Shown: positions 1-64,000 of the stretch, piece by piece
Position numbering within the stretch: position 1 is the stretch's first letter
Layout of the letters: each line of letters begins with the position of its first letter
Assembly (NCBI GenBank): GCA_009840355.1
Contig: VXNZ01000046.1
Coordinates: forward strand, 62,001-126,000
DNA length: 64,000 nt
Direction: 5' to 3'
Origin: Chloroflexota bacterium
GTDB taxonomy: Bacteria; Chloroflexota; Dehalococcoidia; Lucifugimonadales; JADFKI01
Made by a program: the position numbers and the translations under genes
The notes under the pieces: model-generated
Databases searched by the model: none
What the model was told of the DNA's origin: nothing
Seen by the model: only the letters and a program-made list of their open reading frames with translations

Positions 1-1529
1 CTGCTGAAGAACTCGATTGTGGAAGTGTCGCTGTATCGTGTAGCGCCGACGGCGAGCATGCCGGGGTTTTTGCTTTCTGCAGGGCTAGTTATGCTGTAGC
101 TATTGGTATGATGCTCCAGTTCGCGAATTCTCCATGCCTGCATCTGAAGCCACTCGGGTCTCCTTGCGCCCCATTGATTGACTGTCAAGCAATACTCTCC
201 GCCTTCCTCCGAAGCGTACACAAACAGCTCAAGCGGTATATGCTCTATATCGCCGAATTGGTTATCCGTACTGGATGCGACAGGAAAATTACCGGAGGAT
301 GTTACGCGGTTAAGCGTTAGGTCCAAGTCGCGGCTCGCGCCCATCCAGATGTCGCCCCAGCGTAGTTGGACTAGAATTACATCGCCCGGATCGAGAGTTA
401 TGTTATTGCACTCGTCACCCGATTCGAAGCTATGCACGTTATCTCCATCAGGATCGTTAAACGTGCCATACCATGTGTCAGTCGCGCTATTGCCAGCAGA
501 GTTGACCCAGATAATACCGCCATCTACGGCAATATCCACCGTAGTGAGTGGCCCAGATGCGAAGGGTGATATGCCATCGCCACGACCATGCCATATCCAG
601 GTAACCGAATGATTGATCACATCCACATCGTTGGCGACCATCCATTGCGTAGCAGATTGCAAGTCGCTCCAGGATCCTGGATTAGAAATGTAGTAGGTGG
701 CGTCCGGCGCTATGTCGAACACAGCTTCGGTTACCGCTGTACCGTGCCGACTGTCATACTCGCAGTCTGACAGGTCCGATGTGTACATCCCGAGGTCGTG
801 GTAGCACCTAGTCTGCACCGTTGCTGGCACTTCGCTTCCCATCAGGCTAGCGAAGCCCTCGAACCCAACGTCAATGATGCCGATTTTCACGCCGACTCCG
901 GTGAAGCCTGCGGCGTTCCAAGCAGGTGCGCCGTGCAGCGCTGCACCCTCGCTGACGATGCTGCCTTGCAGCGCCTCCGGCGGGATCATGGTTCGGATGA
1001 CGCCGACGCCGTCCTGCTCTGACGCTGCGCCTAGCAGCGATACGGGGACATACGCCTCGATGTAGTCGTCGCCGATGTTGCGCGGGGATGCCCCATTCTC
1101 TTCGAGCCAGTCGGCTATGCCTTCCGCGCTGCCCGATTCGACGAACAGCGTAACAGCGACCGATTCGCCGCTGTGCAGTGGCGCTTGCTCCGCCGCCGCC
1201 GCAAAGGACAGCGCGCCCACCGTGACCTGCTCGACCAGGCGGTTGAGGTTGGAATCGAGGTTCGGGTACGTCTGCGCCGCGCGCTCGTTGACGGGCGGCA
1301 TGTCATCGACTGGCGTCAAGTTTCGGGCGTCGAAGTCGTTGGGTGGTTCGCTGCCCGGCTGGTCTGGCGGCGGTACGGGTGTTGGTGTGGGCGTGTCCGA
1401 TGTCTGCGCGTGCGCGACACTGCCGTCGGGTTGCGGCGACAGCGGACCGCCAAACGCGCCGCTCGCCACGAGGACTATCGCGAGTGCGCCAATTACGATG
1501 GTTCCCAATAATAGGTTTCTTCGGCTCAT
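1..1529 (-). CDS. S8 (subtilisin-like) serine protease, C-terminus cut by window edge
   Basis: Reading the minus strand from an ATG at 1529 gives an open frame of 509 codons that runs off the left edge. Residues 5-25 form a hydrophobic signal or anchor segment, followed by a Thr/Pro-rich linker (about 44-62). The subtilase domain then shows the Asp motif GIIDVGFEG (Asp220), the His motif RHGTAV (His262) and the oxyanion-hole asparagine in NSAGN (Asn347). The visible end, VGATRYSD...FFS, is the stretch that normally precedes the catalytic GTS serine, so that serine should lie just outside the window. The protein is probably exported and cell-surface or secreted. The start has an AAGGA stretch upstream, and no other start fits the signal peptide better. 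Substrate cannot be predicted. Confidence 0.85.
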   Translation of the reverse strand, partial: MSRRNLLLGTIVIGALAIVLVASGAFGGPLSPQPDGSVAHAQTSDTPTPTPVPPPDQPGSEPPNDFDARNLTPVDDMPPVNERAAQTYPNLDSNLNRLVEQVTVGALSFAAAAEQAPLHSGESVAVTLFVESGSAEGIADWLEENGASPRNIGDDYIEAYVPVSLLGAASEQDGVGVIRTMIPPEALQGSIVSEGAALHGAPAWNAAGFTGVGVKIGIIDVGFEGFASLMGSEVPATVQTRCYHDLGMYTSDLSDCEYDSRHGTAVTEAVFDIAPDATYYISNPGSWSDLQSATQWMVANDVDVINHSVTWIWHGRGDGISPFASGPLTTVDIAVDGGIIWVNSAGNSATDTWYGTFNDPDGDNVHSFESGDECNNITLDPGDVILVQLRWGDIWMGASRDLDLTLNRVTSSGNFPVASSTDNQFGDIEHIPLELFVYASEEGGEYCLTVNQWGARRPEWLQMQAWRIRELEHHTNSYSITSPAESKNPGMLAVGATRYSDTSTIEFFS

Positions 1530-1667
1530 AGCCTTGCTGCATTCCTTTCGCCAATGGGGACAGTATGAGAATACCGCCGCTGTGTCTATTCGAGCGTTGC
1601 CATTATATACTAATGGCTATACCAATGGCGGATTATACCACTCAACCTACCCATCCTGATAAGTACC

Positions 1668-2852
1668 TTAGTTGAACACTGCCCTGTCCGTCTCGTGCGC
1701 CTTAATAAAATCCCAGTCGTATTGGACGCCTAGCCCTGGGGCTTCAGGGATGTCCACGCAGCCGTTTTCGTCTATGGCGTCCATAGCGTCGCGGTAGTCG
1801 CACTTGAACTCGGGCGTGTTGATTAGCGGCAGCTTTGGGTGCAGCAAGCCCATCTCGTAGTAGTTCGTGTTGCGCATCGACGCCATCAGGTGCCGCCTGT
1901 CCGGACCGGCTACATGCAGTTCCACATCCAAACCGAAGCCCTCAGCGGCGTGCGCTATCTTCATCGTGCCGGTTATGCCGCCGTCGTAATCCGGGTCGGC
2001 GCGCACGAAGTCAGTCGCCTCTGCCTCGATGAAGTCCACATGCGACTCCAGCCCGCGCACGTGCTCCAACTGTAATATCGGCGTCTTCAGTATCTGCCGC
2101 AGCTTCCTGTGCGCGTGCATCGACACGCCGCCGTCCTTGAACGGGTCTTCGTACCAGAAGTAGTTGTACTCGTCGCACGCGCGCCCCAATTTCAGCGCGT
2201 CGCCGAATGTGTTGATAGCGCAGAACGGATCTAGCATCAGGTCCATCTTGCCGCCCACGCGCTTGCCGACTTCTTCCACGATGGCGATTTGCTCTTGTAT
2301 CGGCGCGGACTGCCAGCCGTGAATCTTGAACGCGGGATAGCCCAAATCGAGACAGTACTCGGCGAAGTCCGCGTATGCTTCGGCGCAGTTCAGACCGCCC
2401 GGCACGGAGTCGCCGACATAGGTGCTGGCGTAGCAAGGCAGCTTCTTCTGCGACCCGCCGAGCAGTTCGTACACAGGCGCGTCGTGGTACTTGCCCGCGA
2501 CATCCCACAGCGCGATGTCCATAACGCCTGTGCCCATTCGCCCGGACTGGCGCATCGCCTGCTTGAGGTCGTTGTAGATGTTTTCGCGTTGCAGCGCGTT
2601 TCGCCCCAGCAGCACGCGCGCAAATCCGGCGATCGCCGTGTAGTCCAGCGCCGAGCCGCCGATGTACTCGCCCGTGATTCCCACATCGGTGTGGACACGG
2701 AGCGCGTGGTTCGCGCGCTTGATGACGCTGCCGGGCGAATACTGCGGAATGCCAATGGTCGGCTCCGGCTGCACATCTCGCAGCTCGGTTTGCCACTGCA
2801 CGATTTCGATGGCGGTAATGATCGGTTTGCTATTCATATTCGTCTGCCCCAT
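1668..2852 (-). CDS. Enolase-superfamily (mandelate racemase/muconate lactonizing type) enzyme
   Basis: The 394-residue protein has the two-domain enolase-superfamily layout: an N-terminal capping domain and a barrel carrying the metal ligands Asp208 (MLDPF), Glu235 (WYEDP) and Glu263 (QLEH). Acid/base candidates are Lys176/His178 (FKIHG) on one face and the Asp286-His313 dyad (RADPDYDGG, ELHVAG) on the other. Such enzymes abstract the proton alpha to a carboxylate, usually to dehydrate or epimerise sugar acids. The KxH motif in place of KxK argues against a classic mandelate racemase. The alcohol dehydrogenase upstream and the aldolase beyond it lie on the same strand, which fits a sugar-acid catabolic cluster. 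An ATG at 2837 is an alternative start. Substrate unknown. Confidence 0.85.
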   Translation of the reverse strand: MGQTNMNSKPIITAIEIVQWQTELRDVQPEPTIGIPQYSPGSVIKRANHALRVHTDVGITGEYIGGSALDYTAIAGFARVLLGRNALQRENIYNDLKQAMRQSGRMGTGVMDIALWDVAGKYHDAPVYELLGGSQKKLPCYASTYVGDSVPGGLNCAEAYADFAEYCLDLGYPAFKIHGWQSAPIQEQIAIVEEVGKRVGGKMDLMLDPFCAINTFGDALKLGRACDEYNYFWYEDPFKDGGVSMHAHRKLRQILKTPILQLEHVRGLESHVDFIEAEATDFVRADPDYDGGITGTMKIAHAAEGFGLDVELHVAGPDRRHLMASMRNTNYYEMGLLHPKLPLINTPEFKCDYRDAMDAIDENGCVDIPEAPGLGVQYDWDFIKAHETDRAVFN

Positions 2853-2880
2853 CCTCTACACCTGTATGTCGATGTTTATC

Positions 2881-3894
2881 TCATTCAGTTGGTTTCACTA
2901 AGATTTTGATTCCCTCGCCTCTATCTAGGCGCTGCAGGGCGGCGAGCGAGTCTTCGATGGACACGACATCGCTGGTGAGCGCGTGCACATCGAGCGCCTT
3001 TCTCGCGAGCAGCCTTGTCGCCGTGACGATTTCATCGGCGTTGCGCGAGCTGCTGCGAATGGTGATTTCCTTAGTGAGCGCGCGCAGCGATAGGAAATTG
3101 ACATTGCCGCTCGCCACGCCCACGAGCATGATGACGCCATGCGGTCGGGCGATGCTCACCGCCGTGTCGAGCGCTGTGCGCGCGCCGGAGCACTCGAACA
3201 CGCAGTCTGCCAAGTCCAAGTCCGTGCCGAATACCATCGCAGGGTCGTCGTCGAACGGGTTGATAGCGCGGTCTGCGCCGAGTTCCAACGCCTTGTCGCG
3301 GCGCATTTGGCTCGGCTCGATGACGGTGATGTCGCTCGCGCCGCCGTGCCGCAGCAGCATAGTCGTCAGCAGCCCGATGGGACCGGCGCCGATGACGACG
3401 GTGCGCTGTCCGACGCTGAATCCAGACCTGCTGACACCGCGCAGCGCGATGGAAATCGGTTCTGCCCACGCGCCTTCGAGCATTGTAACTTCGTCCGGCA
3501 GCGCGCGCAGTTTGCCCACAGGCAGGCTCACATAGGCAGCCATGCCGCCGTCTCGCACGCTGCCTGCCGGAGCGCAAATCTCGTCCGCGCTGCATATATT
3601 CGGCCAGCCCTGCCGACATTCGTAGCACACGCCGCAGAAGTTGCCACGCGGATGCACTATCGCCCTGTCGCCCACTTTCCAGTCGCGCACGCCGGTGCCC
3701 AGCGCTGCTACTTCACCGGCAAATTCGTGCCCAATGACGACGCCATAAGTGTAGAAATCAAGATTCGGCGCGTGCAAGTCCGTGCCGCAAATCCCCGAGT
3801 AATGCGTGCGAAACAGCACCTCGCCCGTGTCCGGCTCCGGCGTCGGCCTGTCCTCGACCGCATAAGTATCCCCATTCAATACGAGAGCGCGCAT
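2881..3894 (-). CDS. Zinc-dependent medium-chain alcohol dehydrogenase
   Basis: This 337-residue MDR-family dehydrogenase carries the catalytic-zinc residues Cys36 (GICGTD) and His56-Glu57 (IGHEFAGE). The structural-zinc cysteines are at 87, 90, 93 and 101. A Rossmann nucleotide site (VVIGAGPIGLL) follows at about 167-177. It should oxidise a secondary alcohol or polyol using NAD(P). The closest family flavour is sorbitol/threonine/galactitol-type dehydrogenases, but the substrate is not determined. The gene ends 28 bp before the enolase-superfamily gene on the same strand, so the two are likely co-transcribed and may act in succession on a sugar acid. Confidence 0.88.
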   Translation of the reverse strand: MRALVLNGDTYAVEDRPTPEPDTGEVLFRTHYSGICGTDLHAPNLDFYTYGVVIGHEFAGEVAALGTGVRDWKVGDRAIVHPRGNFCGVCYECRQGWPNICSADEICAPAGSVRDGGMAAYVSLPVGKLRALPDEVTMLEGAWAEPISIALRGVSRSGFSVGQRTVVIGAGPIGLLTTMLLRHGGASDITVIEPSQMRRDKALELGADRAINPFDDDPAMVFGTDLDLADCVFECSGARTALDTAVSIARPHGVIMLVGVASGNVNFLSLRALTKEITIRSSSRNADEIVTATRLLARKALDVHALTSDVVSIEDSLAALQRLDRGEGIKILVKPTE

Positions 3895-3940
3895 AATCTA
3901 TCTGTCCTCCCATATCATACTCATTCTGCATATCTATGTT

Positions 3941-4093
3941 GAGACGATTTCACAAATCCCTAATGTTGTCATTCCGCGCTATCTTTGTCATTCCGAACGC
4001 AGTGAGGAATCTGAAGCGTGTCCCTGCGAAGGCAGGGATCGTTGCGTGCAAACCTGTTGCCGACTTTAGATTTCTCGCTTCGCTCGAAATGAC
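3941..4093. repeat. Dispersed inverted-repeat element, family 1 (5'-end copy)
   Basis: Begins with the terminal sequence GAGACGATTTCACAAAT and continues with the family body: GTCATTCCGAACGCAGTGAG, the small hairpin CCCTGC-GAAG-GCAGGG, then TTTCTCGCTTCGCTCGAAAT. The right terminal repeat seen in the other copies is missing here. The copy lies between the alcohol dehydrogenase and aldolase genes. Related copies are at 8808-9003, 12756-12976 and 48291-48514. Confidence 0.8.
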
Positions 4094-4132
4094 AAGCGAA
4101 AATGGAGTACTAGATGAAATGTCAACTAGAAC

Positions 4133-4927
4133 CTAGTTTTCTCTGCCCACCGCCGCGTGGATTTCGCTGACGCTGTTGCGGAACTGCTGCATCAAGATGG
4201 CGGGCGGCGCGGGGGCGACATGCGTGTAGCCGACGCCGAGTTCCAGCAGCTCTTGCGGAGTGAGCGGCAGCGCGGCGTGTCCCATCGGGATTTGCAGCTT
4301 CGCCTTGCCGATGGATTTGACCTGCGCCGCTATCTCGTTCACCTTGTCGCGCAGGCGTGGGTCTGCCGGGTCGGTAACGCCGAGCGTCTGCGACAGGTCG
4401 GTGGGTCCGATTGACACCAAGTCCACGCCGTCCAGCGCGGCGATAGCCTCCACATCATTGATGCCCTTGTCGTCTTCGGTCATCACGGACAGCACGATTT
4501 CCTCATTGGATTGGCGCACATGGTCGTTCCAAGCCACATCGCCGAACCGCGCTGCGCGTGTGCCGCCTGCGCCGCCGCGTTCGCCCATCGGCGGGTATCG
4601 TACCGCGTCCACCGCGCGCTTCGCGCCTTCGATGCCATCCACATGCGGGATGATAATGCCCTCCGCGCCCATATCCAGGATGCGCAAAATCAGCTTGGCG
4701 TCGTTGTCCGGCACACGCACCATCGATGTAACGCCCGCCAAGTCGGACGCGCGGATCATCTCTTCGATGGTTCGCAGGTCGAAGCCGGTATGTTCCATGT
4801 CGATAAACGCCGCATCGAACCCCGCGATGCCGATAATCTCCACGACTTGCGGATCGGCAAGGCTGACATATTTGCCCAGCGCCAGCTTGCCCTCGCGCAT
4901 AAGCTGCTTAACACGATTCTGCCGCAT
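4133..4927 (-). CDS. HpcH/HpaI family aldolase
   Basis: The 264-residue protein matches the class II HpcH/HpaI (2,4-dihydroxyhept-2-enedioate aldolase/citrate lyase beta) fold. Visible motifs are DMEHTGFD (active-site His near residue 46), MVRVPDND (substrate-binding Arg), the metal-binding Glu in VMTEDD, and the Asp in SIGPTDLS. The family cleaves or forms C-C bonds between pyruvate (or another short keto acid) and an aldehyde, with a divalent metal. Lying downstream-oriented with the dehydrogenase and enolase-type genes, it could complete a keto-sugar-acid pathway, but it is separated from them by a repeat element. A paralogue is at 50653-51360. Confidence 0.85.
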   Translation of the reverse strand: MRQNRVKQLMREGKLALGKYVSLADPQVVEIIGIAGFDAAFIDMEHTGFDLRTIEEMIRASDLAGVTSMVRVPDNDAKLILRILDMGAEGIIIPHVDGIEGAKRAVDAVRYPPMGERGGAGGTRAARFGDVAWNDHVRQSNEEIVLSVMTEDDKGINDVEAIAALDGVDLVSIGPTDLSQTLGVTDPADPRLRDKVNEIAAQVKSIGKAKLQIPMGHAALPLTPQELLELGVGYTHVAPAPPAILMQQFRNSVSEIHAAVGREN

Positions 4928-5040
4928 AACAACGCTCCTTACTTGATTGTGTCGGTACGTTTGTGTTGTTTGTGCCTACTTCACCGCGAAAGTGTATGTG
5001 GCAGTGCCAGAGCCGTCAAGCAAAGGGGTGTTTAACACAG

Positions 5041-5303
5041 GGGCATTCAGTTGTCACCCTGAACGAAGTGATGGGTCTAAAATCGCTGTGTATAAACAAG
5101 CCTGTCCGTAGTCAACGCGTTTAGATTCCTCACTGCGTTCGGAATGACAGGTATAAATTGCATTTGTGAAAGACTCGGCGTCAATCTCTAACCGTCATTC
5201 CCGCGAAGGCGGGAATCCAGCGTTCAAGGGTATGGATTCCTGCTTCCACAGGAATGACGGATATCCTAACTTGGCGAATCGGCATTTGTGAAATCTTCTC
5301 ATA
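5041..5303. repeat. Composite cluster of small inverted repeats
   Basis: Most of the gap between the aldolase and the pterin dehydratase is repeat DNA. From 5048 there is GTTGTCACCCTGAACGAAGT...TCTAAAATCGCTGTGTA, related to the element at 20039. Next comes a right end of family 1 (GCATTTGTGAAA, about 5160-5170). A hairpin unit follows, GTCATTCCCGCG...GGAATCC with GGATTCCTG...AGGAATGACGG (5194-5260). A second family-1-like right end, GCATTTGTGAAATCTTCTCA, lies at about 5282-5301. The order suggests one element inserted into another. Confidence 0.7.
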
Positions 5304-5404
5304 CCTTGCGGGGGCTTTTGCGTTTTGGCGGCGGACGCTATTATTATGTACTTGTGCCACACACACTTGCTGACCGACTTGCTGAAAATGAAGGGGACAT
5401 TGCT

Positions 5405-5764
5405 ATGACTATGCTCGTTAGGGAAAAGTGCGTTGCCTGCCGCAGGGACTCGCCGCGTGTTACCGATGCGGAGGTCGCGGAGCTACATCCGCAGGTCGCG
5501 GATTGGGATCTGACCGACACGGACGGCATTCCTCGATTGCAACGGACATTCAGGTTCAGGGACTTCGGCGGCGCGCTTGACTTTGCCACCAATCTCGGCA
5601 AGTCTGCGGACGCCGAGGGACATCACCCGCGCATCACGGTCGAGTGGGGACGCGTGGGCGTGGACTGGTGGACTCACAAGATTCGCGGGTTGCACCGCAA
5701 CGACTTCGTGATGGCGGCGAAGACGGACGCGATGTACGCCGAATCCGCGCAGTCTAACGACTAG
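5405..5764 (+). CDS. 4a-hydroxytetrahydrobiopterin dehydratase (PCD/DCoH)
   Basis: The 119-residue product has the pterin-4a-carbinolamine dehydratase signature: EGHHPRITVEW, followed by DWWTHKIRGLHRNDF. These residues supply the paired histidines and the later histidine and aspartate of the active site. The enzyme dehydrates 4a-hydroxytetrahydrobiopterin made by aromatic amino acid hydroxylases; some bacterial members act on molybdopterin-related or unknown pterins. The ATG at 5405 is chosen because GAAGGGGAC lies just upstream. An upstream GTG at 5288 would place repeat-derived residues (MKSSHT) at the N-terminus, which is implausible. No aromatic amino acid hydroxylase is visible nearby. 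The stop overlaps the convergent DUF309 gene by 4 bp. Confidence 0.85.
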   Translation: MTMLVREKCVACRRDSPRVTDAEVAELHPQVADWDLTDTDGIPRLQRTFRFRDFGGALDFATNLGKSADAEGHHPRITVEWGRVGVDWWTHKIRGLHRNDFVMAAKTDAMYAESAQSND

Positions 5765-6258
5765 CCTTCGCATTGCAGCTGCACAATGATGACCGGCTGG
5801 CACATATTCGCGATTGCCGACCAATCTATTGGCTGGGCGCGCAGGGCTTGTTGCAGGCGCAGAGCGTCCGAAAGTGCGGCGGCCGTATCGACGCCGGCGA
5901 AGTTTGGCTGAAAGAGCGGCAGCAGACGCACGGCATCGCCTATCTTGACGCGCGCGCCGTGCGTGTTGCGCCGCGCTGCGTGGTGCATTCCGACCGCCAG
6001 CTTTATCAGCGCTGACCAGAAGAATCGCTGCGGATACGGCGTATCCAGCCAGACCTCTTCAAGAACTTCATGGCATTCCCAATACAGCCCCGCATTGAAG
6101 AGCCGCACGGCATCGAAAAGCTGCGGCGGCGCGGCACCTTGTGGCTGAATCGACGCAGGATGGTACACGCCGTTCTCGAGCGCGGCGAGCCACTGCGCTT
6201 CCAATTTGCGCCGTTGTCCCTTGTTCGCATAACGCGGTAGTGCTTCAGTCATAGTCAT
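5761..6258 (-). CDS. DUF309 domain protein
   Basis: The 165-residue protein contains the DUF309 core motifs FNAGLYWECHEVLEEVW (about 53-69) and the following helix with ALIKLAVGMHHAARRN. DUF309 proteins are small all-helical proteins with no established biochemical role; the conserved His, Glu and Trp residues of the ECHE.LE motif could form a metal or ligand site. The gene is convergent with, and overlaps, the pterin dehydratase, and is divergent from the flavoprotein gene at 6317. Family assignment is firm, function unknown. Confidence 0.75.
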   Translation of the reverse strand: MTMTEALPRYANKGQRRKLEAQWLAALENGVYHPASIQPQGAAPPQLFDAVRLFNAGLYWECHEVLEEVWLDTPYPQRFFWSALIKLAVGMHHAARRNTHGARVKIGDAVRLLPLFQPNFAGVDTAAALSDALRLQQALRAQPIDWSAIANMCQPVIIVQLQCEG

Positions 6259-6316
6259 TCAGTCAAAAGGTCTGGCATAGTAGGTCTGGCAGTCTGCACG
6301 ATGGGAGGTCGTCCAC

Positions 6317-7603
6317 TTGCGTGATGTAGATGTTATCGTAATCGGTGCCGGTCCATGCGGCAATATGGCGGCGCTGGAACTGGCACAGCGCAACGTCAGT
6401 GTTGCCGTGCTGGACTGGCGCACGCGAATTGGCGATAAGCTTTGCACGGGCATCATCGGCAGGGAATGCGCGGAATTGTTCGCGCCGGCGGCGGAGCATA
6501 TCCACGGCGAGGCGCGCTCGGCGACCATCGTATCGCCGGCTGGCAGACACTATCGCATCGAGCGCACTGCGACGCAGGCGTACATCGTGGACCGTGTCGC
6601 GTATATCAACGCGGTGGCAGAGCAAGCGCAGCACACCGGCGCGGAGTACATCCTAGATTCGCGCGTTACCGACATACGCATCGACGGCACGCACGCGAAG
6701 ATTGAAGCCGTAAGCGATGGCGTGCGCCGCGCATACACCTGCCGCATTGTGATTCTGGCGTCCGGCTTCGGCTCGCCGCTGCTGCGAATGGTCGGTTTGG
6801 ACGGCGATAAGAAGACTGCCGGTAATCGAAAGACTAGCGACTACCGCCGGGACAATGGCAGGGACAATTACCGGGATAACGGCAGCGCCAGCAGCGAGTA
6901 TCTCGTCGGCTATCAGGTGGAAGCGATTGCCAACGATTTGCGCGAGACCGAGGTCTATCTTGGCAGCGGGACGGCGCACGACTCGTTCGCGTGGCTCGTG
7001 CCGCTGTCGGGCAATCGCGCGCTCGCCGGGATGGCGCCGAGACGCCGCGCGAACGGGCAGATGGACGCGTTCATCGAACGACTGCGCGCGGAAGGCAGAA
7101 TCGGCGAACTCGCGGGTGAGCAGAAGGCGTGGGGCATACCGATACGCCCGCTGTCGCCGAGCTACGCGGACAGGACGCTCGTGGCGGGCGATGCCGCAGG
7201 ACTGGTCAAGCCCACGACGGGCGGCGGCATATACTACGCGTTCTTGTCCGGGCGAATCGCGGCTGAGGCGGCGCAAACCGCAATCGCGCGCGGCAAGTAC
7301 GCGGCCAACGACCTGCGCGGCTACGAGCGGCAGTGGAAGGCGGTGTTCGGCAGAGAACTGCGCATCGGATACTACGCGCGCATGCTGTACGAGACGCTGG
7401 GCGACGAACAAATCGAGCGGCTGCTGGACGCATTCCTGTCCGATGGCGACATCGCGGATTACATAGGCGAAGATGTCGCGTTCGACTGGCACAGCAAGGT
7501 CATCCTGAAAGTGCTGCGGCACACCGGCATACGCCGCTCGCTCACCACGCTAGGCCCCGCCGCCGCGCCGTTCGTAGCCCGCCTGCTGCAAGCGCGGGGG
7601 TAA
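6317..7603 (+). CDS. FAD-dependent geranylgeranyl-reductase-family oxidoreductase
   Basis: The 428-residue flavoprotein opens with the FAD Rossmann motif VIVIGAGPCGNMAALELA and has the second FAD motif DRTLVAGDAAGLVKPTTGGG at about 277-296. Both are hallmarks of the geranylgeranyl/digeranylgeranylglycerophospholipid reductase family (p-hydroxybenzoate hydroxylase fold). Members reduce isoprenoid double bonds in chlorophyll, quinone or lipid side chains; which one applies here is not shown. A low-complexity stretch rich in Arg, Asp and Asn (about 172-192) interrupts the domain and may be a lineage-specific loop. Translation is placed at TTG 6317 because GGGAGG lies at a good distance upstream and no ATG precedes the Rossmann motif. 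Confidence 0.8.
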   Translation: MRDVDVIVIGAGPCGNMAALELAQRNVSVAVLDWRTRIGDKLCTGIIGRECAELFAPAAEHIHGEARSATIVSPAGRHYRIERTATQAYIVDRVAYINAVAEQAQHTGAEYILDSRVTDIRIDGTHAKIEAVSDGVRRAYTCRIVILASGFGSPLLRMVGLDGDKKTAGNRKTSDYRRDNGRDNYRDNGSASSEYLVGYQVEAIANDLRETEVYLGSGTAHDSFAWLVPLSGNRALAGMAPRRRANGQMDAFIERLRAEGRIGELAGEQKAWGIPIRPLSPSYADRTLVAGDAAGLVKPTTGGGIYYAFLSGRIAAEAAQTAIARGKYAANDLRGYERQWKAVFGRELRIGYYARMLYETLGDEQIERLLDAFLSDGDIADYIGEDVAFDWHSKVILKVLRHTGIRRSLTTLGPAAAPFVARLLQARG

Positions 7604-7633
7604 GGACATATCCTGCGCATCCAGGTTAGGTTG

Positions 7634-7798
7634 TGTGGACATTTGCGTCATTACCGTGAAGCATGTCCTCGACCCCGATCGGGGAACGGGAATCCAGAGC
7701 CGTAAGATGAAGCCGAATTCGTGCCAATAATACTATCTGCAAACCTCTGGATTCCTGCTTACGCAGGAATGACGGGCTGAAAATCAGAAATGTCCACA
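7634..7798. repeat. Small element with 11-bp terminal inverted repeats TGTGGACATTT
   Basis: The gap after the flavoprotein gene is bounded by TGTGGACATTT (7634-7644) and its exact complement AAATGTCCACA (7788-7798). Inside is GGGAATCCAG and, near the right end, GGATTCCTGCTTACGCAGGAATGACGG, the same hairpin unit found at 5194-5260. No protein is encoded. It behaves like a non-autonomous miniature element. A similar left end, TTGTGGATATTTGC, appears near 58535. Confidence 0.7.
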
Positions 7799-7802
7799 GA
7801 GC

Positions 7803-8711
7803 CTAGTCCTTGCCGAGCAGATCTGCGAGGATTGCCATGCGCATTACCAGCGAGTTTTCGGATTGGCGGTAGAATGCAAGGCGGTCGTCTTCGACTTCGA
7901 CGGTGAAGTCGCCGCTGCGCTGCATTGGGTCTAGGATGACGCAGTTGCTCTTCAGCCTGTCCATGAAGGCGCGGTCGATGCGCAGATTGAGCGCGCCACG
8001 CGAGCGCAGCAGCCGCGTGTGCGCAAGCGTTCGCGGCGCGTTGAGATAGATGGAATCCGCAGATTCCAGCGCGTCCAAGTCCTTCTCAACGCTGATGCTC
8101 ATACCGCGCTGGCGGCAGTAGCCGAGCACATCCGGATCCGCGTCGCCGCTGGACGGCACGAGCGTCGCATTGACGCCATCGAAGAGCGCGAGACCGCGCA
8201 GCAGCGCGTTCACATTGCGGTGTTCCAGCCTGCCCACGACGACTATGCGCGCGCCGTCGATGCCGCCGAGTTCGCGTTGCAGTGTGTACAGGTCGGCGAG
8301 CGCCTGCGTGGGATGATCGTCCTCGCTGCCGCCGTTGATGACCGTCAGCGCGTCCGCGAACTCCGCGCGCTCCACGACGCCCGCCGCACTGCTGCGAAGC
8401 ACGACCACATCGATGCGCAGGCTCGCCAGAATCTTGATGATATTGTCCATGTGGCTCGCGTTGGACACGGGGAAGAACTGCGACGCGTCCTCGGTCTGGT
8501 ACACCTGCCCCCCAAGCAGCCCCATCGCGCGCTCGAACGAAGTGCGCGTCAGCAGGCTCGGCTCGTAGAAGAGCGAATACAGCGCGAGACCTGTCAGCCG
8601 TCCGTCCGCGGCGCCGTCGTCTCGCAGCATCTCACACAGCGGAAACAGCCGCGTCTCGATATGCGCCCTGTCGAGTTGGCTAGTGGCGGTCAGGTGTCGA
8701 AATTCTGGCAT
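7803..8711 (-). CDS. Aspartate/ornithine carbamoyltransferase-family protein with altered phosphate loop
   Basis: The 302-residue product aligns over its whole length with aspartate carbamoyltransferase. The carbamoyl-phosphate loop region LFYEPSLLTRTSFE occupies residues 48-60, HPTQALADLYTL starts at His133, and a second-domain Rossmann strand reads RIVVVGRLEHRN. The usual STRTR signature, whose first arginine binds carbamoyl phosphate, is SLLTR here, and the later HPLPR motif is DPMQR. It may be a divergent pyrB or a transcarbamylase with another substrate. ATG 8711 is preferred over TTG 8741. No other pyrimidine gene is adjacent. Confidence 0.7.
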   Translation of the reverse strand: MPEFRHLTATSQLDRAHIETRLFPLCEMLRDDGAADGRLTGLALYSLFYEPSLLTRTSFERAMGLLGGQVYQTEDASQFFPVSNASHMDNIIKILASLRIDVVVLRSSAAGVVERAEFADALTVINGGSEDDHPTQALADLYTLQRELGGIDGARIVVVGRLEHRNVNALLRGLALFDGVNATLVPSSGDADPDVLGYCRQRGMSISVEKDLDALESADSIYLNAPRTLAHTRLLRSRGALNLRIDRAFMDRLKSNCVILDPMQRSGDFTVEVEDDRLAFYRQSENSLVMRMAILADLLGKD

Positions 8712-8807
8712 GGGTATTCTCACTCGAGTATTTCTTATCAAATGTCGTCTTCACATCTGAAAGTGTACAGCAAAGTTGGCAAGCGGCGCTATGAAAGGCG
8801 CGGTGGC

Positions 8808-9003
8808 GAGACGATTTCACAGATCCCTAATGTTGTGATTCCGCGCTGCTATTCCGCGCTGCCTTTGTCATTCCGAACGCAGTGAAGAATCTGAAGCATG
8901 TCCCTGCGAAGGCAGGGATCTTTGCATGCAAGCCTATTTCCGACTTTAGATTTCTCGCTTCGCTCGAAATGACAGAGATCCATTGCATTTGTGAAATCGT
9001 CTC
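8808..9003. repeat. Dispersed inverted-repeat element, family 1 (complete copy)
   Basis: Both terminal repeats are present: GAGACGATTTCACAGAT on the left and ATTTGTGAAATCGTCTC on the right, with the shared body between (CATTCCGAACGCAGTG..., CCCTGCGAAGGCAGGG, ...CGCTTCGCTCGAAATGACA). The element is 196 bp, encodes no transposase, and occupies most of the gap between the carbamoyltransferase and MFS genes. No flanking target duplication is evident at this copy. Confidence 0.85.
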
Positions 9004-9080
9004 ATACGGGGAAATCGGTTTACATAGTGTTTCTTGCGGTTATAAAATGCGAAGGTTGTTTCATTATTCGCGCTGCGCCA

Positions 9081-10460
9081 ATGGAGGCGCATTTCTACGG
9101 AGATGTCTTGCTGAGAAGTCGCAAACGCCGCGCCAATGCGGCTGACAATGGGCGGCAGTCCGCATCGCGGGATACGGCCGGCGAAACCACGCCTTCCGCT
9201 GCCGCGAAGGGCGACCGCAAGGACAAGGGCATCTTCTACGGCTGGTGGATTGTACTGGCAGGGTCGGTCAGCCAAGCTTATACATCCGGCACATTCTGGC
9301 AGGGCTTCGGCGCATTCTTTGACCCCATCATCGACCAGTTCGGCTGGAGCCGCGCGCTCACCGCAGGCGCGATGTCGTTGCAGCGCACCGAATCGGGCGC
9401 GATCTCGCCGTTCGTCGGCTGGTTCATCGACAAGTTCGGTCCGCGCAATGTCATGCTCTTCGGCACATTCCTGACGACGCTGGGCTTCATACTGCTCAGC
9501 CGGATACAGGAATTGTGGCAGTTCTACGCAGCCTTTATGGTGCTCACCCTCGGGCTGTCGTTCGGCACATTTCTCGTCGTAACCACCACCGTCGCCAACT
9601 GGTTCGTGGCGAATCGGTCGAAGGCGCTGTCGTACACGATGGCGGGTTCGGGCATCGGCGGCGTGCTGGTGCCGGTGGTCATCTGGCTCATCGCCACGAC
9701 AGACTGGCGTACCGGGCTGGTGATAGTGGGCATCGGATACCTGATAGTGGGCATACCCGTGTCGTTCGCGATGAAGAGCCGCCCGGAAGACTACGGCATG
9801 CTGCCCGACGGCATCCCGCTTCCGGACGAACCCACAATGGGCGAAACGACGCCGCGAAGGAGTGCATTGTCGCGCGAGGTAACATACACCACGCGGCAGG
9901 CGCTGAAGAGCTGGGTGTTCTGGCAGTTGGCTATCGCGATGGGCGTTTCGGGAATGGTGATGTCCGCGTCGATACACCAGATACCGGCGATAACCAGCTT
10001 CGGCATGAGCCGCGAGATAGCGGGGCTGGCGATATTGGGCGTGTCTATGTTCAGCGTGGCTGGACGGCTGGGCAGCGGCTACTTCGGCGACCGGCTGGAC
10101 AAGCGGCATGTAATCGCGGGCGCGCTGATGTTCCAGTTCGTGGGGACGATGGTCTTCGCCTTCAGCAGCGAAATATGGCACATCGTGATATTCGTCATCA
10201 CTTGGGGCTTCGGCTTCGGCGCGTCGATACCTGTGAGATTCGCGCTGATAGCCGACCTGTTCGGCAGACGGCACTACGGCTCGATAATGGGCACGCTGAT
10301 GACGACAAGCGCGGTGTTCGGCGTAATCGCGCCAGTGCTGGTGGGCTGGATATTCGACATACGCGGCAACTACCGCGAGCCATTCGTGCTGATGGCATTC
10401 AGCGTCCTGATAGCCATCCCGATGATACTGACACTAGGCAGCGGAAGGGCGCGGGGGTAG
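9081..10460 (+). CDS. Major facilitator superfamily transporter
   Basis: The 459-residue protein has about 12 hydrophobic segments after a hydrophilic N-terminus. It opens with FYGWWIVLAGSV, typical of the oxalate/formate-monocarboxylate branch of the MFS. The signature loop between helices 2 and 3 reads GWFIDKFGPRNVM, and the second half has GYFGDRLDKRHV. It is an inner-membrane secondary carrier, probably for a small carboxylate. The start is set at ATG 9081, just after the repeat element; an upstream frame from 8991 would begin inside that element. The stop at 10458-10460 abuts the end of the convergent broken hicA-like gene. Confidence 0.85.
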   Translation: MEAHFYGDVLLRSRKRRANAADNGRQSASRDTAGETTPSAAAKGDRKDKGIFYGWWIVLAGSVSQAYTSGTFWQGFGAFFDPIIDQFGWSRALTAGAMSLQRTESGAISPFVGWFIDKFGPRNVMLFGTFLTTLGFILLSRIQELWQFYAAFMVLTLGLSFGTFLVVTTTVANWFVANRSKALSYTMAGSGIGGVLVPVVIWLIATTDWRTGLVIVGIGYLIVGIPVSFAMKSRPEDYGMLPDGIPLPDEPTMGETTPRRSALSREVTYTTRQALKSWVFWQLAIAMGVSGMVMSASIHQIPAITSFGMSREIAGLAILGVSMFSVAGRLGSGYFGDRLDKRHVIAGALMFQFVGTMVFAFSSEIWHIVIFVITWGFGFGASIPVRFALIADLFGRRHYGSIMGTLMTTSAVFGVIAPVLVGWIFDIRGNYREPFVLMAFSVLIAIPMILTLGSGRARG

Positions 10461-10660
10461 TTATGGTTCGCGCTCAATGATAGCCACTTCTTCGGGCATA
10501 TTCGCAAGCCAAGAGAGAATTCGCGCCGCGTCCTCTTCATTGATTCCATGCCTTTGCATATATTGGATTGGTGTCGTCTGCCCTGATACGGGCCGTCAAA
10601 TCCCAAGTCGCGTAGATGCCGTATCGGATTTCTTCTGCTGACCGGCCCGAACGCTGGCAT
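10461..10660 (-). pseudogene. Broken HicA-type toxin gene
   Basis: Its ATG at 10660 overlaps the stop of the hicB-type gene by one base, the usual HicBA coupling. The first 31 residues (MPAFGPVSRRNPIRHLRDL, then GFDGPYQGRRHQ) match the N-terminus of HicA mRNA interferases of the PVSRR...GFDGPY..G.RHQ type. After that the frame loses all similarity and would run into the MFS gene on the other strand. A different frame ends neatly at a TAA (10463-10461) with NEEDAARILSWLANMPEEV, suggesting a frameshift or a small deletion or fusion. The normal HicA C-terminus, including the IPNPH-like segment, is absent, so the toxin is probably inactive. Confidence 0.6.
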
Positions 10661-10905
10661 TAGACTAAGCCCTTCGCTTTGGCGCGCACCCTCACCCCGT
10701 CTATCTCCGGTATCGCATCGCCGAAGTTTAGACTTATCAAAATCCAGTCCTCCAAGACGCTCTCCAACTCTTTCTCACACTCTTTCAGGCTGTCTGCGTT
10801 TGCCCACACGCCTCTAAGTGGCGGGGTTTCGCCCCAGTAGGTATCGTCTTCCAGCACCTTGTATTCTGCCTGTCGCATCGCGGCGGCTATGTAGTCGGTC
10901 AGCAT
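10660..10905 (-). CDS. HicB-family antitoxin (partner toxin broken)
   Basis: The 81-residue protein has the partial RNase-H-like fold of HicB antitoxins: MLTDYIAAAMRQAEYKVLED, then TYWGETPPLRGVWANADSL, a charged helix, and the C-terminal strand IPEIDGVRVRAKAK. In HicAB systems HicB binds and blocks the HicA mRNA interferase and represses the operon. Here HicB lies upstream of HicA with a one-base overlap, and the toxin frame is disrupted, so the antitoxin may be a relic or may still protect against related toxins, such as the second system at 23455-24047. AGAGGTG provides a ribosome-binding site. Confidence 0.8.
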   Translation of the reverse strand: MLTDYIAAAMRQAEYKVLEDDTYWGETPPLRGVWANADSLKECEKELESVLEDWILISLNFGDAIPEIDGVRVRAKAKGLV

Positions 10906-10966
10906 CTTGCATCACCTCTAGCTCCTTCCTGCGCCAATTCCACCCCATCCGCCCTGTACATCCATG

Positions 10967-11779
10967 TTAGTCGCCGTCCGCGAACAGCCGCGCCACATCC
11001 ACCGTTCGCATGAACTCCACTCCGGGGAAGGTCTTGATGTAGTTGATTAGGCGCTCTAGCATTCGCAGACGTCCCGGGCGACCGATGGTGTATGGATGCA
11101 TAGTGAGCGCGAACGATCGACCGTAGTGGTGCATGCCCTCGAATGCCGCCGACCAGACGCTGTACACATGCTCCGGACTCGCCATCACATTGCGCACGCC
11201 TAGTGCGGGCGAGTAGTTGAAGTACGGCACATCGTCCAACTCCCAGTGAATCGGTATCTCCACGATGTTTTGCCCGTCGGCGTCCACCTTGTACGGGATG
11301 TCGTTGCCCATCAGGCTGGAGTCGTAGATGAAGCCGCGCTCGGCGAGCAACGGCAGCGAGTCTTCGCTCAATTCCCAGCTCGGAGAACGATAGCCAAGAG
11401 GTCGTTCGCCTGTTATGCGCTCCAGTATAGCACTGCCCTTGTCCAGCACCGCCGCTTCCTGCTCACGGGTGAGCGTGGCGGGCGGCTCGTGCAGGTAGCC
11501 GTGATGCCCGATTTCGTGTCCGCGCCGATGGATGTCGCGCACCAAGTCTTCGTGCGTTTCTGCGACATAGCCGGGGATGTAGAAGCTCGCCTTGATGCCA
11601 TACTTGTCCAGCAGGTCAAGGATGCGGGGCGTGCCTACACTTGGCCCGTATTCGCGCGCGGACATGAAGCTGGGCAGGCGTGCGCTGTCCGGGTTCTGGT
11701 TCAGCGCGCCGGACACGCCGTCCACATCAAAACTCAGCATTACCACGCAGCGCAGGTCTCCGTGCCATATTCCGCTCAT
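10967..11779 (-). CDS. Polysaccharide deacetylase (NodB-homology) family protein
   Basis: The 270-residue protein shows the carbohydrate esterase 4 motifs: LSFDVDGVSG (catalytic base and metal Asp), RRGHEIGHHGYLHE (metal-binding histidines of motif 2) and GYRSPSWELSEDSL (motif 3). No signal peptide is present, so it is likely cytoplasmic. Sequence style resembles the HpPgdA/PuuE (allantoinase-like) branch, which hydrolyses amide bonds of small compounds as often as of glycans. The substrate is therefore uncertain. Its stop lies next to a copy of the short CAGGATGGGCAGGATG-type repeat. Confidence 0.82.
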   Translation of the reverse strand: MSGIWHGDLRCVVMLSFDVDGVSGALNQNPDSARLPSFMSAREYGPSVGTPRILDLLDKYGIKASFYIPGYVAETHEDLVRDIHRRGHEIGHHGYLHEPPATLTREQEAAVLDKGSAILERITGERPLGYRSPSWELSEDSLPLLAERGFIYDSSLMGNDIPYKVDADGQNIVEIPIHWELDDVPYFNYSPALGVRNVMASPEHVYSVWSAAFEGMHHYGRSFALTMHPYTIGRPGRLRMLERLINYIKTFPGVEFMRTVDVARLFADGD

Positions 11780-11847
11780 TCGTCAGCCTCCTTAAGGGGG
11801 TATTGGGAATTAACATCGATGGATAGGACGGGCAGGATATGGTAATT

Positions 11848-12636
11848 CTATTCTGCCGCCTTTGCCTCTTGCCACAGGGATTCTTTTTCGTCTAGGGATA
11901 GGGTGTCGAATGTTGTGCCGCGTTCTCTGCTGATGCGTTCCATTTGTGTGAAGCGGGCGAAGAATCGGCGGTTTGTGCCGCGCAGGGCGGTCTCGGCGTC
12001 GATGCCCAGCCAGCGCGCCGCGTTGACCACAGAGAACAGCAAGTCTCCGAGTTCGCTTTCGCGCTCGGCGTCGGTGCCGGCGGCTTCGATCTCCGCTAGT
12101 TCCTCGGCGACTTTCGCCAGCACGCCGTTGAAATCGTCCCAGTCGAAGCCCGCACGCTCGGCGCGTCCCTGTACGGCTTGGGCGTATGAGAGCGCGGGCA
12201 TGTTCTTCGGTACGCCGTCTAGTATGGAGCCGCCGGACGCTGCCTTTTCTTGCCGCTTGACCGCTTCCCAGTTGGCGATCGCATCGTCCGCGCCTGCCGC
12301 GACTTGGTCACCGAAGACATGAGTATGGCGGCGCACAAGCTTGTCCACCAACCCGCCCAGCACATCCTCGCGCGAAAACTCGCCATTATCTTCGCCGAGC
12401 CTCACCTGAAATATCACATGGAACAGCACATCGCCGAGTTCTTCGAGCATCTTGGCAGTGTCGCCTTCCTCAATTGCCTCAATGAGCTCGTAGCACTCTT
12501 CTAAGAAATCCTCCGCCAGCGTCTCGCGCGTCTGCTTCTTGTCCCAAGGGCAGCCATCAGGCCCCAACAGCCGCGCCAGCACCTGCTCGACGCCTTCGTA
12601 AGTGGCGGGGTAAGTAACGGGGGAATTAGCGTTCAT
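11848..12636 (-). CDS. mazG: Nucleoside triphosphate pyrophosphohydrolase MazG
   Basis: The 262-residue length is that of two-domain bacterial MazG. The N-terminal domain is complete: CPWDKKQTRETLAEDFLEE (about 30-48), the EExxE-type metal helix EECYELIEAIEEGD, and LEELGDVLFHVIFQ followed by RRHTHVFGD. A second, weaker MazG domain contains VAEELAEIEAAG and ELGDLLFSVVNAARWLG. The enzyme hydrolyses NTPs and dNTPs to monophosphates, clearing damaged nucleotides and influencing (p)ppGpp stress signalling. It stands alone, with a family-1 repeat behind it upstream. Confidence 0.9.
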   Translation of the reverse strand: MNANSPVTYPATYEGVEQVLARLLGPDGCPWDKKQTRETLAEDFLEECYELIEAIEEGDTAKMLEELGDVLFHVIFQVRLGEDNGEFSREDVLGGLVDKLVRRHTHVFGDQVAAGADDAIANWEAVKRQEKAASGGSILDGVPKNMPALSYAQAVQGRAERAGFDWDDFNGVLAKVAEELAEIEAAGTDAERESELGDLLFSVVNAARWLGIDAETALRGTNRRFFARFTQMERISRERGTTFDTLSLDEKESLWQEAKAAE

Positions 12637-12755
12637 CCTGTCCCATCCTGTTTATTCATGTCAATTTCCCGTTGTGAATTTCCAAACTTGGCGGTAGAAC
12701 GGAGCTTCGCCCGTCCTGCCCATCCTATCAATCTTGTCAATCGATGTTGATTGCT

Positions 12756-12976
12756 GAGACGATTCCTCAAGTCCCTAATGTTGTCATTACGCGCTGTCTT
12801 TATAATTCCGCGCCTTTTCTTGTCATTCCGAACGCAGTGAGGAATCTGAAGCATGTCCCTGCGAAGGCAGGGATCGTTGCATGCAAACCTGTTTCCGGCT
12901 CTAGATTTCTCGCTTCGCTCGAAATGACAGTTATAGATTGCAAATGACAGGTATGAATTGCGTTTGTGAATTCGTC
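12756..12976. repeat. Dispersed inverted-repeat element, family 1, with imperfect target duplication
   Basis: A 221-bp copy starts GAGACGATTCCTCAAG and ends GCGTTTGTGAATTCGTC. The flanks are TTGATTGCT (12747-12755) and TTGATTACT (12977-12985), identical at 8 of 9 positions, which looks like an aged target-site duplication. The interior carries the family body with the CCCTGCGAAGGCAGGG hairpin. It separates mazG from the membrane-protein gene at 13028. Confidence 0.8.
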
Positions 12977-13027
12977 TTGATTACTGAAACGCTACCAGAT
13001 TGGCGGGGCGGATGGTAGCATTGGGGT

Positions 13028-13732
13028 ATGAAGCGAATTGCAAGAATTGCCGCCGCCGCGATTTTCGTGGCGCTTATACCGCTGCTCCTGATTACGAGCA
13101 GCGTCAGGTTCGTCATCAACCTGCCCGCGCTGTATAGCTACGGCTTCGACAGATACGACATCGCGGAATATACGCGCATCGAGCGTGACGACCTAATCGC
13201 CGCGGGCAAGCAGTTTCGCGACTACTTCAACAACGACGACGAAGACCTGATAATCCGCACTTATGTCGGCGGCGTGCTGGTGGAATCGCTGTACAACGCG
13301 CGCGAGATCCACCACATGCGCGATGTGAAGGCGCTAGTGCGCGGCGTATATCTGGTGCAGATGCTCACGCTGCTGTACATCGCCACTTATATTGTGGTCG
13401 GATTCTGGTTGCGGCGCGCCGAATTCTGGGGGATGCTGGGGCGCGATGTAAGCAGGGGCGGCAAGCTGACTCTGGCGCTGGTCGTCGTCGTAGGTCTGCT
13501 GGCACTGGTCGCCTTCAACCAGCTGTTCCTGCTGTTCCACCTCATCAGCTTCAGCAACGACTTCTGGATGCTGGACCCGCGCCACGACTACCTGATAGCG
13601 ATGTTCCCGCAAGGGTTTTTCTTCGACGCGACGATGTTCATCGCATTCTGCACAATCGCCGCCGCCGCCGTGCTAGCCGCCGCGCCGCGCATCGGTCGGA
13701 TTGTGGCGCGCGGCTTTCATATTACGCATTAA
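13028..13732 (+). CDS. TIGR01906/DUF1461-family integral membrane protein
   Basis: The 234-residue protein has an N-terminal membrane helix (about 7-29) and a periplasmic-type loop containing YSYGFDRYDIAEYTRI and the strand-rich segment LIIRTYVGG. Then come IHHMRDVKALVRG and three further helices (about 105-128, 147-170 and 199-222). A conserved HLISFSNDFWMLDP stretch lies before the last helix. This arrangement is that of the TIGR01906 membrane family, of unknown function and common in Gram-positive and Chloroflexi genomes. Its stop overlaps the convergent monooxygenase-fold gene. Confidence 0.75.
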   Translation: MKRIARIAAAAIFVALIPLLLITSSVRFVINLPALYSYGFDRYDIAEYTRIERDDLIAAGKQFRDYFNNDDEDLIIRTYVGGVLVESLYNAREIHHMRDVKALVRGVYLVQMLTLLYIATYIVVGFWLRRAEFWGMLGRDVSRGGKLTLALVVVVGLLALVAFNQLFLLFHLISFSNDFWMLDPRHDYLIAMFPQGFFFDATMFIAFCTIAAAAVLAAAPRIGRIVARGFHITH

Positions 13733-14045
13733 ACCCGTAGTCGCGCTCCACCCTTGCGATACGCATCTTGTAGCTTCGGTAGTATGTATCTCGGCCGCGC
13801 TTTTGTATTATCAGATGCTCGGCGAGCTGCTTAAAGGCTCGTATAGTATCGTCGCTGTCCCAGTATGATACGGCGATGCTCAAATCGTCGTCGCCCGTCG
13901 CTTCCACGCCCAAGAAACCGGGGTGGTTCTTCGCCAGTTCCAAGACGGTCTCGGTGTCTTCGGCGTAGTTTTCGTGCGCGCCGGTGTGCGTGGACGAGAA
14001 TATGGCGGCGTAGTACGGCGGCTGCGGAGTGTCTGCGTATGTCAT
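13722..14045 (-). CDS. Antibiotic biosynthesis monooxygenase (ABM) domain protein
   Basis: The 107-residue protein has the small dimeric ferredoxin-like ABM fold: YAAIFSSTHTGAHENYAED, then ELAKNHPGFLGVEATG and SIAVSYWDSDDTIRAFKQ, ending with YYRSYKMRIARVERDYGF. This last pattern is typical of proteins annotated as antibiotic biosynthesis monooxygenase or DUF3291-like. Members include cofactor-free oxygenases and haem-degrading enzymes, but many have no known activity. It sits directly downstream of the P450 gene on the same strand (34 bp apart), so they may share a transcript. Confidence 0.7.
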   Translation of the reverse strand: MTYADTPQPPYYAAIFSSTHTGAHENYAEDTETVLELAKNHPGFLGVEATGDDDLSIAVSYWDSDDTIRAFKQLAEHLIIQKRGRDTYYRSYKMRIARVERDYGFNA

Positions 14046-14079
14046 TGATGCGTCTCCCTGTCGATGCCTCTTGCGCGGG

Positions 14080-15504
14080 CTACCTGCGCTCTATGTCCAG
14101 CGCGTAGGGTATGGGGCTGATGGCGAGTCCGAAGACTTCATCTTCCGGCAATCTGTCTGTGCCGTGCGGCGTGAATCTGTACTTGTGCAGCAGGCGGCAA
14201 GCCTGAAGCCATATCACGATTTCGGCGAAGCCCTGCCCAGGGCAACCGCGTCGCCCTGTGCCGAATGGCATGAACGCGCCGCTTGTCAGCGCGGGCGGGG
14301 GCGCGCCGTCCTCGACGGACATAAAACGTTCCGGGATGAACTCGTCCGGCGACTCCCAGAAGCGCGGGTCGTGGTGGATGGCGTAGATATTGCCCAGCAC
14401 CTGCGCGTCTTTGGGGATGACAAAACCGTCGAGTTCGACATCTTCGATTGCCTTGTGCGGTAGTCCCAGGGGGCCTACGGTGCGGTAGCGCATGCTCTCC
14501 AGGATAATCGCATGCAGGTAGGGAAGGCTGGCTTGATGCTCCATGCCGGGCAGCCCGTCCGCGCCGACGGCTGCCTTCAGTTCTTCATGCACTCTGTCCT
14601 GGATGTGCTGTCGATTGGCGAGTATGAGCAGCAGCCATGAGGTTGTCTGCGCGGTGGTGTCGATACCCGCGACCAGCAGGTCGCCTATCAGGCTTCGCAT
14701 CGTCTCGTGGGTGATTTCTTCGGTTTCCACGCTCGCCAGCATCACCTCGGCAAGGCAGGAAGGCTCGTTGAGGTTCAGGTTTGGGCGCTCTTTCACCTTG
14801 TCAATCAGGAAGTCGAGAATTTCGCTCATCTGGTCCGAGACCTTCTGCGCCTCTTCCAGAGCGCGATTGGGCAGGAACTTCAGCGCCGGGATGTAATCGG
14901 CAGGATTTGCGGCGTTGGCATTTGCGAAGAACCAGAAGACGGTTTCGAGAAGGTCATCCAGTTTTTCATTGAACTCCGCGGTATCGCTCTCGCCCCTGCC
15001 GAAAATGGCGCGGAACATCATCTCGCCGTTGGCGCGGGGCAGAAAATCGCGCGGTTCCAGCGGGACGCCTTCGTCGCACATCTCGTCCACGCGCGCCACG
15101 AGGCCGTTCACCGAGTCTTCGATGTAGCGTTCGCGTATGTCCTGAACGCGCCTGTAACTGAGCAGTTCCCTGTTGGCGAAACGCTGGAGCTGCCGCCAGT
15201 ATTCGCCGTAGGGCGCGAAAGCCAGGTCTTCGCCGTTGGTGAGTGCCTCCGTGATTCTGCTGAGCCACCTGTCGGCAAGCGTAACCCTGCTGAAGGCGTC
15301 TCGCAGCAGCGTCGGGTGGCTGATGACAATGGTCGGCACGCTGCCGAGCCGGACGGTGCAGACATCGCCATACTTGCGCGCGATGCGGGTCAGGGCGTGG
15401 TGCGGGTTCTTACGCAGGCTCAGCATGGAGCCTATGATGGGCAGGCCTCTGGGACCCGGCGGCATTTTCATGTCGCTGCGCCTGGGCATGGTTTGCTGCG
15501 CCAT
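14080..15504 (-). CDS. Cytochrome P450
   Basis: The 474-residue protein carries every P450 landmark: the I-helix oxygen-binding motif AGIDTTAQTT (about 280), the ExxR of ESMR (about 335), the PERF meander residues (FIPERF) and the haem-cysteine loop PFGTGRRGCPGQGFAE (about 422-437). The N-terminus has MKMPPGPRGLPIIG, the proline-rich hinge typical of eukaryotic microsomal P450s, yet there is no membrane anchor before it, so it should be soluble. No ferredoxin or reductase gene is adjacent. Substrate unknown; hydroxylation of a hydrophobic compound is the general expectation. Confidence 0.92.
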   Translation of the reverse strand: MAQQTMPRRSDMKMPPGPRGLPIIGSMLSLRKNPHHALTRIARKYGDVCTVRLGSVPTIVISHPTLLRDAFSRVTLADRWLSRITEALTNGEDLAFAPYGEYWRQLQRFANRELLSYRRVQDIRERYIEDSVNGLVARVDEMCDEGVPLEPRDFLPRANGEMMFRAIFGRGESDTAEFNEKLDDLLETVFWFFANANAANPADYIPALKFLPNRALEEAQKVSDQMSEILDFLIDKVKERPNLNLNEPSCLAEVMLASVETEEITHETMRSLIGDLLVAGIDTTAQTTSWLLLILANRQHIQDRVHEELKAAVGADGLPGMEHQASLPYLHAIILESMRYRTVGPLGLPHKAIEDVELDGFVIPKDAQVLGNIYAIHHDPRFWESPDEFIPERFMSVEDGAPPPALTSGAFMPFGTGRRGCPGQGFAEIVIWLQACRLLHKYRFTPHGTDRLPEDEVFGLAISPIPYALDIERR

Positions 15505-15649
15505 CGAGCGTTCTCCTTCGCTGCCGGGCGCTCCGACAGGGTATTTCCATTATTGGATATGGGCGAGGAAAAAGGAAGTTCACTCCCATTCCAACACCCG
15601 CCTACGCGGGCGCAGGCTCTTCCCCGATCTAGGGGGAAGGGGTATTTGG

Positions 15650-16195
15650 CTATTTGCCGGTGAGGATTGTGACCACCGTGTCGAAGATTTCGCCGGCATG
15701 TGCGCGAAGCTGCTCTTCGCTGAGTCCGGCTATCGGATGCGGCGTGAAGATGACCGGATAGCCGGACGCGCCCCACATTGCCGCCATCGAATTGGATGTC
15801 TCGATGAAGCGGTCGGTGCAGATAGTTACCGAGGGTATGCCTGCCTTTTCCACATGAACTCCGTCGTGCACACTGCACGCGCTGCACGACCCTCAATCGC
15901 CTATGCCGACAATTACATAGTCGCACTCCTCCGCCATCTCCGCGACGACGGCGGGGTCTGCAGGCTTGGACGCTGACGGCTTGGCGTGATACTTGACGCT
16001 GGCGATGCCGAAGCGCTGGTCGATGAGGTCGGTCAGCTGCTCTAGGTATTCCTTGGCGTTCACCTTGCTATCGTCGATGACGCCGACGCGCTTGTTTTTC
16101 AGGTCGTCGAGACGCGGCGCGCCCTCGAACTCCGGCACAATCGGCAGCGTCGTCGGGTCGATGAGTGTGTAGCGTGGCTTCGTCGCAGTTACCAT
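15650..16195 (-). CDS. UGSC-type selenoprotein (in-frame UGA at codon 101)
   Basis: Reading from ATG 16195 (GGGAGGA six bases upstream), the frame continues through a TGA at 15895-15893 to a TAG at 15652-15650, giving 181 residues with selenocysteine at 101. Around it the protein reads VIVGIGD-U-GSCSACSVHDGV. The part after the UGA (GIPSVTICTDRF, MAAMWGASGYP, FTPHPIAGLSEEQL) is fully conserved-looking protein, so the UGA is not a random stop. From recall, the motif matches the family annotated as UGSC (seleno)proteins, distantly related to glycine-reductase selenoprotein B; the reaction is unknown. A perfect hairpin (15863-15890) follows the UGA. The selenocysteine machinery is not in this window. 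Confidence 0.82.
15863..15890 (-). promoter_or_regulatory. Candidate bacterial SECIS hairpin
   Basis: Two bases after the UGA codon, the mRNA can form GTCGTGCA / TGCACGAC, an uninterrupted 8-bp stem closing a 12-base loop (GCGCGTGCAGTG). Bacterial SECIS elements lie inside the coding sequence immediately 3' of the UGA and are bound by SelB, so position and size fit. The stem encodes part of the SCSACSVHD segment, so it must satisfy both protein and RNA constraints. Confidence 0.7.
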
Positions 16196-16264
16196 ATTCG
16201 TCCTCCCAATATGCAGAGTATGATAAGTTAACATCGATGTACAGGATGGGCAGGATGTGTTGAG

Positions 16265-16504
16265 TTACAGGTTCATCATGCAGGCACAGCCGCCTTCCGC
16301 GCCGCAGCCGCCAGCGGGAACAGCTCCCGCAATCGCGCTCGTCTGCCCGCTGCCGTCCGCCGAGAACGAGGCGAACACGGATAACACCCGGCGAGATTCG
16401 CTGCCGCAATCCGGGCACGGCGCAGGATCGTCAATCTCGCTCATCGCGCGACGCTTGTCAAAGCGGTTGGAGCATATAACGCAGGAGTATTCGTAGATGG
16501 GCAT
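16265..16504 (-). CDS. FmdB-family zinc ribbon protein
   Basis: The 79-residue protein begins MPIYEYSCVICSNRFDKRR and has CPDCGSESRRVLSVFASF, giving the two CxxC knuckles of the FmdB putative regulatory zinc ribbon. The C-terminus adds GGCGAEGGCACMMNL, extra cysteines often seen in these small proteins. FmdB-like proteins are thought to regulate formamidase or amidase genes in some bacteria, but most have no tested role. It lies 69 bp upstream of the selenoprotein gene in the same direction, so co-expression is plausible. Confidence 0.82.
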   Translation of the reverse strand: MPIYEYSCVICSNRFDKRRAMSEIDDPAPCPDCGSESRRVLSVFASFSADGSGQTSAIAGAVPAGGCGAEGGCACMMNL

Positions 16505-16709
16505 GCTTTTCCTTTCTAAACAAGATGTATAGGATGGAGAGCAGACAGCTGAAGGACTATAAGATTATTGCTAGACTTTGTTCGCCCCATTCTAGGGTTA
16601 TCATTGCGTCAGGTCAACCAAGCGGCGATAATGAAGGAAGTTTACAATAGTCGCGCTTTTGGATTGGCGCTTTGGGCTGGCGAGTAGAAACTTCGCAAAA
16701 GGACACCAC

Positions 16710-17924
16710 ATGACTACGGCAGACACGCGGGCGGCGCTGCCCGATGAGCGGGGAAGATTCGGCGACTTTGGCGGGCGCTTTGTGCCGGAGACGCTTATGA
16801 GCGCGATCGAAGAGCTCGAGCGCGAGTACGCGGCGGCGCAGAGCGCCGAAGAGTTTCAGGCGGAGATGCAAGCGCTGTCGGCACACTATGTCGGGCGTCC
16901 TACGCCGCTGTACTACGCAGAGAACTTGACCGCAGAATTAGGCGGCGCACAGATATACATCAAGCGCGAAGACCTGGCGCACACCGGCGCGCACAAGATT
17001 AACAACGCGCTCGGGCAGGCGCTGCTCGCCAAGCGCATGGGCAAAAACCGCATCATCGCGGAGACCGGAGCGGGACAGCACGGGGTAGCCACCGCGACCG
17101 TGTGCGCGATGCTCAAGCAAGAGTGCATCGTCTATATGGGTGAAGAAGACATCCGCAGGCAGGCGCTGAACGTGTTCCGCATGCGGCTGCTGGGCGCGGA
17201 AGTGCGTTCGGTATCGTCGGGCAGTCGCACGCTGAAAGACGCCATCAACGAGTGCATCCGCGACTGGGTTACGAATGTCGAGGACACGCACTATCTCATC
17301 GGCAGCGTCGTGGGGCCGCATCCTTACCCTATGATAGTGCGCGACTTCCAGAAGGTGATAGGCGCGGAGGCGCGCGCGCAGCTGCTTGCCACCATCGGCA
17401 GGCTGCCGGACTATGCCGTGGCGTGCGTGGGCGGCGGCAGCAACGCGATGGGGCTGTTCTACGAGTTCATCGGCGACGAAAGCGTGAAGCTGGTCGGCGT
17501 AGAGGCGGGCGGCGAAGGCGTGAGTACAGGCAAGCACTCGTCCACGCTGACATCCGGCAGGGTCGGCGTGCTGCATGGCAGCATGTCCTACTTGCTGCAA
17601 GACGACGACGGGCAGGTGCAAGAAGCGCACAGCATATCGGCAGGGCTGGACTACCCGGGCGTAGGCCCCGAGCATAGCTGGCTGAGCGACACGCGCCGCG
17701 CCGAGTATGTCAGTGTAACGGACACGGAAGCGCTCGAAGGCTTTGAGCTGATGTGCCGCGCGGAAGGCATCATCCCCGCGCTGGAACCGGCGCACGCCGC
17801 GTACTACATATCGCAACTCGCGCCAACGCTGTCGCCCGACCAAGTCATCCTAATGGGCTTAAGCGGGCGCGGCGATAAAGATATGGACACCGTAGCCACC
17901 GCGCTCGGCGTCAGCGTACAGTAG
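16710..17924 (+). CDS. trpB: Tryptophan synthase beta chain
   Basis: The 404-residue protein matches TrpB throughout: [11 protein letters not shown] at the N-terminus, [19 protein letters not shown] with the PLP-binding lysine, [15 protein letters not shown], the PLP-phosphate loop [14 protein letters not shown], and [13 protein letters not shown] at the C-terminus. It condenses indole with serine to make tryptophan. The start at 16710 has AAAGGA six bases upstream; a longer frame from 16659 lacks this. No trpA or other trp gene is adjacent, so the beta chain is unlinked from its usual partner here. hemD follows on the same strand after a repeat element. Confidence 0.95.
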
Positions 17925-17978
17925 TTCACAACCATAACTTACATCGATATAATCGATATACAGGATGGACAAGATGGT

Positions 17979-18110
17979 ATTCTCACCATAGGGGGATATT
18001 GCGGCGCGCAAGGAGCTCAATCATCAATTGCGTGGATTCCTGCTCCCAGATCGAGGTTGAAGACATGCTTCGCAGGAATGACGAATTGAAAATCACTGCA
18101 TAGTGAGAAT
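17979..18110. repeat. Small inverted-repeat element between trpB and hemD
   Basis: ATTCTCACCATA (17979-17990) and CATAGTGAGAAT (18099-18110) are inverted complements at 10 of 12 positions. The interior contains GGATTCCTGCTCC...GCAGGAATGACG, the hairpin half also seen at 5194-5260 and 7634-7798. A copy of the short CAGGATGGAC-type repeat lies immediately to its left (about 17940-17976). Confidence 0.6.
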
Positions 18111-18138
18111 ATCGACAGGATAGTGTGAGGATAGGCAC

Positions 18139-18984
18139 ATGGCGGAACTAGAAGGAATGCGCGTGGCGACGCTTGAGGCACGGATGACCGGAGCGCTGGC
18201 GAGCATGATTAGCAAGCGCGGCGGCGAGCCGGTCTCCGCTCCTGCGCTGCGAGAGGCGCCGCTGGACTGCGCGGATGATGTGCGCTACCTGCTCGACAAG
18301 CTGGCGGGCAATAGCATCGATGTCGTGGTATTTCAGACCGGCGTTGGCGCGCGCGCGCTGTTCGCAGAGGCAGACAGGCAGTCTAGGCTCGACGAACTGC
18401 TAGACGCGCTGCGTGGCATTACCACCGTGTGCCGCGGTCCGAAGCCGACCGCTGCGCTGAGGCAGGCGAAAGTGCAGGTATCCGCAGGCATCGCCGCGCC
18501 GTACACGACGAAGGAACTGCTGGACGCGCTCATCGATCTGCCGGTGCGCGGCAAGCGGCTGATGGCGCTGCAATACGGCGAGCGCAACGCCGCGCTGATG
18601 TCCGCGCTCCGCGATGAGTGCGAGACTGCCGACGAGTTGTGCCTGTATGAATGGCAGCTGCCGGACGACACTACGCCGATGGCATCGCTAATCGACGAGC
18701 TGCTGGACGGCACGATGGATGTAATCGCCTTCACCAGCCAAGTGCAAATTCGCCACCTGTACCAAGTCGCAGCGGCGAACGATGTGCCGCAATCAGAACT
18801 GTCGAACGCACTGAACGAGCGGACTATCGTGTGCGCCGTGGGCCCCACCTGCGCCGCCGCGCTCGCCGATGTGGGCGTCGCCACCGATACGCAGCCCGAA
18901 TACCCAAAGATGGGGCACATGGTGAATGCGCTGGCGCAATATGTAAGCGAGCGTTCAGCCGCTAGCGCCGTTACGCCGCTCTAA
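18139..18984 (+). CDS. hemD: Uroporphyrinogen-III synthase
   Basis: The 281-residue protein has the two-lobed HemD layout. The N-terminal lobe starts MRVATLEARM and includes VVVFQTGVGARALF, corresponding to the conserved TSxNG/A...F region. A central TVCRGPKPTAALRQ is the KT..AL segment, and the C-terminal lobe has VIAFTSQVQIRHLYQVAA and IVCAVGPTCAAALADVGV. It cyclises hydroxymethylbilane with D-ring inversion on the way to haem, sirohaem and B12. Other tetrapyrrole genes are not nearby, but this fits the haem-dependent P450 and B12-dependent NrdJ encoded in the window. AGGAT precedes the ATG. Confidence 0.85.
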   Translation: MAELEGMRVATLEARMTGALASMISKRGGEPVSAPALREAPLDCADDVRYLLDKLAGNSIDVVVFQTGVGARALFAEADRQSRLDELLDALRGITTVCRGPKPTAALRQAKVQVSAGIAAPYTTKELLDALIDLPVRGKRLMALQYGERNAALMSALRDECETADELCLYEWQLPDDTTPMASLIDELLDGTMDVIAFTSQVQIRHLYQVAAANDVPQSELSNALNERTIVCAVGPTCAAALADVGVATDTQPEYPKMGHMVNALAQYVSERSAASAVTPL

Positions 18985-19089
18985 CTACTCCCTGATCCAG
19001 CGCAATTCTTCCTCCGCGTGTAATCGATAACGCCGGTCGATGCCCCATCCAATCCCCTTGCCCATCCTCCTGCCTGTCATTCCGAAACG

Positions 19090-19148
19090 AAGCGAGGAAT
19101 CAAAAGTCGTGGTGCTGCGGGCATTCCGATATTTTTGATTCCTCGCTT
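19090..19148. repeat. Perfect 16-bp inverted repeat
   Basis: AAGCGAGGAATCAAAA (19090-19105) and TTTTGATTCCTCGCTT (19133-19148) are exact complements separated by 27 bp. The pair sits between the ends of the convergent hemD and epimerase genes, where the transcript could form a strong hairpin in either direction. The GTCATTCCGA sequence just left links it to the family-1 body. A copy of the short CATCCTGCACATCCATGTTAA repeat follows. Confidence 0.75.
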
Positions 19149-19185
19149 TGCAGGGGACTAATTTTTCCCATCCTGCACATCCATG

Positions 19186-19965
19186 TTAATTCCCCGCCCT
19201 AAACGCCTCCGCGTTATCCTGCGCCTCGAAGCCGAGCACTTCCCACGCTCGCGGTGTGTCGTATATCTTCCACTTGTTCGCCGACGCGCCGTAGAAGATG
19301 TCGAAGCCTATGCCCTCCGCCTCTATGCACGCTTCGACCATCGCCGCTATGTCGCGGTGGCTGAAGTAGCTTACCAAGCTGCGCGCGTCAGAACCGGGGC
19401 AGTCATCGGGGCTGGTAGTGCCGAACCGGATGCAGGTGACGCTGATGCCGTGGTCTTCCCAGAAGTAGCGCCCGAGCGCCTCGCCAAATATCTTGCTGAC
19501 GGCGTATGGACCGTCCGGCCTGTCCGGCATATCGTGCGTTATCAGAGGTACGGCGGCGGGGTCGAGGTCGCCGTAGTCGCCTTCCGCAATCGCCTTGTAC
19601 GGCTGGTCGCGCTCGTACATGCCGACAACATGCATGGAACTGAAGAATATGATGCGGCTGAGACCGTTAGCGCGCGCCGCCTCAAAGACATTCGCCGTCG
19701 CGATAACATTGTCGGGCATCAGCAAATCCCAGCCGATGTCAGGCGTGTGGCGCGGCTCCGCGGCGAGATGCACCACGACATCCTTGCCCTCGAACGCGGA
19801 GCTGATGGCGTCCAAGTCGGTCAGGTCGGCGGTCAGCGAGTCTAAGCCGTCGAGCGGCACGCGGTCAATGCCGCTGAAATCGTACTTATCGCCGAGATGG
19901 TCGCGCAGCACTTTGCCAATCCTGCCGCCAAACCCGGTAACCAAGACTTTCTTCTTGTCAGGCAT
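19186..19965 (-). CDS. NAD-dependent epimerase/dehydratase family protein
   Basis: The 259-residue extended-SDR protein has the nucleotide motif VTGFGGRIGKVL (about 9-20), DVVVHLAAEPRH, IIFFSSMHVVG (catalytic Ser region) and the YxxxK pair in PYAVSKIFGEALGRYF. Length and the FGGRIG and SSMHVVG pattern resemble uronate dehydrogenase or related short sugar dehydrogenases more than nucleotide-sugar epimerases. An uronate role would suit the sugar-acid enzymes at the left of the window, but this is an inference. AGGAGG lies upstream of the ATG. Confidence 0.8.
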   Translation of the reverse strand: MPDKKKVLVTGFGGRIGKVLRDHLGDKYDFSGIDRVPLDGLDSLTADLTDLDAISSAFEGKDVVVHLAAEPRHTPDIGWDLLMPDNVIATANVFEAARANGLSRIIFFSSMHVVGMYERDQPYKAIAEGDYGDLDPAAVPLITHDMPDRPDGPYAVSKIFGEALGRYFWEDHGISVTCIRFGTTSPDDCPGSDARSLVSYFSHRDIAAMVEACIEAEGIGFDIFYGASANKWKIYDTPRAWEVLGFEAQDNAEAFRAGN

Positions 19966-20038
19966 GTTTTTCCCTCCTAGTAGGTCGATATGATTGCGCC
20001 ATCATATCACGGGGGACAAACATCTATGGACAGGACAA

Positions 20039-20174
20039 GGTCTTTCGGTTGTCACGCTGAACGAAGTACAGAGTCTAAAATCGCTGTGTAAAAAGGCAGT
20101 CCATGGTCAGCAATTTTAGATTTCCCGCTTCGCTCGAAATGGCATAGCGGAGGAACACAATAACCGAAAGATCC
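20039..20174. repeat. Small inverted-repeat element with TCTTTCGGTT ends
   Basis: The left end GGTCTTTCGGTT (from 20039) is mirrored by AACCGAAAGATCC on the right (to about 20174), with one indel. The body (GTCACGCTGAACGAAGTA...TCTAAAATCGCTGTGTA...TTTCCCGCTTCGCTCGAAAT) is the same as the first unit at 5048. No coding capacity. It separates the epimerase gene from the small membrane-protein gene. Confidence 0.65.
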
Positions 20175-20223
20175 TGAAGGACGGGATGGGCAGAATGGGT
20201 AAGAATTAGTCCTTGCTTGGCAT

Positions 20224-20538
20224 TCACGCGCTAGGCTTTGTTCCTCCATGGTGAGCCGTAGAGCCGGTTCTCGAACGCTGCCACCTCCACCACTTTATAA
20301 TCAAGAAGGCAGCCATTGTCAGCATTATTTCAATTCCCAGATCTTGACTGATGAATGCCGCAATCGCCAAAATCCACCGCTCTAAGGAAGTGGGCAGCGG
20401 GACCGCGTCATTTAGGGCATACAAAAGCCCGCTCACGACAGCGAGACCAAGCACGACCACCACGCTCGCCTGCATCAGAAAAAAGTAGTCTGAAACACGA
20501 GCGAAAAAGAATCTAACCCAGCGTTTGAGTCTTCTCAT
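20224..20538 (-). CDS. Small predicted membrane protein, function unknown
   Basis: This 104-residue protein is not recognised. It starts with a very basic segment (MRRLKRWVRFFFARVSD). Two hydrophobic helices follow, at about 22-42 (ASVVVVLGLAVVSGLLYAL) and 57-81 (ILAIAAFISQDLGIEIML...AAFLII). The tail is basic, rich in Trp and Arg. The layout predicts an inner-membrane protein with both ends in the cytoplasm. Two complete helices make chance coding less likely, but there is no family support and no operon partner. Confidence 0.5.
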   Translation of the reverse strand: MRRLKRWVRFFFARVSDYFFLMQASVVVVLGLAVVSGLLYALNDAVPLPTSLERWILAIAAFISQDLGIEIMLTMAAFLIIKWWRWQRSRTGSTAHHGGTKPSA

Positions 20539-20681
20539 TTCGGATTTATTGTACTATGCCAACGCCGTTCTAATTATGCGCAGGCTGAATAGAGACGTCC
20601 TTTACAGGACAGGGGCTGACCGCGAAAAGGGGCAAGACACCGGCGTGCTGACCGAGCGATGAATGGGACTTTTGCGCGGCG

Positions 20682-21938
20682 CTAAACGAAGTTCTGACGG
20701 TCAACTCGTACGCCCGCCAAGTACACATCCGCCACATCACGAAGCGCGGATAGGTCATCGAGTGGATTGCCGACTACTACTAGCGCGTCCGCTTGCTTGC
20801 CGGGTTCGAGCGTGCCTACTTGTGCGTCGATGCGGCACGAGCGCGCAGCGTCGCGGGTGGCGGATACTATCGCCTCCATATTGGACATGCCCGCCATCGC
20901 GTGCGCCTCGATGTCCGTCTGGTAGTCGCCCATCGGGTAGTGCGCCCACGCGGAGTCGGAGCCGGCTGCCATAACCACTCCCGCGTCCCGCATGCGCGCG
21001 AAATGGTCCATCCGCGCGTCCGACGATTGCCGTGCCGCGTCGAGTTCGGCTTGCTGCTCGGAGGTCAGGCTAGGCATGTCTTCGAGCATGCGGATTCTCG
21101 CGACTGCCTGCCCGAGCGTAGGATTGACGAATACGCCCTGTTCCACGATGCGCTCGGATATTTCCGGGCGGTATGTGTCCGCGCCGTCCGGTTCTTTGTG
21201 GACGGCGTGGAGGATGGTGTCGATGCCTGCGTCCAGCGAGTTGACCATGCCCTGCGACGAAGTGCAGTGCGCCGCGGAGTGCATGCCGAATCTGTGCGCC
21301 TCGGTGCAGATTGCTAGCAGCTCCGATACATCGAACGACGGCCGGAGCGGGTCGCTGGTGCGCGTGCTGCCGCCTGTCGCGGTAACCTTGATGAAGTCCG
21401 CGCCTTCCTTTATGAGCTGGCGCACCGCCGCTCGGCACTCGTCCACGCCCGTCGCGGTCGTGCCGAAATAGCCGAGATGCCCACCGATGATGGCGATAGG
21501 TCTGCCCGCGAGTATCAGGCGCGGGGCGGGGACGATGCCCAGCTCGACCGCCTGCCGCAGCAAGAATGTCGTGCGGTGTTTCGCGCCGCAGTCTCGCAGC
21601 GTGGTTACGCCGGAATACAGGTGTTTGCGCGCGTTCTCCGCTGCCTGCACCGTCAGCACTTCGTCGGGCAATAGCGCCAAATCGTCGCCGGCGCGCCCAT
21701 CGCCGATGCCGTTCAGATGCACATGCGAATCCACCAGACCGGGCAGAATCGTGGCGTCGCCGTAGTCGATTTCGCGCACGGGCGAGTCGTCCGGAGCGCG
21801 CACCGTCTCCGCCGTGCCGACCTGCCGCACGATGTCGTCTTCAAGCAGGATGGCGGCTTGCTCTTGCACCGTCTCGCGCGCGGTGTCTATCAGCCGCGCG
21901 GCTTTGAGGATGGTGAATTGGGGGGATGTTGCTGGCAT
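20682..21938 (-). CDS. Amidohydrolase-family metal-dependent hydrolase (copy 1)
   Basis: The 418-residue protein is an amidohydrolase-superfamily member: an N-terminal beta-sandwich, the metal motif VDSHVHLNG, KEGADFIKVTATGG (candidate carbamylated Lys), SAAHCTSS, TILHAVHK and the final metal Asp in MAAGSDSAWAH. The C-terminus GTLEPGKQADALVVVGNPLDD closes the sandwich. Relatives include Xaa-Arg/prolidase-like carboxypeptidases, imidazolonepropionases and organophosphate hydrolases, so substrate is open. ATG 21938 is preferred because the frame upstream of it is repeat or low-complexity sequence. A paralogue lies directly upstream at 22021-23322. Confidence 0.85.
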   Translation of the reverse strand: MPATSPQFTILKAARLIDTARETVQEQAAILLEDDIVRQVGTAETVRAPDDSPVREIDYGDATILPGLVDSHVHLNGIGDGRAGDDLALLPDEVLTVQAAENARKHLYSGVTTLRDCGAKHRTTFLLRQAVELGIVPAPRLILAGRPIAIIGGHLGYFGTTATGVDECRAAVRQLIKEGADFIKVTATGGSTRTSDPLRPSFDVSELLAICTEAHRFGMHSAAHCTSSQGMVNSLDAGIDTILHAVHKEPDGADTYRPEISERIVEQGVFVNPTLGQAVARIRMLEDMPSLTSEQQAELDAARQSSDARMDHFARMRDAGVVMAAGSDSAWAHYPMGDYQTDIEAHAMAGMSNMEAIVSATRDAARSCRIDAQVGTLEPGKQADALVVVGNPLDDLSALRDVADVYLAGVRVDRQNFV

Positions 21939-22020
21939 GCTTGTTCTCCGGATAGTAGTGTTCACTTCAAGCAATCTCGCACTCGGTGCTACTGGATTCC
22001 TGCTTTCGTAGGAATGACGA

Positions 22021-23322
22021 TTAGAAGGGCTGTGCGGGCTGTTGGCGGATGGCGGCGATGGATTCTTCTGAGCCACGATCGACACGGCGGCCGGCGAGAT
22101 AGACGTCCTCCACATTCCACAGGTCGTTGATGTCGGCGGCCGGGTTGCCGCGCACAACTAGGATGTCCGCTGCCTTGCCGGGTTCGAGCGTGCCCACGCG
22201 GTCGGATACGCCCAGCGCGTCCGCCGCCCAGCCGGTTACGGACAGCACGCCCTGCAGCGGCGTGTATCCGGCGTGGACGAGCAGCTCGGTCTCGTATGGC
22301 GTGTTGCCAAGTTGGTAGCTGCTCCAAGACGAGTCCGAGCCGGTGATAACCTTGATGCCCATTTCTATCATGCGGCGCGTGTGGTCGAGGCGCACATCTA
22401 GGTTGCGGCGAGCAACTTCAAGCTCGGTCTGTTCGGATGTAGTCAAGCCGTTGTCGTCTCGCTTGTGCGTGAGTTCCCACGCCGTCGCGCGGCTAACTTG
22501 CAGCGTGGGATTGACGAAGGCGGATTGCCGCTCGATGCGCTCTGCTATGTCCTCGCGGAAGTTCACGGTGCCGTCTGCGTCTAGGTAATAGCAGTGGATA
22601 ATCATGTCCACGCCGGCGTCAAGCGAGTTGGCGATGCCCGCGGTGGACGACGAATGCGTGGCGGTGAGCTTGCCGAACTTGCGCGCCTCGTCGGTTACGG
22701 CGCGGAGTTCGTCCAAATTGAACGACGCCAGCGTCGGGAACGATGTGCGCGTGGTGCCGCCGGTGGCGACAATCTTGATATAGTCCGCGCCTTCCTTGAT
22801 GAGCTGCCGCGTGAGTGCGCGCACCTCGTTAGCGCCGGTAACCTCGCCGCCGAAGTAGCCCATATGCCCGCCGATGATGGCGACGGGACGCCCGCAAAGC
22901 ACCATGCGCGGTCCGATTGCAAGCCCCGCATTGATGGCATCCCTTAGCCTGAACATGGTCAGGTTCTTGGGCCCGTTCTCGCGGATGGTGGTAACGCCGG
23001 AGTACAGGCTCGCGCGTGCATTCCGCGCCGACTGCACGGTAAGAATCTCGTCAGGCAGCAGAGCCAGGTCATCGCCAAGCCGCCCGTCCCCAAAGCCATT
23101 GTGGTGCGTGTGGCAATCTACCATGCCCGGCATAATCGTGCAGCCGGAGTAGCGCTTGGTATGCACGGCAGCGCCATCCGGCGCGCGAACATCCGCCGCC
23201 CGTCCGACGGCAACGATGCTATCGCCTTGAAGCAGTATCGCGCCGTCATCGAAAGGCGCGCTGCCCGTAGAGTCGATGAGACGGTCGGCGGTTAGGATGG
23301 TGAAGTTGGAATTGTTGGGCAT
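22021..23322 (-). CDS. Amidohydrolase-family metal-dependent hydrolase (copy 2)
   Basis: The 433-residue paralogue of the neighbouring gene has matching motifs: VDCHTHHNGFGDG, KEGADYIKIVATGG, TATHSSST, MIIHCYY and VITGSDSSWSS, ending GTLEPGKAADILVVRGNPAAD. In this copy the helix after the third metal site has HSSSTAGIANSL where copy 1 has HCTSSQGMVNSL, and the H-C-Y-Y motif replaces H-A-V-H, so specificity has probably diverged. The 82-bp spacer contains a GATTCCTGCTTTCGTAGGAATGACG hairpin. Likely cytoplasmic; substrate unknown. Confidence 0.85.
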   Translation of the reverse strand: MPNNSNFTILTADRLIDSTGSAPFDDGAILLQGDSIVAVGRAADVRAPDGAAVHTKRYSGCTIMPGMVDCHTHHNGFGDGRLGDDLALLPDEILTVQSARNARASLYSGVTTIRENGPKNLTMFRLRDAINAGLAIGPRMVLCGRPVAIIGGHMGYFGGEVTGANEVRALTRQLIKEGADYIKIVATGGTTRTSFPTLASFNLDELRAVTDEARKFGKLTATHSSSTAGIANSLDAGVDMIIHCYYLDADGTVNFREDIAERIERQSAFVNPTLQVSRATAWELTHKRDDNGLTTSEQTELEVARRNLDVRLDHTRRMIEMGIKVITGSDSSWSSYQLGNTPYETELLVHAGYTPLQGVLSVTGWAADALGVSDRVGTLEPGKAADILVVRGNPAADINDLWNVEDVYLAGRRVDRGSEESIAAIRQQPAQPF

Positions 23323-23454
23323 GGGGTAGGATGTCCTTTAGGGTTTCCTTCACGATGGTGTGGGTGCGAGCCACCGGCGGCTGAAGCCATTTAATACAAA
23401 AGTGGCGGGGGACACTTGAAATCTTTCGGCAAGCAACCGAATATGTCCGAGCAA

Positions 23455-23793
23455 TCAATGCGCCGCGTCCAAAGCGTTCGTGAATGTGTCTTCTGCCCAC
23501 TGGTCGATGGTCTTGCCACTGACTTCAGCAGCCACAGCGATTCCCGCATGGACATCCGGGGAAATGTTCAATTGGAGCTTGCCGGAAAAAGGCTTCGACG
23601 GCTGTCGATTCAGATATTCACAGGTTTTGAGATAGTCTTCGACCGCTTCCTTAAATGCGTCACGCATTTCGGCTACGGAATCGCCATGAAAGCCGACTAT
23701 ATCCTTAATGCCTGCAATGTGTCCCACAAGGCAAGCGTCTTCGTCGCTGTATTCGATGCGCGCGGCATATCCCTTATAAGTCATCATGTTCAT
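23455..23793 (-). CDS. hicB: HicB-family antitoxin
   Basis: The 112-residue protein combines the HicB partial RNase-H fold (YKGYAARIEYSDEDACLVGH, then GIKDIVGFHGDSVAEMRDAF and VEDYLKTCEYLNRQP) with a C-terminal ribbon-helix-helix-like segment (GKLQLNISPDVHAGIAVAAE). This is the E. coli-like HicB architecture that both neutralises HicA and represses the operon by DNA binding. Its start overlaps the end of the upstream toxin gene by 4 bp. Unlike the module at 10461-10905, both partners are intact here. Confidence 0.88.
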   Translation of the reverse strand: MNMMTYKGYAARIEYSDEDACLVGHIAGIKDIVGFHGDSVAEMRDAFKEAVEDYLKTCEYLNRQPSKPFSGKLQLNISPDVHAGIAVAAEVSGKTIDQWAEDTFTNALDAAH

Positions 23794-24047
23794 TGCATTA
23801 TCCCAGTCTGCTGCAAGAATATCCGAGCAGCGCGTACTTGGTACGGCTTTGCTTCGCTTTGTGGGTGAGGCCTGTGAAAGGTCGCGACTACGCCGTTCAG
23901 TTCAAACCGCACACGCGAACCTCTGCCTTCAACGACCTTTGCTCCTAGATAGACAAAAAGTGATTCGATGCGCCGCCATTCCAGTGTTCTGGAGACCGGA
24001 TTTCTGAAAATCGCGTTCAGAGTTTCGCGGTGGCGATTGTTCATCAT
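23790..24047 (-). CDS. hicA: HicA-family toxin (mRNA interferase)
   Basis: The 85-residue product matches the HicA double-stranded-RNA-binding-like fold. It has WRRIESLFVYLGAKVVEGRG, the strand SRVRFELNGVVATFHRPHP carrying the histidines expected at the active site, and a C-terminal helix YQVRAARIFLQQTGI. HicA toxins cleave mRNA and arrest growth unless bound by HicB, which is encoded immediately downstream with a 4-bp overlap. Gene order is toxin first, the reverse of the broken module at 10.5 kb. The neighbouring SDR gene begins 34 bp beyond on the same strand but is not obviously related. Confidence 0.85.
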   Translation of the reverse strand: MMNNRHRETLNAIFRNPVSRTLEWRRIESLFVYLGAKVVEGRGSRVRFELNGVVATFHRPHPQSEAKPYQVRAARIFLQQTGIMQ

Positions 24048-24080
24048 ATCAATACAAGCCGCTCTCCTATTCAGCGCCCT

Positions 24081-24839
24081 CTACATAGAAATCGCGCCGC
24101 CGTCTATTACCAGCTCGGAGCCGGTTACATAGGACGAATCGTCGGATGCTAGGTATAGGACGCCCTTTGCGATTTCGTCTGCCGTACCCAGACGGCGCAT
24201 AGGGACGCGGGTTAGGCGCTCTTCCAGACGGTTGGGGTCGCTCATCGCGGCTTGTATCATGTCGGTGTCGATGGGACCGGGATGCACGGAGTTGCAGCGG
24301 ATGCCGTCCGCGGCGTGCTGCGATGCGGTTACTTTGCTGAATATGCGAACCGCGCCTTTGCTCGCGGCGTATGCCGGCTCCTGATGATGGCTCTGCGCGA
24401 TGCCCGCCACCGACGATATGTTGACGATAGAGCCGCCGCCCGCCTTGCGCATCTCCGGGATGGCGTGCTTCGTGCCGAGGAACACGCCCTTCGCGTTGAC
24501 CTCGAATATGCGATCCCACTCGTCGGCGGTGCGGTCTTCGATGGCGGATTTTTGGATAACTATCGCGGCATTGTTCACGAGGATGTCGAGCTTGCCGTAT
24601 CTGCTGACGGCGGCTGCGACGGCGCTCTCCCAGTCGGCTTCGCTGGTAACATCCAAGTGCAGATAGAGCGCGTCGCCTCCGAGTTCGTTGATTTCGGCTT
24701 CGACCTGCTGCCCCTGCTCGTCGAGGATGTCGCCGATGACGACCTTAGCGCCTTCCTCCGCGAACAATCGGGCCTCCGCGGCACCCTGTCCGCGCGCGCC
24801 GCCACTGATAATGGCTACCTTGCCATCGAGCTTTCCCAT
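24081..24839 (-). CDS. Short-chain dehydrogenase/reductase (SDR), classical type
   Basis: The 252-residue classical SDR has the cofactor motif SGGARGQGAAEAR (TGxxxGxG variant), LDVTSE, LVNNAAI, a Ser in NISSVAG and the YxxxK pair in AYAASKGAVRIF. The C-terminus ends with the typical YVTGSELVIDGG. The acidic residue after strand beta-2 (VIGDILDE) favours NAD over NADP. It is a close paralogue of the SDR at 55374-56132: the same length and nearly the same sequence through residue 85. Both resemble the 3-alpha/20-beta-hydroxysteroid and cyclohexanol dehydrogenase group; the substrate is unknown. GGAGGTGA precedes the ATG. Confidence 0.88.
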   Translation of the reverse strand: MGKLDGKVAIISGGARGQGAAEARLFAEEGAKVVIGDILDEQGQQVEAEINELGGDALYLHLDVTSEADWESAVAAAVSRYGKLDILVNNAAIVIQKSAIEDRTADEWDRIFEVNAKGVFLGTKHAIPEMRKAGGGSIVNISSVAGIAQSHHQEPAYAASKGAVRIFSKVTASQHAADGIRCNSVHPGPIDTDMIQAAMSDPNRLEERLTRVPMRRLGTADEIAKGVLYLASDDSSYVTGSELVIDGGAISM

Positions 24840-24913
24840 AGTTCACCTCCGGGAAGATTTGGTCGGTTATTCAAGGATTCTGTCTCTGTCATTATGGATT
24901 GATATTATGCAGG

Positions 24914-25185
24914 CTAGAACAGGTCGTCAACGGCTAGGCGCAAGTCCGGCAGCAGCAGCAAGACTACGATTTGCCCTTCGACGTATATGCCGGCGACCTT
25001 GTATTCGCCGTCAACCAGAGTCAGCGCCTGTACATTATTGGCGCCTTCGCCGAGGTTCTTTGATGCGTTACACGTGTTGCAGGCACCAATATCAATTCTC
25101 TGTCCAGAAGTTCGTACCGCGTGTCGTCGGGCGTTTGCATGTAATCTTCGTATGTGAACTTTAGCCTGCTTCTATGTGTAACCAT
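24914..25185 (-). pseudogene. Decayed Uma2-family endonuclease gene
   Basis: From ATG 25185 (AAAGGAG upstream) the first 40 or so codons read as a Uma2 N-terminus: RLKFTYEDYMQTPDDTRYEL then LDRELILVPAT. The central nuclease region with the catalytic DLxIEVISP segment is missing, and the frame changes near 25040. The second frame ends with LVDGEYKVAGIYVEGQ and LLPDLRLAVDDLF before TAG (24914-24916), which is a Uma2 C-terminus. An internal deletion plus frameshift therefore inactivated this gene, in contrast to the three intact relatives at 47.6, 51.4 and 54.7 kb. Confidence 0.7.
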
Positions 25186-25363
25186 GCTCGCAGGCTCCTT
25201 TCTTGAGACACTCTTCGCACATACCACCGCGATAATTGAGATTCTACACTACCCTGCCTCGACATGGATTCATCACTGCGTATCGGCATGACAGAGCGGA
25301 AACTAATATCGATGGACAGGATGGGGAGGGACAGAGATGGGTAGCAAGAGTCCCTCTCCCTTG

Positions 25364-25972
25364 TTAGGACGGGGGCAAGTACAGCCCGTTGTCGTGAATG
25401 TACCGCTCTACATTCAAGGGCACGCGGTAGCGGATGGAGCGGCCTGCTCCGACTCGCCGGCGTATGTCCGTGCCGCTGATGTCCACTAGCGCGCTGTCTA
25501 GCAGCTTGATGCGGCTGGACGATCCCGGTATCGCCGCGTGCAGCACGCTCAGGTTGATGGTCGCTGCCGGGCGCGCCATGCCTACCACACTCGCCAGCTC
25601 GAACAGCGCGCGCGGCTGATGCCAACGGTCTATCTCCCGCAGCGCGTCAACGCCGAGAATCACGATGAACTCGGCGCCGGCGTACTTCGGCTGCTCGCAC
25701 AGTTCGCCGAGCGTGTCCACCGTGTAGCTAGGACCGCTACGCCGTATTTCGATGTCGGACACTGCGAACAGCGGGTTGTCCGCGACGGCGAGCCGCACCA
25801 TGGCAAGACGATGGCGCGTGTCGGTAATCTGCCGATACGACTTGAACCACGGCTGCCCGGCGGGTATGAACAGCACCTCGTCGAGTTCCATCGCCGCGCG
25901 CGCGTCCTCGGCTATGATGAGATGCCCAAGATGTATCGGGTCGAATGTGCCGCCGAACACGCCGATTCGCAC
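25364..25972 (-). CDS. nadD: Nicotinate-nucleotide adenylyltransferase
   Basis: The 202-residue protein begins MRIGVFGGTFDPIHLGHL, the nucleotidyltransferase (T/H)xGH signature of NadD. It then has FIPAGQPWFK, the segment ending GPSYTVDTL, FIVILGVDAL and the ISGTDIRRRVGAG motif that corresponds to the ISxTxxR site. It adenylates nicotinate mononucleotide in NAD synthesis. The start is GTG. It is 9 bp downstream of obg on the same strand; an obg-nadD pair is a common arrangement, supporting both assignments. Confidence 0.93.
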   Translation of the reverse strand: MRIGVFGGTFDPIHLGHLIIAEDARAAMELDEVLFIPAGQPWFKSYRQITDTRHRLAMVRLAVADNPLFAVSDIEIRRSGPSYTVDTLGELCEQPKYAGAEFIVILGVDALREIDRWHQPRALFELASVVGMARPAATINLSVLHAAIPGSSSRIKLLDSALVDISGTDIRRRVGAGRSIRYRVPLNVERYIHDNGLYLPPS

Positions 25973-25981
25973 GCTACGCTC

Positions 25982-27400
25982 CTACTCCCATTCCCATTCC
26001 ACTTCGCCAAAGCGCACCGTGTCGCCGGGCAGCACGCCGGCATCTTCAAGCGCGCGAACCACGCCGGCGCGCTGCAGGTAACCGAGGAACTGCACGCGCG
26101 CGTTCCAGTCTTCTTCGTTCAGCAGCGCCGCTATCCGCACGGCACGACGCGACAGCACCACGAAAACATCGCCGCGCTTGCGAACGAGCTTCGTCTCCCG
26201 GCGCGGCTTGGGGCGCAGCACGGGCAGGTCGGTATGGTCTCGCGCACCGTCCGGTTCAATGCCAATAGTTTCGACAATAGTTTCTATACCATTGAGCGTT
26301 GGAACATCGCCAACCGCAATGTCAGTGTCATCGACTGAATCGAGAGCTATCAGCACGCTGTCGAGCAGCCCATCGACGCCGCTGCGTGTAGCCGCGGATA
26401 CGAAGTGCAGAGTGCCTTCGCCTTGAGGCGTATCGTCGCGGCGGCCGCGCAGCCTGCCACGCGATTCTGCGCCCGGCGCGGCGGCGGTGCGCAGATCGAA
26501 CTCGTCCGCGAACAACTCTTCCAATATCGGCGCAATCTCCGCCACTTCCGTGATGTCCGTCTTGTTGATGGCGACGACCTGCGGCTTGGATGCGAGCGTG
26601 TCGTTGAACATACGCAGCTCGTCGTTAATCTGCCGGTAGTCGCGCAGTGGGTCTTCCGCGCCGCCGTCTATCATGTGCACCAGCACGCGCGTGCGTTCCA
26701 CATGCCGCAGGAAGTCGTGACCTAAGCCGATGCCCTCGTGCGCGCCTTCGATGATGCCGGGGATGTCCACCATCACGAATGTCTGCCTGCGATGCTCGAC
26801 CACGCCCAGCACGGGCTCGAGCGTGGTGAATGGGTAGTTCGCCACTTTGGGACGCGCCGCGCTGGCCACGGACAGCAAGCTGGATTTGCCCGCATTCGGC
26901 AGCCCGATGACGCCCACATCGGCAAGCAGTTTCAGTTCGAGCCGCAGGTGCAGCGACTCGCCCGTCTCCCCCTTTTCCGCAAGCAGCGGGTATTGGTTCG
27001 TGGCGGATGCGAAGTAAGCGTTGCCGCGGCCGCCGCCGCCGCCATGCGCGAGCTCGACAGTCTGCCCCGCGTCCGTCAGGTCGGCGAGCAGACGCGGAGG
27101 GTTGGCATCGGCATCCCACACCTGCGTCCCTACGGGCATGCGTATGATGACATCCTCGCCGTCTGCGCCATGCTTGAGTGCGGATGCGCCGTTGCCGCCG
27201 TTACCGCCGTTGAAGCGTCGCTGGTATCGGAATGCGAGCAGCGTGTTGATGTTCTCGTCGCTGAGCGCGATGACATTGCCGCCTCTGCCTCCGTCTCCGC
27301 CGTCCGGTCCGCCGCGGGGCACGAACTTTTCGCGGCGTCCGCTAATGTTGCCGTCTCCGCCGTTGCCGCTGGTTATGTGGATAAATACTTGGTCTATCAT
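25982..27400 (-). CDS. obg: GTPase Obg/CgtA
   Basis: The 472-residue protein has the glycine-rich Obg fold first (GNGGDGNISGRREKFVPRG, GGNGGNGAS). The G domain follows, with the P-loop GLPNAGKSSLL (about 165), switch motif YPFTTLEP, DIPGIIEG (G3), NKTD (G4) and SAATRSG (G5). A C-terminal OCT domain (about 390-472, VVLSRRAVRIAALL...) completes the protein. It binds GTP and acts in 50S subunit assembly and stringent-response control at the ribosome. Its 5' end contains a perfect TTATCCACA on the coding strand (27376-27384), next to the candidate origin. Confidence 0.95.
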   Translation of the reverse strand: MIDQVFIHITSGNGGDGNISGRREKFVPRGGPDGGDGGRGGNVIALSDENINTLLAFRYQRRFNGGNGGNGASALKHGADGEDVIIRMPVGTQVWDADANPPRLLADLTDAGQTVELAHGGGGGRGNAYFASATNQYPLLAEKGETGESLHLRLELKLLADVGVIGLPNAGKSSLLSVASAARPKVANYPFTTLEPVLGVVEHRRQTFVMVDIPGIIEGAHEGIGLGHDFLRHVERTRVLVHMIDGGAEDPLRDYRQINDELRMFNDTLASKPQVVAINKTDITEVAEIAPILEELFADEFDLRTAAAPGAESRGRLRGRRDDTPQGEGTLHFVSAATRSGVDGLLDSVLIALDSVDDTDIAVGDVPTLNGIETIVETIGIEPDGARDHTDLPVLRPKPRRETKLVRKRGDVFVVLSRRAVRIAALLNEEDWNARVQFLGYLQRAGVVRALEDAGVLPGDTVRFGEVEWEWE

Positions 27401-27997
27401 TTCATAATTTCTTCAGCAATAATCATAATATGGTGGTAGATAGTGTACATTACACTATTGATTGGCGATCGCGCTGCTGAGTCGCTTATCTAATGTATGT
27501 GCTTGCCATGCGATAAATGACGAACTGATGCTGATAATTGGAGTGTCTGATTCTAGCATAGGCATTTGTAGATAGCGTTTCATTCTATGTAGATGGATGG
27601 CGAATCCTCGTAGATGGAACTTTTATTAGACAAGTTAGGAATGAGTTGTGTACGGAAATTCAAGGTTATCAACGCAAAACTGCGAGTTATCTACATTAAC
27701 GGGGTTGGCATGTATGTTGTTTGTTCAGATGAACTTCAATAATTCGCATCGTCAGGCAGCGAAAAGTTTGTGCGTGCACGCACGTATTCGTTGATTAACA
27801 TTGTTGCAAATATTTGTACGTAGCAGATATGTGGGAGCGCATAATGCCGGAAAGTCTGCACGGACAGGACGATTTCTGCAAACCGCGAGGGAAGGAAGTG
27901 TGGTAGATTTTTGTACACAGTTGACAGATGTAGTAGCCATAGTCTTTTCGGACTGTTGAATCTGCGCTGTGTCAGAAGTCAAAGACATCCATCGTAC
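27401..27997. other. Candidate replication origin (oriC) between obg and dnaA
   Basis: This 597-bp gap is the longest AT-rich non-coding stretch near dnaA and contains no credible gene. DnaA-box-like sites are TTATCAACG (27666-27674), TTATCTACA (27687-27695) and TTGTACACA (27911-27919), plus the reverse-oriented TGTAGATAG, TGTAGATGG and CGTAGATGG at 27567-27617. A consensus TTATCCACA lies just inside obg (27376-27384, minus strand). The palindrome TAGTGTA-CAT-TACACTA (27441-27457) could be an operator for obg. Position beside dnaA is the strongest argument; function is inferred. Confidence 0.65.
27567..27617 (+). repeat. Three TGTAGATRG sites at exact 21-bp spacing
   Basis: TGTAGATAG (27567-27575), TGTAGATGG (27588-27596) and CGTAGATGG (27609-27617) start exactly 21 bp apart, two helical turns, so the same DNA face is presented three times. 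Read on the other strand they are CTATCTACA and CCATCTACA, near the TTATCTACA variant of the DnaA box. A fourth GTAGATAG is at 27436-27443. Confidence 0.7.
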
Positions 27998-29407
27998 TCA
28001 CCCCGTAGCCAGTGCTTCCCGCACACTCAGAATGTCCCGCCGCAATTTCTGGTTGACATTTTGCTGTGTCTCTATGGTTTTGCAACCGTGTAGAACAGTA
28101 GGGTGTTTTTTGTGTAATGCGTGCGCGATCGCAGTGGCGTTCATGTTAGCGTCCTCGCGCAGGATGTACATCGTTACCTGCCTAGCCAGGGCAGTCTTTT
28201 TGTCGCGCTTGGACCCGCGCAAATCTTCAATAGCAACTCCGAAATGCTCTGATACTGCGTTGATGACCTCGCGCTCGGATGGCTGGTGTCTTGCGCTTTC
28301 ATCCTGCGTGTCCGCTATTACTTGACGAGCCAGCTCCTTGTCTAGGGGCCGCTGCATCAGGTCCGCATAAGCGATCACGCGGTTGAGGCTGCCTTCGAGT
28401 TCGCGGATGTTCCTGTATATGCGCGCGCCAAGCAGTTCCAGCACTTCATCGCTGACTTCCACGCTCATCTGCCGCGACTTCGCTATCAGAATAGCCATCC
28501 GCGTCTCGTAGTCCGGTGGCTGGATGTCCGCGCTCAAGCCGCTGCTCAGGCGCGAGCTAATTCGCTCGCTGAGAATCTTCAGCGAATGCGCCGGTCGGTC
28601 GCTCGTTATGACTATCTGCACATTGGACATGTACAGAGAGTTGAAGGTGTGGAAAAAACCTTCTTGTGTCTGCTCCTTGCCGATGAGGAACTGGATGTCG
28701 TCCAGTAGCAGCATGCCCGCGCTGCGGTATCGTAGGCGGAACTCTTCGGTCGTGCCTTCGTGGATGGCGCGGATGTATTCGTTGGTGAAATCCTCCGCCG
28801 TCGTGTATCTCACATCGATGCCCTTACCGAGCGCCTGATGCCCGATGGCGTGCATCAGATGCGTCTTGCCCAGGCCGACCTCGGAGTACAGCATCAGTGG
28901 GTTGTAGGCGTTGCCCGGGTTGTCAGCTACGGCGCGCGCCGCCGCATGCGCGAGTTCGTTCGACTTGCCCACAACGAAGCGGTCGAAGGTATAGCGCGCG
29001 TTCAGAGACGGTGCAGGCGCAAATGCGGCGGGCGCCGGATGCGACGATGCGGCGTCTGCTATGGACGCCGTCTGCGAATCATCGCGATCGCCATCTGCGC
29101 CGGTGTCATTGTCATTGGCGGACTGCCCGTTGGCGAGATTATCCGCATGCGTCAGCACTTGGAAGCGCACTGATGTTGGCTCGCCGAGCACATGCCCGAC
29201 GGCGCGTTCGACTATCTGCGACATGCGCTTGGTCAGCATCTCGGATATGAACGCGGTCTCGGTACCCACGACGAACTCGCCGTCGTTGAGCGCGACGCCG
29301 TCCGTCTTCTTGAACCATGTCTCGAAGGCAGTGCGATCGACTTGCAGTTGCAGTTCGCCTAGCGCTGCGTCCCATATCTGACTCGGCTGTTGCGCGCGGC
29401 TAGACAC
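27998..29407 (-). CDS. dnaA: Chromosomal replication initiator DnaA
   Basis: The product has DnaA domain I (IWDAALGELQLQVDRTAFETW), a variable acidic linker, the AAA+ domain with Walker A VGLGKTHLMHAIG, Walker B LLLDDIQFL and the arginine-bearing ERISSRL. The C-terminal DNA-binding domain follows. In domain IV the usual signature ending DHTTVLHA reads KHPTVLHG, so two of the residues that contact DnaA-box bases are replaced. GTG 29407 is chosen because GGGAGG sits upstream at normal spacing; TTG 29434 is an alternative. Length (469 residues) is normal. It starts replication by opening the adjacent origin. Confidence 0.95.
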   Translation of the reverse strand: MSSRAQQPSQIWDAALGELQLQVDRTAFETWFKKTDGVALNDGEFVVGTETAFISEMLTKRMSQIVERAVGHVLGEPTSVRFQVLTHADNLANGQSANDNDTGADGDRDDSQTASIADAASSHPAPAAFAPAPSLNARYTFDRFVVGKSNELAHAAARAVADNPGNAYNPLMLYSEVGLGKTHLMHAIGHQALGKGIDVRYTTAEDFTNEYIRAIHEGTTEEFRLRYRSAGMLLLDDIQFLIGKEQTQEGFFHTFNSLYMSNVQIVITSDRPAHSLKILSERISSRLSSGLSADIQPPDYETRMAILIAKSRQMSVEVSDEVLELLGARIYRNIRELEGSLNRVIAYADLMQRPLDKELARQVIADTQDESARHQPSEREVINAVSEHFGVAIEDLRGSKRDKKTALARQVTMYILREDANMNATAIAHALHKKHPTVLHGCKTIETQQNVNQKLRRDILSVREALATG

Positions 29408-29567
29408 TGACGACCTCCCCGTCGGGCGGCGCAATTGTATTGCAGTCGCCTGCCCGAATTAAACGATAAATCTCATCGTATCCGCGCATGCTATTGCCAT
29501 TTCACGCCGTTTCGCAAGGCGTCAAATGTTCCTGATTATGACCAAATATGGAGGGGTGACACTCCGC

Positions 29568-30290
29568 TTACGCCAGCAGCATATCTGCTAAATCCGGGAA
29601 ATCCGCCGCGGATATGTCGAATTTCGTTGTGGCGGCGGCTAGGGTGGATGTGCCGGGAAAGGCATCGGATTCGCCTTCGCGGTGGACATAAGCGGTGTGC
29701 ATTCCGATTGCCTGCGCTCCCAACAGGTCGCGTTCGTGCGCGGCAACCATCATCGCCTCCGACGGCTCGACTCGCAGCAGCCTTAACGCCGTCTGGTATG
29801 CCTCCGGGTCGGTCTTGTAGTTCCCTAGGAACTCGCACGACAGGATTCCGTCCCAGATGATGCCGTTGTGCTTGGAGCAGTCCACCGCGATGGCGTAGCT
29901 GAGCACGGTCAGGACGATTGTCGTGTACCTGCTGCGCAGCCGATTGATGGCGTCCGCGGCGTCGTGCCACGCGCCCAGGTTGTGCCAAACTTCGTTCAGC
30001 TCGTCGCGCTCCGATGCGGAAAGCGTCAGCCCGGTGTGCTTGTCGAGCACATCGTCCAGGACGTCGCGGTGAATCCGATCGGCGTTGCGCCACGACAGCT
30101 CGCCGGAGCGGACTCGCGCGAGATTGACGAACATCCACCTGCGCCAGTCTGTGGCAAATTGCGACACATCGACATCCGCGCCTTGCTCGGCTGCGAGACG
30201 AGAGACTTCCTTTTCTATGCCGCTGCGCCAATCGAATACGGTGCCGCCAACGTCGAATGTCAGCGCCTTGATTTTCATCAGATCGGTCAT
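29568..30290 (-). CDS. HAD-superfamily hydrolase, L-2-haloacid dehalogenase-like
   Basis: The 240-residue protein follows the type II haloacid dehalogenase pattern: nucleophile motif LTFDVGGTVFDW, cap region DWRRWMFVNLARVRSGE, motif II TVLSYAI, motif III Lys in NYKTDPEAYQTAL and the acidic motif IV region AAHERDLLGAQAIGM. Classical dehalogenases have SNGN at motif II and an aromatic after the nucleophile. Here these are SYAI and GG, so dehalogenation is doubtful and a phosphatase or other HAD activity is possible. Cytoplasmic; no linked pathway genes. Confidence 0.75.
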   Translation of the reverse strand: MTDLMKIKALTFDVGGTVFDWRSGIEKEVSRLAAEQGADVDVSQFATDWRRWMFVNLARVRSGELSWRNADRIHRDVLDDVLDKHTGLTLSASERDELNEVWHNLGAWHDAADAINRLRSRYTTIVLTVLSYAIAVDCSKHNGIIWDGILSCEFLGNYKTDPEAYQTALRLLRVEPSEAMMVAAHERDLLGAQAIGMHTAYVHREGESDAFPGTSTLAAATTKFDISAADFPDLADMLLA

Positions 30291-30467
30291 GGTTGTGTTG
30301 CGCCTTTCCGCTGCGGGTTGAATTACATCGCCGAACAGGACGGCCAGGATGAGGTGATAGGACGATAATGTAGCATAGATGCGATGGGTGTTGGGTATTC
30401 TTCACTCCTGCGCATCCGACCTATCGATGTTATTCCTCGCTTGGGTGTATTGTGCAAGTTTAAGCGG

Positions 30468-31142
30468 TCAAGCCGTGCAGCATTCCGTGTTGCAGGTGCA
30501 CGTTATCAGCCCGAACAGGCACGGGCGGCATGAGCATAGCTGAAGTTCTTCGTGATGCTTTTCTTCGCCTATTCCTTCCAGTCCTTCGCGGACTAGCCAA
30601 GGCACGAGCAGCAGGGCGGTCGCCGCGTCAAGCCACCACCAGCCGAGCATAGCGTTGGCGACAAGACCGGTGAGCAGCGTGAGGGAGAGGTATGAACAGG
30701 CTATTGTCTCTTTCGCCTCTATAGCGATGGATTGCAGGTTGCCCTTCGCCGCTATGCGGAGCTTCCAGATTGCTATGAGAGGCATGAATACTATGGATAC
30801 CAGCGCGAGTATGATGCCTATCAGTGATTCCTCCGCGCCGCTGTGCCCCATTATCGCCCACCCCGACCTGAACACTATCGCCGCCGACAGGATTAGGAAA
30901 GTCCAGCCGATGAATCGCACGATCCGCTGCTCTACGGCTTCCGCGTACTCTTCGTCCGCAATGCCCAACCGCCAGAGAACTAGGGAAGCGGCGGCAACTT
31001 CTATGTAGCTATCCGCTCCGAATGCGACAAGCGAGATGCTACCCGCCGCGATGCCGGACCACAGCGCGATAACCCCTTCTATGACGTTGTAGAGGATGGT
31101 AATCAAGAGCAAGAATCTGGCGAAATTGAGCATGCTGGTCAT
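30468..31142 (-). CDS. Cation-efflux (CDF-like) membrane protein with cysteine-rich tail
   Basis: The 224-residue protein has five or six hydrophobic helices. Helix 2 carries SLVAFGADSYIEVAAASLVLW, the position of the metal-binding Asp residues of cation-diffusion-facilitator proteins, and helix 5 begins with IEAKETIACSYLS, again a CDF-like metal-site helix. The usual cytoplasmic CDF C-terminal domain is absent. Instead the last 25 residues contain nine cysteines (LCSCRPC, CTCNTECC), suggesting metal sensing or capture. Likely substrate is a divalent or soft metal ion, but this is inference. Confidence 0.7.
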   Translation of the reverse strand: MTSMLNFARFLLLITILYNVIEGVIALWSGIAAGSISLVAFGADSYIEVAAASLVLWRLGIADEEYAEAVEQRIVRFIGWTFLILSAAIVFRSGWAIMGHSGAEESLIGIILALVSIVFMPLIAIWKLRIAAKGNLQSIAIEAKETIACSYLSLTLLTGLVANAMLGWWWLDAATALLLVPWLVREGLEGIGEEKHHEELQLCSCRPCLFGLITCTCNTECCTA

Positions 31143-31878
31143 CCTCGGTATGGACTGTTTCTAACAATGAATGATCTTACAGGATTATGAAAATATGCGT
31201 TTCATCTTCGCAGAAATGACAATTGGCGGATTGGCTGCATCTGCGAAATCGTCTCGAAAGTTGTCGAATATATTGGCATTGGCACGGCTTATGGCGCGGG
31301 GTGTGAGGGCGGCGACCGTTGTGGCGGATGCGTCCTGTTTGGAAGTATGCAGGCAACCAACCCTACTGTCCGCCCCGGGTCCAGCAGTTTCCTGTTCCCT
31401 TCAGCGGAGTAGCGGGAAATCTAACCATAGTGGATTTTCTCCAGTGTCCGTTTCCGACATTGTGCAGATTCAAGGACATCTCGCGCAGGTCTAGCTTAGG
31501 GTTACAATTGGCGACCTTCAGATTTGACTTTGCGTCCAAATATAGCAAACGCATAGGCGCACAACAAGGCAAAATCAAAGGCTGCGCGCCGTTTGAAGCC
31601 TGCCATTTTATGTCGTAGGATGTTGGGCGCTGGCACTTTGCCGTCAGGCTGAATTCAGGCATAATCGCTCAGCGGCTTGCGGCGCGGGCGGATGGCGAAG
31701 AGTTGACAGCCGACCGTCTAGCTGAAAGACTTGTCCAAGTGAGACATTCCACAGCTAATTCACGCGCCGATTTGCCACACTTGGCAACCGAGCATCCCGA
31801 CAACGCCGATCCCTAGTCGCCTTGATCGACTAAAAGCGAGAACGGCTTATACAAGCACAACAGAGGTTGATTACGACA
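31143..31878. other. Long non-coding gap without recognised gene
   Basis: About 735 bp before the GH32 gene holds no convincing open reading frame on either strand. A fragment resembling the right end of repeat family 1 (CTGCGAAATCGTCTC) lies near 31239-31253. The rest has a few short frames, none with a family match or ribosome-binding site. No tRNA, tmRNA or riboswitch was recognised. It may be a decayed gene region. Confidence 0.5.
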
Positions 31879-33435
31879 ATGACTACCAGTTATCCGCCTC
31901 TATACGGTCCCGCATACCCGAATGCGCTCGACGAGCAGATTCGCGCGCTGGATGCGGACGATGCGCTGCGCGCGTTTGCGGACGCGCGGTCGCGGCTTGC
32001 ATCCGATCCGTATCGGCCGGCGTTCCACTTTTCGCCGCCGCAGAATGTGATGAACGACCCGAACGGCCTGTGTTTCTGGCAAGGGCGGTGGCATCTGTTC
32101 TTCCAATTCAGGCCCGGCGGCGAGGACGACCGCGTGCACTGGGGGCATACGGTCAGCGACGATTTGGTGCACTGGCGCGACTTGCCTATCGCGCTTTATC
32201 CGGACACCGAGAAGGACTGCTACAGCGGGCAGGCGCTGGTGGAGGACGATCGCGTTATCGCTATTTATCACGGCACAGAATCGGGCAATGCCATCGCCAC
32301 CGCGTCCGATCCGCTGCTGCTGAACTGGCACAAGCATGCGAACAATCCGATCATCCCCATCGTGCCTATCGACGAAGACGGCTCGCCGTATCGCGTGTTC
32401 GACCCGTGCATCTGGAAGCAGGACGACGGCTATTACTACGCGCTGTCGGGCACATACAAGGACGGCGAGCGCGGTGTGGACTGCCAAGGCATCGACCACC
32501 TGTTTCGCTCGCGGGACTTGGCGGAGTGGGAGCACATCGGCGCGCTGCTGGAAGACAAACTCTACGCCGAGCGCGGCGAAGACCAAGCCGTTCCCGTCTT
32601 CTGGCAGCTGAGCGACAAAGACGGCAAGCCCAGCGGCAAGCACATGCTGCTGCTGTTCAGCCATAAGCGGTCGGGACGGTGCTATGTCGGCGACTACGAC
32701 CCTGTTGCGCACGATTTCACGCCCGACTTTCACCAGCGCATGAACTACGGCTCATATACGATAGGCGCGCTGCACGCGCCGTCCGCAGCCATCGGACCGG
32801 ATGGGCGCTTCACCGCTATTTTCAATGTCAAGGAAGGCAAGCCGGCGGCAGGCTGGGACAACATCATGTCGCTGCCGCGCCATTACTGGCTGGCGGACGA
32901 CGGCACGCTGGGCATGGCGGTCGCGGGCAATATGGAGTCGCTGCGCGGCGAACATAAGCAGGTCGCGCCGATGAACATTCCGGCAAACGATGAGGTTGTG
33001 CTGGACGGCATCGGCGGCAAGACGGTGGAGATTCAGGCAGTCATCGAGCCGGGCGATGCGCGGGAAGTGGGCTTGTATGTGCTGCGCTCGCCGAACGGCA
33101 AGGAGCGCACGCGCGTATCGCTGTACCCGCGGGACCATCGCCGCTTCGACACGAGTTCATTGCAGATCGACATCTCGGAAGGTTCGCAGAGCGCGGATGT
33201 GTTCGCGCGCACGCCGGAGACGGGGCCCATCAAGTTGGCGCCGGACGAGCCGCTGCGCCTGCGTGTGTTCGTTGACCGCAGCATCGTAGAAGTGTTCGCC
33301 AACGACAAGCAATGCCTGACGCTGCGCACTTACCCGCAGCGCGACGACAGCAGCGGCGTGTCCGTCTTCGCGCGCGGCAGCGGAGCGCGGTTGGCGGCGT
33401 TCGATATATGGCAGATGGCGAGCATTTGGGAGTGA
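31879..33435 (+). CDS. Glycoside hydrolase family 32 protein (beta-fructosidase type)
   Basis: The 518-residue protein has the GH32 five-bladed propeller: HFSPPQNVMNDPNGLCFWQG with the nucleophile Asp, WGHTVSDDLVHWRDLPIAL, the VFDPCIWK segment in place of the RDP motif, and GEDQAVPVFWQL carrying the probable acid/base Glu. A C-terminal beta-sandwich follows, with LRVFVDRSIVEVFAND. Members hydrolyse sucrose, levan or inulin fructosides. No signal peptide is present, so it acts in the cytoplasm, most likely on an imported fructoside. ATG 31879 is used with GAGG upstream; a TTG four codons earlier is possible. No sugar transporter is adjacent. Confidence 0.88.
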   Translation: MTTSYPPLYGPAYPNALDEQIRALDADDALRAFADARSRLASDPYRPAFHFSPPQNVMNDPNGLCFWQGRWHLFFQFRPGGEDDRVHWGHTVSDDLVHWRDLPIALYPDTEKDCYSGQALVEDDRVIAIYHGTESGNAIATASDPLLLNWHKHANNPIIPIVPIDEDGSPYRVFDPCIWKQDDGYYYALSGTYKDGERGVDCQGIDHLFRSRDLAEWEHIGALLEDKLYAERGEDQAVPVFWQLSDKDGKPSGKHMLLLFSHKRSGRCYVGDYDPVAHDFTPDFHQRMNYGSYTIGALHAPSAAIGPDGRFTAIFNVKEGKPAAGWDNIMSLPRHYWLADDGTLGMAVAGNMESLRGEHKQVAPMNIPANDEVVLDGIGGKTVEIQAVIEPGDAREVGLYVLRSPNGKERTRVSLYPRDHRRFDTSSLQIDISEGSQSADVFARTPETGPIKLAPDEPLRLRVFVDRSIVEVFANDKQCLTLRTYPQRDDSSGVSVFARGSGARLAAFDIWQMASIWE

Positions 33436-33439
33436 TGTG

Positions 33440-33466
33440 ATAGGCGTGCGCCTCTTGTGCGCCTAT
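33440..33466 (+). terminator. Hairpin after the GH32 gene
   Basis: ATAGGCG (33440-33446) and CGCCTAT (33460-33466) form a 7-bp stem with partial inner pairing, four bases after the GH32 stop. There is no U tract, so intrinsic termination would be weak. The opposing SDR gene ends at 33515, and a short CATCCTGCTCATCTTGTG-type repeat lies between. Confidence 0.4.
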
Positions 33467-33514
33467 CCTGAGGATATTGCCCACATCCTGCTCATCTTGT
33501 GCATCGATGTCAAT

Positions 33515-34312
33515 TTACCGGGCGCCGGCGGAGCGGCCGCCATCGACCATGTACACGCCGCCGGTGCTGAAGCTGCTTTCGTCGCTGGCTAGGAACATCA
33601 TCATCCGCGCGACTTCTTCCGGGTCGCCGTAGCGTTGCAGGGGAATGCGGTCGGCGAACGACTGCTTTGTAACTTCGACTGTGACGCGCGCATCGTCCAT
33701 CGACGCGACTCGCATCTCTTCGATGGAGCGCATCATGCGGGTCTCGATGGGCGCGGGATTGACCGTGTTCACTCGTATGTTGTCCGGCGCGCCTTCGAGA
33801 GCGGCGCAGCGCATCAGCCCGATGACGGCGTGCTTGCTGGTGTTGTACGCGGACATCTCCGGCGACCCGCCGATGCCCGCGGTGGACGATGTGATGACGA
33901 TGCTGCCTCCGCCGCGCTCTCGCATCACCGGCACGACGTACTTGATGCCCAGCCAGACGCCGCGCACATTGACCGCCATCACGCGGTCGAATACATCGAT
34001 GGGATAGTCGGGGATGGGCGACAGCGTGCCCTCGATGCCCGCGTTCGCCAGCAGTATGTCGATGCCACCCCAGCGGCTCACTGCGGCATCGATATACGCC
34101 TGCGACTGCTCCGGCTGCGTAACATCCGCGACGGTGTAACTTGCCTTGTCCTCGCCAATCTCGCGCACCACATCCTGCAATTTCGCCTCGTCGATGTCCA
34201 CCAGGGCGACGCTCGCGCCTTCATCTGCGAACAGCCTAGCGGCGGCATTCCCGATACCGCCCGTTGCCCCGGTAATCACGGCGACTTTTCCTTCCAAGCG
34301 AGCCATCTTCAC
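33515..34312 (-). CDS. Short-chain dehydrogenase/reductase (SDR), classical type
   Basis: The 265-residue classical SDR has the cofactor motif TGATGGIGNAAARLF, the NAD-selecting ALVDIDEAK, LANAGIEG, the catalytic Ser in SIVITSSTAGIGG, and the YxxxK pair in AYNTSKHAVIGLMR. It ends FSTGGVYMVDGG. It is less similar to the other two SDRs (24081, 55374) than they are to each other. A long lid segment (about 200-222, SIEEMRVASMDDARVTVEVT) may shape specificity. Substrate unknown; it is convergent with the GH32 gene. Confidence 0.86.
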   Translation of the reverse strand: MKMARLEGKVAVITGATGGIGNAAARLFADEGASVALVDIDEAKLQDVVREIGEDKASYTVADVTQPEQSQAYIDAAVSRWGGIDILLANAGIEGTLSPIPDYPIDVFDRVMAVNVRGVWLGIKYVVPVMRERGGGSIVITSSTAGIGGSPEMSAYNTSKHAVIGLMRCAALEGAPDNIRVNTVNPAPIETRMMRSIEEMRVASMDDARVTVEVTKQSFADRIPLQRYGDPEEVARMMMFLASDESSFSTGGVYMVDGGRSAGAR

Positions 34313-34452
34313 ACTCCTAGCGGTCCAGCGTTAGCGTTTCGTAGTATGCGCTATCGTATCACGAAACAGGACGGGGCATTAGCATTGATGGACATGGCAG
34401 GTCCATCCTTGTCAGTTTCCACATCCCGCCTCCCGCATTCCCAACCTGCGCC

Positions 34453-34481
34453 TTGACAATATAGCATATATGTACTACTAT
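34453..34481 (+). promoter_or_regulatory. Near-consensus sigma-70 promoter
   Basis: TTGACA (34453-34458), a 17-bp AT-rich spacer and TACTAT (34476-34481) make a strong housekeeping-type promoter pointing toward the terminase gene 144 bp downstream. It is among the best promoter matches noticed in the window. The leader between it and the ATG at 34625 has no recognised structure. The rest of the 34313-34624 gap contains a short ATTGATGGACATGGCAGG repeat. Confidence 0.65.
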
Positions 34482-34624
34482 CAATATAGCTGGGGACGAG
34501 CCTTTGTGGGTGCGTCTCTTTTGCTTTCTGAGGATTACCCTGTGCTATTACTGTGAGGGATTACGATTACTGCGATGCGCCGGAGCGCCGGGCGAAATTG
34601 ACCCGATATTGGGATTAGTGTGGG

Positions 34625-36034
34625 ATGGGTGGTGAGGATTTGGCTGGATTGCATGACGCTAACTATAACTATTTCGACCTGATGGGGGAACGCGATTGGG
34701 ATGCTGATGCAGGCGGCAGCGCCGGCATTCTGGGAGACATGCCGGCGCTAGAGTTTGTGGAGGGGACGCTTGGGGAGGAGCCTTACGGCAAGCAGCAGGA
34801 GATATTGCGGCTGGTGGACTCGGAGGCGCGGCGCATATCGGTCGTGGGATGCAACGGCTCCGGCAAGGACTGGACGACCGCGCGCGTTGTGCTGTGGTGG
34901 GTTCACCGCCATTCGCCGGCGAAGGCTATCGTAACCGGCCCCACGCTGCGGCAGGTCGAGGACATCGTTTGGAACGAAGTGCGCTTCGCGTATGGCAAGG
35001 CGGCGGACAAGTTCCCCGGCAAGATGACGAAGACGCGCTACGAAATCGACGAGCAGACATTCGCGTTCGGCTTCACATCCAACTCGCCGTACAAGATTCT
35101 CGGCTTTCACTCGCCCAACCTGCTGGCGGTCATCACCGAGGCGCACGCCGTGCCGGACGAATACTACCATGCCATCCGGCGGCTGCACCCGTCCAAGCTG
35201 CTTATGACCGGCAACCCGTTCAGCAGTGGCGGTGTGTTCTACGACTCGCATCACCTGCATCGCCATCTTTGGGAGACGGTGCAAATCGGCGCAGCGGATA
35301 CGCCGAACATTGCCAAAGGGCACATAGACGTGCCGGGCATGATGACGCTCGAAGACATGGAAGACCATAAGCAGGAATGGGGGGAGGACTCGCCGAGGTA
35401 CATCGGCTCGGTGCTGGGGCAATTCCCGGAGAACCTCGACGAGATGGTCGTGCCGTTGAGCGCGGCGAAGGCTGCCGTTGAACGCGCGCTGACGCCCGAC
35501 GGCGAGATTGTCGTCGCCTGCGATGTCGCGCGTAAAGGGCACGACCACACCGTCGTGATGCGGCGGCAAGGCGGCGTGGCGCGCATCGTGCGGCGCGTGC
35601 GCGGCTACGACACGATGGAAGTCGCGGGCATCCTGAAGGCATACTGCGACGAGCATGCGGTCGATGCGCTGGTCATCGACGATGTGGGCGTTGGCGGCGG
35701 CGTAACGGACAGAGTGCGCGAAGTCGGGCTTGGCACGGCGCGCATAGAGCCGTTCAACGGCGGACGTACCGCCAAGCGCGCCGACCGATTCGCCAATCGC
35801 AACGCCGAAGTCTGGTGGGCGATGCGCGAACACTACCTCGACGGCTTGCTGGATACCGAGAACGACGAAAAGCTAATCGGACAAGTCAGCAGCCGCGAGT
35901 ACAGCCTCGACAGCAGGGGACGCATAAGGCTGCAAAGCAAGCGTGATATTTCGGATTCGCCCGACGAAGCGGACGCGCTCGCGATGACATTCGCACCACT
36001 GCAATCGCGGCTACGGATGAAGATATGGGTTTAA
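34625..36034 (+). CDS. Phage terminase large subunit
   Basis: The 469-residue protein has a terminase ATPase domain with the Walker A-like VVGCNGSGKDWTTARVV (about 76-92), VTGPTLRQVEDIVWNEV, the Walker B-like LLAVITEAHAV and the coupling motif LLMTGNPFSSGG. A C-terminal RNase-H-like nuclease follows, with acidic residues in VACDVARKGHDH and LVIDDVGVGGG and the final DEADALAM. Terminases pump DNA into proheads. The P-loop ends GKD rather than GKS/T, and Walker B has TEAH rather than DEA. The portal gene follows 47 bp later; no small terminase, capsid or integrase is visible. Confidence 0.82.
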   Translation: MGGEDLAGLHDANYNYFDLMGERDWDADAGGSAGILGDMPALEFVEGTLGEEPYGKQQEILRLVDSEARRISVVGCNGSGKDWTTARVVLWWVHRHSPAKAIVTGPTLRQVEDIVWNEVRFAYGKAADKFPGKMTKTRYEIDEQTFAFGFTSNSPYKILGFHSPNLLAVITEAHAVPDEYYHAIRRLHPSKLLMTGNPFSSGGVFYDSHHLHRHLWETVQIGAADTPNIAKGHIDVPGMMTLEDMEDHKQEWGEDSPRYIGSVLGQFPENLDEMVVPLSAAKAAVERALTPDGEIVVACDVARKGHDHTVVMRRQGGVARIVRRVRGYDTMEVAGILKAYCDEHAVDALVIDDVGVGGGVTDRVREVGLGTARIEPFNGGRTAKRADRFANRNAEVWWAMREHYLDGLLDTENDEKLIGQVSSREYSLDSRGRIRLQSKRDISDSPDEADALAMTFAPLQSRLRMKIWV

Positions 36035-36081
36035 TTTAACAGGATAGTTAAACAGGATGTATAGGATGGGATGGATTTGGG

Positions 36082-37362
36082 ATGAGGAGGATACAGGTGG
36101 GCATCGTGAAGGACATTGGGCAGGGCTTTAGGGCGTTTTCGGCGGTGATGCGTCGGCGGCATGTTGGGCGACATGGAAGCGCGGGCGCGGCGGCGGACTA
36201 TGCCGGTGGATATACGCACGGGTTTGGCGAGCTGATGGGTGGTGGCGGTTCGGGCTGGGCGCAGACGGCGTTTGGCGAGTATTACCCGCGCTCGGCTATC
36301 GTGTATGCGGCGATCAAAGTGCGGCAGGATGCCATTGCGCGGCTGCCGTTGCGCGTTATGCGGCGCATGCCTGCATCACGAACTCGCGGACTAGGCGACG
36401 ACGGCTTGAATGCGAGAGCGGGCACCGAGCCTGTCGGAGCGGAGCATCCCCTGCAGCGGCTGTTGGACTCGCCCAACCCGTTCTGGAGCCGCAGCGACCT
36501 GTGGCGCGCGACCGAAACATACCTGTCGCTGTGGGGTGCCGCGTTCTGGGGATTGGAGCGCGACGAACACGGCGGCATCGTGGAAATCTGGCCGCTCCGC
36601 CCGGACAAGATGCGCCTCATACCGGACGAGCGGCGCTACATCAAGGGCTTCGTGTATATGGGCGCGGGCGGCGCGCTCGTGCCGTATCTGCCGGAAGATG
36701 TGGTATGGATGCGCTACTTCAACCCGCTTGACGAATATGCGGGGCTGTCGCCTATCGCGCCGCTGCGCCAATCAGCCGATATGGGCATGGACGCGTTGCG
36801 GGCGAACCGCAAGCTGCTGCAGAACGACAGCACGCCGGGCATCATCATCGAGATGGAAGGCATACCCACGGACGCAGAAGTGCGCGACTTCTACGCGCGT
36901 TGGGAATCGCGATTTCAGGGCGTCGAGAAGACACGCAGACCGGCGCTGCTTAGCCCTGGCATGAAGGCGAGCAATCTCGGATTCAGCCCGCGTGACATGG
37001 AGTACATCGAAAGCCTGCGCTGGAGCCTTGAGGATGTTACGCGCGTGTTCGGCGTGCCGAAGGTGATGGTCGGCGACTTGGAGAACACGACATTCTCGAA
37101 CTTCAGCACGGCGCGGCGGCTGTTCTGGGAAGACACCATCGCGGCGCAGCTCGAATTCTACCGCGAGGCGCTCCAGCAGCACCTACTGCCGTACTTCGGC
37201 GACGACACGCTGACGGTGCAGTTCGACCTAAGCGGCGTGGAAGCGCTGAAAGAAAGCGAAGAGAACAAGGCAAAGCGCCGCCGCATCTACGTGCAGGCAG
37301 GCATAATGACCATAGACGAAGTGCGCCGCGAGATGAATCTGCCGCCGCTGGGGAGTAGTTAG
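36082..37362 (+). CDS. Phage portal protein (HK97 type)
   Basis: The 426-residue protein shows HK97-type portal features: YYPRSAIVYAAIKVRQDAIARLP near the start, HPLQRLLDSPNPFWSRSDLW and YLSLWGAAFWGLER in the wing. The clip and stem region contains NDSTPGIIIEM and EDVTRVFGVPKVMVGDL, and the tail NFSTARRLFWEDTIAAQLEF is typical of the family. The portal ring is the DNA channel of a capsid. With the terminase it forms a two-gene packaging module, but head protease and capsid genes do not follow, so this is a remnant or a repurposed pair. Composition matches the host genes, arguing for long residence. Confidence 0.82.
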   Translation: MRRIQVGIVKDIGQGFRAFSAVMRRRHVGRHGSAGAAADYAGGYTHGFGELMGGGGSGWAQTAFGEYYPRSAIVYAAIKVRQDAIARLPLRVMRRMPASRTRGLGDDGLNARAGTEPVGAEHPLQRLLDSPNPFWSRSDLWRATETYLSLWGAAFWGLERDEHGGIVEIWPLRPDKMRLIPDERRYIKGFVYMGAGGALVPYLPEDVVWMRYFNPLDEYAGLSPIAPLRQSADMGMDALRANRKLLQNDSTPGIIIEMEGIPTDAEVRDFYARWESRFQGVEKTRRPALLSPGMKASNLGFSPRDMEYIESLRWSLEDVTRVFGVPKVMVGDLENTTFSNFSTARRLFWEDTIAAQLEFYREALQQHLLPYFGDDTLTVQFDLSGVEALKESEENKAKRRRIYVQAGIMTIDEVRREMNLPPLGSS

Positions 37363-37414
37363 TCAGTATGTCAGTCGGTCAGTTCCCTTTGCCCACGCCG
37401 ATTGGGAACGGAGG

Positions 37415-37492
37415 CTAACAAGATGGATAGGCTGGATAGGCTGGGGGATGGGCTATCCCATCCTTCCCATCCTGTCCATCGATGTTAAGTCG
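37415..37492. repeat. Paired short repeats forming hairpins between convergent genes
   Basis: Two inverted copies of the short dispersed repeat (TAACAAGATGGATAGGCTGG on the left, CATCCTGTCCATCGATGTTAA on the right) face each other. At the centre GGATGGG-CTAT-CCCATCC (37446-37463) is a perfect 7-bp hairpin. It lies between the ends of the portal gene and yggT, where it could serve as a two-way terminator without a T tract. Single copies of the repeat lie near 11811, 12640, 12716, 16226, 17940, 19165, 25306, 33480, 36040, 48250 and 54660. Confidence 0.65.
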
Positions 37493-37498
37493 CGTCGG

Positions 37499-37753
37499 CT
37501 ATAGCAGGCTTCGCAGAATACGCTCGACTATTATCATTATGATTAGCGCGACCATTGGCGACAGATCTAGCATGCCTGTCGAGGGCAGCACTCGGCGTAT
37601 TGGTCCGAGTATGGGTTCCGTAATGCCGTAGAGAACCTGCACAATCGGATTATCCGGCGACAGGTTGATCCATGAGATTATGACTCGCCCCAATATCGCC
37701 GCCCAAAGAAAGTAAAAAAGGATGGTGATGAAAATTGACAGATACGCGGTCAT
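37499..37753 (-). CDS. yggT: YggT-family membrane protein
   Basis: The 84-residue protein has two membrane helices (about 5-27 and 62-82) around the family signature ILGRVIISWINLSPDNPIVQ and TEPILGPIRRVLPSTGMLDLSP. YggT proteins are inner-membrane proteins implicated in osmotic tolerance, cell division (YlmG) or cofactor handling; the role is unsettled. Its ATG directly follows the proC stop, and a proC-yggT order is widespread, so the two are probably translationally coupled. Confidence 0.88.
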   Translation of the reverse strand: MTAYLSIFITILFYFLWAAILGRVIISWINLSPDNPIVQVLYGITEPILGPIRRVLPSTGMLDLSPMVALIIMIIVERILRSLL

Positions 37754-38560
37754 TTACTTCTTCCCCAGCTCCTGCGACTTGTCGTAGGCAGCGATTACTC
37801 CATCCAGCACGGCGGCGCGGAACCCTTCGCTTTCCATCGCACGCAACGCCGCTATCGTAGTGCCGCCCGGCGATGTCACCATGTCCTTGAGTTCCGCCGG
37901 ATGCTTGCCCGTCTCTTGCACCAGCTGCGTGCTACCCAATACGGTCTGCAACGCCAGCCGCCGTGCCATATCGCGCGCCATGCCCAGATACACGCCCGCG
38001 TCTATCAGCGCTTCGATGAACAGGAACACATACGCCGGGCCGCTCGCGCTGAGCGCGGTGGACATGTCTATTAGCTTTTCGTCCGGCACATAGACCTCGT
38101 CGCCGAGAGTGCGCAGGATGTCGCCCACTGCCTCGCGCATCGGCTGCGACACCGCGCCGGTCGCCGTCCACACGCTCATTCCCGCGCCGATTTGCGCCGG
38201 CGTGTTGGGCATAATGCGTATCACCGCGCCCTGCCCGTTCAGCCCGCCGAGCAGAGTGTCCATAGTCGCGCCTGCCACGATGGATGCGAGCGTCTGCGCC
38301 GGCGCCATCGATTTGCCGACCGATACGAGTACTTCGGACAGCGCCTGCGGCTTGACCGCGAGAATCACCAAATCCGCGCCGTCGATGGCGTCCGCGTTGG
38401 CGGCGAATGCTTTAATGCCGTGTGTCTGCGTCAGGTAGTCGCGGCGCGTGGCTATAGGCTCGCCCACGCCGATGTCCTGCGGTGGCGTCAGCCCGGCGGC
38501 AAGCACGCCGCCGATAATCGATTCCGCCATCACGCCGCCGCCGATGAATGCCAATTTCAT
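37754..38560 (-). CDS. proC: Pyrroline-5-carboxylate reductase
   Basis: The 268-residue protein begins MKLAFIGGGVMAESIIGGVL, the ProC NADP-binding motif. It has VILAVKPQALSEVL and ends with the diagnostic segment SAGPAYVF-like SASGPAYVFLFIEALIDAG and MVTSPGGTTIAALRAM. The latter is the P5CR signature around the substrate site. It reduces pyrroline-5-carboxylate to proline, the last step of proline synthesis. ATG 38560 gives the normal N-terminus; an upstream ATG at 38578 would add six residues. yggT follows immediately. Confidence 0.94.
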   Translation of the reverse strand: MKLAFIGGGVMAESIIGGVLAAGLTPPQDIGVGEPIATRRDYLTQTHGIKAFAANADAIDGADLVILAVKPQALSEVLVSVGKSMAPAQTLASIVAGATMDTLLGGLNGQGAVIRIMPNTPAQIGAGMSVWTATGAVSQPMREAVGDILRTLGDEVYVPDEKLIDMSTALSASGPAYVFLFIEALIDAGVYLGMARDMARRLALQTVLGSTQLVQETGKHPAELKDMVTSPGGTTIAALRAMESEGFRAAVLDGVIAAYDKSQELGKK

Positions 38561-38663
38561 TTCAACGCCCCAAGACATAATCTAAATGGTTGGACAAGAT
38601 ACCCGAATAACCCTGTCCGTATTCACAACGCTAACGGGAACTATCCCGTCGCTGAAAGTCGGT

Positions 38664-38849
38664 CTAGCCAATCCGGTTGCTGGCGATGATGGCAACGAGT
38701 ATCGTTATCAGCAAGCCGAATAGCCATCGATGGTTGCTTTCCAGCCGGTCAAAACGCTTGTCAAACCACGCTACCATATCGCGACGCCATTCCTGTTCGT
38801 TCTCAATTTTCTGTTCCAGTGATGATAGGCGTTGCTCATTGGTTGCCAT
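38664..38849 (-). CDS. Small tail-anchored coiled-coil protein, function unknown
   Basis: From ATG 38849 this 61-residue protein has a charged helical region (LSSLEQKIENEQEWRRDM, then WFDKRFDRLESNH) with heptad-like spacing. A single C-terminal membrane helix (WLFGLLITILVAIIASN) follows. That layout resembles small tail-anchored proteins such as the haemolysin XhlA type, which accompanies phage lysis cassettes, though no holin or lysin is adjacent. It lies 103 bp upstream of proC on the same strand. Real coding is likely; function is not established. Confidence 0.55.
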   Translation of the reverse strand: MATNEQRLSSLEQKIENEQEWRRDMVAWFDKRFDRLESNHRWLFGLLITILVAIIASNRIG

Positions 38850-38923
38850 ATCCGCAAGTCCTTCCGTCCATATGCTGTTAGCAAACATCGCACTGAATAC
38901 TGCTAACTGAACACTGAGAACTC

Positions 38924-39928
38924 TTAAGGCAGTTTGCTGTCGCTGGCGAGCGACACGGCGACGCGGATGGATTCCAGCATGCTTTCCGCGTCTGCGATGC
39001 CCTTGCCCGCGATGTCGAATGCCGTGCCGTGGTCAACCGATGTGCGGATGAACGGCAGCCCTAGGTTGACGCTGATGCTCTTGGCGAAGTCGTGCACCTT
39101 GATGGGGATATGCCCTTGGTCGTGGTACATCGCGAGCACCGCGTCGTACTTGCCGTCGATCGCCTGTGGGAAAACACTGTCGGCAGGCACGGGACCGGTG
39201 GCGTTGATGCCCTCGGCGCGCGCCGCCTCCACAGCGGGGGTAATTTGCAATGCTTCTTCGTCGCCCAGCAAGCCGCCGTCGCTGGAATGCGGGTTGAGCG
39301 CGGCGACGCCGATGCGCGGTGCAGGGAAGCCCCAGCGCTTGAAGCACTCGTCGGTGAGGCGCAGCTTGGCAAGCACATTGTCCTTGGTAACATAGTCGCA
39401 GGCGATACGCAGCGAGCGGTGCGTGGTCAGGTGCACGACGCGCAGCGTGTTCGCGGTGAGCATCGTGGCGACTTCCTTCGCGCCCGTCTGGCTCTGGAAA
39501 ATCTCCATATGCCCTATGTCGGTGTATCCGGCGAGGCTGCACGCTTCCTTATTGATGGGCGCGGTGGCGATGGCTTGCACCGCGCCGCTGCTGGCGAGTT
39601 CGCCCGCGCGCAGAATCCACTCGACGGACGCCTTGCCCGCCGCCTCTGACAGTTTGCCATACTCGATCGCGCCATAGTCGAGGTTTTCCAAGTCCAGCAC
39701 ATCGATGTTCCCGTGCTCTCCGGCGACATCCTCGACCGAGTGCGCGACGCGCGCCGTGCCGGATGCGCCGATAAGCTCGAGGGCGGCATTCATCGCGGCA
39801 GCGCTGCCCACGACAAACGGCCGCGTTTTCTCATAGACCCATTCATCCTGTAGCGCCTTCGCGGTAACCTCCGCGCCAATCCCCGCCGCATCGCCCATAG
39901 TAATCGCCATCAGTGGCCGTTCGCTCAT
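38924..39928 (-). CDS. pdxA: 4-hydroxythreonine-4-phosphate dehydrogenase
   Basis: The 334-residue protein begins with the PdxA motif MAITMGDAAGIGAEV. It has ATAPINKEACSLAGY, the metal-site segment HMEIFQSQTGAKEVATML, LTTHRSLR, GVAALNPHSSDGGLLGDEE and AMYHDQGHIPIK. The final FIRTSVDHGTAFDIAGKG is equally diagnostic. PdxA oxidises 4-phosphohydroxythreonine in the DXP-dependent route to pyridoxal phosphate. Close homologues also act in threonate/erythronate use, and without other pdx genes nearby that role (PdxA2/DtnX-like) is an alternative. GAGG precedes ATG 39928; an upstream start at 39982 is less likely. Confidence 0.88.
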   Translation of the reverse strand: MSERPLMAITMGDAAGIGAEVTAKALQDEWVYEKTRPFVVGSAAAMNAALELIGASGTARVAHSVEDVAGEHGNIDVLDLENLDYGAIEYGKLSEAAGKASVEWILRAGELASSGAVQAIATAPINKEACSLAGYTDIGHMEIFQSQTGAKEVATMLTANTLRVVHLTTHRSLRIACDYVTKDNVLAKLRLTDECFKRWGFPAPRIGVAALNPHSSDGGLLGDEEALQITPAVEAARAEGINATGPVPADSVFPQAIDGKYDAVLAMYHDQGHIPIKVHDFAKSISVNLGLPFIRTSVDHGTAFDIAGKGIADAESMLESIRVAVSLASDSKLP

Positions 39929-40165
39929 AAGAAGTACCTCGCGCAAAGCTACATCGTCCCAAAACCCATCATCCAACCGCATACCCGCTCATTATAACCT
40001 ATAACCTATCGGCTGGCAGTGATGAATGTTGTGGCAGTTGCTTCCATTTTTGGATGGAAGGTTAAGACGGGGTAGGACATGAGAATGCCAACTATTACGA
40101 CCACACGCGCCTTTGACGCGGAATGTTGATCATACTAGAATGAGACAACAGTTTGGGAGCGCGCT

Positions 40166-41038
40166 ATGGTTGACGATAGCAATATAGGTACGAGCAACTC
40201 TAAACCTGCCAATGTCGAAGTGTTGGTGGGCGATAACAGGGATATATTGCCCTGCATCGCCTCACAATCCGTCCAATGCTGTGTTACTTCACCGCCTTAC
40301 TGGGGATTGAGAGACTACCAGCACTCCGACCAAATAGGCGCTGAAGACACTCCCGAAGACTATGTGAAAAACCTTGTCGCAATCTTCCGTGAGGTTAGAA
40401 GAACGCTGACTGATGACGGCACTTTATGGCTGAATGTCGGTGACGGATACGCGCGCAACGGCGGGGTTGGCAGGCACGGTCCAAATGCACGAGTGGGCAA
40501 TACCAGGAAACTCATCCAAAAGCGCAATTGCAAGGTGCCGGGCTGTTGGGGGCTTAAGGACCGCGATCTGATGGGATTGCCTTGGCGCGTGGCGTTCGCG
40601 CTGCAAGAAGACGGCTGGATACTGCGCTCAAACATAACATGGGTGAAGAAAGCGCCCATGCCGGAAAGTGTCAAGAATCGACCGTCAAACGCTACAGAGG
40701 AAGTATTCCTATTCTCCAAAACTGCGAGATACTACTACGATAACCAGGCGGTGCGAGAAGAAACTGGCGCGAACCTCAGAAATTATTGGGTACTAGGACC
40801 AGACGCGAGTGGCAAGCCACATCCTGCTACTTTTCCAAGAGAACTGTCTAGGCGCTGCATACTGCTAGGGAGCCGTCCTCACGATCTGATTCTCGACCCG
40901 TTTTCAGGCTCAGGAACTACTGGCGTAGCGGCAATAGAAGCCAACCGTCGCGCTGTCCTCATCGAGTTGAACGAGCAATACGCGGCGCAGTCCGGCGCAC
41001 GCCTAGGCAAGGGCGTGCGACAATCCCTGCCCATCTAA
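40166..41038 (+). CDS. Type II DNA methyltransferase, beta class (likely N4-cytosine)
   Basis: The 290-residue protein places the catalytic motif TSPPYWGLRDY (residues 41-51) before the AdoMet motif DPFSGSGTTGVAAIEANR (about 251-268), the beta-class order. The S-P-P-Y form of motif IV favours N4-cytosine methylation. GDNRDILP at the start and RELSRRCILLGS before motif I are also typical. It is followed after 16 bp by a restriction nuclease gene on the same strand, and should protect that enzyme's site. If the nuclease is NgoMIV-like, the target would be GCCGGC or a relative, an inference from the family. Confidence 0.88.
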   Translation: MVDDSNIGTSNSKPANVEVLVGDNRDILPCIASQSVQCCVTSPPYWGLRDYQHSDQIGAEDTPEDYVKNLVAIFREVRRTLTDDGTLWLNVGDGYARNGGVGRHGPNARVGNTRKLIQKRNCKVPGCWGLKDRDLMGLPWRVAFALQEDGWILRSNITWVKKAPMPESVKNRPSNATEEVFLFSKTARYYYDNQAVREETGANLRNYWVLGPDASGKPHPATFPRELSRRCILLGSRPHDLILDPFSGSGTTGVAAIEANRRAVLIELNEQYAAQSGARLGKGVRQSLPI

Positions 41039-41054
41039 CTGAGCCGCTCCACGG

Positions 41055-41933
41055 ATGATTGCGCCTATGTACACGCTTTCAGAACTACGCGACACTTATC
41101 ATTCCAAAATCGGTTCTGACATAGTCCGATATTCCGAAAGAAACGGTAGTCTATACCCCAACTTTGCAGATGTCAGCAGCCAGTCGAGCAGACTAATCGC
41201 AAGCGGAATCGCGGAGTTGATAGGCATTCCGCTCCGTACGAGTCCGAAGATTACCGGGCAGACAGCAGGAAACTTGTTCGAAAACCTCACCTGTGAGTTT
41301 ATCGAAAGCGCTTTTACGGCTATCCAACATTTGCGACCGGGCAGTTGGCAATATCTGACTAATCAGACGCAGATTTCCAATTTCACCCAATATCAGCATC
41401 TGGAAAGCCTCGCTTCGCTTGTTAGCAAAAATCAGGCACTGTCTGCGGCGCTTGGGCACGGATATATTGTTACGCCTGACATAGTCATCGCTCGTCATCC
41501 GGTAACTCAGGAAGAAGCGAATAACGGCAGAGACTTTCTGGACGACTCGGGTAGCGCGACTCGCACTCCTTTCCTATCCGCTAATCAGTCCACGCCGCAT
41601 CCCACATTGCATGCGAGCATATCGTGCAAATGGACAATTCGTAGCGACCGTTCTCAGAATACGCGGACGGAAGCGCTTAACCTAATTCGCAATCGCAAGG
41701 GAAATCTGCCACACATCGTGGCGGTAACGGCTGAACCCTTGCCGATGCGGATTGCGTCCCTCGCCCTCGGCACAGGCGACATAGACTGCGTATATCACTT
41801 TGCGTTAGACGAACTACATGAGGTCTGCAGGACTAACCCGCAGATGGAAGACCAGTCGGAGATGTTGGAAGTCATGGTAGAGGGCAACCGTCTGCGCGAC
41901 ATAAGCGATCTGCCTTTTGACATTGCCGTGTAA
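41055..41933 (+). CDS. NgoMIV-family type II restriction endonuclease
   Basis: The 292-residue protein matches the NgoMIV/Cfr10I-like nuclease fold. Candidate catalytic residues are Glu77 (GNLFENL), Asp142 (VTPDIVIARH), Lys192 (SISCKWTIRSDRSQN) and Glu206 (RTEALN). The spacing of Lys to the last Glu (14) equals that recalled for NgoMIV (Lys187, Glu201), and the S-x-K-W-T-I-R-S-D-R stretch is the family hallmark. These enzymes act as tetramers and cut within GCCGGC-type sites. The methyltransferase gene precedes it, so the pair forms a complete type II system. All four catalytic positions are intact. Codon use is less GC-biased than neighbours, consistent with transfer. Confidence 0.82.
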   Translation: MIAPMYTLSELRDTYHSKIGSDIVRYSERNGSLYPNFADVSSQSSRLIASGIAELIGIPLRTSPKITGQTAGNLFENLTCEFIESAFTAIQHLRPGSWQYLTNQTQISNFTQYQHLESLASLVSKNQALSAALGHGYIVTPDIVIARHPVTQEEANNGRDFLDDSGSATRTPFLSANQSTPHPTLHASISCKWTIRSDRSQNTRTEALNLIRNRKGNLPHIVAVTAEPLPMRIASLALGTGDIDCVYHFALDELHEVCRTNPQMEDQSEMLEVMVEGNRLRDISDLPFDIAV

Positions 41934-41934
41934 G

Positions 41935-41970
41935 AAAAGAGGGACAGGCATGCAAACCTGTCCCTCTTTT
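41935..41970. terminator. Perfect bidirectional intrinsic terminator
   Basis: AAAAGAGGGACAGG (41935-41948) and CCTGTCCCTCTTTT (41957-41970) are exact 14-bp inverted repeats around an 8-base loop. The A and T tracts at the ends mean transcripts from either direction finish in U residues after a GC stem. It sits between the convergent restriction nuclease and nrdJ genes, one base after the nuclease stop. Confidence 0.9.
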
Positions 41971-41991
41971 AACTGTCAGCAGCGCTACTCC

Positions 41992-44619
41992 CTATTCACA
42001 CTTCGTATAGCCGCAATCCAAGCAGCGCAGGCAGCCTTCTTGATGGATGACGCGGCCAGGGCATGTGGCGCAGTCGGCGCGCAGATGCATGCGCTGATAG
42101 TCGCCGCTCGGCTGCGCCGCGTCCGCTTGCCCTGCGCTCGGCGCATACGTCGCGCCGGATTCGGCGAACTTCGGCGTGGTGAACAAGCCCAGCTGCGCCG
42201 CGCCGTCGCTCTTCGCGCCCGATTCGCCCGGGTTGTTCGGGCCGTTCAGGTGCTTCTTCAGAACATGCGCCACGCCGTCTTCCGCCGAGCGGATTAGCAC
42301 GCCGTTGTCCCACATCGGCTCGGATGTGATGCCGCTCAGGTGGTAGATTATCGCGTTCGGGTCGATGCCGGAGCGTAGGCACAGCGTCACCATGCGCGAC
42401 AGTCCTTCGAGGTGCGCCGGCTCGCTGCCGCCCGCCTTGCCGATGGCGGTGAACAGCTCGAACGGCATATTGTCGTTGTCGAAGTTCACGGTTACATACA
42501 TCGTGCCGTGCCCGGTGCGAACGCGCTCCGTTATGCCCAGCACCGCCGTAGGACGCTCGCGCGGCACGAGGAAGCCGTTCTTGTCCATGTTCGCGTCTCC
42601 CGCGACGGCATCGTCCGCGGTGTCGGAGTCCTTGCCTGTCTCCAATACCTGCATCGACTTAGAGCCGTCGCGATACACCGTAACCGCCTTGCATTCCGTC
42701 TGCCACGCCAGATAATAGGCAGCTTCGACATCCTCGATGGTTGCGCTGTTGGGTAGGTTGATGGTCTTCGATACCGAGTTCGTTACATACTTCTGCCACG
42801 CCGCCTGCATCCGCACATGCGCCTCCGGGCTGATGAGCATGGAGGTGCGGAAGTGCGCCGGGTCGATTCCGTTCTCGGTGAATATGCGCTCTGCGTCGGC
42901 GGGCGCGTCCGCGAGCTGCTCCAGCACGGCGCGTACCTGCTCCTCGTCGTCCAGACGCTCTCGCAATGCTTCCCAGACCGACTTCGGCGCGTCCAGCAGG
43001 CGTTCGGCCGCTTCACCCGCGCCGTCGCTGCCCTTCCACAGCACATTCGACCACCACGCGTTGGCGAAGTGCGGCTCGATGCCGGACGAGCAATCCGCGA
43101 GACGGCTTATCGTGCCGGTCGGCGCGATGGTTATGACGCTGGAGTTGCGAACGGGCGGCAATCCACGAGTCTTGAGCGCGGAGTCTTCGTACTCGGGGAA
43201 CGGACCGCGCTCTGCGGCGAGCCGCGCGGATTCGTCCCACGCCGTTTTGTTCATGAAGCCCGCCACCTCTTCGGTGAGCTGCAGCGCGCGCGGCGAGTCG
43301 TATGGCACACCCATGCGGATGAGCGCGTCCGCCCAGCCCATCACGCCCAGACCGATGCGCCGCGTGGCGAGATTCACCTCGCGCAGTTTCGGCATCGGGA
43401 ACTGGTTGACTTCGATAACATCGTCGAGGAAGCGCACCGCCGTCCGCACCGTATCTTCGAGACTGTCGTAGTCGAAGCCGCCGGCGGTCACATGCTTGTC
43501 AAGGTTGATAGAGCCAAGGCAGCAGTTGCCGTAGTTCTCCAAGAACTCTTCACCGCACGGGTTGCTCGTCTGGATGTCGCCCATCTGCGGGTTGGGCTGC
43601 GTGTCCCAGACGCGGTCGATGAAGACCACGCCGGGGTCGCCGGTCTTCCACGCGGATTCGCAGATTTCGCGCCACAGGTCGCGCGCGCGAACCGTGTCCA
43701 CAACCTCGTTGACCGGACCGTCGCCCGTGTCGCGCGGGTTGTAGAACGACCAATCTTCGTCGTTGTTCACGGCGCGCATGAAGTCGTCGGTAATCTGCAC
43801 CGATATGTTGAAGTTTTGCAGAGTGTCGTCGTTGTCCTTGCAGTGAATGAACTCGCGCACATCGGGGTGCGTGATGCTGAGCTGCCCCATGTGCGCGCCC
43901 AGCCGGAACGCGCCCTGCGTGAGCGTTGCGCCGACGGACGAGTATAGCTTCATCACCGCGATGGGCCCGCAAGCCTCGCCGTGTGTGGTGGCGATACGGT
44001 CGCGTCTGGGACGCAAGCGCGAGAAGCCGAAGCCGATGCCGCCGCCCCACTTCTCTATCATCGCGGCGTCGCTGGCGACCTGCATGATGGAGTTCATATT
44101 GTCGTCGGGCGATACCACGAAGCAGGCGGACAGGCATCCTCGCCCGCCGGTGCCCGCGTTGACCAGCGTCGGCGAGTTCGGTAGAAACTTTAGCGACGTC
44201 ATCAGCTCGTAGTAGCGGCGTGCCCAAACCTTGCGGGCTTCCGGCATTTCTCCCTGCGCCACGGCGTTGGATACGCGGTGGAACAGCCCGTCCGGGTCTT
44301 CGACCGGCTCGCCGTCGTCGCCTTTCATCAGGTAGCGCTGCTGCATGATGATGCGCGCGTTCTCGGACAGCGCCGCAGAGCGCGGTAATGCGTCGCTGCC
44401 GTTGGCATTGCTGCTATACGCGCCACTGCCGTTGCTACCGTTCTCGGTTGCCGCGTCGTTTGCAGGCGCAGCCGCAAGGACATTCAGCTGGGCGAGCACC
44501 TCGTTGATATGCTCGCTTGCGATGCCATGCTCTGCGAGCGCCCGCCGCAGGTCGGCATCGCGCGCCGCCTGATGCGTGTATCCACCGTCAGAACTGTTAG
44601 TGTTGCGTTCCTTTAACAC
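41992..44619 (-). CDS. nrdJ: Class II (adenosylcobalamin-dependent) ribonucleoside-diphosphate reductase
   Basis: The 875-residue protein has an N-terminal helical segment, then FLPNSPTLVNAGTGGRGCLSACFV and GGGIGFGFSRLRPR. The catalytic region has NPCGEEFLENYGNCCLGSINL and ATRRIGLGVMGWADALIRMG, and the C-terminal redox tail is zinc-ribbon-like (CATCPGRV, CLRCLDCGYTKCE). It makes deoxynucleotides from ribonucleotides using a B12-derived thiyl radical, independent of oxygen. A Ser/Asn/Gly-rich insert (about 55-80) is low complexity. It is preceded on the same strand by nrdR, its expected repressor. No B12 riboswitch was recognised upstream. Confidence 0.95.
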   Translation of the reverse strand: MLKERNTNSSDGGYTHQAARDADLRRALAEHGIASEHINEVLAQLNVLAAAPANDAATENGSNGSGAYSSNANGSDALPRSAALSENARIIMQQRYLMKGDDGEPVEDPDGLFHRVSNAVAQGEMPEARKVWARRYYELMTSLKFLPNSPTLVNAGTGGRGCLSACFVVSPDDNMNSIMQVASDAAMIEKWGGGIGFGFSRLRPRRDRIATTHGEACGPIAVMKLYSSVGATLTQGAFRLGAHMGQLSITHPDVREFIHCKDNDDTLQNFNISVQITDDFMRAVNNDEDWSFYNPRDTGDGPVNEVVDTVRARDLWREICESAWKTGDPGVVFIDRVWDTQPNPQMGDIQTSNPCGEEFLENYGNCCLGSINLDKHVTAGGFDYDSLEDTVRTAVRFLDDVIEVNQFPMPKLREVNLATRRIGLGVMGWADALIRMGVPYDSPRALQLTEEVAGFMNKTAWDESARLAAERGPFPEYEDSALKTRGLPPVRNSSVITIAPTGTISRLADCSSGIEPHFANAWWSNVLWKGSDGAGEAAERLLDAPKSVWEALRERLDDEEQVRAVLEQLADAPADAERIFTENGIDPAHFRTSMLISPEAHVRMQAAWQKYVTNSVSKTINLPNSATIEDVEAAYYLAWQTECKAVTVYRDGSKSMQVLETGKDSDTADDAVAGDANMDKNGFLVPRERPTAVLGITERVRTGHGTMYVTVNFDNDNMPFELFTAIGKAGGSEPAHLEGLSRMVTLCLRSGIDPNAIIYHLSGITSEPMWDNGVLIRSAEDGVAHVLKKHLNGPNNPGESGAKSDGAAQLGLFTTPKFAESGATYAPSAGQADAAQPSGDYQRMHLRADCATCPGRVIHQEGCLRCLDCGYTKCE

Positions 44620-45011
44620 AGCCCCTTCTTCCTTGCCGCATCGAACCGAATTGCGCCGAATTGCGCCGAATTGCGATTGATCGTTGCGCCAAATCCGTTG
44701 TCATATTTCTGACTGAAAATAAAAAATACCCTATTTGAGTCTCGATTTCGTTGTGTTTTTTCCACAGATTTCAGGAAAATCTGACGATATTTCCATCAAT
44801 TCTGTTGCTATTCATTCTCATGCAGTCTAGTCATTCCATATCAGGCGGACTGTTATTTTAGCACGCATATTCGTAAATTGGAACAGCCATATTAGGCAAA
44901 TGTTGTCCGATTTGTTCCTTACCCCATCCTAGATTTCTTCCATCATGAGCTCCTAGCAATTAGGAAGGGACTCTTGAAGTAGAGTGGCAGGGAACAGAGA
45001 TACTTCAGGCG
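44620..45011. other. AT-rich spacer between nrdR and nrdJ
   Basis: The 392-bp gap has no gene. It contains three tandem copies of CCGAATTGCG close to nrdJ (44646-44675). The palindrome CAGATTT-CAGGA-AAATCTG (44765-44783) could be an operator, and TCCTA-GCAAT-TAGGA (44951-44965) forms a small inverted repeat just after nrdR. No T-tract terminator was found after nrdR, so read-through into nrdJ is possible; the AT-rich middle could hold a separate nrdJ promoter. Confidence 0.5.
44646..44675. repeat. Three tandem copies of CCGAATTGCG upstream of nrdJ
   Basis: CCGAATTGCG occurs three times head to tail with no mismatch, at 44646, 44656 and 44666. The array ends 27 bp before the nrdJ ATG at 44619, so it lies in the 5' leader or core promoter. 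The 10-bp period is close to one helical turn. Confidence 0.85.
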
Positions 45012-45575
45012 CTAGGCAGGCGGTTTTGCATGCGGGTGCGCCGTGCTTTCCGGCGAGGGCGCGGATGCGGCGATGTCGCCGTCCAACAGGGCGAGCTGGT
45101 TGATGTCGGAGTTGCCGTTGCGCATCGCGCCGGTGTCGAGCAGCGCGTCGATTTCCGTCTTGAAGCTTTCCACATCGCCGAAGTCGAGATAGACGCTGGC
45201 GAAGCGAATGTACGCGACCTGATCCAAGCTCGACAGCCTGGACATCACCATTGCGCCGATGGACTGCGACGGGAACTCCGCCTTGCTCTGCTCGGACAGG
45301 TGCGCCTCTATTTCGTCGATCACTTTGTCGATGCTGCCGACCGTGAGCGGACGCTTGGCGCACGCCTTCGTGAGGCTCGCCCAGAGTTTGTCGCGGCTGA
45401 ACTCCTCGCGTCTGCCGTCGCGCTTGACGACCATCATGGACTTCATCTGCGCGCGCTCGTATGTCGTAAATCGCCTGCCGCAGAGCGAACACTCGCGCCG
45501 CCGGCGTATGCTAACGCCGGACTCTCGCGAGTCCACAACCTTCGTATTGGAGCAATCGCAGTAAGGACAGCGCAT
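45012..45575 (-). CDS. nrdR: Transcriptional repressor NrdR
   Basis: The 187-residue protein starts MRCPYCDCSNTKVVDSRES. The zinc ribbon (CPYC...CSLCGRRF) is followed by FTTYERAQ and the ATP-cone domain VVKRDGRREEFSRDKLWASL...VDKVIDEIE-like sequence, ending VAYIRFASVYLDFGDVESF. NrdR senses ATP/dATP through the cone and represses ribonucleotide reductase genes. The last 30 or so residues (INQLALLDGDIAASAPSPES) extend beyond the usual 150-155-residue protein and look unstructured. It lies upstream of nrdJ on the same strand, and its own promoter region carries candidate NrdR boxes. Confidence 0.95.
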   Translation of the reverse strand: MRCPYCDCSNTKVVDSRESGVSIRRRRECSLCGRRFTTYERAQMKSMMVVKRDGRREEFSRDKLWASLTKACAKRPLTVGSIDKVIDEIEAHLSEQSKAEFPSQSIGAMVMSRLSSLDQVAYIRFASVYLDFGDVESFKTEIDALLDTGAMRNGNSDINQLALLDGDIAASAPSPESTAHPHAKPPA

Positions 45576-45606
45576 TAAACTTTATCTATCTAAAGTATTA
45601 GAAAAC

Positions 45607-45653
45607 ATACAATATATCGCGTTTTGTGATAATGCCACCACTATATCTTGTAC
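45607..45653. promoter_or_regulatory. Pair of NrdR-box-like operators upstream of nrdR
   Basis: Box 1, ATACAATATATCGCGT (45607-45622), matches the recalled NrdR consensus ACACWATATATWGTGT at 13 of 16 positions. Box 2, CCACTATATCTTGTAC (45638-45653), keeps the CWATAT.TWG core. Their starts are 31 bp apart, about three helical turns, the usual tandem arrangement. They end 32 bp upstream of the nrdR start, fitting autoregulation and control of nrdJ through the same transcript. Confidence 0.65.
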
Positions 45654-45819
45654 TAAGGGCACTGTCAACGGCGAATATGAGGCACTGAGGCTGTGGTATA
45701 GAATGCATGGATTGCCCGAGATGAAGGCGCGCAGACGACCGAACTTGGTGAATTCACGACGTCTGCAGAACAACGGAAAATTTCCGAGTCAGGCGTTGTT
45801 GAGAATTGGTGGAGAAGCG

Positions 45820-46251
45820 CTAAATGTCAGCAGCTTTGATCTCGCTGAACCACTTCCCATCGACATAATTCCCGATCGCCTGCCTAATGTAAGACACTGT
45901 ATTCTCAGGAAGGTCTCCAAGGTGGAACCACCTCATATCATCGCACTTGTCAGGTTCCATGTTCTTGGCGTCGCCACACCAACCATCAACGCTTAAGAAG
46001 AAGTACACATACTCATCGAAAAGAGAAGGGATTACACCGACAACTTCCATCTCATCGGGCGACAAGACAATGCTCGCTTCCTCGCGCGCCTCCCTTATCA
46101 TCGCACTCTTCAGGCTCTCCCCATCCTCCACATGACCAGCAACGAGACCATACTCGCCATCCTTGAATCCCGTGTTGAATCTCCGCAGCATGAGAATCTC
46201 GTTGCGGCCGTTCACCAAGATAAGATGTGCTGCAACTTTAGCTTTAAGCAT
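45820..46251 (-). CDS. NUDIX hydrolase
   Basis: The 143-residue protein contains a NUDIX box, GHVEDGESLKSAMIREAREEASIVL (split here as GHVEDGESLK and REAREEASIVL), with the REAxEE metal-binding glutamates at about 59-63. It hydrolyses a nucleoside diphosphate linked to another group. The N-terminal VAAHLILVNGRNEILMLRR and LVAGHVEDGE resemble 8-oxo-dGTP or general mutT-like NTP pyrophosphatases, but specificity cannot be read. ATG 46251 has AGGAG six bases upstream; a longer frame from 46281 lacks support. Confidence 0.85.
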   Translation of the reverse strand: MLKAKVAAHLILVNGRNEILMLRRFNTGFKDGEYGLVAGHVEDGESLKSAMIREAREEASIVLSPDEMEVVGVIPSLFDEYVYFFLSVDGWCGDAKNMEPDKCDDMRWFHLGDLPENTVSYIRQAIGNYVDGKWFSEIKAADI

Positions 46252-46297
46252 GTAGTCTCCTGACAGCAGGTTCGGAGGCACAAATCAATCTAATCAT

Positions 46298-47584
46298 CTA
46301 CATCAGATTCCAGCGCGGATAGTCGGTTGCCGCTTCGCGGAGGTGGTCGGCGAGCCAATCTCGCACTTGGGGTTCAATGTAGAACGTTGGGCGCATAAGC
46401 TCGGATTCGGAGGCTATTTGTCCTTCGGCGAGGGCTGTTTGCGCTACGGCGGTGTTGGGCAAGACTCGCGTGCCTACGCGCAGCACCGCGAACACGGACT
46501 TCACGCGCTTCAGGAAGTCTAGCTTGCGCTCTACGGACGCTTTTGTCTCGCCCGGCTCGCCGAATGTTACATTCATCGTGAACGGCAAGCCTGCGTCCCG
46601 GCACAAGTCTGCCATACGCTCCAAGCCTGCCAGCCTGTCGTCGAGACCCTCTCCGCCGCGTCCGCCTTCCGCCATCAGCGCGAGCGAGCAACCGGACTGC
46701 TTCATCAGCGACATAAGCTCGGCGTCGGCGTCTTCGGACGGGCGCACGTAGCTGTTCCAGCGCACGCGCGCACCGGCGTCGATAATCGCGCGGCAGGTCG
46801 CCTTGGCGTGCTCGGCTGGGATGTTGAAGCCGCTGTCGATGAAGAACACCTTGTTTATGCCGAAATCGTCGTCGAGCGCGCGGATTTCGTCCACTACTTC
46901 TTGTGGATCGCGGATGCGCCAATCGTCGCCGCTGTAGTTCGCGCCCGGCGTCGGGTAGTACGACTGCGCCAGTTTGGTAACCACGCCCACGCCGAATCCG
47001 GAGCCGTTGTAGGCGCGCATATCCAGCAAATCTAGGCGCGGCGAGCGGTGGAAGTTCGATGTGAATCTGCCCTCGCTGACGACTATCTGCCCGTCGTTGG
47101 CGTCGTCGCGGTACACGATTCCCGGTATGTCGCGGTAGTCCGCGCCGTTGTCGAGGCGCTCTACCAGCGTGGCGAACGCTTCGGCAGCGTCACCGGCGAT
47201 GCCCAAGTCCGCGCCGACATAATCCATGCATTCGGACGGCAGGATGCTGAACGCGGGGCCGCCAACAAGCGTCTTCGCGGCGCTGATTTGCCGTATGCGA
47301 TCTATGATGTCGCGCACGGCGGGCAAGTTCCACACCGGGTTGAGGCTGCTCTGATTGTCGAGGTTGCGGATGGACAGCCCGATGAGGTCCGGCTCAAACT
47401 CGCTCACCGCGTCGGCGACTTGCGATACGGCATCGTCCGCAAACATCAGGTCGAGCACTCGGAGCGTGTGGCGCTCTTCGTCCACGCTCGCAGCGAGGTA
47501 CGCCAAGCCGATGGGCACGGGGCGCACCACCATGCGATCCATAAATCGGTCTGCCTGATTGGTGGCGATGAGCAGTATTTTCAT
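46298..47584 (-). CDS. B12-binding/radical-SAM-like protein lacking the cluster cysteines
   Basis: The 428-residue protein has the layout of BchE-type B12-binding radical SAM enzymes. A Rossmann-like cobalamin-binding domain comes first (MKILLIATNQADRFM, IGLAYLAASVDEERH, LVGGPAFSILP). The barrel then shows WRIRDPQEVVDEIRAL, VFFIDSGFNIP and FTMNVTFGEPGET. Where such enzymes have CxxxCxxC after a TK.G motif, this protein reads VVTKLAQSYYPTPGANY: no cysteines at all. The rest of the fold appears intact and the frame is open, so it may be a pseudoenzyme with a binding or non-radical role. The B12 DxHxxG motif is also absent. Confidence 0.75.
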   Translation of the reverse strand: MKILLIATNQADRFMDRMVVRPVPIGLAYLAASVDEERHTLRVLDLMFADDAVSQVADAVSEFEPDLIGLSIRNLDNQSSLNPVWNLPAVRDIIDRIRQISAAKTLVGGPAFSILPSECMDYVGADLGIAGDAAEAFATLVERLDNGADYRDIPGIVYRDDANDGQIVVSEGRFTSNFHRSPRLDLLDMRAYNGSGFGVGVVTKLAQSYYPTPGANYSGDDWRIRDPQEVVDEIRALDDDFGINKVFFIDSGFNIPAEHAKATCRAIIDAGARVRWNSYVRPSEDADAELMSLMKQSGCSLALMAEGGRGGEGLDDRLAGLERMADLCRDAGLPFTMNVTFGEPGETKASVERKLDFLKRVKSVFAVLRVGTRVLPNTAVAQTALAEGQIASESELMRPTFYIEPQVRDWLADHLREAATDYPRWNLM

Positions 47585-47633
47585 GGCTGTCCCTCCCGAT
47601 GGTTCAGTGTGGACGATTGTAATCGGTCGGTTT

Positions 47634-48185
47634 CTAGGAAAATATATCGGCTACCGGCAATCGCCAGCCGGGTACGACTTCGCCGCCGTCCAGCGTGTCC
47701 GCTTCCGCCAGCAGGTCAGAGTCGGCAAGCGAGCGATATACCCTCACCGTGCGGTTGCGCGGGTTAACCACGATGACCATCCGCGTACCGGCATTGAACC
47801 ATTCTTTGACTTTCTCTTCAACTTCGGTATATCGGTCGCTGGGTGAAATGACTTCGATTACTAGGTCGGGATGGCCGGGAAAGAATCCGCCCGCTTCAGG
47901 AGTAGCCTCCTCACGTTCCTTGCTCACAAAGGCCCCGTCCGGGGCAAGTACATGGTCAGGATCGGTTTCAAGATGGAAGCCCGTCTCGGCAAGATAAGTC
48001 TCTCCCAGATCGTTCTCATATACATACAGAGACAGGCTTACATTTACTCTATTGCCTCGTTTCCCATGCACGCGTCCTGCAGGCGCCATCTTCCTAAGCT
48101 CTCCCCTCACCAGTTCGTAGCGAAAGCCGTCGTCCGGCATGGCAAGCAGTTCGTCAGCCGTTACCAGTTTCGTTGTCGTAACCAT
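47634..48185 (-). CDS. Uma2-family endonuclease (copy 1)
   Basis: The 183-residue protein has the Uma2 (formerly DUF820) pattern: LVTADELLAMPDDGFRYELV and GELRKMAPAG at the N-terminus. The PD-(D/E)xK nuclease core is HPDLVIEVISPSDRYTEVEEK with the downstream strand MVIVVNPRNRTVRVY. The C-terminus GWRLPVADIF is shared with the copies at 51425 and 54698. Uma2 proteins are predicted nucleases expanded in cyanobacteria and Chloroflexi, with no settled role. It stands alone, with repeat element 48291-48514 upstream. Confidence 0.85.
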   Translation of the reverse strand: MVTTTKLVTADELLAMPDDGFRYELVRGELRKMAPAGRVHGKRGNRVNVSLSLYVYENDLGETYLAETGFHLETDPDHVLAPDGAFVSKEREEATPEAGGFFPGHPDLVIEVISPSDRYTEVEEKVKEWFNAGTRMVIVVNPRNRTVRVYRSLADSDLLAEADTLDGGEVVPGWRLPVADIFS

Positions 48186-48290
48186 AAGCGAACCTCGCTG
48201 CGAGGGGAAAGGGCGGTAATTGAGGCGGACATAATCCGCTTCACACCCATATTCTACACATCCTACCCATCTTGTCCATCTTGTTAGATA

Positions 48291-48514
48291 GAAACGATTT
48301 CACGAATGCCCATTGTTGTCATTCCTCGCTGCCTTTGTCATTCCGCGTTCTTCTTGTCATTCCGAACGCAGTGAGGAATCTGAAGCATGTCCCTGCGAAG
48401 GCAGGGATCGTTGCATGTGCAAACCTATTTCCGACTTTAGATTTCTCGCTTCGCTCGAAATGACAGGGATAGATCGCAAATGACAGGTACAAATTCCATT
48501 TGTGAAATCGTCTT
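48291..48514. repeat. Dispersed inverted-repeat element, family 1, with perfect target duplication
   Basis: This 224-bp copy begins GAAACGATTTCACGAATG and ends CATTTGTGAAATCGTCTT. It is flanked on both sides by TGTTAGATA (48282-48290 and 48515-48523), a clean 9-bp target-site duplication, showing that the sequence moved as a unit. The right flank lies immediately after the stop of the ABC permease gene (stop at 48529). Internally it repeats the TTGTCATTCC segment three times, one more than other copies. Confidence 0.9.
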
Positions 48515-48528
48515 TGTTAGATAGGAGG

Positions 48529-49341
48529 CTACTTGCGCCGGGTTCTGCCGCGCAGTGTCGTGAGCGCCAGCGTGCCGCTCACCGTGCCGACCAGCGCGAT
48601 TGCGCCTATGCCTTTCAGCAGCGCCGCGAAGTCCCAGCCCACGCTGATGAGCGAGCGCAGCGCGTCCAGCAGGTATGTAACCGGGTTGAATATGGCGACT
48701 GTCGCCAGCCAGCCGGTCATCGCCTCGCGCGGCACGAACACGGTTGTCAGGAACACGAACGGAAAGAACAGCAAGAAGCTCGAATTGACGGCGGCCGGGT
48801 TGCCCGTCTTGAACGCGATGGCGTACGGAAAGCCCGTGTACGCTAGCCCCCATAGCCCCGATAGCGCCACGAACAGCAGCAGCCCCAGTATGCCTGACTC
48901 GAACCTGACGCCCACGATGAAGCCGAGTAGCACGACCGGCAGCGTCAGTGCGATGACCAGCACGAAGTCTGCGACCGTGAAGCCCAGCAGCATCGCCAGC
49001 CGGTTTATCGGCGTCAGCGAAAGGCGGTCGAAATAGCCCGACTGAATGTCCGTTACCATCGTCACGGCGCGAGAGACGCCTGTCACGGCGAAGATGATGC
49101 CCACCGGCAACTGAAACGCCTTGTAATCGAGACCGGGAATGCGCTCGGCGACATCCTGCAATGCCCCGATATTGATGGCGTAGAAGAACACCGGGATTAT
49201 GAGCGCGGGGTATATCGCCTCCGGGTCGCGCGGGATGCCTCGCAGCGCACGAATCGCCACGGACAGCACATCGCGGAGAAAGCCCGCGCGTCTGGCGCGA
49301 ATTCGCGGCGCGGTGGGCGTAGTCATTACTGCTTGGCTCAA
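48529..49341 (-). CDS. ABC-2 type transporter permease
   Basis: The 270-residue protein has six hydrophobic helices in the ABC-2 layout. Motif-like segments are AIYPALIIPVFFYAINIGAL, VTMVTDIQSGYFDRLSLTPI (the conserved amphipathic region of DrrB-type permeases), LLGFTVADFVLVIAL and the final FNPVTYLLDALRSLI. With the ATPase encoded just upstream on the same strand it forms a two-protein exporter of the DrrAB (daunorubicin resistance) type, moving a hydrophobic compound or lipid out across the membrane. Substrate unknown. Confidence 0.88.
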   Translation of the reverse strand: MSQAVMTTPTAPRIRARRAGFLRDVLSVAIRALRGIPRDPEAIYPALIIPVFFYAINIGALQDVAERIPGLDYKAFQLPVGIIFAVTGVSRAVTMVTDIQSGYFDRLSLTPINRLAMLLGFTVADFVLVIALTLPVVLLGFIVGVRFESGILGLLLFVALSGLWGLAYTGFPYAIAFKTGNPAAVNSSFLLFFPFVFLTTVFVPREAMTGWLATVAIFNPVTYLLDALRSLISVGWDFAALLKGIGAIALVGTVSGTLALTTLRGRTRRK

Positions 49342-49466
49342 TTCTGTATCTCCTTCGGAAGTATTTCAGTGCGTCAGTCGTTCAGTCTGTCAGTGCGTCG
49401 GTAATGCCTCTAATCGTTCGTGGTGAGTTTGTCGAACCACATCACATCACTGACGCACTGACAGAC

Positions 49467-50414
49467 CTACTCCGCTTCCTGCTCCATGCGCGCGCCCGCG
49501 ACGCTGAGGAATACGTCGTCGAGCGTTGGCGTTCGCAGCGTCAACTCGGTTACTTTCACATGATGGGCGTTCAGAGCCAGTGCGACATCGCTGATGTGCG
49601 CCGCTCCGTTGACCACATGGATGATGAGCTCGCCGCCCGATGCGTCCACATCGACTACGCCGTCCACTTCGGCTACGGCGTCCCTTGCTTCATCCGCGTC
49701 GCCGTCCATCTGAACGAAAATCACATCGTTGCCTAATGAGCGCTTCAGCTCGGCGGGCGTGCCTTCCGCCATCAGCCTGCCCTGGCTGATGATTCCCACG
49801 CGGTCCGCAAGCGCGTCAGCCTCTTCGAGATACTGCGTGGTCAGGAATATCGTCACCGACAGTTCTTTGTTGATGCGCTGCACCTCTTCCCAGACGCGCG
49901 CGCGGCTGATGGGGTCTAGCCCGGTGGTAGGCTCATCGAGAAACAGTACTTCCGGGTTGTGTATCAGCGATGCCGCGAGGTCGAGCCGCCGCTTCATGCC
50001 GCCGGAATATGTGCCGATAAAGCGGTCAAGCGCATCCCCGATGTCCACCAGCCCGGCGAGGTCGTCTAGCCGCGTGTCGAGTTCGCGGCGGTTCAGCCCG
50101 TACAGCCTACCCTGCAATTTCAGCAGCTCGCGACCCGTCTGCTTCAGGTCGAGCGCGGCGTCCTGCAGCGCGGCGCCGATACGCAGCCGGACAGCGTTCG
50201 CATCGCTGACAACATCGCAGCCGGCGACAGTCGCGCTGCCCGCGCTCGGCAGCAGCAGCGTGATGAGCATGCGCACAAGAGTAGTCTTGCCCGCGCCGTT
50301 CGGCCCTAAAAAGCCGTAAATCTCGCCCTTGGGAATGCTCAGGTCAATCGAATCAACCGCCTTCACATCGCCAAAAGTCCGGCAAATCCCGTGCGTCTGT
50401 ACTGCGTAATCCAT
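49467..50414 (-). CDS. ABC transporter ATP-binding protein (DrrA type)
   Basis: The 315-residue protein has Walker A GPNGAGKTTLVRM (about 39-51), the signature YSGGMKRRLDLAASL, Walker B VLFLDEPTTGLD and the switch histidine replaced by Gln in FLTTQYLEEAD, as is usual in the DrrA family. A C-terminal domain of about 80 residues (VIFVQMDGDADEARDAVAEV...) is also typical. It powers the permease encoded 126 bp downstream. ATG 50414 (MDYAVQTHGICRTFG) is chosen over a start at 50507, which adds an unrelated N-terminus. Confidence 0.9.
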   Translation of the reverse strand: MDYAVQTHGICRTFGDVKAVDSIDLSIPKGEIYGFLGPNGAGKTTLVRMLITLLLPSAGSATVAGCDVVSDANAVRLRIGAALQDAALDLKQTGRELLKLQGRLYGLNRRELDTRLDDLAGLVDIGDALDRFIGTYSGGMKRRLDLAASLIHNPEVLFLDEPTTGLDPISRARVWEEVQRINKELSVTIFLTTQYLEEADALADRVGIISQGRLMAEGTPAELKRSLGNDVIFVQMDGDADEARDAVAEVDGVVDVDASGGELIIHVVNGAAHISDVALALNAHHVKVTELTLRTPTLDDVFLSVAGARMEQEAE

Positions 50415-50652
50415 ATATTCGTAGCGTCTCCTTAACCTTGCACCGTGCTTTGATACACTAGCGTAAATAGTACAATCGTTCTTTACTTGTTGTATCCAAG
50501 ATAGCAATAAGTGCCGTGCCCCGTCAACGGATTTTCTCCCTCTAATTTCTTGTTAATCCATGTCAGACTTGGCACTTGACAAGCGCGCGCATCGCCCCCA
50601 AACTCACGACTGACAACTGTGAATTGACCACCGCTAATCTATGGAGTGTGAA

Positions 50653-51360
50653 ATGCGTGTCAACAATGTTGTAACGAAGATGAAAGCGGGAGAGATGGCG
50701 TACGGTTGCGGATTTTCGTTCGCGTCGCCTACGCTGATTGAGATTGCGGGACGCGCGGGGTTCGACTTCGTGTCGTTCGACAGCGAGCATGGGCCGTTCA
50801 CTGTCGATATGCTCGACGACCTGTGCCGGTTTGCGGATATGGCGGGGCTGACGCCGATGGCGCGCGTGCCGGACATTGAGCATCCGACGATACTGCGCTT
50901 TTTGGACAGGGGCATTATGGGCATCACGGGACCGCACATCGTCAACGGCGACCGTGCGCGGCAGCTCGCGGACGCATGCCGATATGTGCCGCGTGGTCAT
51001 CGCAGCTTCGGCTCCGGTCGCGGCGCGTACTTCGGAGATTTCCCATCGGGCGTGGACTACATGGCGCACACTAACGACAACATCCTAGTCATCGCGCAAC
51101 TCGAGGACATCGAAGTGTTGGACAACTTGGACGACATCCTGTCGGTAGAGGGCATCGACTTATTCGCGTCCGGCGCGCAGGACATCGCGCAGTCAATGGG
51201 CTTGCAAGGGCAGCCGAACCACCCGGATGTGCAGCAGTTCGAGGTGACAGTGCGAGACGCCGTCCACGCCGCAGGCAGGCAAATGGCAGACGATGTAATG
51301 GCATCAATGCGTGCCGACTACGCATTTCTGGCGGCAGGCAGGGCGTTCGTAGCAGGGTAG
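50653..51360 (+). CDS. HpcH/HpaI family aldolase (second copy)
   Basis: The 235-residue protein keeps the family motifs: FDFVSFDSEHGPF (active-site His), TPMARVPDIEHPTILRFLD, GITGPHIVNG, the metal-site Glu in VIAQLEDIE and the Asp in GAQDIAQSMG. It should carry out a metal-dependent retro-aldol or aldol reaction on pyruvate-like substrates. It is clearly diverged from the copy at 4133-4927 (shorter, with a different C-terminus) and is not linked to catabolic genes. ATG 50653 has GGAG upstream; ATG 50641 is an alternative. Confidence 0.82.
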   Translation: MRVNNVVTKMKAGEMAYGCGFSFASPTLIEIAGRAGFDFVSFDSEHGPFTVDMLDDLCRFADMAGLTPMARVPDIEHPTILRFLDRGIMGITGPHIVNGDRARQLADACRYVPRGHRSFGSGRGAYFGDFPSGVDYMAHTNDNILVIAQLEDIEVLDNLDDILSVEGIDLFASGAQDIAQSMGLQGQPNHPDVQQFEVTVRDAVHAAGRQMADDVMASMRADYAFLAAGRAFVAG

Positions 51361-51421
51361 GGCTAACAGAATGGGCAGGATAGATGGGATAAATCCTGTC
51401 TATCCTATTCATCCATGTAAG
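51361..51421. repeat. Paired short repeats with hairpin between convergent genes
   Basis: Two facing copies of the short dispersed repeat fill the space between the aldolase stop and the end of the Uma2 gene: TAACAGAATGGGCAGGATAG and its mirror CCTATTCATCCATGTAAG. The centre forms AGGATAGA / TCTATCCT, an 8-bp stem with a 14-base loop. The arrangement repeats that at 37415-37492. Confidence 0.65.
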
Positions 51422-51424
51422 ACC

Positions 51425-51976
51425 CTACTCAAAAATCTCCGACACCGCCATGCGCCAGCCCGGGACCACATCCCCGCCGTCCAGCGTGTCCGCTTCCGTC
51501 AGCGCGACAATATCCGTCGGAGAGCGATGAACGCTGACCGTATGAGTACGCGGCTCCAGCACGATTACCATTAACGTTCCCGCCACCAGGTAATCGAATA
51601 CTTTCTCCGCCACGTCCGAGTAGGAGTTGCTGGGTGATATTACCTCAATTGCGAGGTCGGGCGCGCCGGGGAAGTAGCCTTGTATCACGCCTACGGTTTC
51701 CAACCTCTCGCGCCGAATGAAGCCGAGGTCAGGTATTCGCACCGTGTCAGGGTCGCGCGCCAATATGTAACTCAACTGGCTGGAAAACACCCTGCCAAGA
51801 TTTGCGCCCATGACATAATCTCTAATGCTCCCATAACAGTTGTCCGCGATGTAAGCATGCTCCAAGCCTGTTCCCATAATCTGTACCAGTTCCCCCCTCA
51901 CCAGCTCATACCGAAACCCGTCGTCCGGCATTTCCAGCAGCTCTTCCGCCGTCATCAACCGCGCTGTCGTCGCCAT
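51425..51976 (-). CDS. Uma2-family endonuclease (copy 2)
   Basis: At 183 residues this is the same length as the other two intact copies. It starts LMTAEELLEMPDDGFRYELV. The nuclease core is APDLAIEVISPSNSYSDVAEK, followed by MVIVLEPRTHTVSVH, and the C-terminus is VVPGWRMAVSEIFE. The catalytic Asp, Glu and Lys positions are kept. It differs most in residues 40-80, where it has EHAYIADNCYGSIRDYVMG in place of the glycine-rich VHGKRGNRVN motif of copies 1 and 3. Role unknown. Confidence 0.85.
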   Translation of the reverse strand: MATTARLMTAEELLEMPDDGFRYELVRGELVQIMGTGLEHAYIADNCYGSIRDYVMGANLGRVFSSQLSYILARDPDTVRIPDLGFIRRERLETVGVIQGYFPGAPDLAIEVISPSNSYSDVAEKVFDYLVAGTLMVIVLEPRTHTVSVHRSPTDIVALTEADTLDGGDVVPGWRMAVSEIFE

Positions 51977-52005
51977 ATCGCTAAATCCTCCCCATCCTGT
52001 TAGCC

Positions 52006-53019
52006 CTATACCCGCCGGTACACCTGTATCCTGTGCCGGTTTCCGTCCGTAACATACACTCGGCCGGCGGTGTCTAGCTTGACGGACATGGGCGCCCAGA
52101 AGTACTTTTCGATGTAGCCTGACTGCGTGTGCGGGTCGTCGGCGTCGTCCACTTCTAGCGACGGCTCAAGGTTGGACTTGGCGCGCGCTTCGCCCTCTTC
52201 GCGGTTGACTTCCAAGAAGTTCGCCGCCCACTTCGACAAACCCGCCTCGCCGCGCAAACTTTGCAAGAACGCGCCGCTTGCGTCAAACACCTGCACGCGC
52301 TCGTTGCCCCAGTCGGACACATACATATACCCGCGCTCATCGACCGCGAGTCCGGACGGACGCAGCAGCTCGCCGTCTCCGCTGCCCGGTCTGCCGTAGG
52401 ATGCGACGAACTCGCCTGCGGACGAGAATCGCTGGATGCGGTCATTGCCCCAGTCTGCGATGTACAGGTCGCCGCTGGGCGCGACGGTTACGCCCCAAGG
52501 CATCTCGAACTCGCCGCTGCATCCGCCGCGCGAGCCGAATGCGAGGACGAACTCGCCGCCGGAAGTGAACTTCTGGATGCGGTTGTTGTGCGTATCCGTG
52601 ATGTAGATGTTGCCATCGGAGTCTGTGTCGATACCGGATGGTCCGTTGAACTCGCCATTGCCGCCGCCGCGCGAACCCCAGCGGCGAATGAAGTTGCCAT
52701 CGAAGTCGAATACGCTGACGCTGTGCGTGTAGTCGTCAGTGATGTACAGCCGCCCCTGCCCGTCTTTGGCGATGCACATTGGGGAAATCATGTTGCCGCC
52801 GCCGGTGCCGTGGTGCGCGAATGTGCCGTAATAGCCGCTGTCGATGTCCGTTACGGTAACGCGCACGCCACGCTCGCCAAGGTCGCGCGCGCGGTTGGCG
52901 ACATACAGCCTGCCGTTCTCCGCGGCAACCAAGTCTGTCGGATACTCAAAGCCGCGACCCTCCATCGCAATCAGCCCGATGGTCAGGTCGTATTCGAGAA
53001 CGCTATCCTGCTTGCTCAT
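52006..53019 (-). CDS. NHL-repeat beta-propeller protein
   Basis: The 337-residue protein consists of about six NHL repeats, each with the pattern P.GI..D..GN.Y..D..N.RIQ.F. Examples are GPSGIDTDSDGNIYITDTHN, PWGVTVAPSGDLYIADWGND and RPSGLAVDERGYMYVSDWGN. It should fold as a six-bladed propeller, a scaffold for protein, RNA or carbohydrate binding or for lyase activity. There is no signal peptide. An insert of about 35 charged residues (EVNREEGEARAKSNLEPSLE) before the last blade is unusual. The DUF1800 gene precedes it on the same strand. Confidence 0.85.
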   Translation of the reverse strand: MSKQDSVLEYDLTIGLIAMEGRGFEYPTDLVAAENGRLYVANRARDLGERGVRVTVTDIDSGYYGTFAHHGTGGGNMISPMCIAKDGQGRLYITDDYTHSVSVFDFDGNFIRRWGSRGGGNGEFNGPSGIDTDSDGNIYITDTHNNRIQKFTSGGEFVLAFGSRGGCSGEFEMPWGVTVAPSGDLYIADWGNDRIQRFSSAGEFVASYGRPGSGDGELLRPSGLAVDERGYMYVSDWGNERVQVFDASGAFLQSLRGEAGLSKWAANFLEVNREEGEARAKSNLEPSLEVDDADDPHTQSGYIEKYFWAPMSVKLDTAGRVYVTDGNRHRIQVYRRV

Positions 53020-53123
53020 ATTAGCCCCCATCCTAGGCTTCCCCCTTTGGGGGAAGGAACTGATTGACTAACCTTCCATAGAGGGGAAGGACTGACGAAC
53101 TGATTGACTGACCGACTGACACA

Positions 53124-54563
53124 CTAACTCCGCTGGAACTCTTCGGATGCGGCGGTTAGGCGGAGCATCTGTGCGACGTTCTGCCGTGCGTCGCCGTCTT
53201 GGCCGGCGATGGAACGCAGCGCGGTGCGGGTGTCGTCGGACACGGACAGCTCGCCCATCTGCTCTAGGCAGCGGCTGACCATCGCCTCCGAGCGCGCGCC
53301 GTTGCCGCCAGACACGCTGCCATCAGACGCGCCGCCGTTGCTATCTGCCACGATGCTGTCCACCATCTGCCGCACGCCCGGCTTGCTCAGGTCGCCGAGC
53401 TGCTCGGACGCGAAGTTGATGCGCTCCATCAGCGTGCCGGTGTCTATCCACTCCAGCCCCTGGTGCCAGCCCTCAACGCTTGGCGGGTTGTTCAGCTCCT
53501 GCCCCATCCAGTTTATCTGACGGAACCTGTTTATCATCTCGCGGTTCGGTATCTCGAACTCGCGCGTCATTCGCAGTATGCCAACGGCGAACTCCGCCGG
53601 CCCCTTGACCTTTTCGTAGCGCGCGTTCTCCGCCTTGAAGAAGTCCGAATTTAACAGCACGCGCAACATCTCGGTGATGTCGTAGTCGCTGTCGAAATAT
53701 GCCTGAGCAAGCGTGTCGATGGCGTGTTCATCGCGCGGCGGCGTGTAGGGCCAAGACGGCACGGGCGGCTCGTCCGCGACGAAGAAGTGATACAGGTGCC
53801 GCGCGATGAAGCGGGCGGTGGCTTCCTGACGGCAGATGATGTCGATGATGTCTTCGCCGTCGAAGTTGCCCGTCTGCCCGAGGAATGTCTTTTCGCCTTC
53901 GTCGTGGTCTTCGGCGCGATACTCGAAGTAGTAGTCTATCCTGCCGTATGGCCAGTCCGAATCGCGTTCGGCGCGCACCATCATGTACTCGGTGTTGCCG
54001 ATTGTCCAGCCGGTGAACGCCCGCGCACACTCCTTGATGTCCTGCTCCGAGTAGTTGCCCACGCCCATGGAAAACAGCTCGAGCAGTTCGCGTCCCCAGT
54101 TTTCGTTGATGGCGTCTTTGTGGTTGTCTTGATTGTCCAGCCAGACAATCATCGCCGGGTTCTTGGCGAGTTCCAGCAGCAGCCGGTCGAACTTGCCCAT
54201 GCCGTATCGCCGGAACATGTCCACCTGATCGGACAGCACCTTGCCAACGACGACTTTCGGCATGCCCGTGGCGAAGATGCCGTGCCAGAAGAGCGTCATT
54301 TTCTCCTGCAGCGGCGCGGTGGATGTAACCATGCGATACAGCCATTTTCGCGCTGCGCCGGGATAGTTGATCATCCCTGACGCTTCCAAGTCGAAGCGCC
54401 GCACGATAAAGTCGCCGAGCCACTGCGCATCGCCGGGGTCTAGCAGCTCATCGACGGTCGCTGCGTAGCCGTGTTGCACGCGTTCTTCAATCTCGTTGCG
54501 ACTCGCGCCGAAGCCCGCACGCCGCATTAGGTGCCCCATAAGTTCGGTATCTTGCCTGCCCAT
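53124..54563 (-). CDS. DUF1800 family protein
   Basis: The 479-residue protein carries DUF1800 features: HLMRRAGFGASRNEIEERV at the N-terminus, MTLFWHGIFATGMPKV, NPAMIVWLDNQDNHKDAINE, NWGRELLELFSMGVGNYSEQ and ARAFTGWTIGN. The C-terminal half has FIARHLYHFFV and LLNSDFF. DUF1800 proteins are widespread, often exported and usually paired with a DUF1501 gene; no DUF1501 gene follows here and no signal peptide is visible. Function is unknown. Confidence 0.85.
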   Translation of the reverse strand: MGRQDTELMGHLMRRAGFGASRNEIEERVQHGYAATVDELLDPGDAQWLGDFIVRRFDLEASGMINYPGAARKWLYRMVTSTAPLQEKMTLFWHGIFATGMPKVVVGKVLSDQVDMFRRYGMGKFDRLLLELAKNPAMIVWLDNQDNHKDAINENWGRELLELFSMGVGNYSEQDIKECARAFTGWTIGNTEYMMVRAERDSDWPYGRIDYYFEYRAEDHDEGEKTFLGQTGNFDGEDIIDIICRQEATARFIARHLYHFFVADEPPVPSWPYTPPRDEHAIDTLAQAYFDSDYDITEMLRVLLNSDFFKAENARYEKVKGPAEFAVGILRMTREFEIPNREMINRFRQINWMGQELNNPPSVEGWHQGLEWIDTGTLMERINFASEQLGDLSKPGVRQMVDSIVADSNGGASDGSVSGGNGARSEAMVSRCLEQMGELSVSDDTRTALRSIAGQDGDARQNVAQMLRLTAASEEFQRS

Positions 54564-54697
54564 AATATCGCCTCCGCAATCGCGCGCAAATTAGAGATTT
54601 CAGCGCATGCTACAAAGTCCGCCGCACAGCGTCAATTGCCCTAGCCCGCACCCCTCACATCCCCAGCAATCCCGCCCATCATGTCCATCAATGTAAG

Positions 54698-55249
54698 TTA
54701 CTTGCCGAAAATATCAGCGACGGGCATGCTCCACCCGGGCAGCACATCGCCGCCGTCCAGCGTGTCGCCTTCGGTGAGCGATGTTACGCCGTCGGGCGTG
54801 TGGACCTGCGCCGTATGGTTGCGCGGGTTCACCACGATGACCATGAGCGTGCCATGGTCGAGCCAGTCGGCGACCTTCGCCGCGACTTCCGTAAGACGGT
54901 CATTGGGTGAAATCACTTCAACTGCAAGGTCCGGCGGGCCAGGGAAGTAGCCTGGAACATCTCCAACCTCTTCAACTCGTTCACGGCGCACAAAAGACGC
55001 ATCGGGCGCAAGTACAGTATCCGGCGACCTCGTCAGCACAAAGCCGGTCTCGGCAAGATAAGTTTCCCCCAAGCCGTTCTCATACACATGCATAGACAGT
55101 CTTACATTGACCCTATTGCCTTCTCGTCCATGCACATGTCCCGCAGGCGCCATCTTTATCAGTTCTCCCCGTATCAACTCATAGCGGTAGCCATCATCAG
55201 GCATGGCGAGCAGTTCGTCGGCTGTCATCAATTGCGTCTTCGTTGTCAT
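54698..55249 (-). CDS. Uma2-family endonuclease (copy 3)
   Basis: From ATG 55249 (GGAAGG upstream) the product is 183 residues, closest to copy 1: LMTADELLAMPDDGYRYELI, KMAPAGHVHGREGNRVNVRL, YLAETGFVLTRSPDTVLAPD, the core PPDLAVEVISPNDRLTEVAAK and MVIVVNPRNHTAQVH. The C-terminus is VLPGWSMPVADIFGK. Catalytic residues are intact. High similarity to the copy 7 kb away suggests recent duplication. It is divergent from the SDR gene at 55374. Confidence 0.87.
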   Translation of the reverse strand: MTTKTQLMTADELLAMPDDGYRYELIRGELIKMAPAGHVHGREGNRVNVRLSMHVYENGLGETYLAETGFVLTRSPDTVLAPDASFVRRERVEEVGDVPGYFPGPPDLAVEVISPNDRLTEVAAKVADWLDHGTLMVIVVNPRNHTAQVHTPDGVTSLTEGDTLDGGDVLPGWSMPVADIFGK

Positions 55250-55373
55250 GGCAACACCTTCCTTTGCCGCTGTTGCGCCTGCACTCCACACAGTTAGTTT
55301 CTGCGCCCATGATACACTACGAACACGGCAGTAACCGCTCTACCGAAACCGTACTTTATAAGGAGGCGGCACA

Positions 55374-56132
55374 ATGGGCAGACTCGACGGCAAAGTGGCA
55401 TTCATCAGCGGCGGCGCGCGCGGCATGGGCGCGGAGGAAGCCCGCCTATTCGCCCGAGAGGGCGCGAAAGTCGCAATCGGTGACATACTCGACGACGACG
55501 GACACGCGGTCGAAGCCGAAATCAACGAGAGCGGCGGCGACTGCCTCTACATCCACCTTGATGTAACCGGCGAATCCAACTGGCAGGACGCCATCGCGGC
55601 AACGGTATCGCGCTTTGGCAGGCTGGACATCCTGGTGAACAACGCGGGCATCGGCGGTATGGGCGGCTTGATAGAAGACACTGCCGTCGAGGACTGGGAG
55701 CGCGTGTTGGACATCAACGGCAAGGGTGTGTTTCTCGGCACGAAGGCGGCGATCCCGGCAATGCAAGACGCGGGCGGCGGGTCCATAATCAATATATCGT
55801 CGCAGCTGGGCATCGTGGCGACTGACATCACCAGCGCTCAGTATCATGCATCCAAAGGCGCGGTTCGCATCCTGACGAAGTCCACGGCGATACAGTTCGC
55901 GCCGGACGGCATCCGCGCCAACTCCATACATCCCGGGCCGGTCGCAACCCCCATGACCGAGAGCCGCCGCGGAGACCCTTCGTACACTGAGGTCACGCTT
56001 TCCCGCATCCCGCTAGGCAGGTTCGCAGAGCCAATCGAAATCGCCAACGTTGCCCTTTACCTTGCCAGCGACGAATCGTCCTATGTAACCGGCAGTGAGG
56101 TAGTCGTGGACGGCGGTTGGGTGGCGCAGTAA
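55374..56132 (+). CDS. Short-chain dehydrogenase/reductase (SDR), paralogue of 24081-24839
   Basis: The 252-residue classical SDR has SGGARGMGAEEARLF, VAIGDILDD (NAD-type acidic residue), LDVTGESN, LVNNAGIGG, the Ser in NISSQLGIV, and the YxxxK pair in QYHASKGAVRILTKS. It ends YVTGSEVVVDGGW. It and the SDR at 24.1 kb share length and most N-terminal residues, so they are gene duplicates that probably use related alcohols or ketones. AAGGAGG lies at ideal distance from the ATG. It has no evident functional tie to the nuo genes that follow. Confidence 0.9.
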   Translation: MGRLDGKVAFISGGARGMGAEEARLFAREGAKVAIGDILDDDGHAVEAEINESGGDCLYIHLDVTGESNWQDAIAATVSRFGRLDILVNNAGIGGMGGLIEDTAVEDWERVLDINGKGVFLGTKAAIPAMQDAGGGSIINISSQLGIVATDITSAQYHASKGAVRILTKSTAIQFAPDGIRANSIHPGPVATPMTESRRGDPSYTEVTLSRIPLGRFAEPIEIANVALYLASDESSYVTGSEVVVDGGWVAQ

Positions 56133-56278
56133 GCATTCATATCGTCCCTTCCTGCATCCACGCTCTTGCAGGAATACCATTCCAATTGTCCCATCCTCCA
56201 CTTCAAAGGCATTGTCTAGTTTAGGATATAATTCCCGCACACTAAAATTACTTGGGTAATATCGATAGGCAAGAACAA

Positions 56279-57394
56279 ATGACCTCGACACAAGGCTTAT
56301 ACATTGTCGCGGGCGCGGCGGCGTTGCTGGTGTTCCTATCGGTGATGGTGCTTGTGCTCACTTGGCTGGAGCGCAAGGCTTTGGCGCGCATACAGATGCG
56401 TATGGGGCCGATGCGCGTGGGCTTTCACGGCGCGCTGCAACCCATCGCGGACGCCATGAAGCTCGTCTCCAAGGAAGACATCCTGCCGTCTTGGGCGGAC
56501 CGCCGTATCTACTGGCTTGCGCCGCTCGCAGTGTTCGTGCCCGCGTTCCTGCTGTGGGTTACGATACCTGTCGCACGCGATGTCGCGCTCGCCAACCTCG
56601 ACCTGGGGCTGTTCTACATCGTAGCCATATCGGTGCTGTCGGTGATGGGGCTTGTGATGGCGGGCTGGAGCTCGGCGAATAAGTACGCGATGCTGGGCGG
56701 ACTTCGCGCCGCCGGGCAGCTCGTCAGCTACGAGATTCCATTCATCATGGCGGTCCTCGCCATTGCGATGCTGGCGCAGACGCTCAACCTGCGCGAGATT
56801 GTCGCTGCGCAATCCACATTCGCCTACGCGCTGATTCTGCCGCTGAGCCTGTTCCTGTTCCTGACTGCGGGTCTCGCCGAGCTAGGGCGCACGCCGTTCG
56901 ACATACACCACGCGGAAAGCGAGGTCGTTGGCGGTCCGTTCGTGGAATACAGCGGCGCACACTGGGCGGTGTTCTTCCTCGCGGAGTACATCAACACCTT
57001 CACGATAGCAGCGCTGACGGCGCTGCTGTTCCTCGGAGGCTGGGGCTGGCCCACGATGCCATTCGACGGATTGGCGCACTCGGCGCTTTCCGTGCTGTGG
57101 TTTATGGTCAAGACATACGCCGTCATCCTAGTCATATTCTGGATTCGTGGCACATACCCGCGCCTTCGTATCGACCAACTGATGTCGTTCGGTTGGAAGC
57201 TGCTAGTACCGCTGTCGTTCGTCAACATCGTGTTGGTCGGCGCGGTGCTGTTCTACGGCTTGCCTCTCTGGGTGTTGTCGCTGCTGTCTGTGATAACATT
57301 AGCCATAACCTTCTACATAATCGTCCGCAACGCCGGCACGCGCATGGAGCGCAACACCGTGTCCGTGTACAGCGCAGCAAGCCTGCGGCGATAG
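56279..57394 (+). CDS. nuoH: NADH-quinone oxidoreductase subunit H
   Basis: The 371-residue membrane protein has eight or nine helices and the conserved NuoH segments TWLERKALARIQMRMGP, KLVSKEDILPSWAD, ELGRTPFDIHHAESEVVGG and TLYPRLRIDQLM-like GTYPRLRIDQLMSFGWK. NuoH joins the peripheral and membrane arms of complex I and forms much of the quinone channel. ATG 56279 is used; a TTG at 56252 would add nine residues. It heads an H-I-J-K-L series, but nuoA-G are not upstream and a 424-bp gap separates it from nuoI. Confidence 0.95.
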   Translation: MTSTQGLYIVAGAAALLVFLSVMVLVLTWLERKALARIQMRMGPMRVGFHGALQPIADAMKLVSKEDILPSWADRRIYWLAPLAVFVPAFLLWVTIPVARDVALANLDLGLFYIVAISVLSVMGLVMAGWSSANKYAMLGGLRAAGQLVSYEIPFIMAVLAIAMLAQTLNLREIVAAQSTFAYALILPLSLFLFLTAGLAELGRTPFDIHHAESEVVGGPFVEYSGAHWAVFFLAEYINTFTIAALTALLFLGGWGWPTMPFDGLAHSALSVLWFMVKTYAVILVIFWIRGTYPRLRIDQLMSFGWKLLVPLSFVNIVLVGAVLFYGLPLWVLSLLSVITLAITFYIIVRNAGTRMERNTVSVYSAASLRR

Positions 57395-57526
57395 CGGCGA
57401 GACGGCGCGACAAGACGCAGGGAAGAATGGCGTGAATAGCGTTGAGCGACCTGAGCAAGGTTGAACGGACGGCGCAAGCGGCGCCGAACCCGGCAAGCGC
57501 ATACCCGCGAACGTAAGGGATTCATC

Positions 57527-57646
57527 ATGACCACAAAGGCGCATACTCAGTCAATACAACAGATGCTTGCGAAGTCCGACCGGCAGTTCGCCGCCGGCGA
57601 TGCGCGCCAAGGCTCCGCGACGCTGTGGCACGCCGAATACTATTAA
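57527..57646 (+). CDS. Short open frame between nuoH and nuoI, possible gene fragment
   Basis: An ATG at 57527 with TAAGGGA upstream opens a 39-residue frame: MTTKAHTQSIQQMLAKSDRQ followed by FAAGDARQGSATLWHAEYY. The segment resembles the N-terminus of small helical proteins of the HEPN/PaREP1-like kind (LL..SD..FAAGD..QGSE.LW.A), then stops. It could be a truncated remnant of such a gene or a genuine small protein. The rest of the 57395-57818 gap holds nothing recognised. Confidence 0.35.
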   Translation: MTTKAHTQSIQQMLAKSDRQFAAGDARQGSATLWHAEYY

Positions 57647-57818
57647 GACTTTCTGTAAGCCCCGAAAGTGGTCGAACTGCGCACTAATGCACGCATATTC
57701 GTGCATCGCATTCTTGGCGTAGCATAATGACAGCGCAGCGGACCGACGACATAGCGCAGGGACGGCTAAGTAACAGCACAGCAAAGGCAAAACAGGCAAT
57801 CCAGGAACGGCGCACGAT

Positions 57819-58523
57819 ATGCTAGGCTTTCTCGATGGACTGAAAATCACGCTCAAGACGGCGGGGCGCAAGCCGGTTACTGCCGAGTATCCCGCGCCGG
57901 ACAAGCGGCTCGATGTGCAGCCGCGATATATGGGCTTCCCCGCGCTGACATGGGACGGCGATGTCGGTGAGCCGTACTGCACCGGCTGCATGGTGTGCAT
58001 CCGCAACTGCCCTACGCAGTGCATGAGCGCGAAGATGCAGGACAACCCGCTGCACGCCGAGGGCAAGAGCCGACGCCGCAAGATTATCGACGAGTTCGAG
58101 ATTAACCTCGCCCGCTGTATCCTGTGCGGCATCTGCGTGGATGTGTGCAACTTCGATGCCATCGAGATGAGCCACGAACACGAGCTGAGCAAATATGAGC
58201 GCAATGGCAATCGCGCCGACCTGCCCGCGCTGCTGGACATGGGCAAGAAATATCAGCAAGCGACCGCGTGGCAGCCCAAGCAGCCGGAAAAGAACAGCGG
58301 TGTCCCGCCTCCGCCCAAAGCGCTGCCAAAGGCAGTGCCGCCAGAGACATCGCCGGATAAACCCGCCCCAATCGAACTCGTCGTCGTCTCGCGCGAAGCC
58401 GTCGAACGGCGCAATGCCGTGATGCGCGAGCGGGCGGCGGAACGGGAACGGGAAAGTCGTGGCTCGACAGACCATTCGGCAGGCTCGGGACAGCCCTCAT
58501 CACGAACGGAATCTGACGACTGA
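57819..58523 (+). CDS. nuoI: NADH-quinone oxidoreductase subunit I with long C-terminal tail
   Basis: The 234-residue protein contains two 4Fe-4S motifs, CTGCMVCIRNCP (about 55-66) and CILCGICVDVC (about 101-111), which form clusters N6a and N6b on the route from the hydrophilic arm to quinone. The N-terminal GLKITLKTAGRKPVTAEYP is also usual. Beyond residue 145 there is an unusual extension of about 90 residues: a proline-rich part (GVPPPPKALPKAVPPETSPD) and a highly charged helix (RNAVMRERAAERERES). Typical NuoI proteins lack it. Confidence 0.93.
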   Translation: MLGFLDGLKITLKTAGRKPVTAEYPAPDKRLDVQPRYMGFPALTWDGDVGEPYCTGCMVCIRNCPTQCMSAKMQDNPLHAEGKSRRRKIIDEFEINLARCILCGICVDVCNFDAIEMSHEHELSKYERNGNRADLPALLDMGKKYQQATAWQPKQPEKNSGVPPPPKALPKAVPPETSPDKPAPIELVVVSREAVERRNAVMRERAAERERESRGSTDHSAGSGQPSSRTESDD

Positions 58524-58620
58524 CTATGCCTTGTGGATATTTGCCCAGAGAATCATTCCCTTGCGAAAGGCACGCGAACTATAGCCTTATCCTTGTGAAA
58601 AGCTTGCCAACCATATCTAT

Positions 58621-58706
58621 GTCATTCCGAACGCAGTGAGGAATCTCAAATCGTTGCTTGTGAGCCGGTTTCCGACTTCAGATTTCTCGCTTTGCTCGAA
58701 ATGACA
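58621..58706. repeat. Dispersed inverted-repeat element, family 1 (body only)
   Basis: GTCATTCCGAACGCAGTGAG and GATTTCTCGCTTTGCTCGAA are the two arms of the family-1 body, with the central hairpin reduced and no terminal repeats. It lies in the 251-bp gap between nuoI and nuoJ. A TTGTGGATATTTGC motif near 58535 resembles the left end of the element at 7634. Confidence 0.7.
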
Positions 58707-58774
58707 AAAATAATGATGGACGTCGAATAAATGGCAAAACAACTTAACCGACACGCTGAAAACCCGACCTACTG

Positions 58775-59272
58775 ATGATTACCGCTTCGTTGGTGCTGTT
58801 TTATGTTGCCGGGGCGATTACGCTTGGCGGCGCGCTTGTGGTTGTGATGAGCCGCAACATCGTGTATGCCGCGTTCGGCTTGCTGGCGTCGATGGTCGGC
58901 GTGGCGGGGTTGTTCCTCATCGCGCTTGCCGAATTCCTCGCGCTGGCGCAATTGCTCATCTACGGAGGCGCGGTCGTCATCGTCATCCTATTCGCGCTAA
59001 TGCTCACGCGCATCGAAGACTTCGAGAACCTGTCCGACCACCCGCAGTGGCCCATCGCGGCAGTCGTGGCGATAGCCGTCTTCGGCGTGATTGCGGCGAC
59101 CATCGTCGGCACAGCCGCGCCCGACTCCGAGCGGGTCAGCCTAAGTTTCACCGCGCTGGGCAGCAGTCTATTCACCGAATGGGCGGTCGCATTCGAGGTC
59201 GCGTCGCTCATCCTGCTGGTCGCGCTCATCGGCGCGGTCGTGATGGTGCGCACTTCGGGCGGGCGCGACTGA
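58775..59272 (+). CDS. nuoJ: NADH-quinone oxidoreductase subunit J
   Basis: The 165-residue protein has five membrane helices: LVLFYVAGAITLGGALVVVM, NIVYAAFGLLASMVGVAGLF, AEFLALAQLLIYGGAVVIVILFAL, a fourth near 92-110 and the last at about 138-158. The glycine-bearing third helix is the conserved part of NuoJ. It belongs to the complex I membrane arm. Helix pattern and gene order (after nuoI, before nuoK) support the call. No clear ribosome-binding site was seen. Confidence 0.92.
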   Translation: MITASLVLFYVAGAITLGGALVVVMSRNIVYAAFGLLASMVGVAGLFLIALAEFLALAQLLIYGGAVVIVILFALMLTRIEDFENLSDHPQWPIAAVVAIAVFGVIAATIVGTAAPDSERVSLSFTALGSSLFTEWAVAFEVASLILLVALIGAVVMVRTSGGRD

Positions 59273-59384
59273 ACAGGATGCACGGGATAGTTTTCGCCTT
59301 GCCCTTCGACAATATCAGGGCGAACGGTGAAATGGCATCGGGCGCAAGCCGCAAAGAACCTGACGACGAATAGGAACAAAAAGA

Positions 59385-59702
59385 TTGCTAGAACTGGCGC
59401 ACTTTCAGGTGATAGGCGCGGCGTTGTTCGCCATAGGCATATACGGCGTGCTGGCGCGGCGCAGCGCGGTGCTCGTGCTAATGTCCATCGAGCTGATGCT
59501 AAACGCGGTGAACATCAACCTCATCGGATTCGCCGCATACGGCGACTTCACAGAAGGGCAGCGCGCGCTGGGGCAAGTGCTGATCATCTTCATCATCACC
59601 ATAGCCGCTGCCGAGCTCGCGTTAGCCATAGCCATCATACTGCGCCTCTACCGCAACCGCTCGTCCGTGAATGTGGACGATATGAATGTGCTGAAGTGGT
59701 GA
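59385..59702 (+). CDS. nuoK: NADH-quinone oxidoreductase subunit K
   Basis: The 105-residue protein has three helices and the NuoK signature: HFQVIGAALFAIGIYGVLAR, VLMSIELMLNAVNINLIGF with the conserved membrane Glu of helix 2, and FIITIAAAELALAIAIIL with the second conserved Glu. These glutamates belong to the proton-translocation path. The start is TTG at 59385, with AGGAAC upstream. nuoL follows after a 259-bp gap that shows no gene. Confidence 0.94.
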   Translation: MLELAHFQVIGAALFAIGIYGVLARRSAVLVLMSIELMLNAVNINLIGFAAYGDFTEGQRALGQVLIIFIITIAAAELALAIAIILRLYRNRSSVNVDDMNVLKW

Positions 59703-59961
59703 GGGAATCTGAACACCACGAGGTTGTGTTGACAGTGATTTAGCGTGTTACTGGACTGGTGTCATCGGAGGGGACGACGTGAAATTGTTCAATGTACGAG
59801 AACACTGAATTAACCGTGGTATAGCAATCGTCGCAAAGCGCGTTGAGGATAAGATGCGCGAGCAGTAGCGAAACGGAAAATCCACACGCAAGACATTGCC
59901 ATCTTCAAAGAAGTAGGCATACGAACAACGCCCCATGAATGTTTGGAAGTGAAATAACCAA

Positions 59962-61845
59962 TTGCACCTCGCATTCCTCATACCCATCCTCAGCGCCGCG
60001 GCGTTCGTCATCGTGGCGCTCGGCGGGCGCTGGCTGCCTATGCGCGGCGCGGTCGTGTCTATTGGGGCGATGGCGGTGGGCTTGGCGCTCGCGCTCTACG
60101 CGCTGCTGGACTTGAACGGCAGCGGCGCGGAAATCGCCGCGTATAGCGTGGATTGGCTCACCGCCGCCGGCGCGACTATCGGCTGGGGCGCACATATCGA
60201 CCGCCTAGCCGTCGTTATGCTGCTGCTGGTTACATTCGTCGCGCTGCTGGTGCAAATATATTCGCTCGAATACATGCGCGGCGACTCGCGCTTCGGCTGG
60301 TACTTCGCGGTACATTCGCTCTTCGGCGCGGCGATGCTCGCGCTAGTCCTAGCCGACAACCTACTGTTCCTGTACATTGCTTGGGAGCTCGTCGGGCTGG
60401 GGTCGTACCTGCTCATAGGCTTCTGGTGGGAACGGCGCTCGGCTGCGGAAGCGGCGAAGAAGGCGTTCATCACCACGCGCATCGGCGATGTGGGCTTGCT
60501 GATAGGCATCATCCTGCTGTACCGCGCCACCGGCACATTCGACATAAGCGACATCATCGCAATGGCACAGGCCGGCGCAATCGGACAATCTACGCTCACC
60601 GCGTCCGCGCTGCTGCTGTTCATGGGCGCGATGGGCAAGTCGGCACAGTTCCCGTTCCATGTGTGGCTGCCGGACGCGATGGAAGGTCCTACTCCTGTGA
60701 GCGCGCTGATACACGCGGCGACGATGGTCGCAGCGGGCGTGTATCTGGTCGCGCGCATGCTGCCGATGTTCGAGCTGCTGCCCGTCGTGATGCTCGTGGT
60801 CGCCGTCGTCGGGCTGATAACATTCCTGTTCGCGGGGACGCTCGCGCTGGTGATGACCGACATCAAGCGCGCGCTGGCATACTCCACGATAAGCCACCTT
60901 GGGCTGATGATGCTGTCGCTGGGCGCGTTCGGACTCGCTGCGGCGCTGTTCCACCTCGTCGCACACGGCGTGTCCAAGGCGATGCTGTTCTTGGGCGCGG
61001 GCAGCGTGATGCACGGATTGGACGAAGAAACGGACATGCGGCGGATGGGCGGATTGCGCCGCGCGATGCCCATCACGGCGATAACATTCCTGATAGGCGC
61101 CTTATCGCTCGCCGGTGTCGCACCACTAAGTGGGTTCTTCAGCAAGGACGAAGTGCTGATAGCCGTAATGGAGTATCGCAGTCCCGCGTTCCTCGCGCTG
61201 ACGCTCGCCGGCGTTCTACTGAGTGCGCTGTATATGGCGCGGATAGTCTGGCTAACATTCTACGGCAGCCCGCGCAGTAGGGATGCCATGACTGCCCACG
61301 AATCGCCCGCGCTCATGACCGTGCCGCTGCTGCTGCTAGCCTTGTTCGCAGTTACGCTGGGCATCGTGGCGATTGACTGGAGCGCGTTCTCCGCTGCGTC
61401 GTACAATGGCTTCGCGTACTGGCTGACGGCGGGACACGAAAAGTTCCACATCGTTATCTGGCTGACGGTCGCATCGCTGGCGCTGGCGCTGGGCGGCATA
61501 GCAATTGGCTGGCACATCTACGGCAGACGCGAGTACGCGGAGCAGAGGCACCATGCCATAGCATCGCGCTTCCCCGCAGTCCACCGCATACTGCTGAACA
61601 AGTACTACGTGGACGATATGTATCAGTGGCTAATCGACCGCGTCGCGCTGGCGTTCAGCCGCTTCGTCGCGTTGTTTGACCGCGCCGTGGTGAATGACCG
61701 CGCCGTGGACGGACCCGCGCTCGCCGTGCGCCTGACCGGCTGGTGGCTGCGCCTGACGCAAACGGGCCGTCTGCAAAACTACGGCGCGGCAATGGCAGCG
61801 GGCGCGGTCGTCATAACGCTGGCGTGGTGGATTTTGCTATCGTAA
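59962..61845 (+). CDS. nuoL: NADH-quinone oxidoreductase subunit L
   Basis: The 627-residue antiporter-like subunit has about 16 membrane helices. Diagnostic segments include LFLYIAWELVGLGSYLLIGFWW, KAFITTRIGDVGLLIG, KSAQFPFHVWLPDAMEGPTPVSALIHAATMV (split here at HVWLPDAMEGP), DIKRALAYSTISHLG and LAGVAPLSGFFSKDEVL. Lysine and glutamate residues of the proton channel are present. The C-terminal lateral helix region (about 540-627) includes NKYYVDDMYQWLIDRV. The start is TTG 59962. nuoM and nuoN do not follow, so the remaining subunits must be elsewhere. Confidence 0.95.
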   Translation: MHLAFLIPILSAAAFVIVALGGRWLPMRGAVVSIGAMAVGLALALYALLDLNGSGAEIAAYSVDWLTAAGATIGWGAHIDRLAVVMLLLVTFVALLVQIYSLEYMRGDSRFGWYFAVHSLFGAAMLALVLADNLLFLYIAWELVGLGSYLLIGFWWERRSAAEAAKKAFITTRIGDVGLLIGIILLYRATGTFDISDIIAMAQAGAIGQSTLTASALLLFMGAMGKSAQFPFHVWLPDAMEGPTPVSALIHAATMVAAGVYLVARMLPMFELLPVVMLVVAVVGLITFLFAGTLALVMTDIKRALAYSTISHLGLMMLSLGAFGLAAALFHLVAHGVSKAMLFLGAGSVMHGLDEETDMRRMGGLRRAMPITAITFLIGALSLAGVAPLSGFFSKDEVLIAVMEYRSPAFLALTLAGVLLSALYMARIVWLTFYGSPRSRDAMTAHESPALMTVPLLLLALFAVTLGIVAIDWSAFSAASYNGFAYWLTAGHEKFHIVIWLTVASLALALGGIAIGWHIYGRREYAEQRHHAIASRFPAVHRILLNKYYVDDMYQWLIDRVALAFSRFVALFDRAVVNDRAVDGPALAVRLTGWWLRLTQTGRLQNYGAAMAAGAVVITLAWWILLS

Positions 61846-61867
61846 GAAAGGTTTTAGGTAATCATTC

Positions 61868-62522
61868 ATGAAACCATCCTTAACTGTTGAACTTCTTGCC
61901 GATGAAGCAAGCCGCTTCTCCCAAAAGGAATCTCTTCACTCCGAGCCGTCGCTTTTTGGTGTAACGGACGGTAAGGCGGTCGGGACATATTTTGAGCATA
62001 AGTTCCAGGGACTACCTTAGTAAGTGTTATGCTTATGATGAAGGAAGTTCTGCGATCGGTATCGACTTTCCGAATCTCAATGTGGACATGAAAGTTACGC
62101 GCATTCGACAACCTCAATCCTCTTGCCCGTTCAAATCGGCTAGGCAGAAGATTTACGGGTTAGGTTACTCCCTTTTAATCTTTGTCTATGAGAAAACTGA
62201 CGACGCGGAGACACAGACCGGAAGGCTGAATATCGTGCATACTGTCTTTGTTGAAGCGAGCAGAACGGCGGACTATCAGACTACAACCGGAATACTACGA
62301 ATTATTGAAAACGACGGGAACGAAGACGACTTGATTGCGTTCTTTCATGAACGCTCCCTGCCTGTCGACGATATTCAGGCGTTGCAATTAGCTGAGGAAC
62401 TATTGGAGAATCCGCTGGAGACGGGTTATCTGACAATCTCAAATGCCCTTCAGTGGAGACTCCAATACCGTCGAGTAATCGACCAAGCAGGGAATGTGGA
62501 AGGCATCCGTCGGATAAGGTAG
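61868..62522 (+). pseudogene. Type II restriction endonuclease gene with a one-base frameshift
   Basis: The ATG at 61868 opens a frame reading MKPSLTVELLADEASRFSQK...GTYFEHKFQ that hits a stop at 62018-62020. Removing one G from the GGG at 62008-62010 joins it directly to DYLSKCYAYDEGSSAIGIDF and the rest of a frame ending at 62522, for a 217-residue protein. In the joined product Glu43, Asp66, Asp73 and Lys75 (GIDFPNLNVDMKVT) form a PD-(D/E)xK-like site. The protein also has QSSCPFKSARQKIYGLGYSL. The methyltransferase gene begins 8 bp later. The frameshift is a real mutation or a sequencing error. I do not recognise the specificity. Confidence 0.7.
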
Positions 62523-62529
62523 CATCACA

Positions 62530-64000
62530 ATGTCGGCTAAGAGCAAACAAAAGCGAGAGTTCGGCGACTTCCAGACGCCTCCTGAACTTGCGCGTGAGGT
62601 ATGTTCGTTGCTTCACATGCAAGGGTTGAAACCCGCGTCGATTGTCGAACCTACTTGCGGAGATGGCAATTTTCTGACGGCCGCTCTTCAAACCTTCCCG
62701 ACAATCACAAATGCCGTCGGTATAGACATAAACCCCCACCATGTAAAGCGAGCGCAGAGCGTCGTTCAGACTGTGGAAAGTCGTTGTCATTTCGACATTC
62801 GCCATGCTGATTTTTTCACCGTCGACTGGCAGCGCATACTTAAGTCTCTGCCTGAACCCCTGTTAGTCATCGGCAATCCGCCCTGGGTTACCAACGCCGA
62901 ACTTGCGTCCATCAACAGCGCGAACTTGCCCGAGAAGTCCAACTTCCAAAAGCATCGCGGACTGGACGCAATCACGGGGAAGGGAAACTTCGACATATCA
63001 GAGTACATGCTTATCAAGGCGTTGGAGTGGATAGACGGAAAGCGCGCCACGATAGCAATGCTTTGCAAGACCGCAGTGGCGCGCAAAGCACTGCTTCACG
63101 CGTGGAAGAACGGGATTAGACTGGCACAAGCGGACATCTACAACATAGACGCGACGGCACATTTCGGGGCTGCCGTAGATGCGTGCATTCTGGTCGCAAC
63201 CGCGTCTTTGGCAAGCCCGACTTTCGATTGCCGAGTTCACGACTCTCCGAACGAGCCTTCCGTCAATTCCGTTTTCAGATACAGCGACGGCAGTCTGTTA
63301 GCCGATGCTGCGGCTTATGAGACATGGAAACATCTCGAGGGGAGGGGCAATTACAAGTGGCGGTCCGGCATCAAGCATGATTGCGCCAAAGTGATGGAAC
63401 TGCGCGGGTTCAGAGGGCGGTATCGGAACGGACTCGGCGAAACGGTAAGTCTTGAAAGCGACTACCTATATCCGATGCTCAAGAGCTCGGAGATTGCGAA
63501 TAGCCCACAACCAATCCCTTCCCGCCTGATGATAGTTCCGCAAACATTCATAGGCGAGGACACAGCCCCGATTAAGGAACGCGCGCCGAAGACATGGCAG
63601 TATCTGAACAGCCACGCCGACTACCTGGAACGCCGCGCGAGTTCCATCTACCGAAAGCGCCCGTCATTCTCCGTATTCGGCGTGGGCGAATACTCGTTTG
63701 CGCCTTGGAAAGTCGCCGTCTCCGGCTTCTACAAAAGTCTGCATTTTAGGGTGATTTGCCCGTCGCTTGGAAAGCCGGTTGTGCTTGACGACACTTGCTA
63801 CTTCTTCCCATGTCGGACAGAGGAAGAATCTATGTGCATCGCAAAGATGCTGAATAGTGATGTGGCGCGACAATTTTTCTCCGCGTTCGTCTTCTGGGAC
63901 ACCAAGCGCCCGGTTACGGTCGAGTTGTTGCAGCGGCTTAACCTGCTCGCTCTCGCCAAAGAACTACACATGGACAAGCAGTTTTTGGAACATCGTAAAT
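62530..64000 (+). CDS. N6-adenine DNA methyltransferase, C-terminus cut by window edge
   Basis: From ATG 62530 the frame stays open for 490 codons to the right edge. KREFGDFQTPPELAREVCSL is the typical start of gamma-class type II adenine methyltransferases. The AdoMet motif is IVEPTCGDGNFLTAAL (about 37-52), the acidic AIDINP-type loop reads VGIDINPHH, and the catalytic motif IV is VIGNPPWVTN. The target-recognition half (about 250 onward) is specific and unassigned. Together with the nuclease gene just upstream it makes a second type II system. The methyltransferase appears intact while its nuclease is frameshifted. Confidence 0.87.
   Translation, partial: MSAKSKQKREFGDFQTPPELAREVCSLLHMQGLKPASIVEPTCGDGNFLTAALQTFPTITNAVGIDINPHHVKRAQSVVQTVESRCHFDIRHADFFTVDWQRILKSLPEPLLVIGNPPWVTNAELASINSANLPEKSNFQKHRGLDAITGKGNFDISEYMLIKALEWIDGKRATIAMLCKTAVARKALLHAWKNGIRLAQADIYNIDATAHFGAAVDACILVATASLASPTFDCRVHDSPNEPSVNSVFRYSDGSLLADAAAYETWKHLEGRGNYKWRSGIKHDCAKVMELRGFRGRYRNGLGETVSLESDYLYPMLKSSEIANSPQPIPSRLMIVPQTFIGEDTAPIKERAPKTWQYLNSHADYLERRASSIYRKRPSFSVFGVGEYSFAPWKVAVSGFYKSLHFRVICPSLGKPVVLDDTCYFFPCRTEEESMCIAKMLNSDVARQFFSAFVFWDTKRPVTVELLQRLNLLALAKELHMDKQFLEHRK

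Follow-up and report, generated by a model that had tools for sequence, protein, structure and literature searches.

The window, a stretch of 64,000 nucleotides from the Chloroflexota contig VXNZ01000046.1 (positions 62,001 to 126,000 of the forward strand), carries on its minus strand a predicted selenoprotein gene of the UGSC family, together with the neighboring genes and RNA elements collected in Table 1. When the in-frame TGA is translated as selenocysteine (U), the coding sequence gives 181 residues with zero further stops, and the residues around U101 read ...DYVIVGIGDUGSCSACSVHDGVHVEKAGIP.... A sequence-only reading of the same DNA had joined two adjacent open frames through this TGA into one 181-residue protein with the motif GIGD-U-GSCSACSVHD. 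We confirmed this frame, on the minus strand, and the motif is present in the translation with Sec at 101. That the sequence beyond the UGA is protein, as also proposed, is borne out by PF24696 and NF041046 matches that span the codon, and by the TGA found at the same site in independent relatives (orthologues L029-L031, 87-98% identity). The nearest named records are all Chloroflexota metagenome-assembled genomes (SB0664_bin_29 at 98%, TM_07 and uncultured Dehalococcoidia), which we take, from the naming of the isolates, to be of sponge origin.

Table 1. Features of the UGSC locus (positions in the window)
Feature	Position	Strand	Evidence
UGSC-family selenoprotein CDS (predicted), 181 aa, U at residue 101	15650..16195	minus	profile matches, orthologues
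In-frame TGA, predicted to be read as selenocysteine, codon 101	15893..15895	minus	U/Cys alignment column, Sec machinery
Conserved SECIS stem-loop CGUGCA-GUG-UGCACG	15865..15879	minus	covariation in 52 Sec genes
8-bp hairpin of the sequence-only reading, arms 15890-15883 and 15870-15863	15863..15890	minus	preferred in folding of the window RNA, not conserved
Shine-Dalgarno-like GGGAGGA before ATG 16195	16201..16207	minus	sequence
FmdB-type zinc ribbon protein, upstream of UGSC	16265..16504	minus	PF09723 / TIGR02605
trpB, divergent neighbor	16659..17924	plus	neighborhood comparison
Cytochrome P450	14080..15504	minus	PF00067
ABM-like protein, 107 aa	13722..14045	minus	PF03992, 24.6 bits

The protein matches PF24696 over residues 11-179 (E 1e-55, 189 bits against a curated cut-off of 25) and NF041046 with 153.4 bits (curated cut-off 125). 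In a profile-based alignment, 68 distinct homologues have U at the Sec position, 7 have Cys and one divergent fused copy has T, and we did not see a family whose members all end at this position or carry an unrelated codon there, the pattern that the sequence-only reading had set against itself. The Cys forms include those of Arthrobacter, Natrinema, Halalkalicoccus, Embleya, Variovorax and Neorhizobium; the divergent copy (L085:1474-2037, G236:C21) reads TRSG, with T replacing Sec/Cys, and is perhaps inactive. Four UGSC genes, with one TGA each, are present in the window's genome. The family occurs in 30 of 60 relative genomes with exactly one TGA in every full-length match, nearly all matches in a wider phylum sample likewise have one, and no relatives were found in viral contigs. 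UGSC was described in 2008 by Zhang and Gladyshev. With 255 Sec-containing and 21 Cys-containing sequences, the UGSC-containing protein ranks among the commonest selenoprotein families of the Global Ocean Sampling set (PMC2398784), and a 2026 review lists it as functionally uncharacterised (PMC13188914). The window gene belongs to a family that was already known (PMC2398784, NF041046, PF24696).

The genome (3.28 Mb, 97% complete) encodes the machinery for selenocysteine insertion, with selA (531 bits), selB (341.9), selD (389.5) and tRNA-Sec (66.4) all scoring above cut-off and a tRNA-SeC called by ARAGORN. All four genes whose absence was to have spoken against the selenoprotein (selA, selB, selC for the tRNA-Sec, and selD) were therefore found. 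SelD is itself a selenoprotein in this genome, with one UGA in CAGUASKF (contig C14, L016:1501-2421).

Comparison of 52 distinct Sec genes identified a conserved element consisting of a 6-bp stem and a three-base loop, 13 to 28 nt past the UGA. In the bacterial SECIS model a stem-loop sits some 16-37 nt downstream of the UGA and its apical loop begins with G; the window's element agrees with this, its loop GUG opening with G at 19 nt. Among the 52 homologues, 96.5% of the stem cells are paired, changes on both sides of the stem occur in 19 cells versus 2.9 in shuffles (0/500), and sliding the pairing partner destroys the signal. At the third base of the Val codons in the 3' arm, G stands opposite C in 31 of 31 cases and C opposite G in 5 of 6; these are synonymous alternatives, with a Fisher p of 1.4e-5 that is only a guide because the sequences are related. 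Covariation was chosen as the evidence for the SECIS because setting the MFE against that of synonymous-codon shuffles gave little information (mean z of -0.90 in 51 Sec genes and +0.21 in six Cys genes).

The sequence-only reading had assigned the SECIS to an 8-bp hairpin (GTCGTGCA/TGCACGAC). That hairpin is exact and begins two bases past the UGA as described, but it is not the conserved element: one of its central pairs, at columns 9-30, forms in only 12 of the 52 genes, and its 3' arm is common to the 6-bp stem. Folding the window RNA in isolation does favor it (-17.3 kcal/mol with inner pairs, versus -7.6 kcal/mol for the 6-bp stem), whereas the 6-bp stem folds once the first 9-13 bases are removed. 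The 5' arm of the hairpin starts two bases downstream of the UGA, within the stretch that the decoding ribosome would be expected to occupy. Taken together, the sequence evidence supports a real UGSC-family selenoprotein gene whose UGA 101 is predicted to be read as Sec, with insertion putatively directed by the 6-bp stem-loop.

Of the genes around the window UGSC, trpB is conserved in the window's family and in G042, and the FmdB neighbor in these and also in G046. The ABM-like gene lies directly downstream of UGSC in L030, L031 and G004 with no P450 between. The P450 that separates the two in the window strain is shared with its near-twin SB0664_bin_29 (L029) alone and is absent from other close relatives. 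FmdB and the P450 do flank UGSC, as had been noted, but the P450 was rejected as a clue to its role: it is a local insertion and, because it is found in these two strains only, says little on function.

Nearly every UGSC adjoins, or is fused to, a member of an unnamed family of about 345 aa, which was first noticed in plasmid records as a hypothetical protein adjoining or fused to Cys-UGSC. This partner has invariant cysteines (C81 in MAGC, and C179; alignment A4). Searches with the family gave no NCBIfam match, no significant Pfam match and no PDB match of note, and it did not match the GrdB or PrdB profiles. Like UGSC, it occurs in 30 of the 60 relatives, and inspection of both tables indicates that these are the same genomes. 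Sec-form fusions of UGSC to the partner also lie on plasmids: that on the IncP plasmid p2-T1 of Acidovorax sp. T1 (L089:5923-7527) appears in the annotation as no more than a 96-aa hypothetical protein (WP_087748617.1) cut near the UGA, and the plasmid gene table of Paracoccus versutus pTAV4 lists no gene for its fusion (L094:5923-7532).

The window's genome has four UGSC genes and four partners. Those on C4, C14 and C39 form adjacent or fused pairs, which leaves two orphans: the UGSC of the window and a partner on contig C19 (74523-75548). In four more distant genera (G016, G021, G052 and G057), the orthologue of the window UGSC adjoins a partner. These four partners group with eight orphans in a single clade that has just these twelve members (support 100/100), and the UGSC-side tree has a matching clade of thirteen (99/93). 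Neighborhood and phylogeny, both read from sequence, show the C19 partner to be the predicted cognate of the window UGSC, encoded in trans, and the two proteins would be expected to make physical contact. The simplest reading is that an ancestral UGSC-partner pair was split in the window's lineage. On C19 the orphan partner comes a short way beyond trpE-trpG-trpD-trpC-trpF and is encoded on the other strand (L129:3811-10579). Both halves therefore adjoin trp genes (trpB, with FmdB, in the window and trpEGDCF on C19), which is true of the window's family and G042; this location may be a record of trp-cluster rearrangement, and we read no function from it.

Direct searches related UGSC only distantly to the protein B subunits of glycine and D-proline reductase. 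The NCBIfam model for glycine reductase selenoprotein B gave a weak match to the window protein (21.1 bits; 22.8 for the C14 paralogue), TIGR01918 scored 18.4 bits, below its cut-off of 65.45, and PF07355 matched neither this protein nor anything else in the genome. Many GrdB- or PrdB-like genes are present in the relatives, with a UGA just beyond the end of PF07355 (L099-L128). Using hhalign, we compared UGSC with Sec-domain alignments of such genes from the relatives, all of which read through a UGA at the Sec site. The resulting probability was 97.0% (E 9.7e-11), with U aligned on U; with the four motif residues masked it was 92.4% (5.4e-7) for PrdB-like and 69.5% (4.2e-5) for GrdB, and the controls of UGSC against the partner or TrxB reached at most 3.1%. 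The masked and unmasked comparisons therefore show UGSC to be a remote homologue, at the profile level, of the C-terminal Sec domain of protein B and not a member of that family, and it would be expected to have a similar fold. AlphaFold2, run on the window protein and three relatives (four sequences), gave a model of pLDDT 38 that was discarded, and no PDB sequence was matched when UGSC, the partner or Grd/Prd B served as query.

A TrxB-like gene shares the strand of the pair at 10 of 57 UGSC-partner loci (0.75 Mb) and is directly adjacent at several of them, where the density in 13 Chloroflexota genomes (17 hits above 200 bits in about 36.8 Mb) would predict about 0.35; most pair loci, the window's included, are without one. 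The TrxB-bearing loci belong to Actinomycetota, Pseudomonadota and Chloroflexota, and the gene order in Arthrobacter is trxB-trxA-partner-UGSC. Contig C39 of the window's genome encodes a 559-aa UGSC(UGTC)-partner fusion (L148:9112-10752), followed on that strand, some 4.3 kb further downstream, by a glutaredoxin-thioredoxin reductase fusion (L148:15060-16280). In this census, which ignored several antisense-ORF clusters, no shared neighbor of the UGSC loci implied a substrate. Genes of the phosphosulfolactate synthase family near Cys-UGSC pairs (L091:2660-3448 in Arthrobacter, L092:3443-3910 in Natrinema) are a possible hint of sulphonate chemistry.

These observations suggest that UGSC is the selenium half of a two-part reductase. 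On balance we favor, with a little better than even confidence, a thioredoxin-recharged two-component enzyme formed by the UGSC selenoprotein and its ~345-aa partner supplied in trans. SelA, SelB, SelD and tRNA-Sec would decode UGA 101 as Sec, and the resulting small Sec-domain protein would work with the partner made from C19. The partner would hold a small substrate, whose electrophilic carbon-heteroatom bond the U101 selenolate could then attack; C104 of U-G-S-C would resolve the intermediate to a selenylsulfide, and a thioredoxin/thioredoxin reductase system would re-reduce it. Glycine reductase is re-reduced by thioredoxin systems, which fits the mechanism that we infer for UGSC. Catabolic settings elsewhere hint that the substrates may be small organic acids or amides.

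Other explanations account for parts of these data. UGSC has been labelled thioredoxin-like in fold (PMC13188914, PMC2398784), and the profile homology conflicts with this label. A thioredoxin-like UGSC would be a thiol oxidoreductase for disulphide exchange or peroxide reduction, with U-x-x-C as a CxxC-type motif and the partner as its client; the UxxC with C104 suits such an enzyme, and TrxB neighbors would suit any thiol enzyme. However, no thioredoxin-clan Pfam hit to the window protein was obtained at E 0.1, the UxxC lies beyond the middle of the protein instead of near its start, and the profiles point to Grd/Prd protein B with the motif masked too, and we consider this explanation unlikely. 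A role in handling selenium, sulphur or a metal, in which UGSC, tied to the FmdB zinc ribbon and trp genes, would be a carrier and not a catalyst, draws on the retention of FmdB and trpB beside UGSC in the window's clade and on the trpEGDCF genes next to the orphan partner. Those neighbors are confined to the window's clade, though, and the intact pairs of G016, G021, G052 and G057 have others; elsewhere the pairs are surrounded by genes for catabolism, transporters, amidases and CoA transferases, which makes a handling role quite improbable. A split or decayed Cys gene, in which the TGA would be a genuine stop or a sequencing error, agrees with the two frames produced by mechanical ORF calling, but we regard it as highly implausible given that close relatives and tens of more distant genomes share the TGA, the stem-loop is conserved with compensatory synonymous changes, and the Sec machinery is complete.

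Under the two-component reductase reading, the link to the Grd/Prd Sec domain, the near-constant partner and the TrxB neighbors turn UGSC into a testable two-protein enzyme, and the Cys forms of the culturable Arthrobacter, Natrinema and Variovorax offer laboratory-ready models that do not depend on selenium insertion. In annotation, genes of the Sec form continue to be cut short or overlooked, as on the Acidovorax sp. T1 plasmid. More tentatively, and with somewhat less than even confidence, UGSC and its partner may represent a third Sec-dependent branch of reductive cleavage beside the glycine-type and D-proline reductases, one that would operate with thioredoxin reductase in aerobic bacteria and haloarchaea and be encoded as adjacent, fused or, in the window's clade, split genes.

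Set against the known UGSC family, the window gene is alike in its full-length match over the cut-offs, the UGSC motif, the SECIS and the existence of Sec and Cys forms, and differs in that the usual partner is not adjacent but on another contig. The UGSC/Unknown_1 fusion (Fig. S1A of PMC2398784) probably has the same second domain as the 559-aa UGSC-partner fusion of the window's own genome (L004). With GrdB/GrdF/GrdH and PrdB, UGSC shares a hydrophobic strand, U-x-x-C, then E-x-x-G-I-P-x-V and later an H/F-P-x-G-like motif, and glycine and D-proline reductase protein B (PF07355, TIGR01918, TIGR04483) likewise has thioredoxin reductase neighbors, as do some of the UGSC loci. UGSC has no counterpart of GrdB's long N-terminal region, and by Pfam or NCBIfam the partner is not the pyruvoyl protein GrdE or PrdA. 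UGSC, by contrast with the Grd/Prd systems, is found in aerobes and haloarchaea and scores under the cut-offs of their families.
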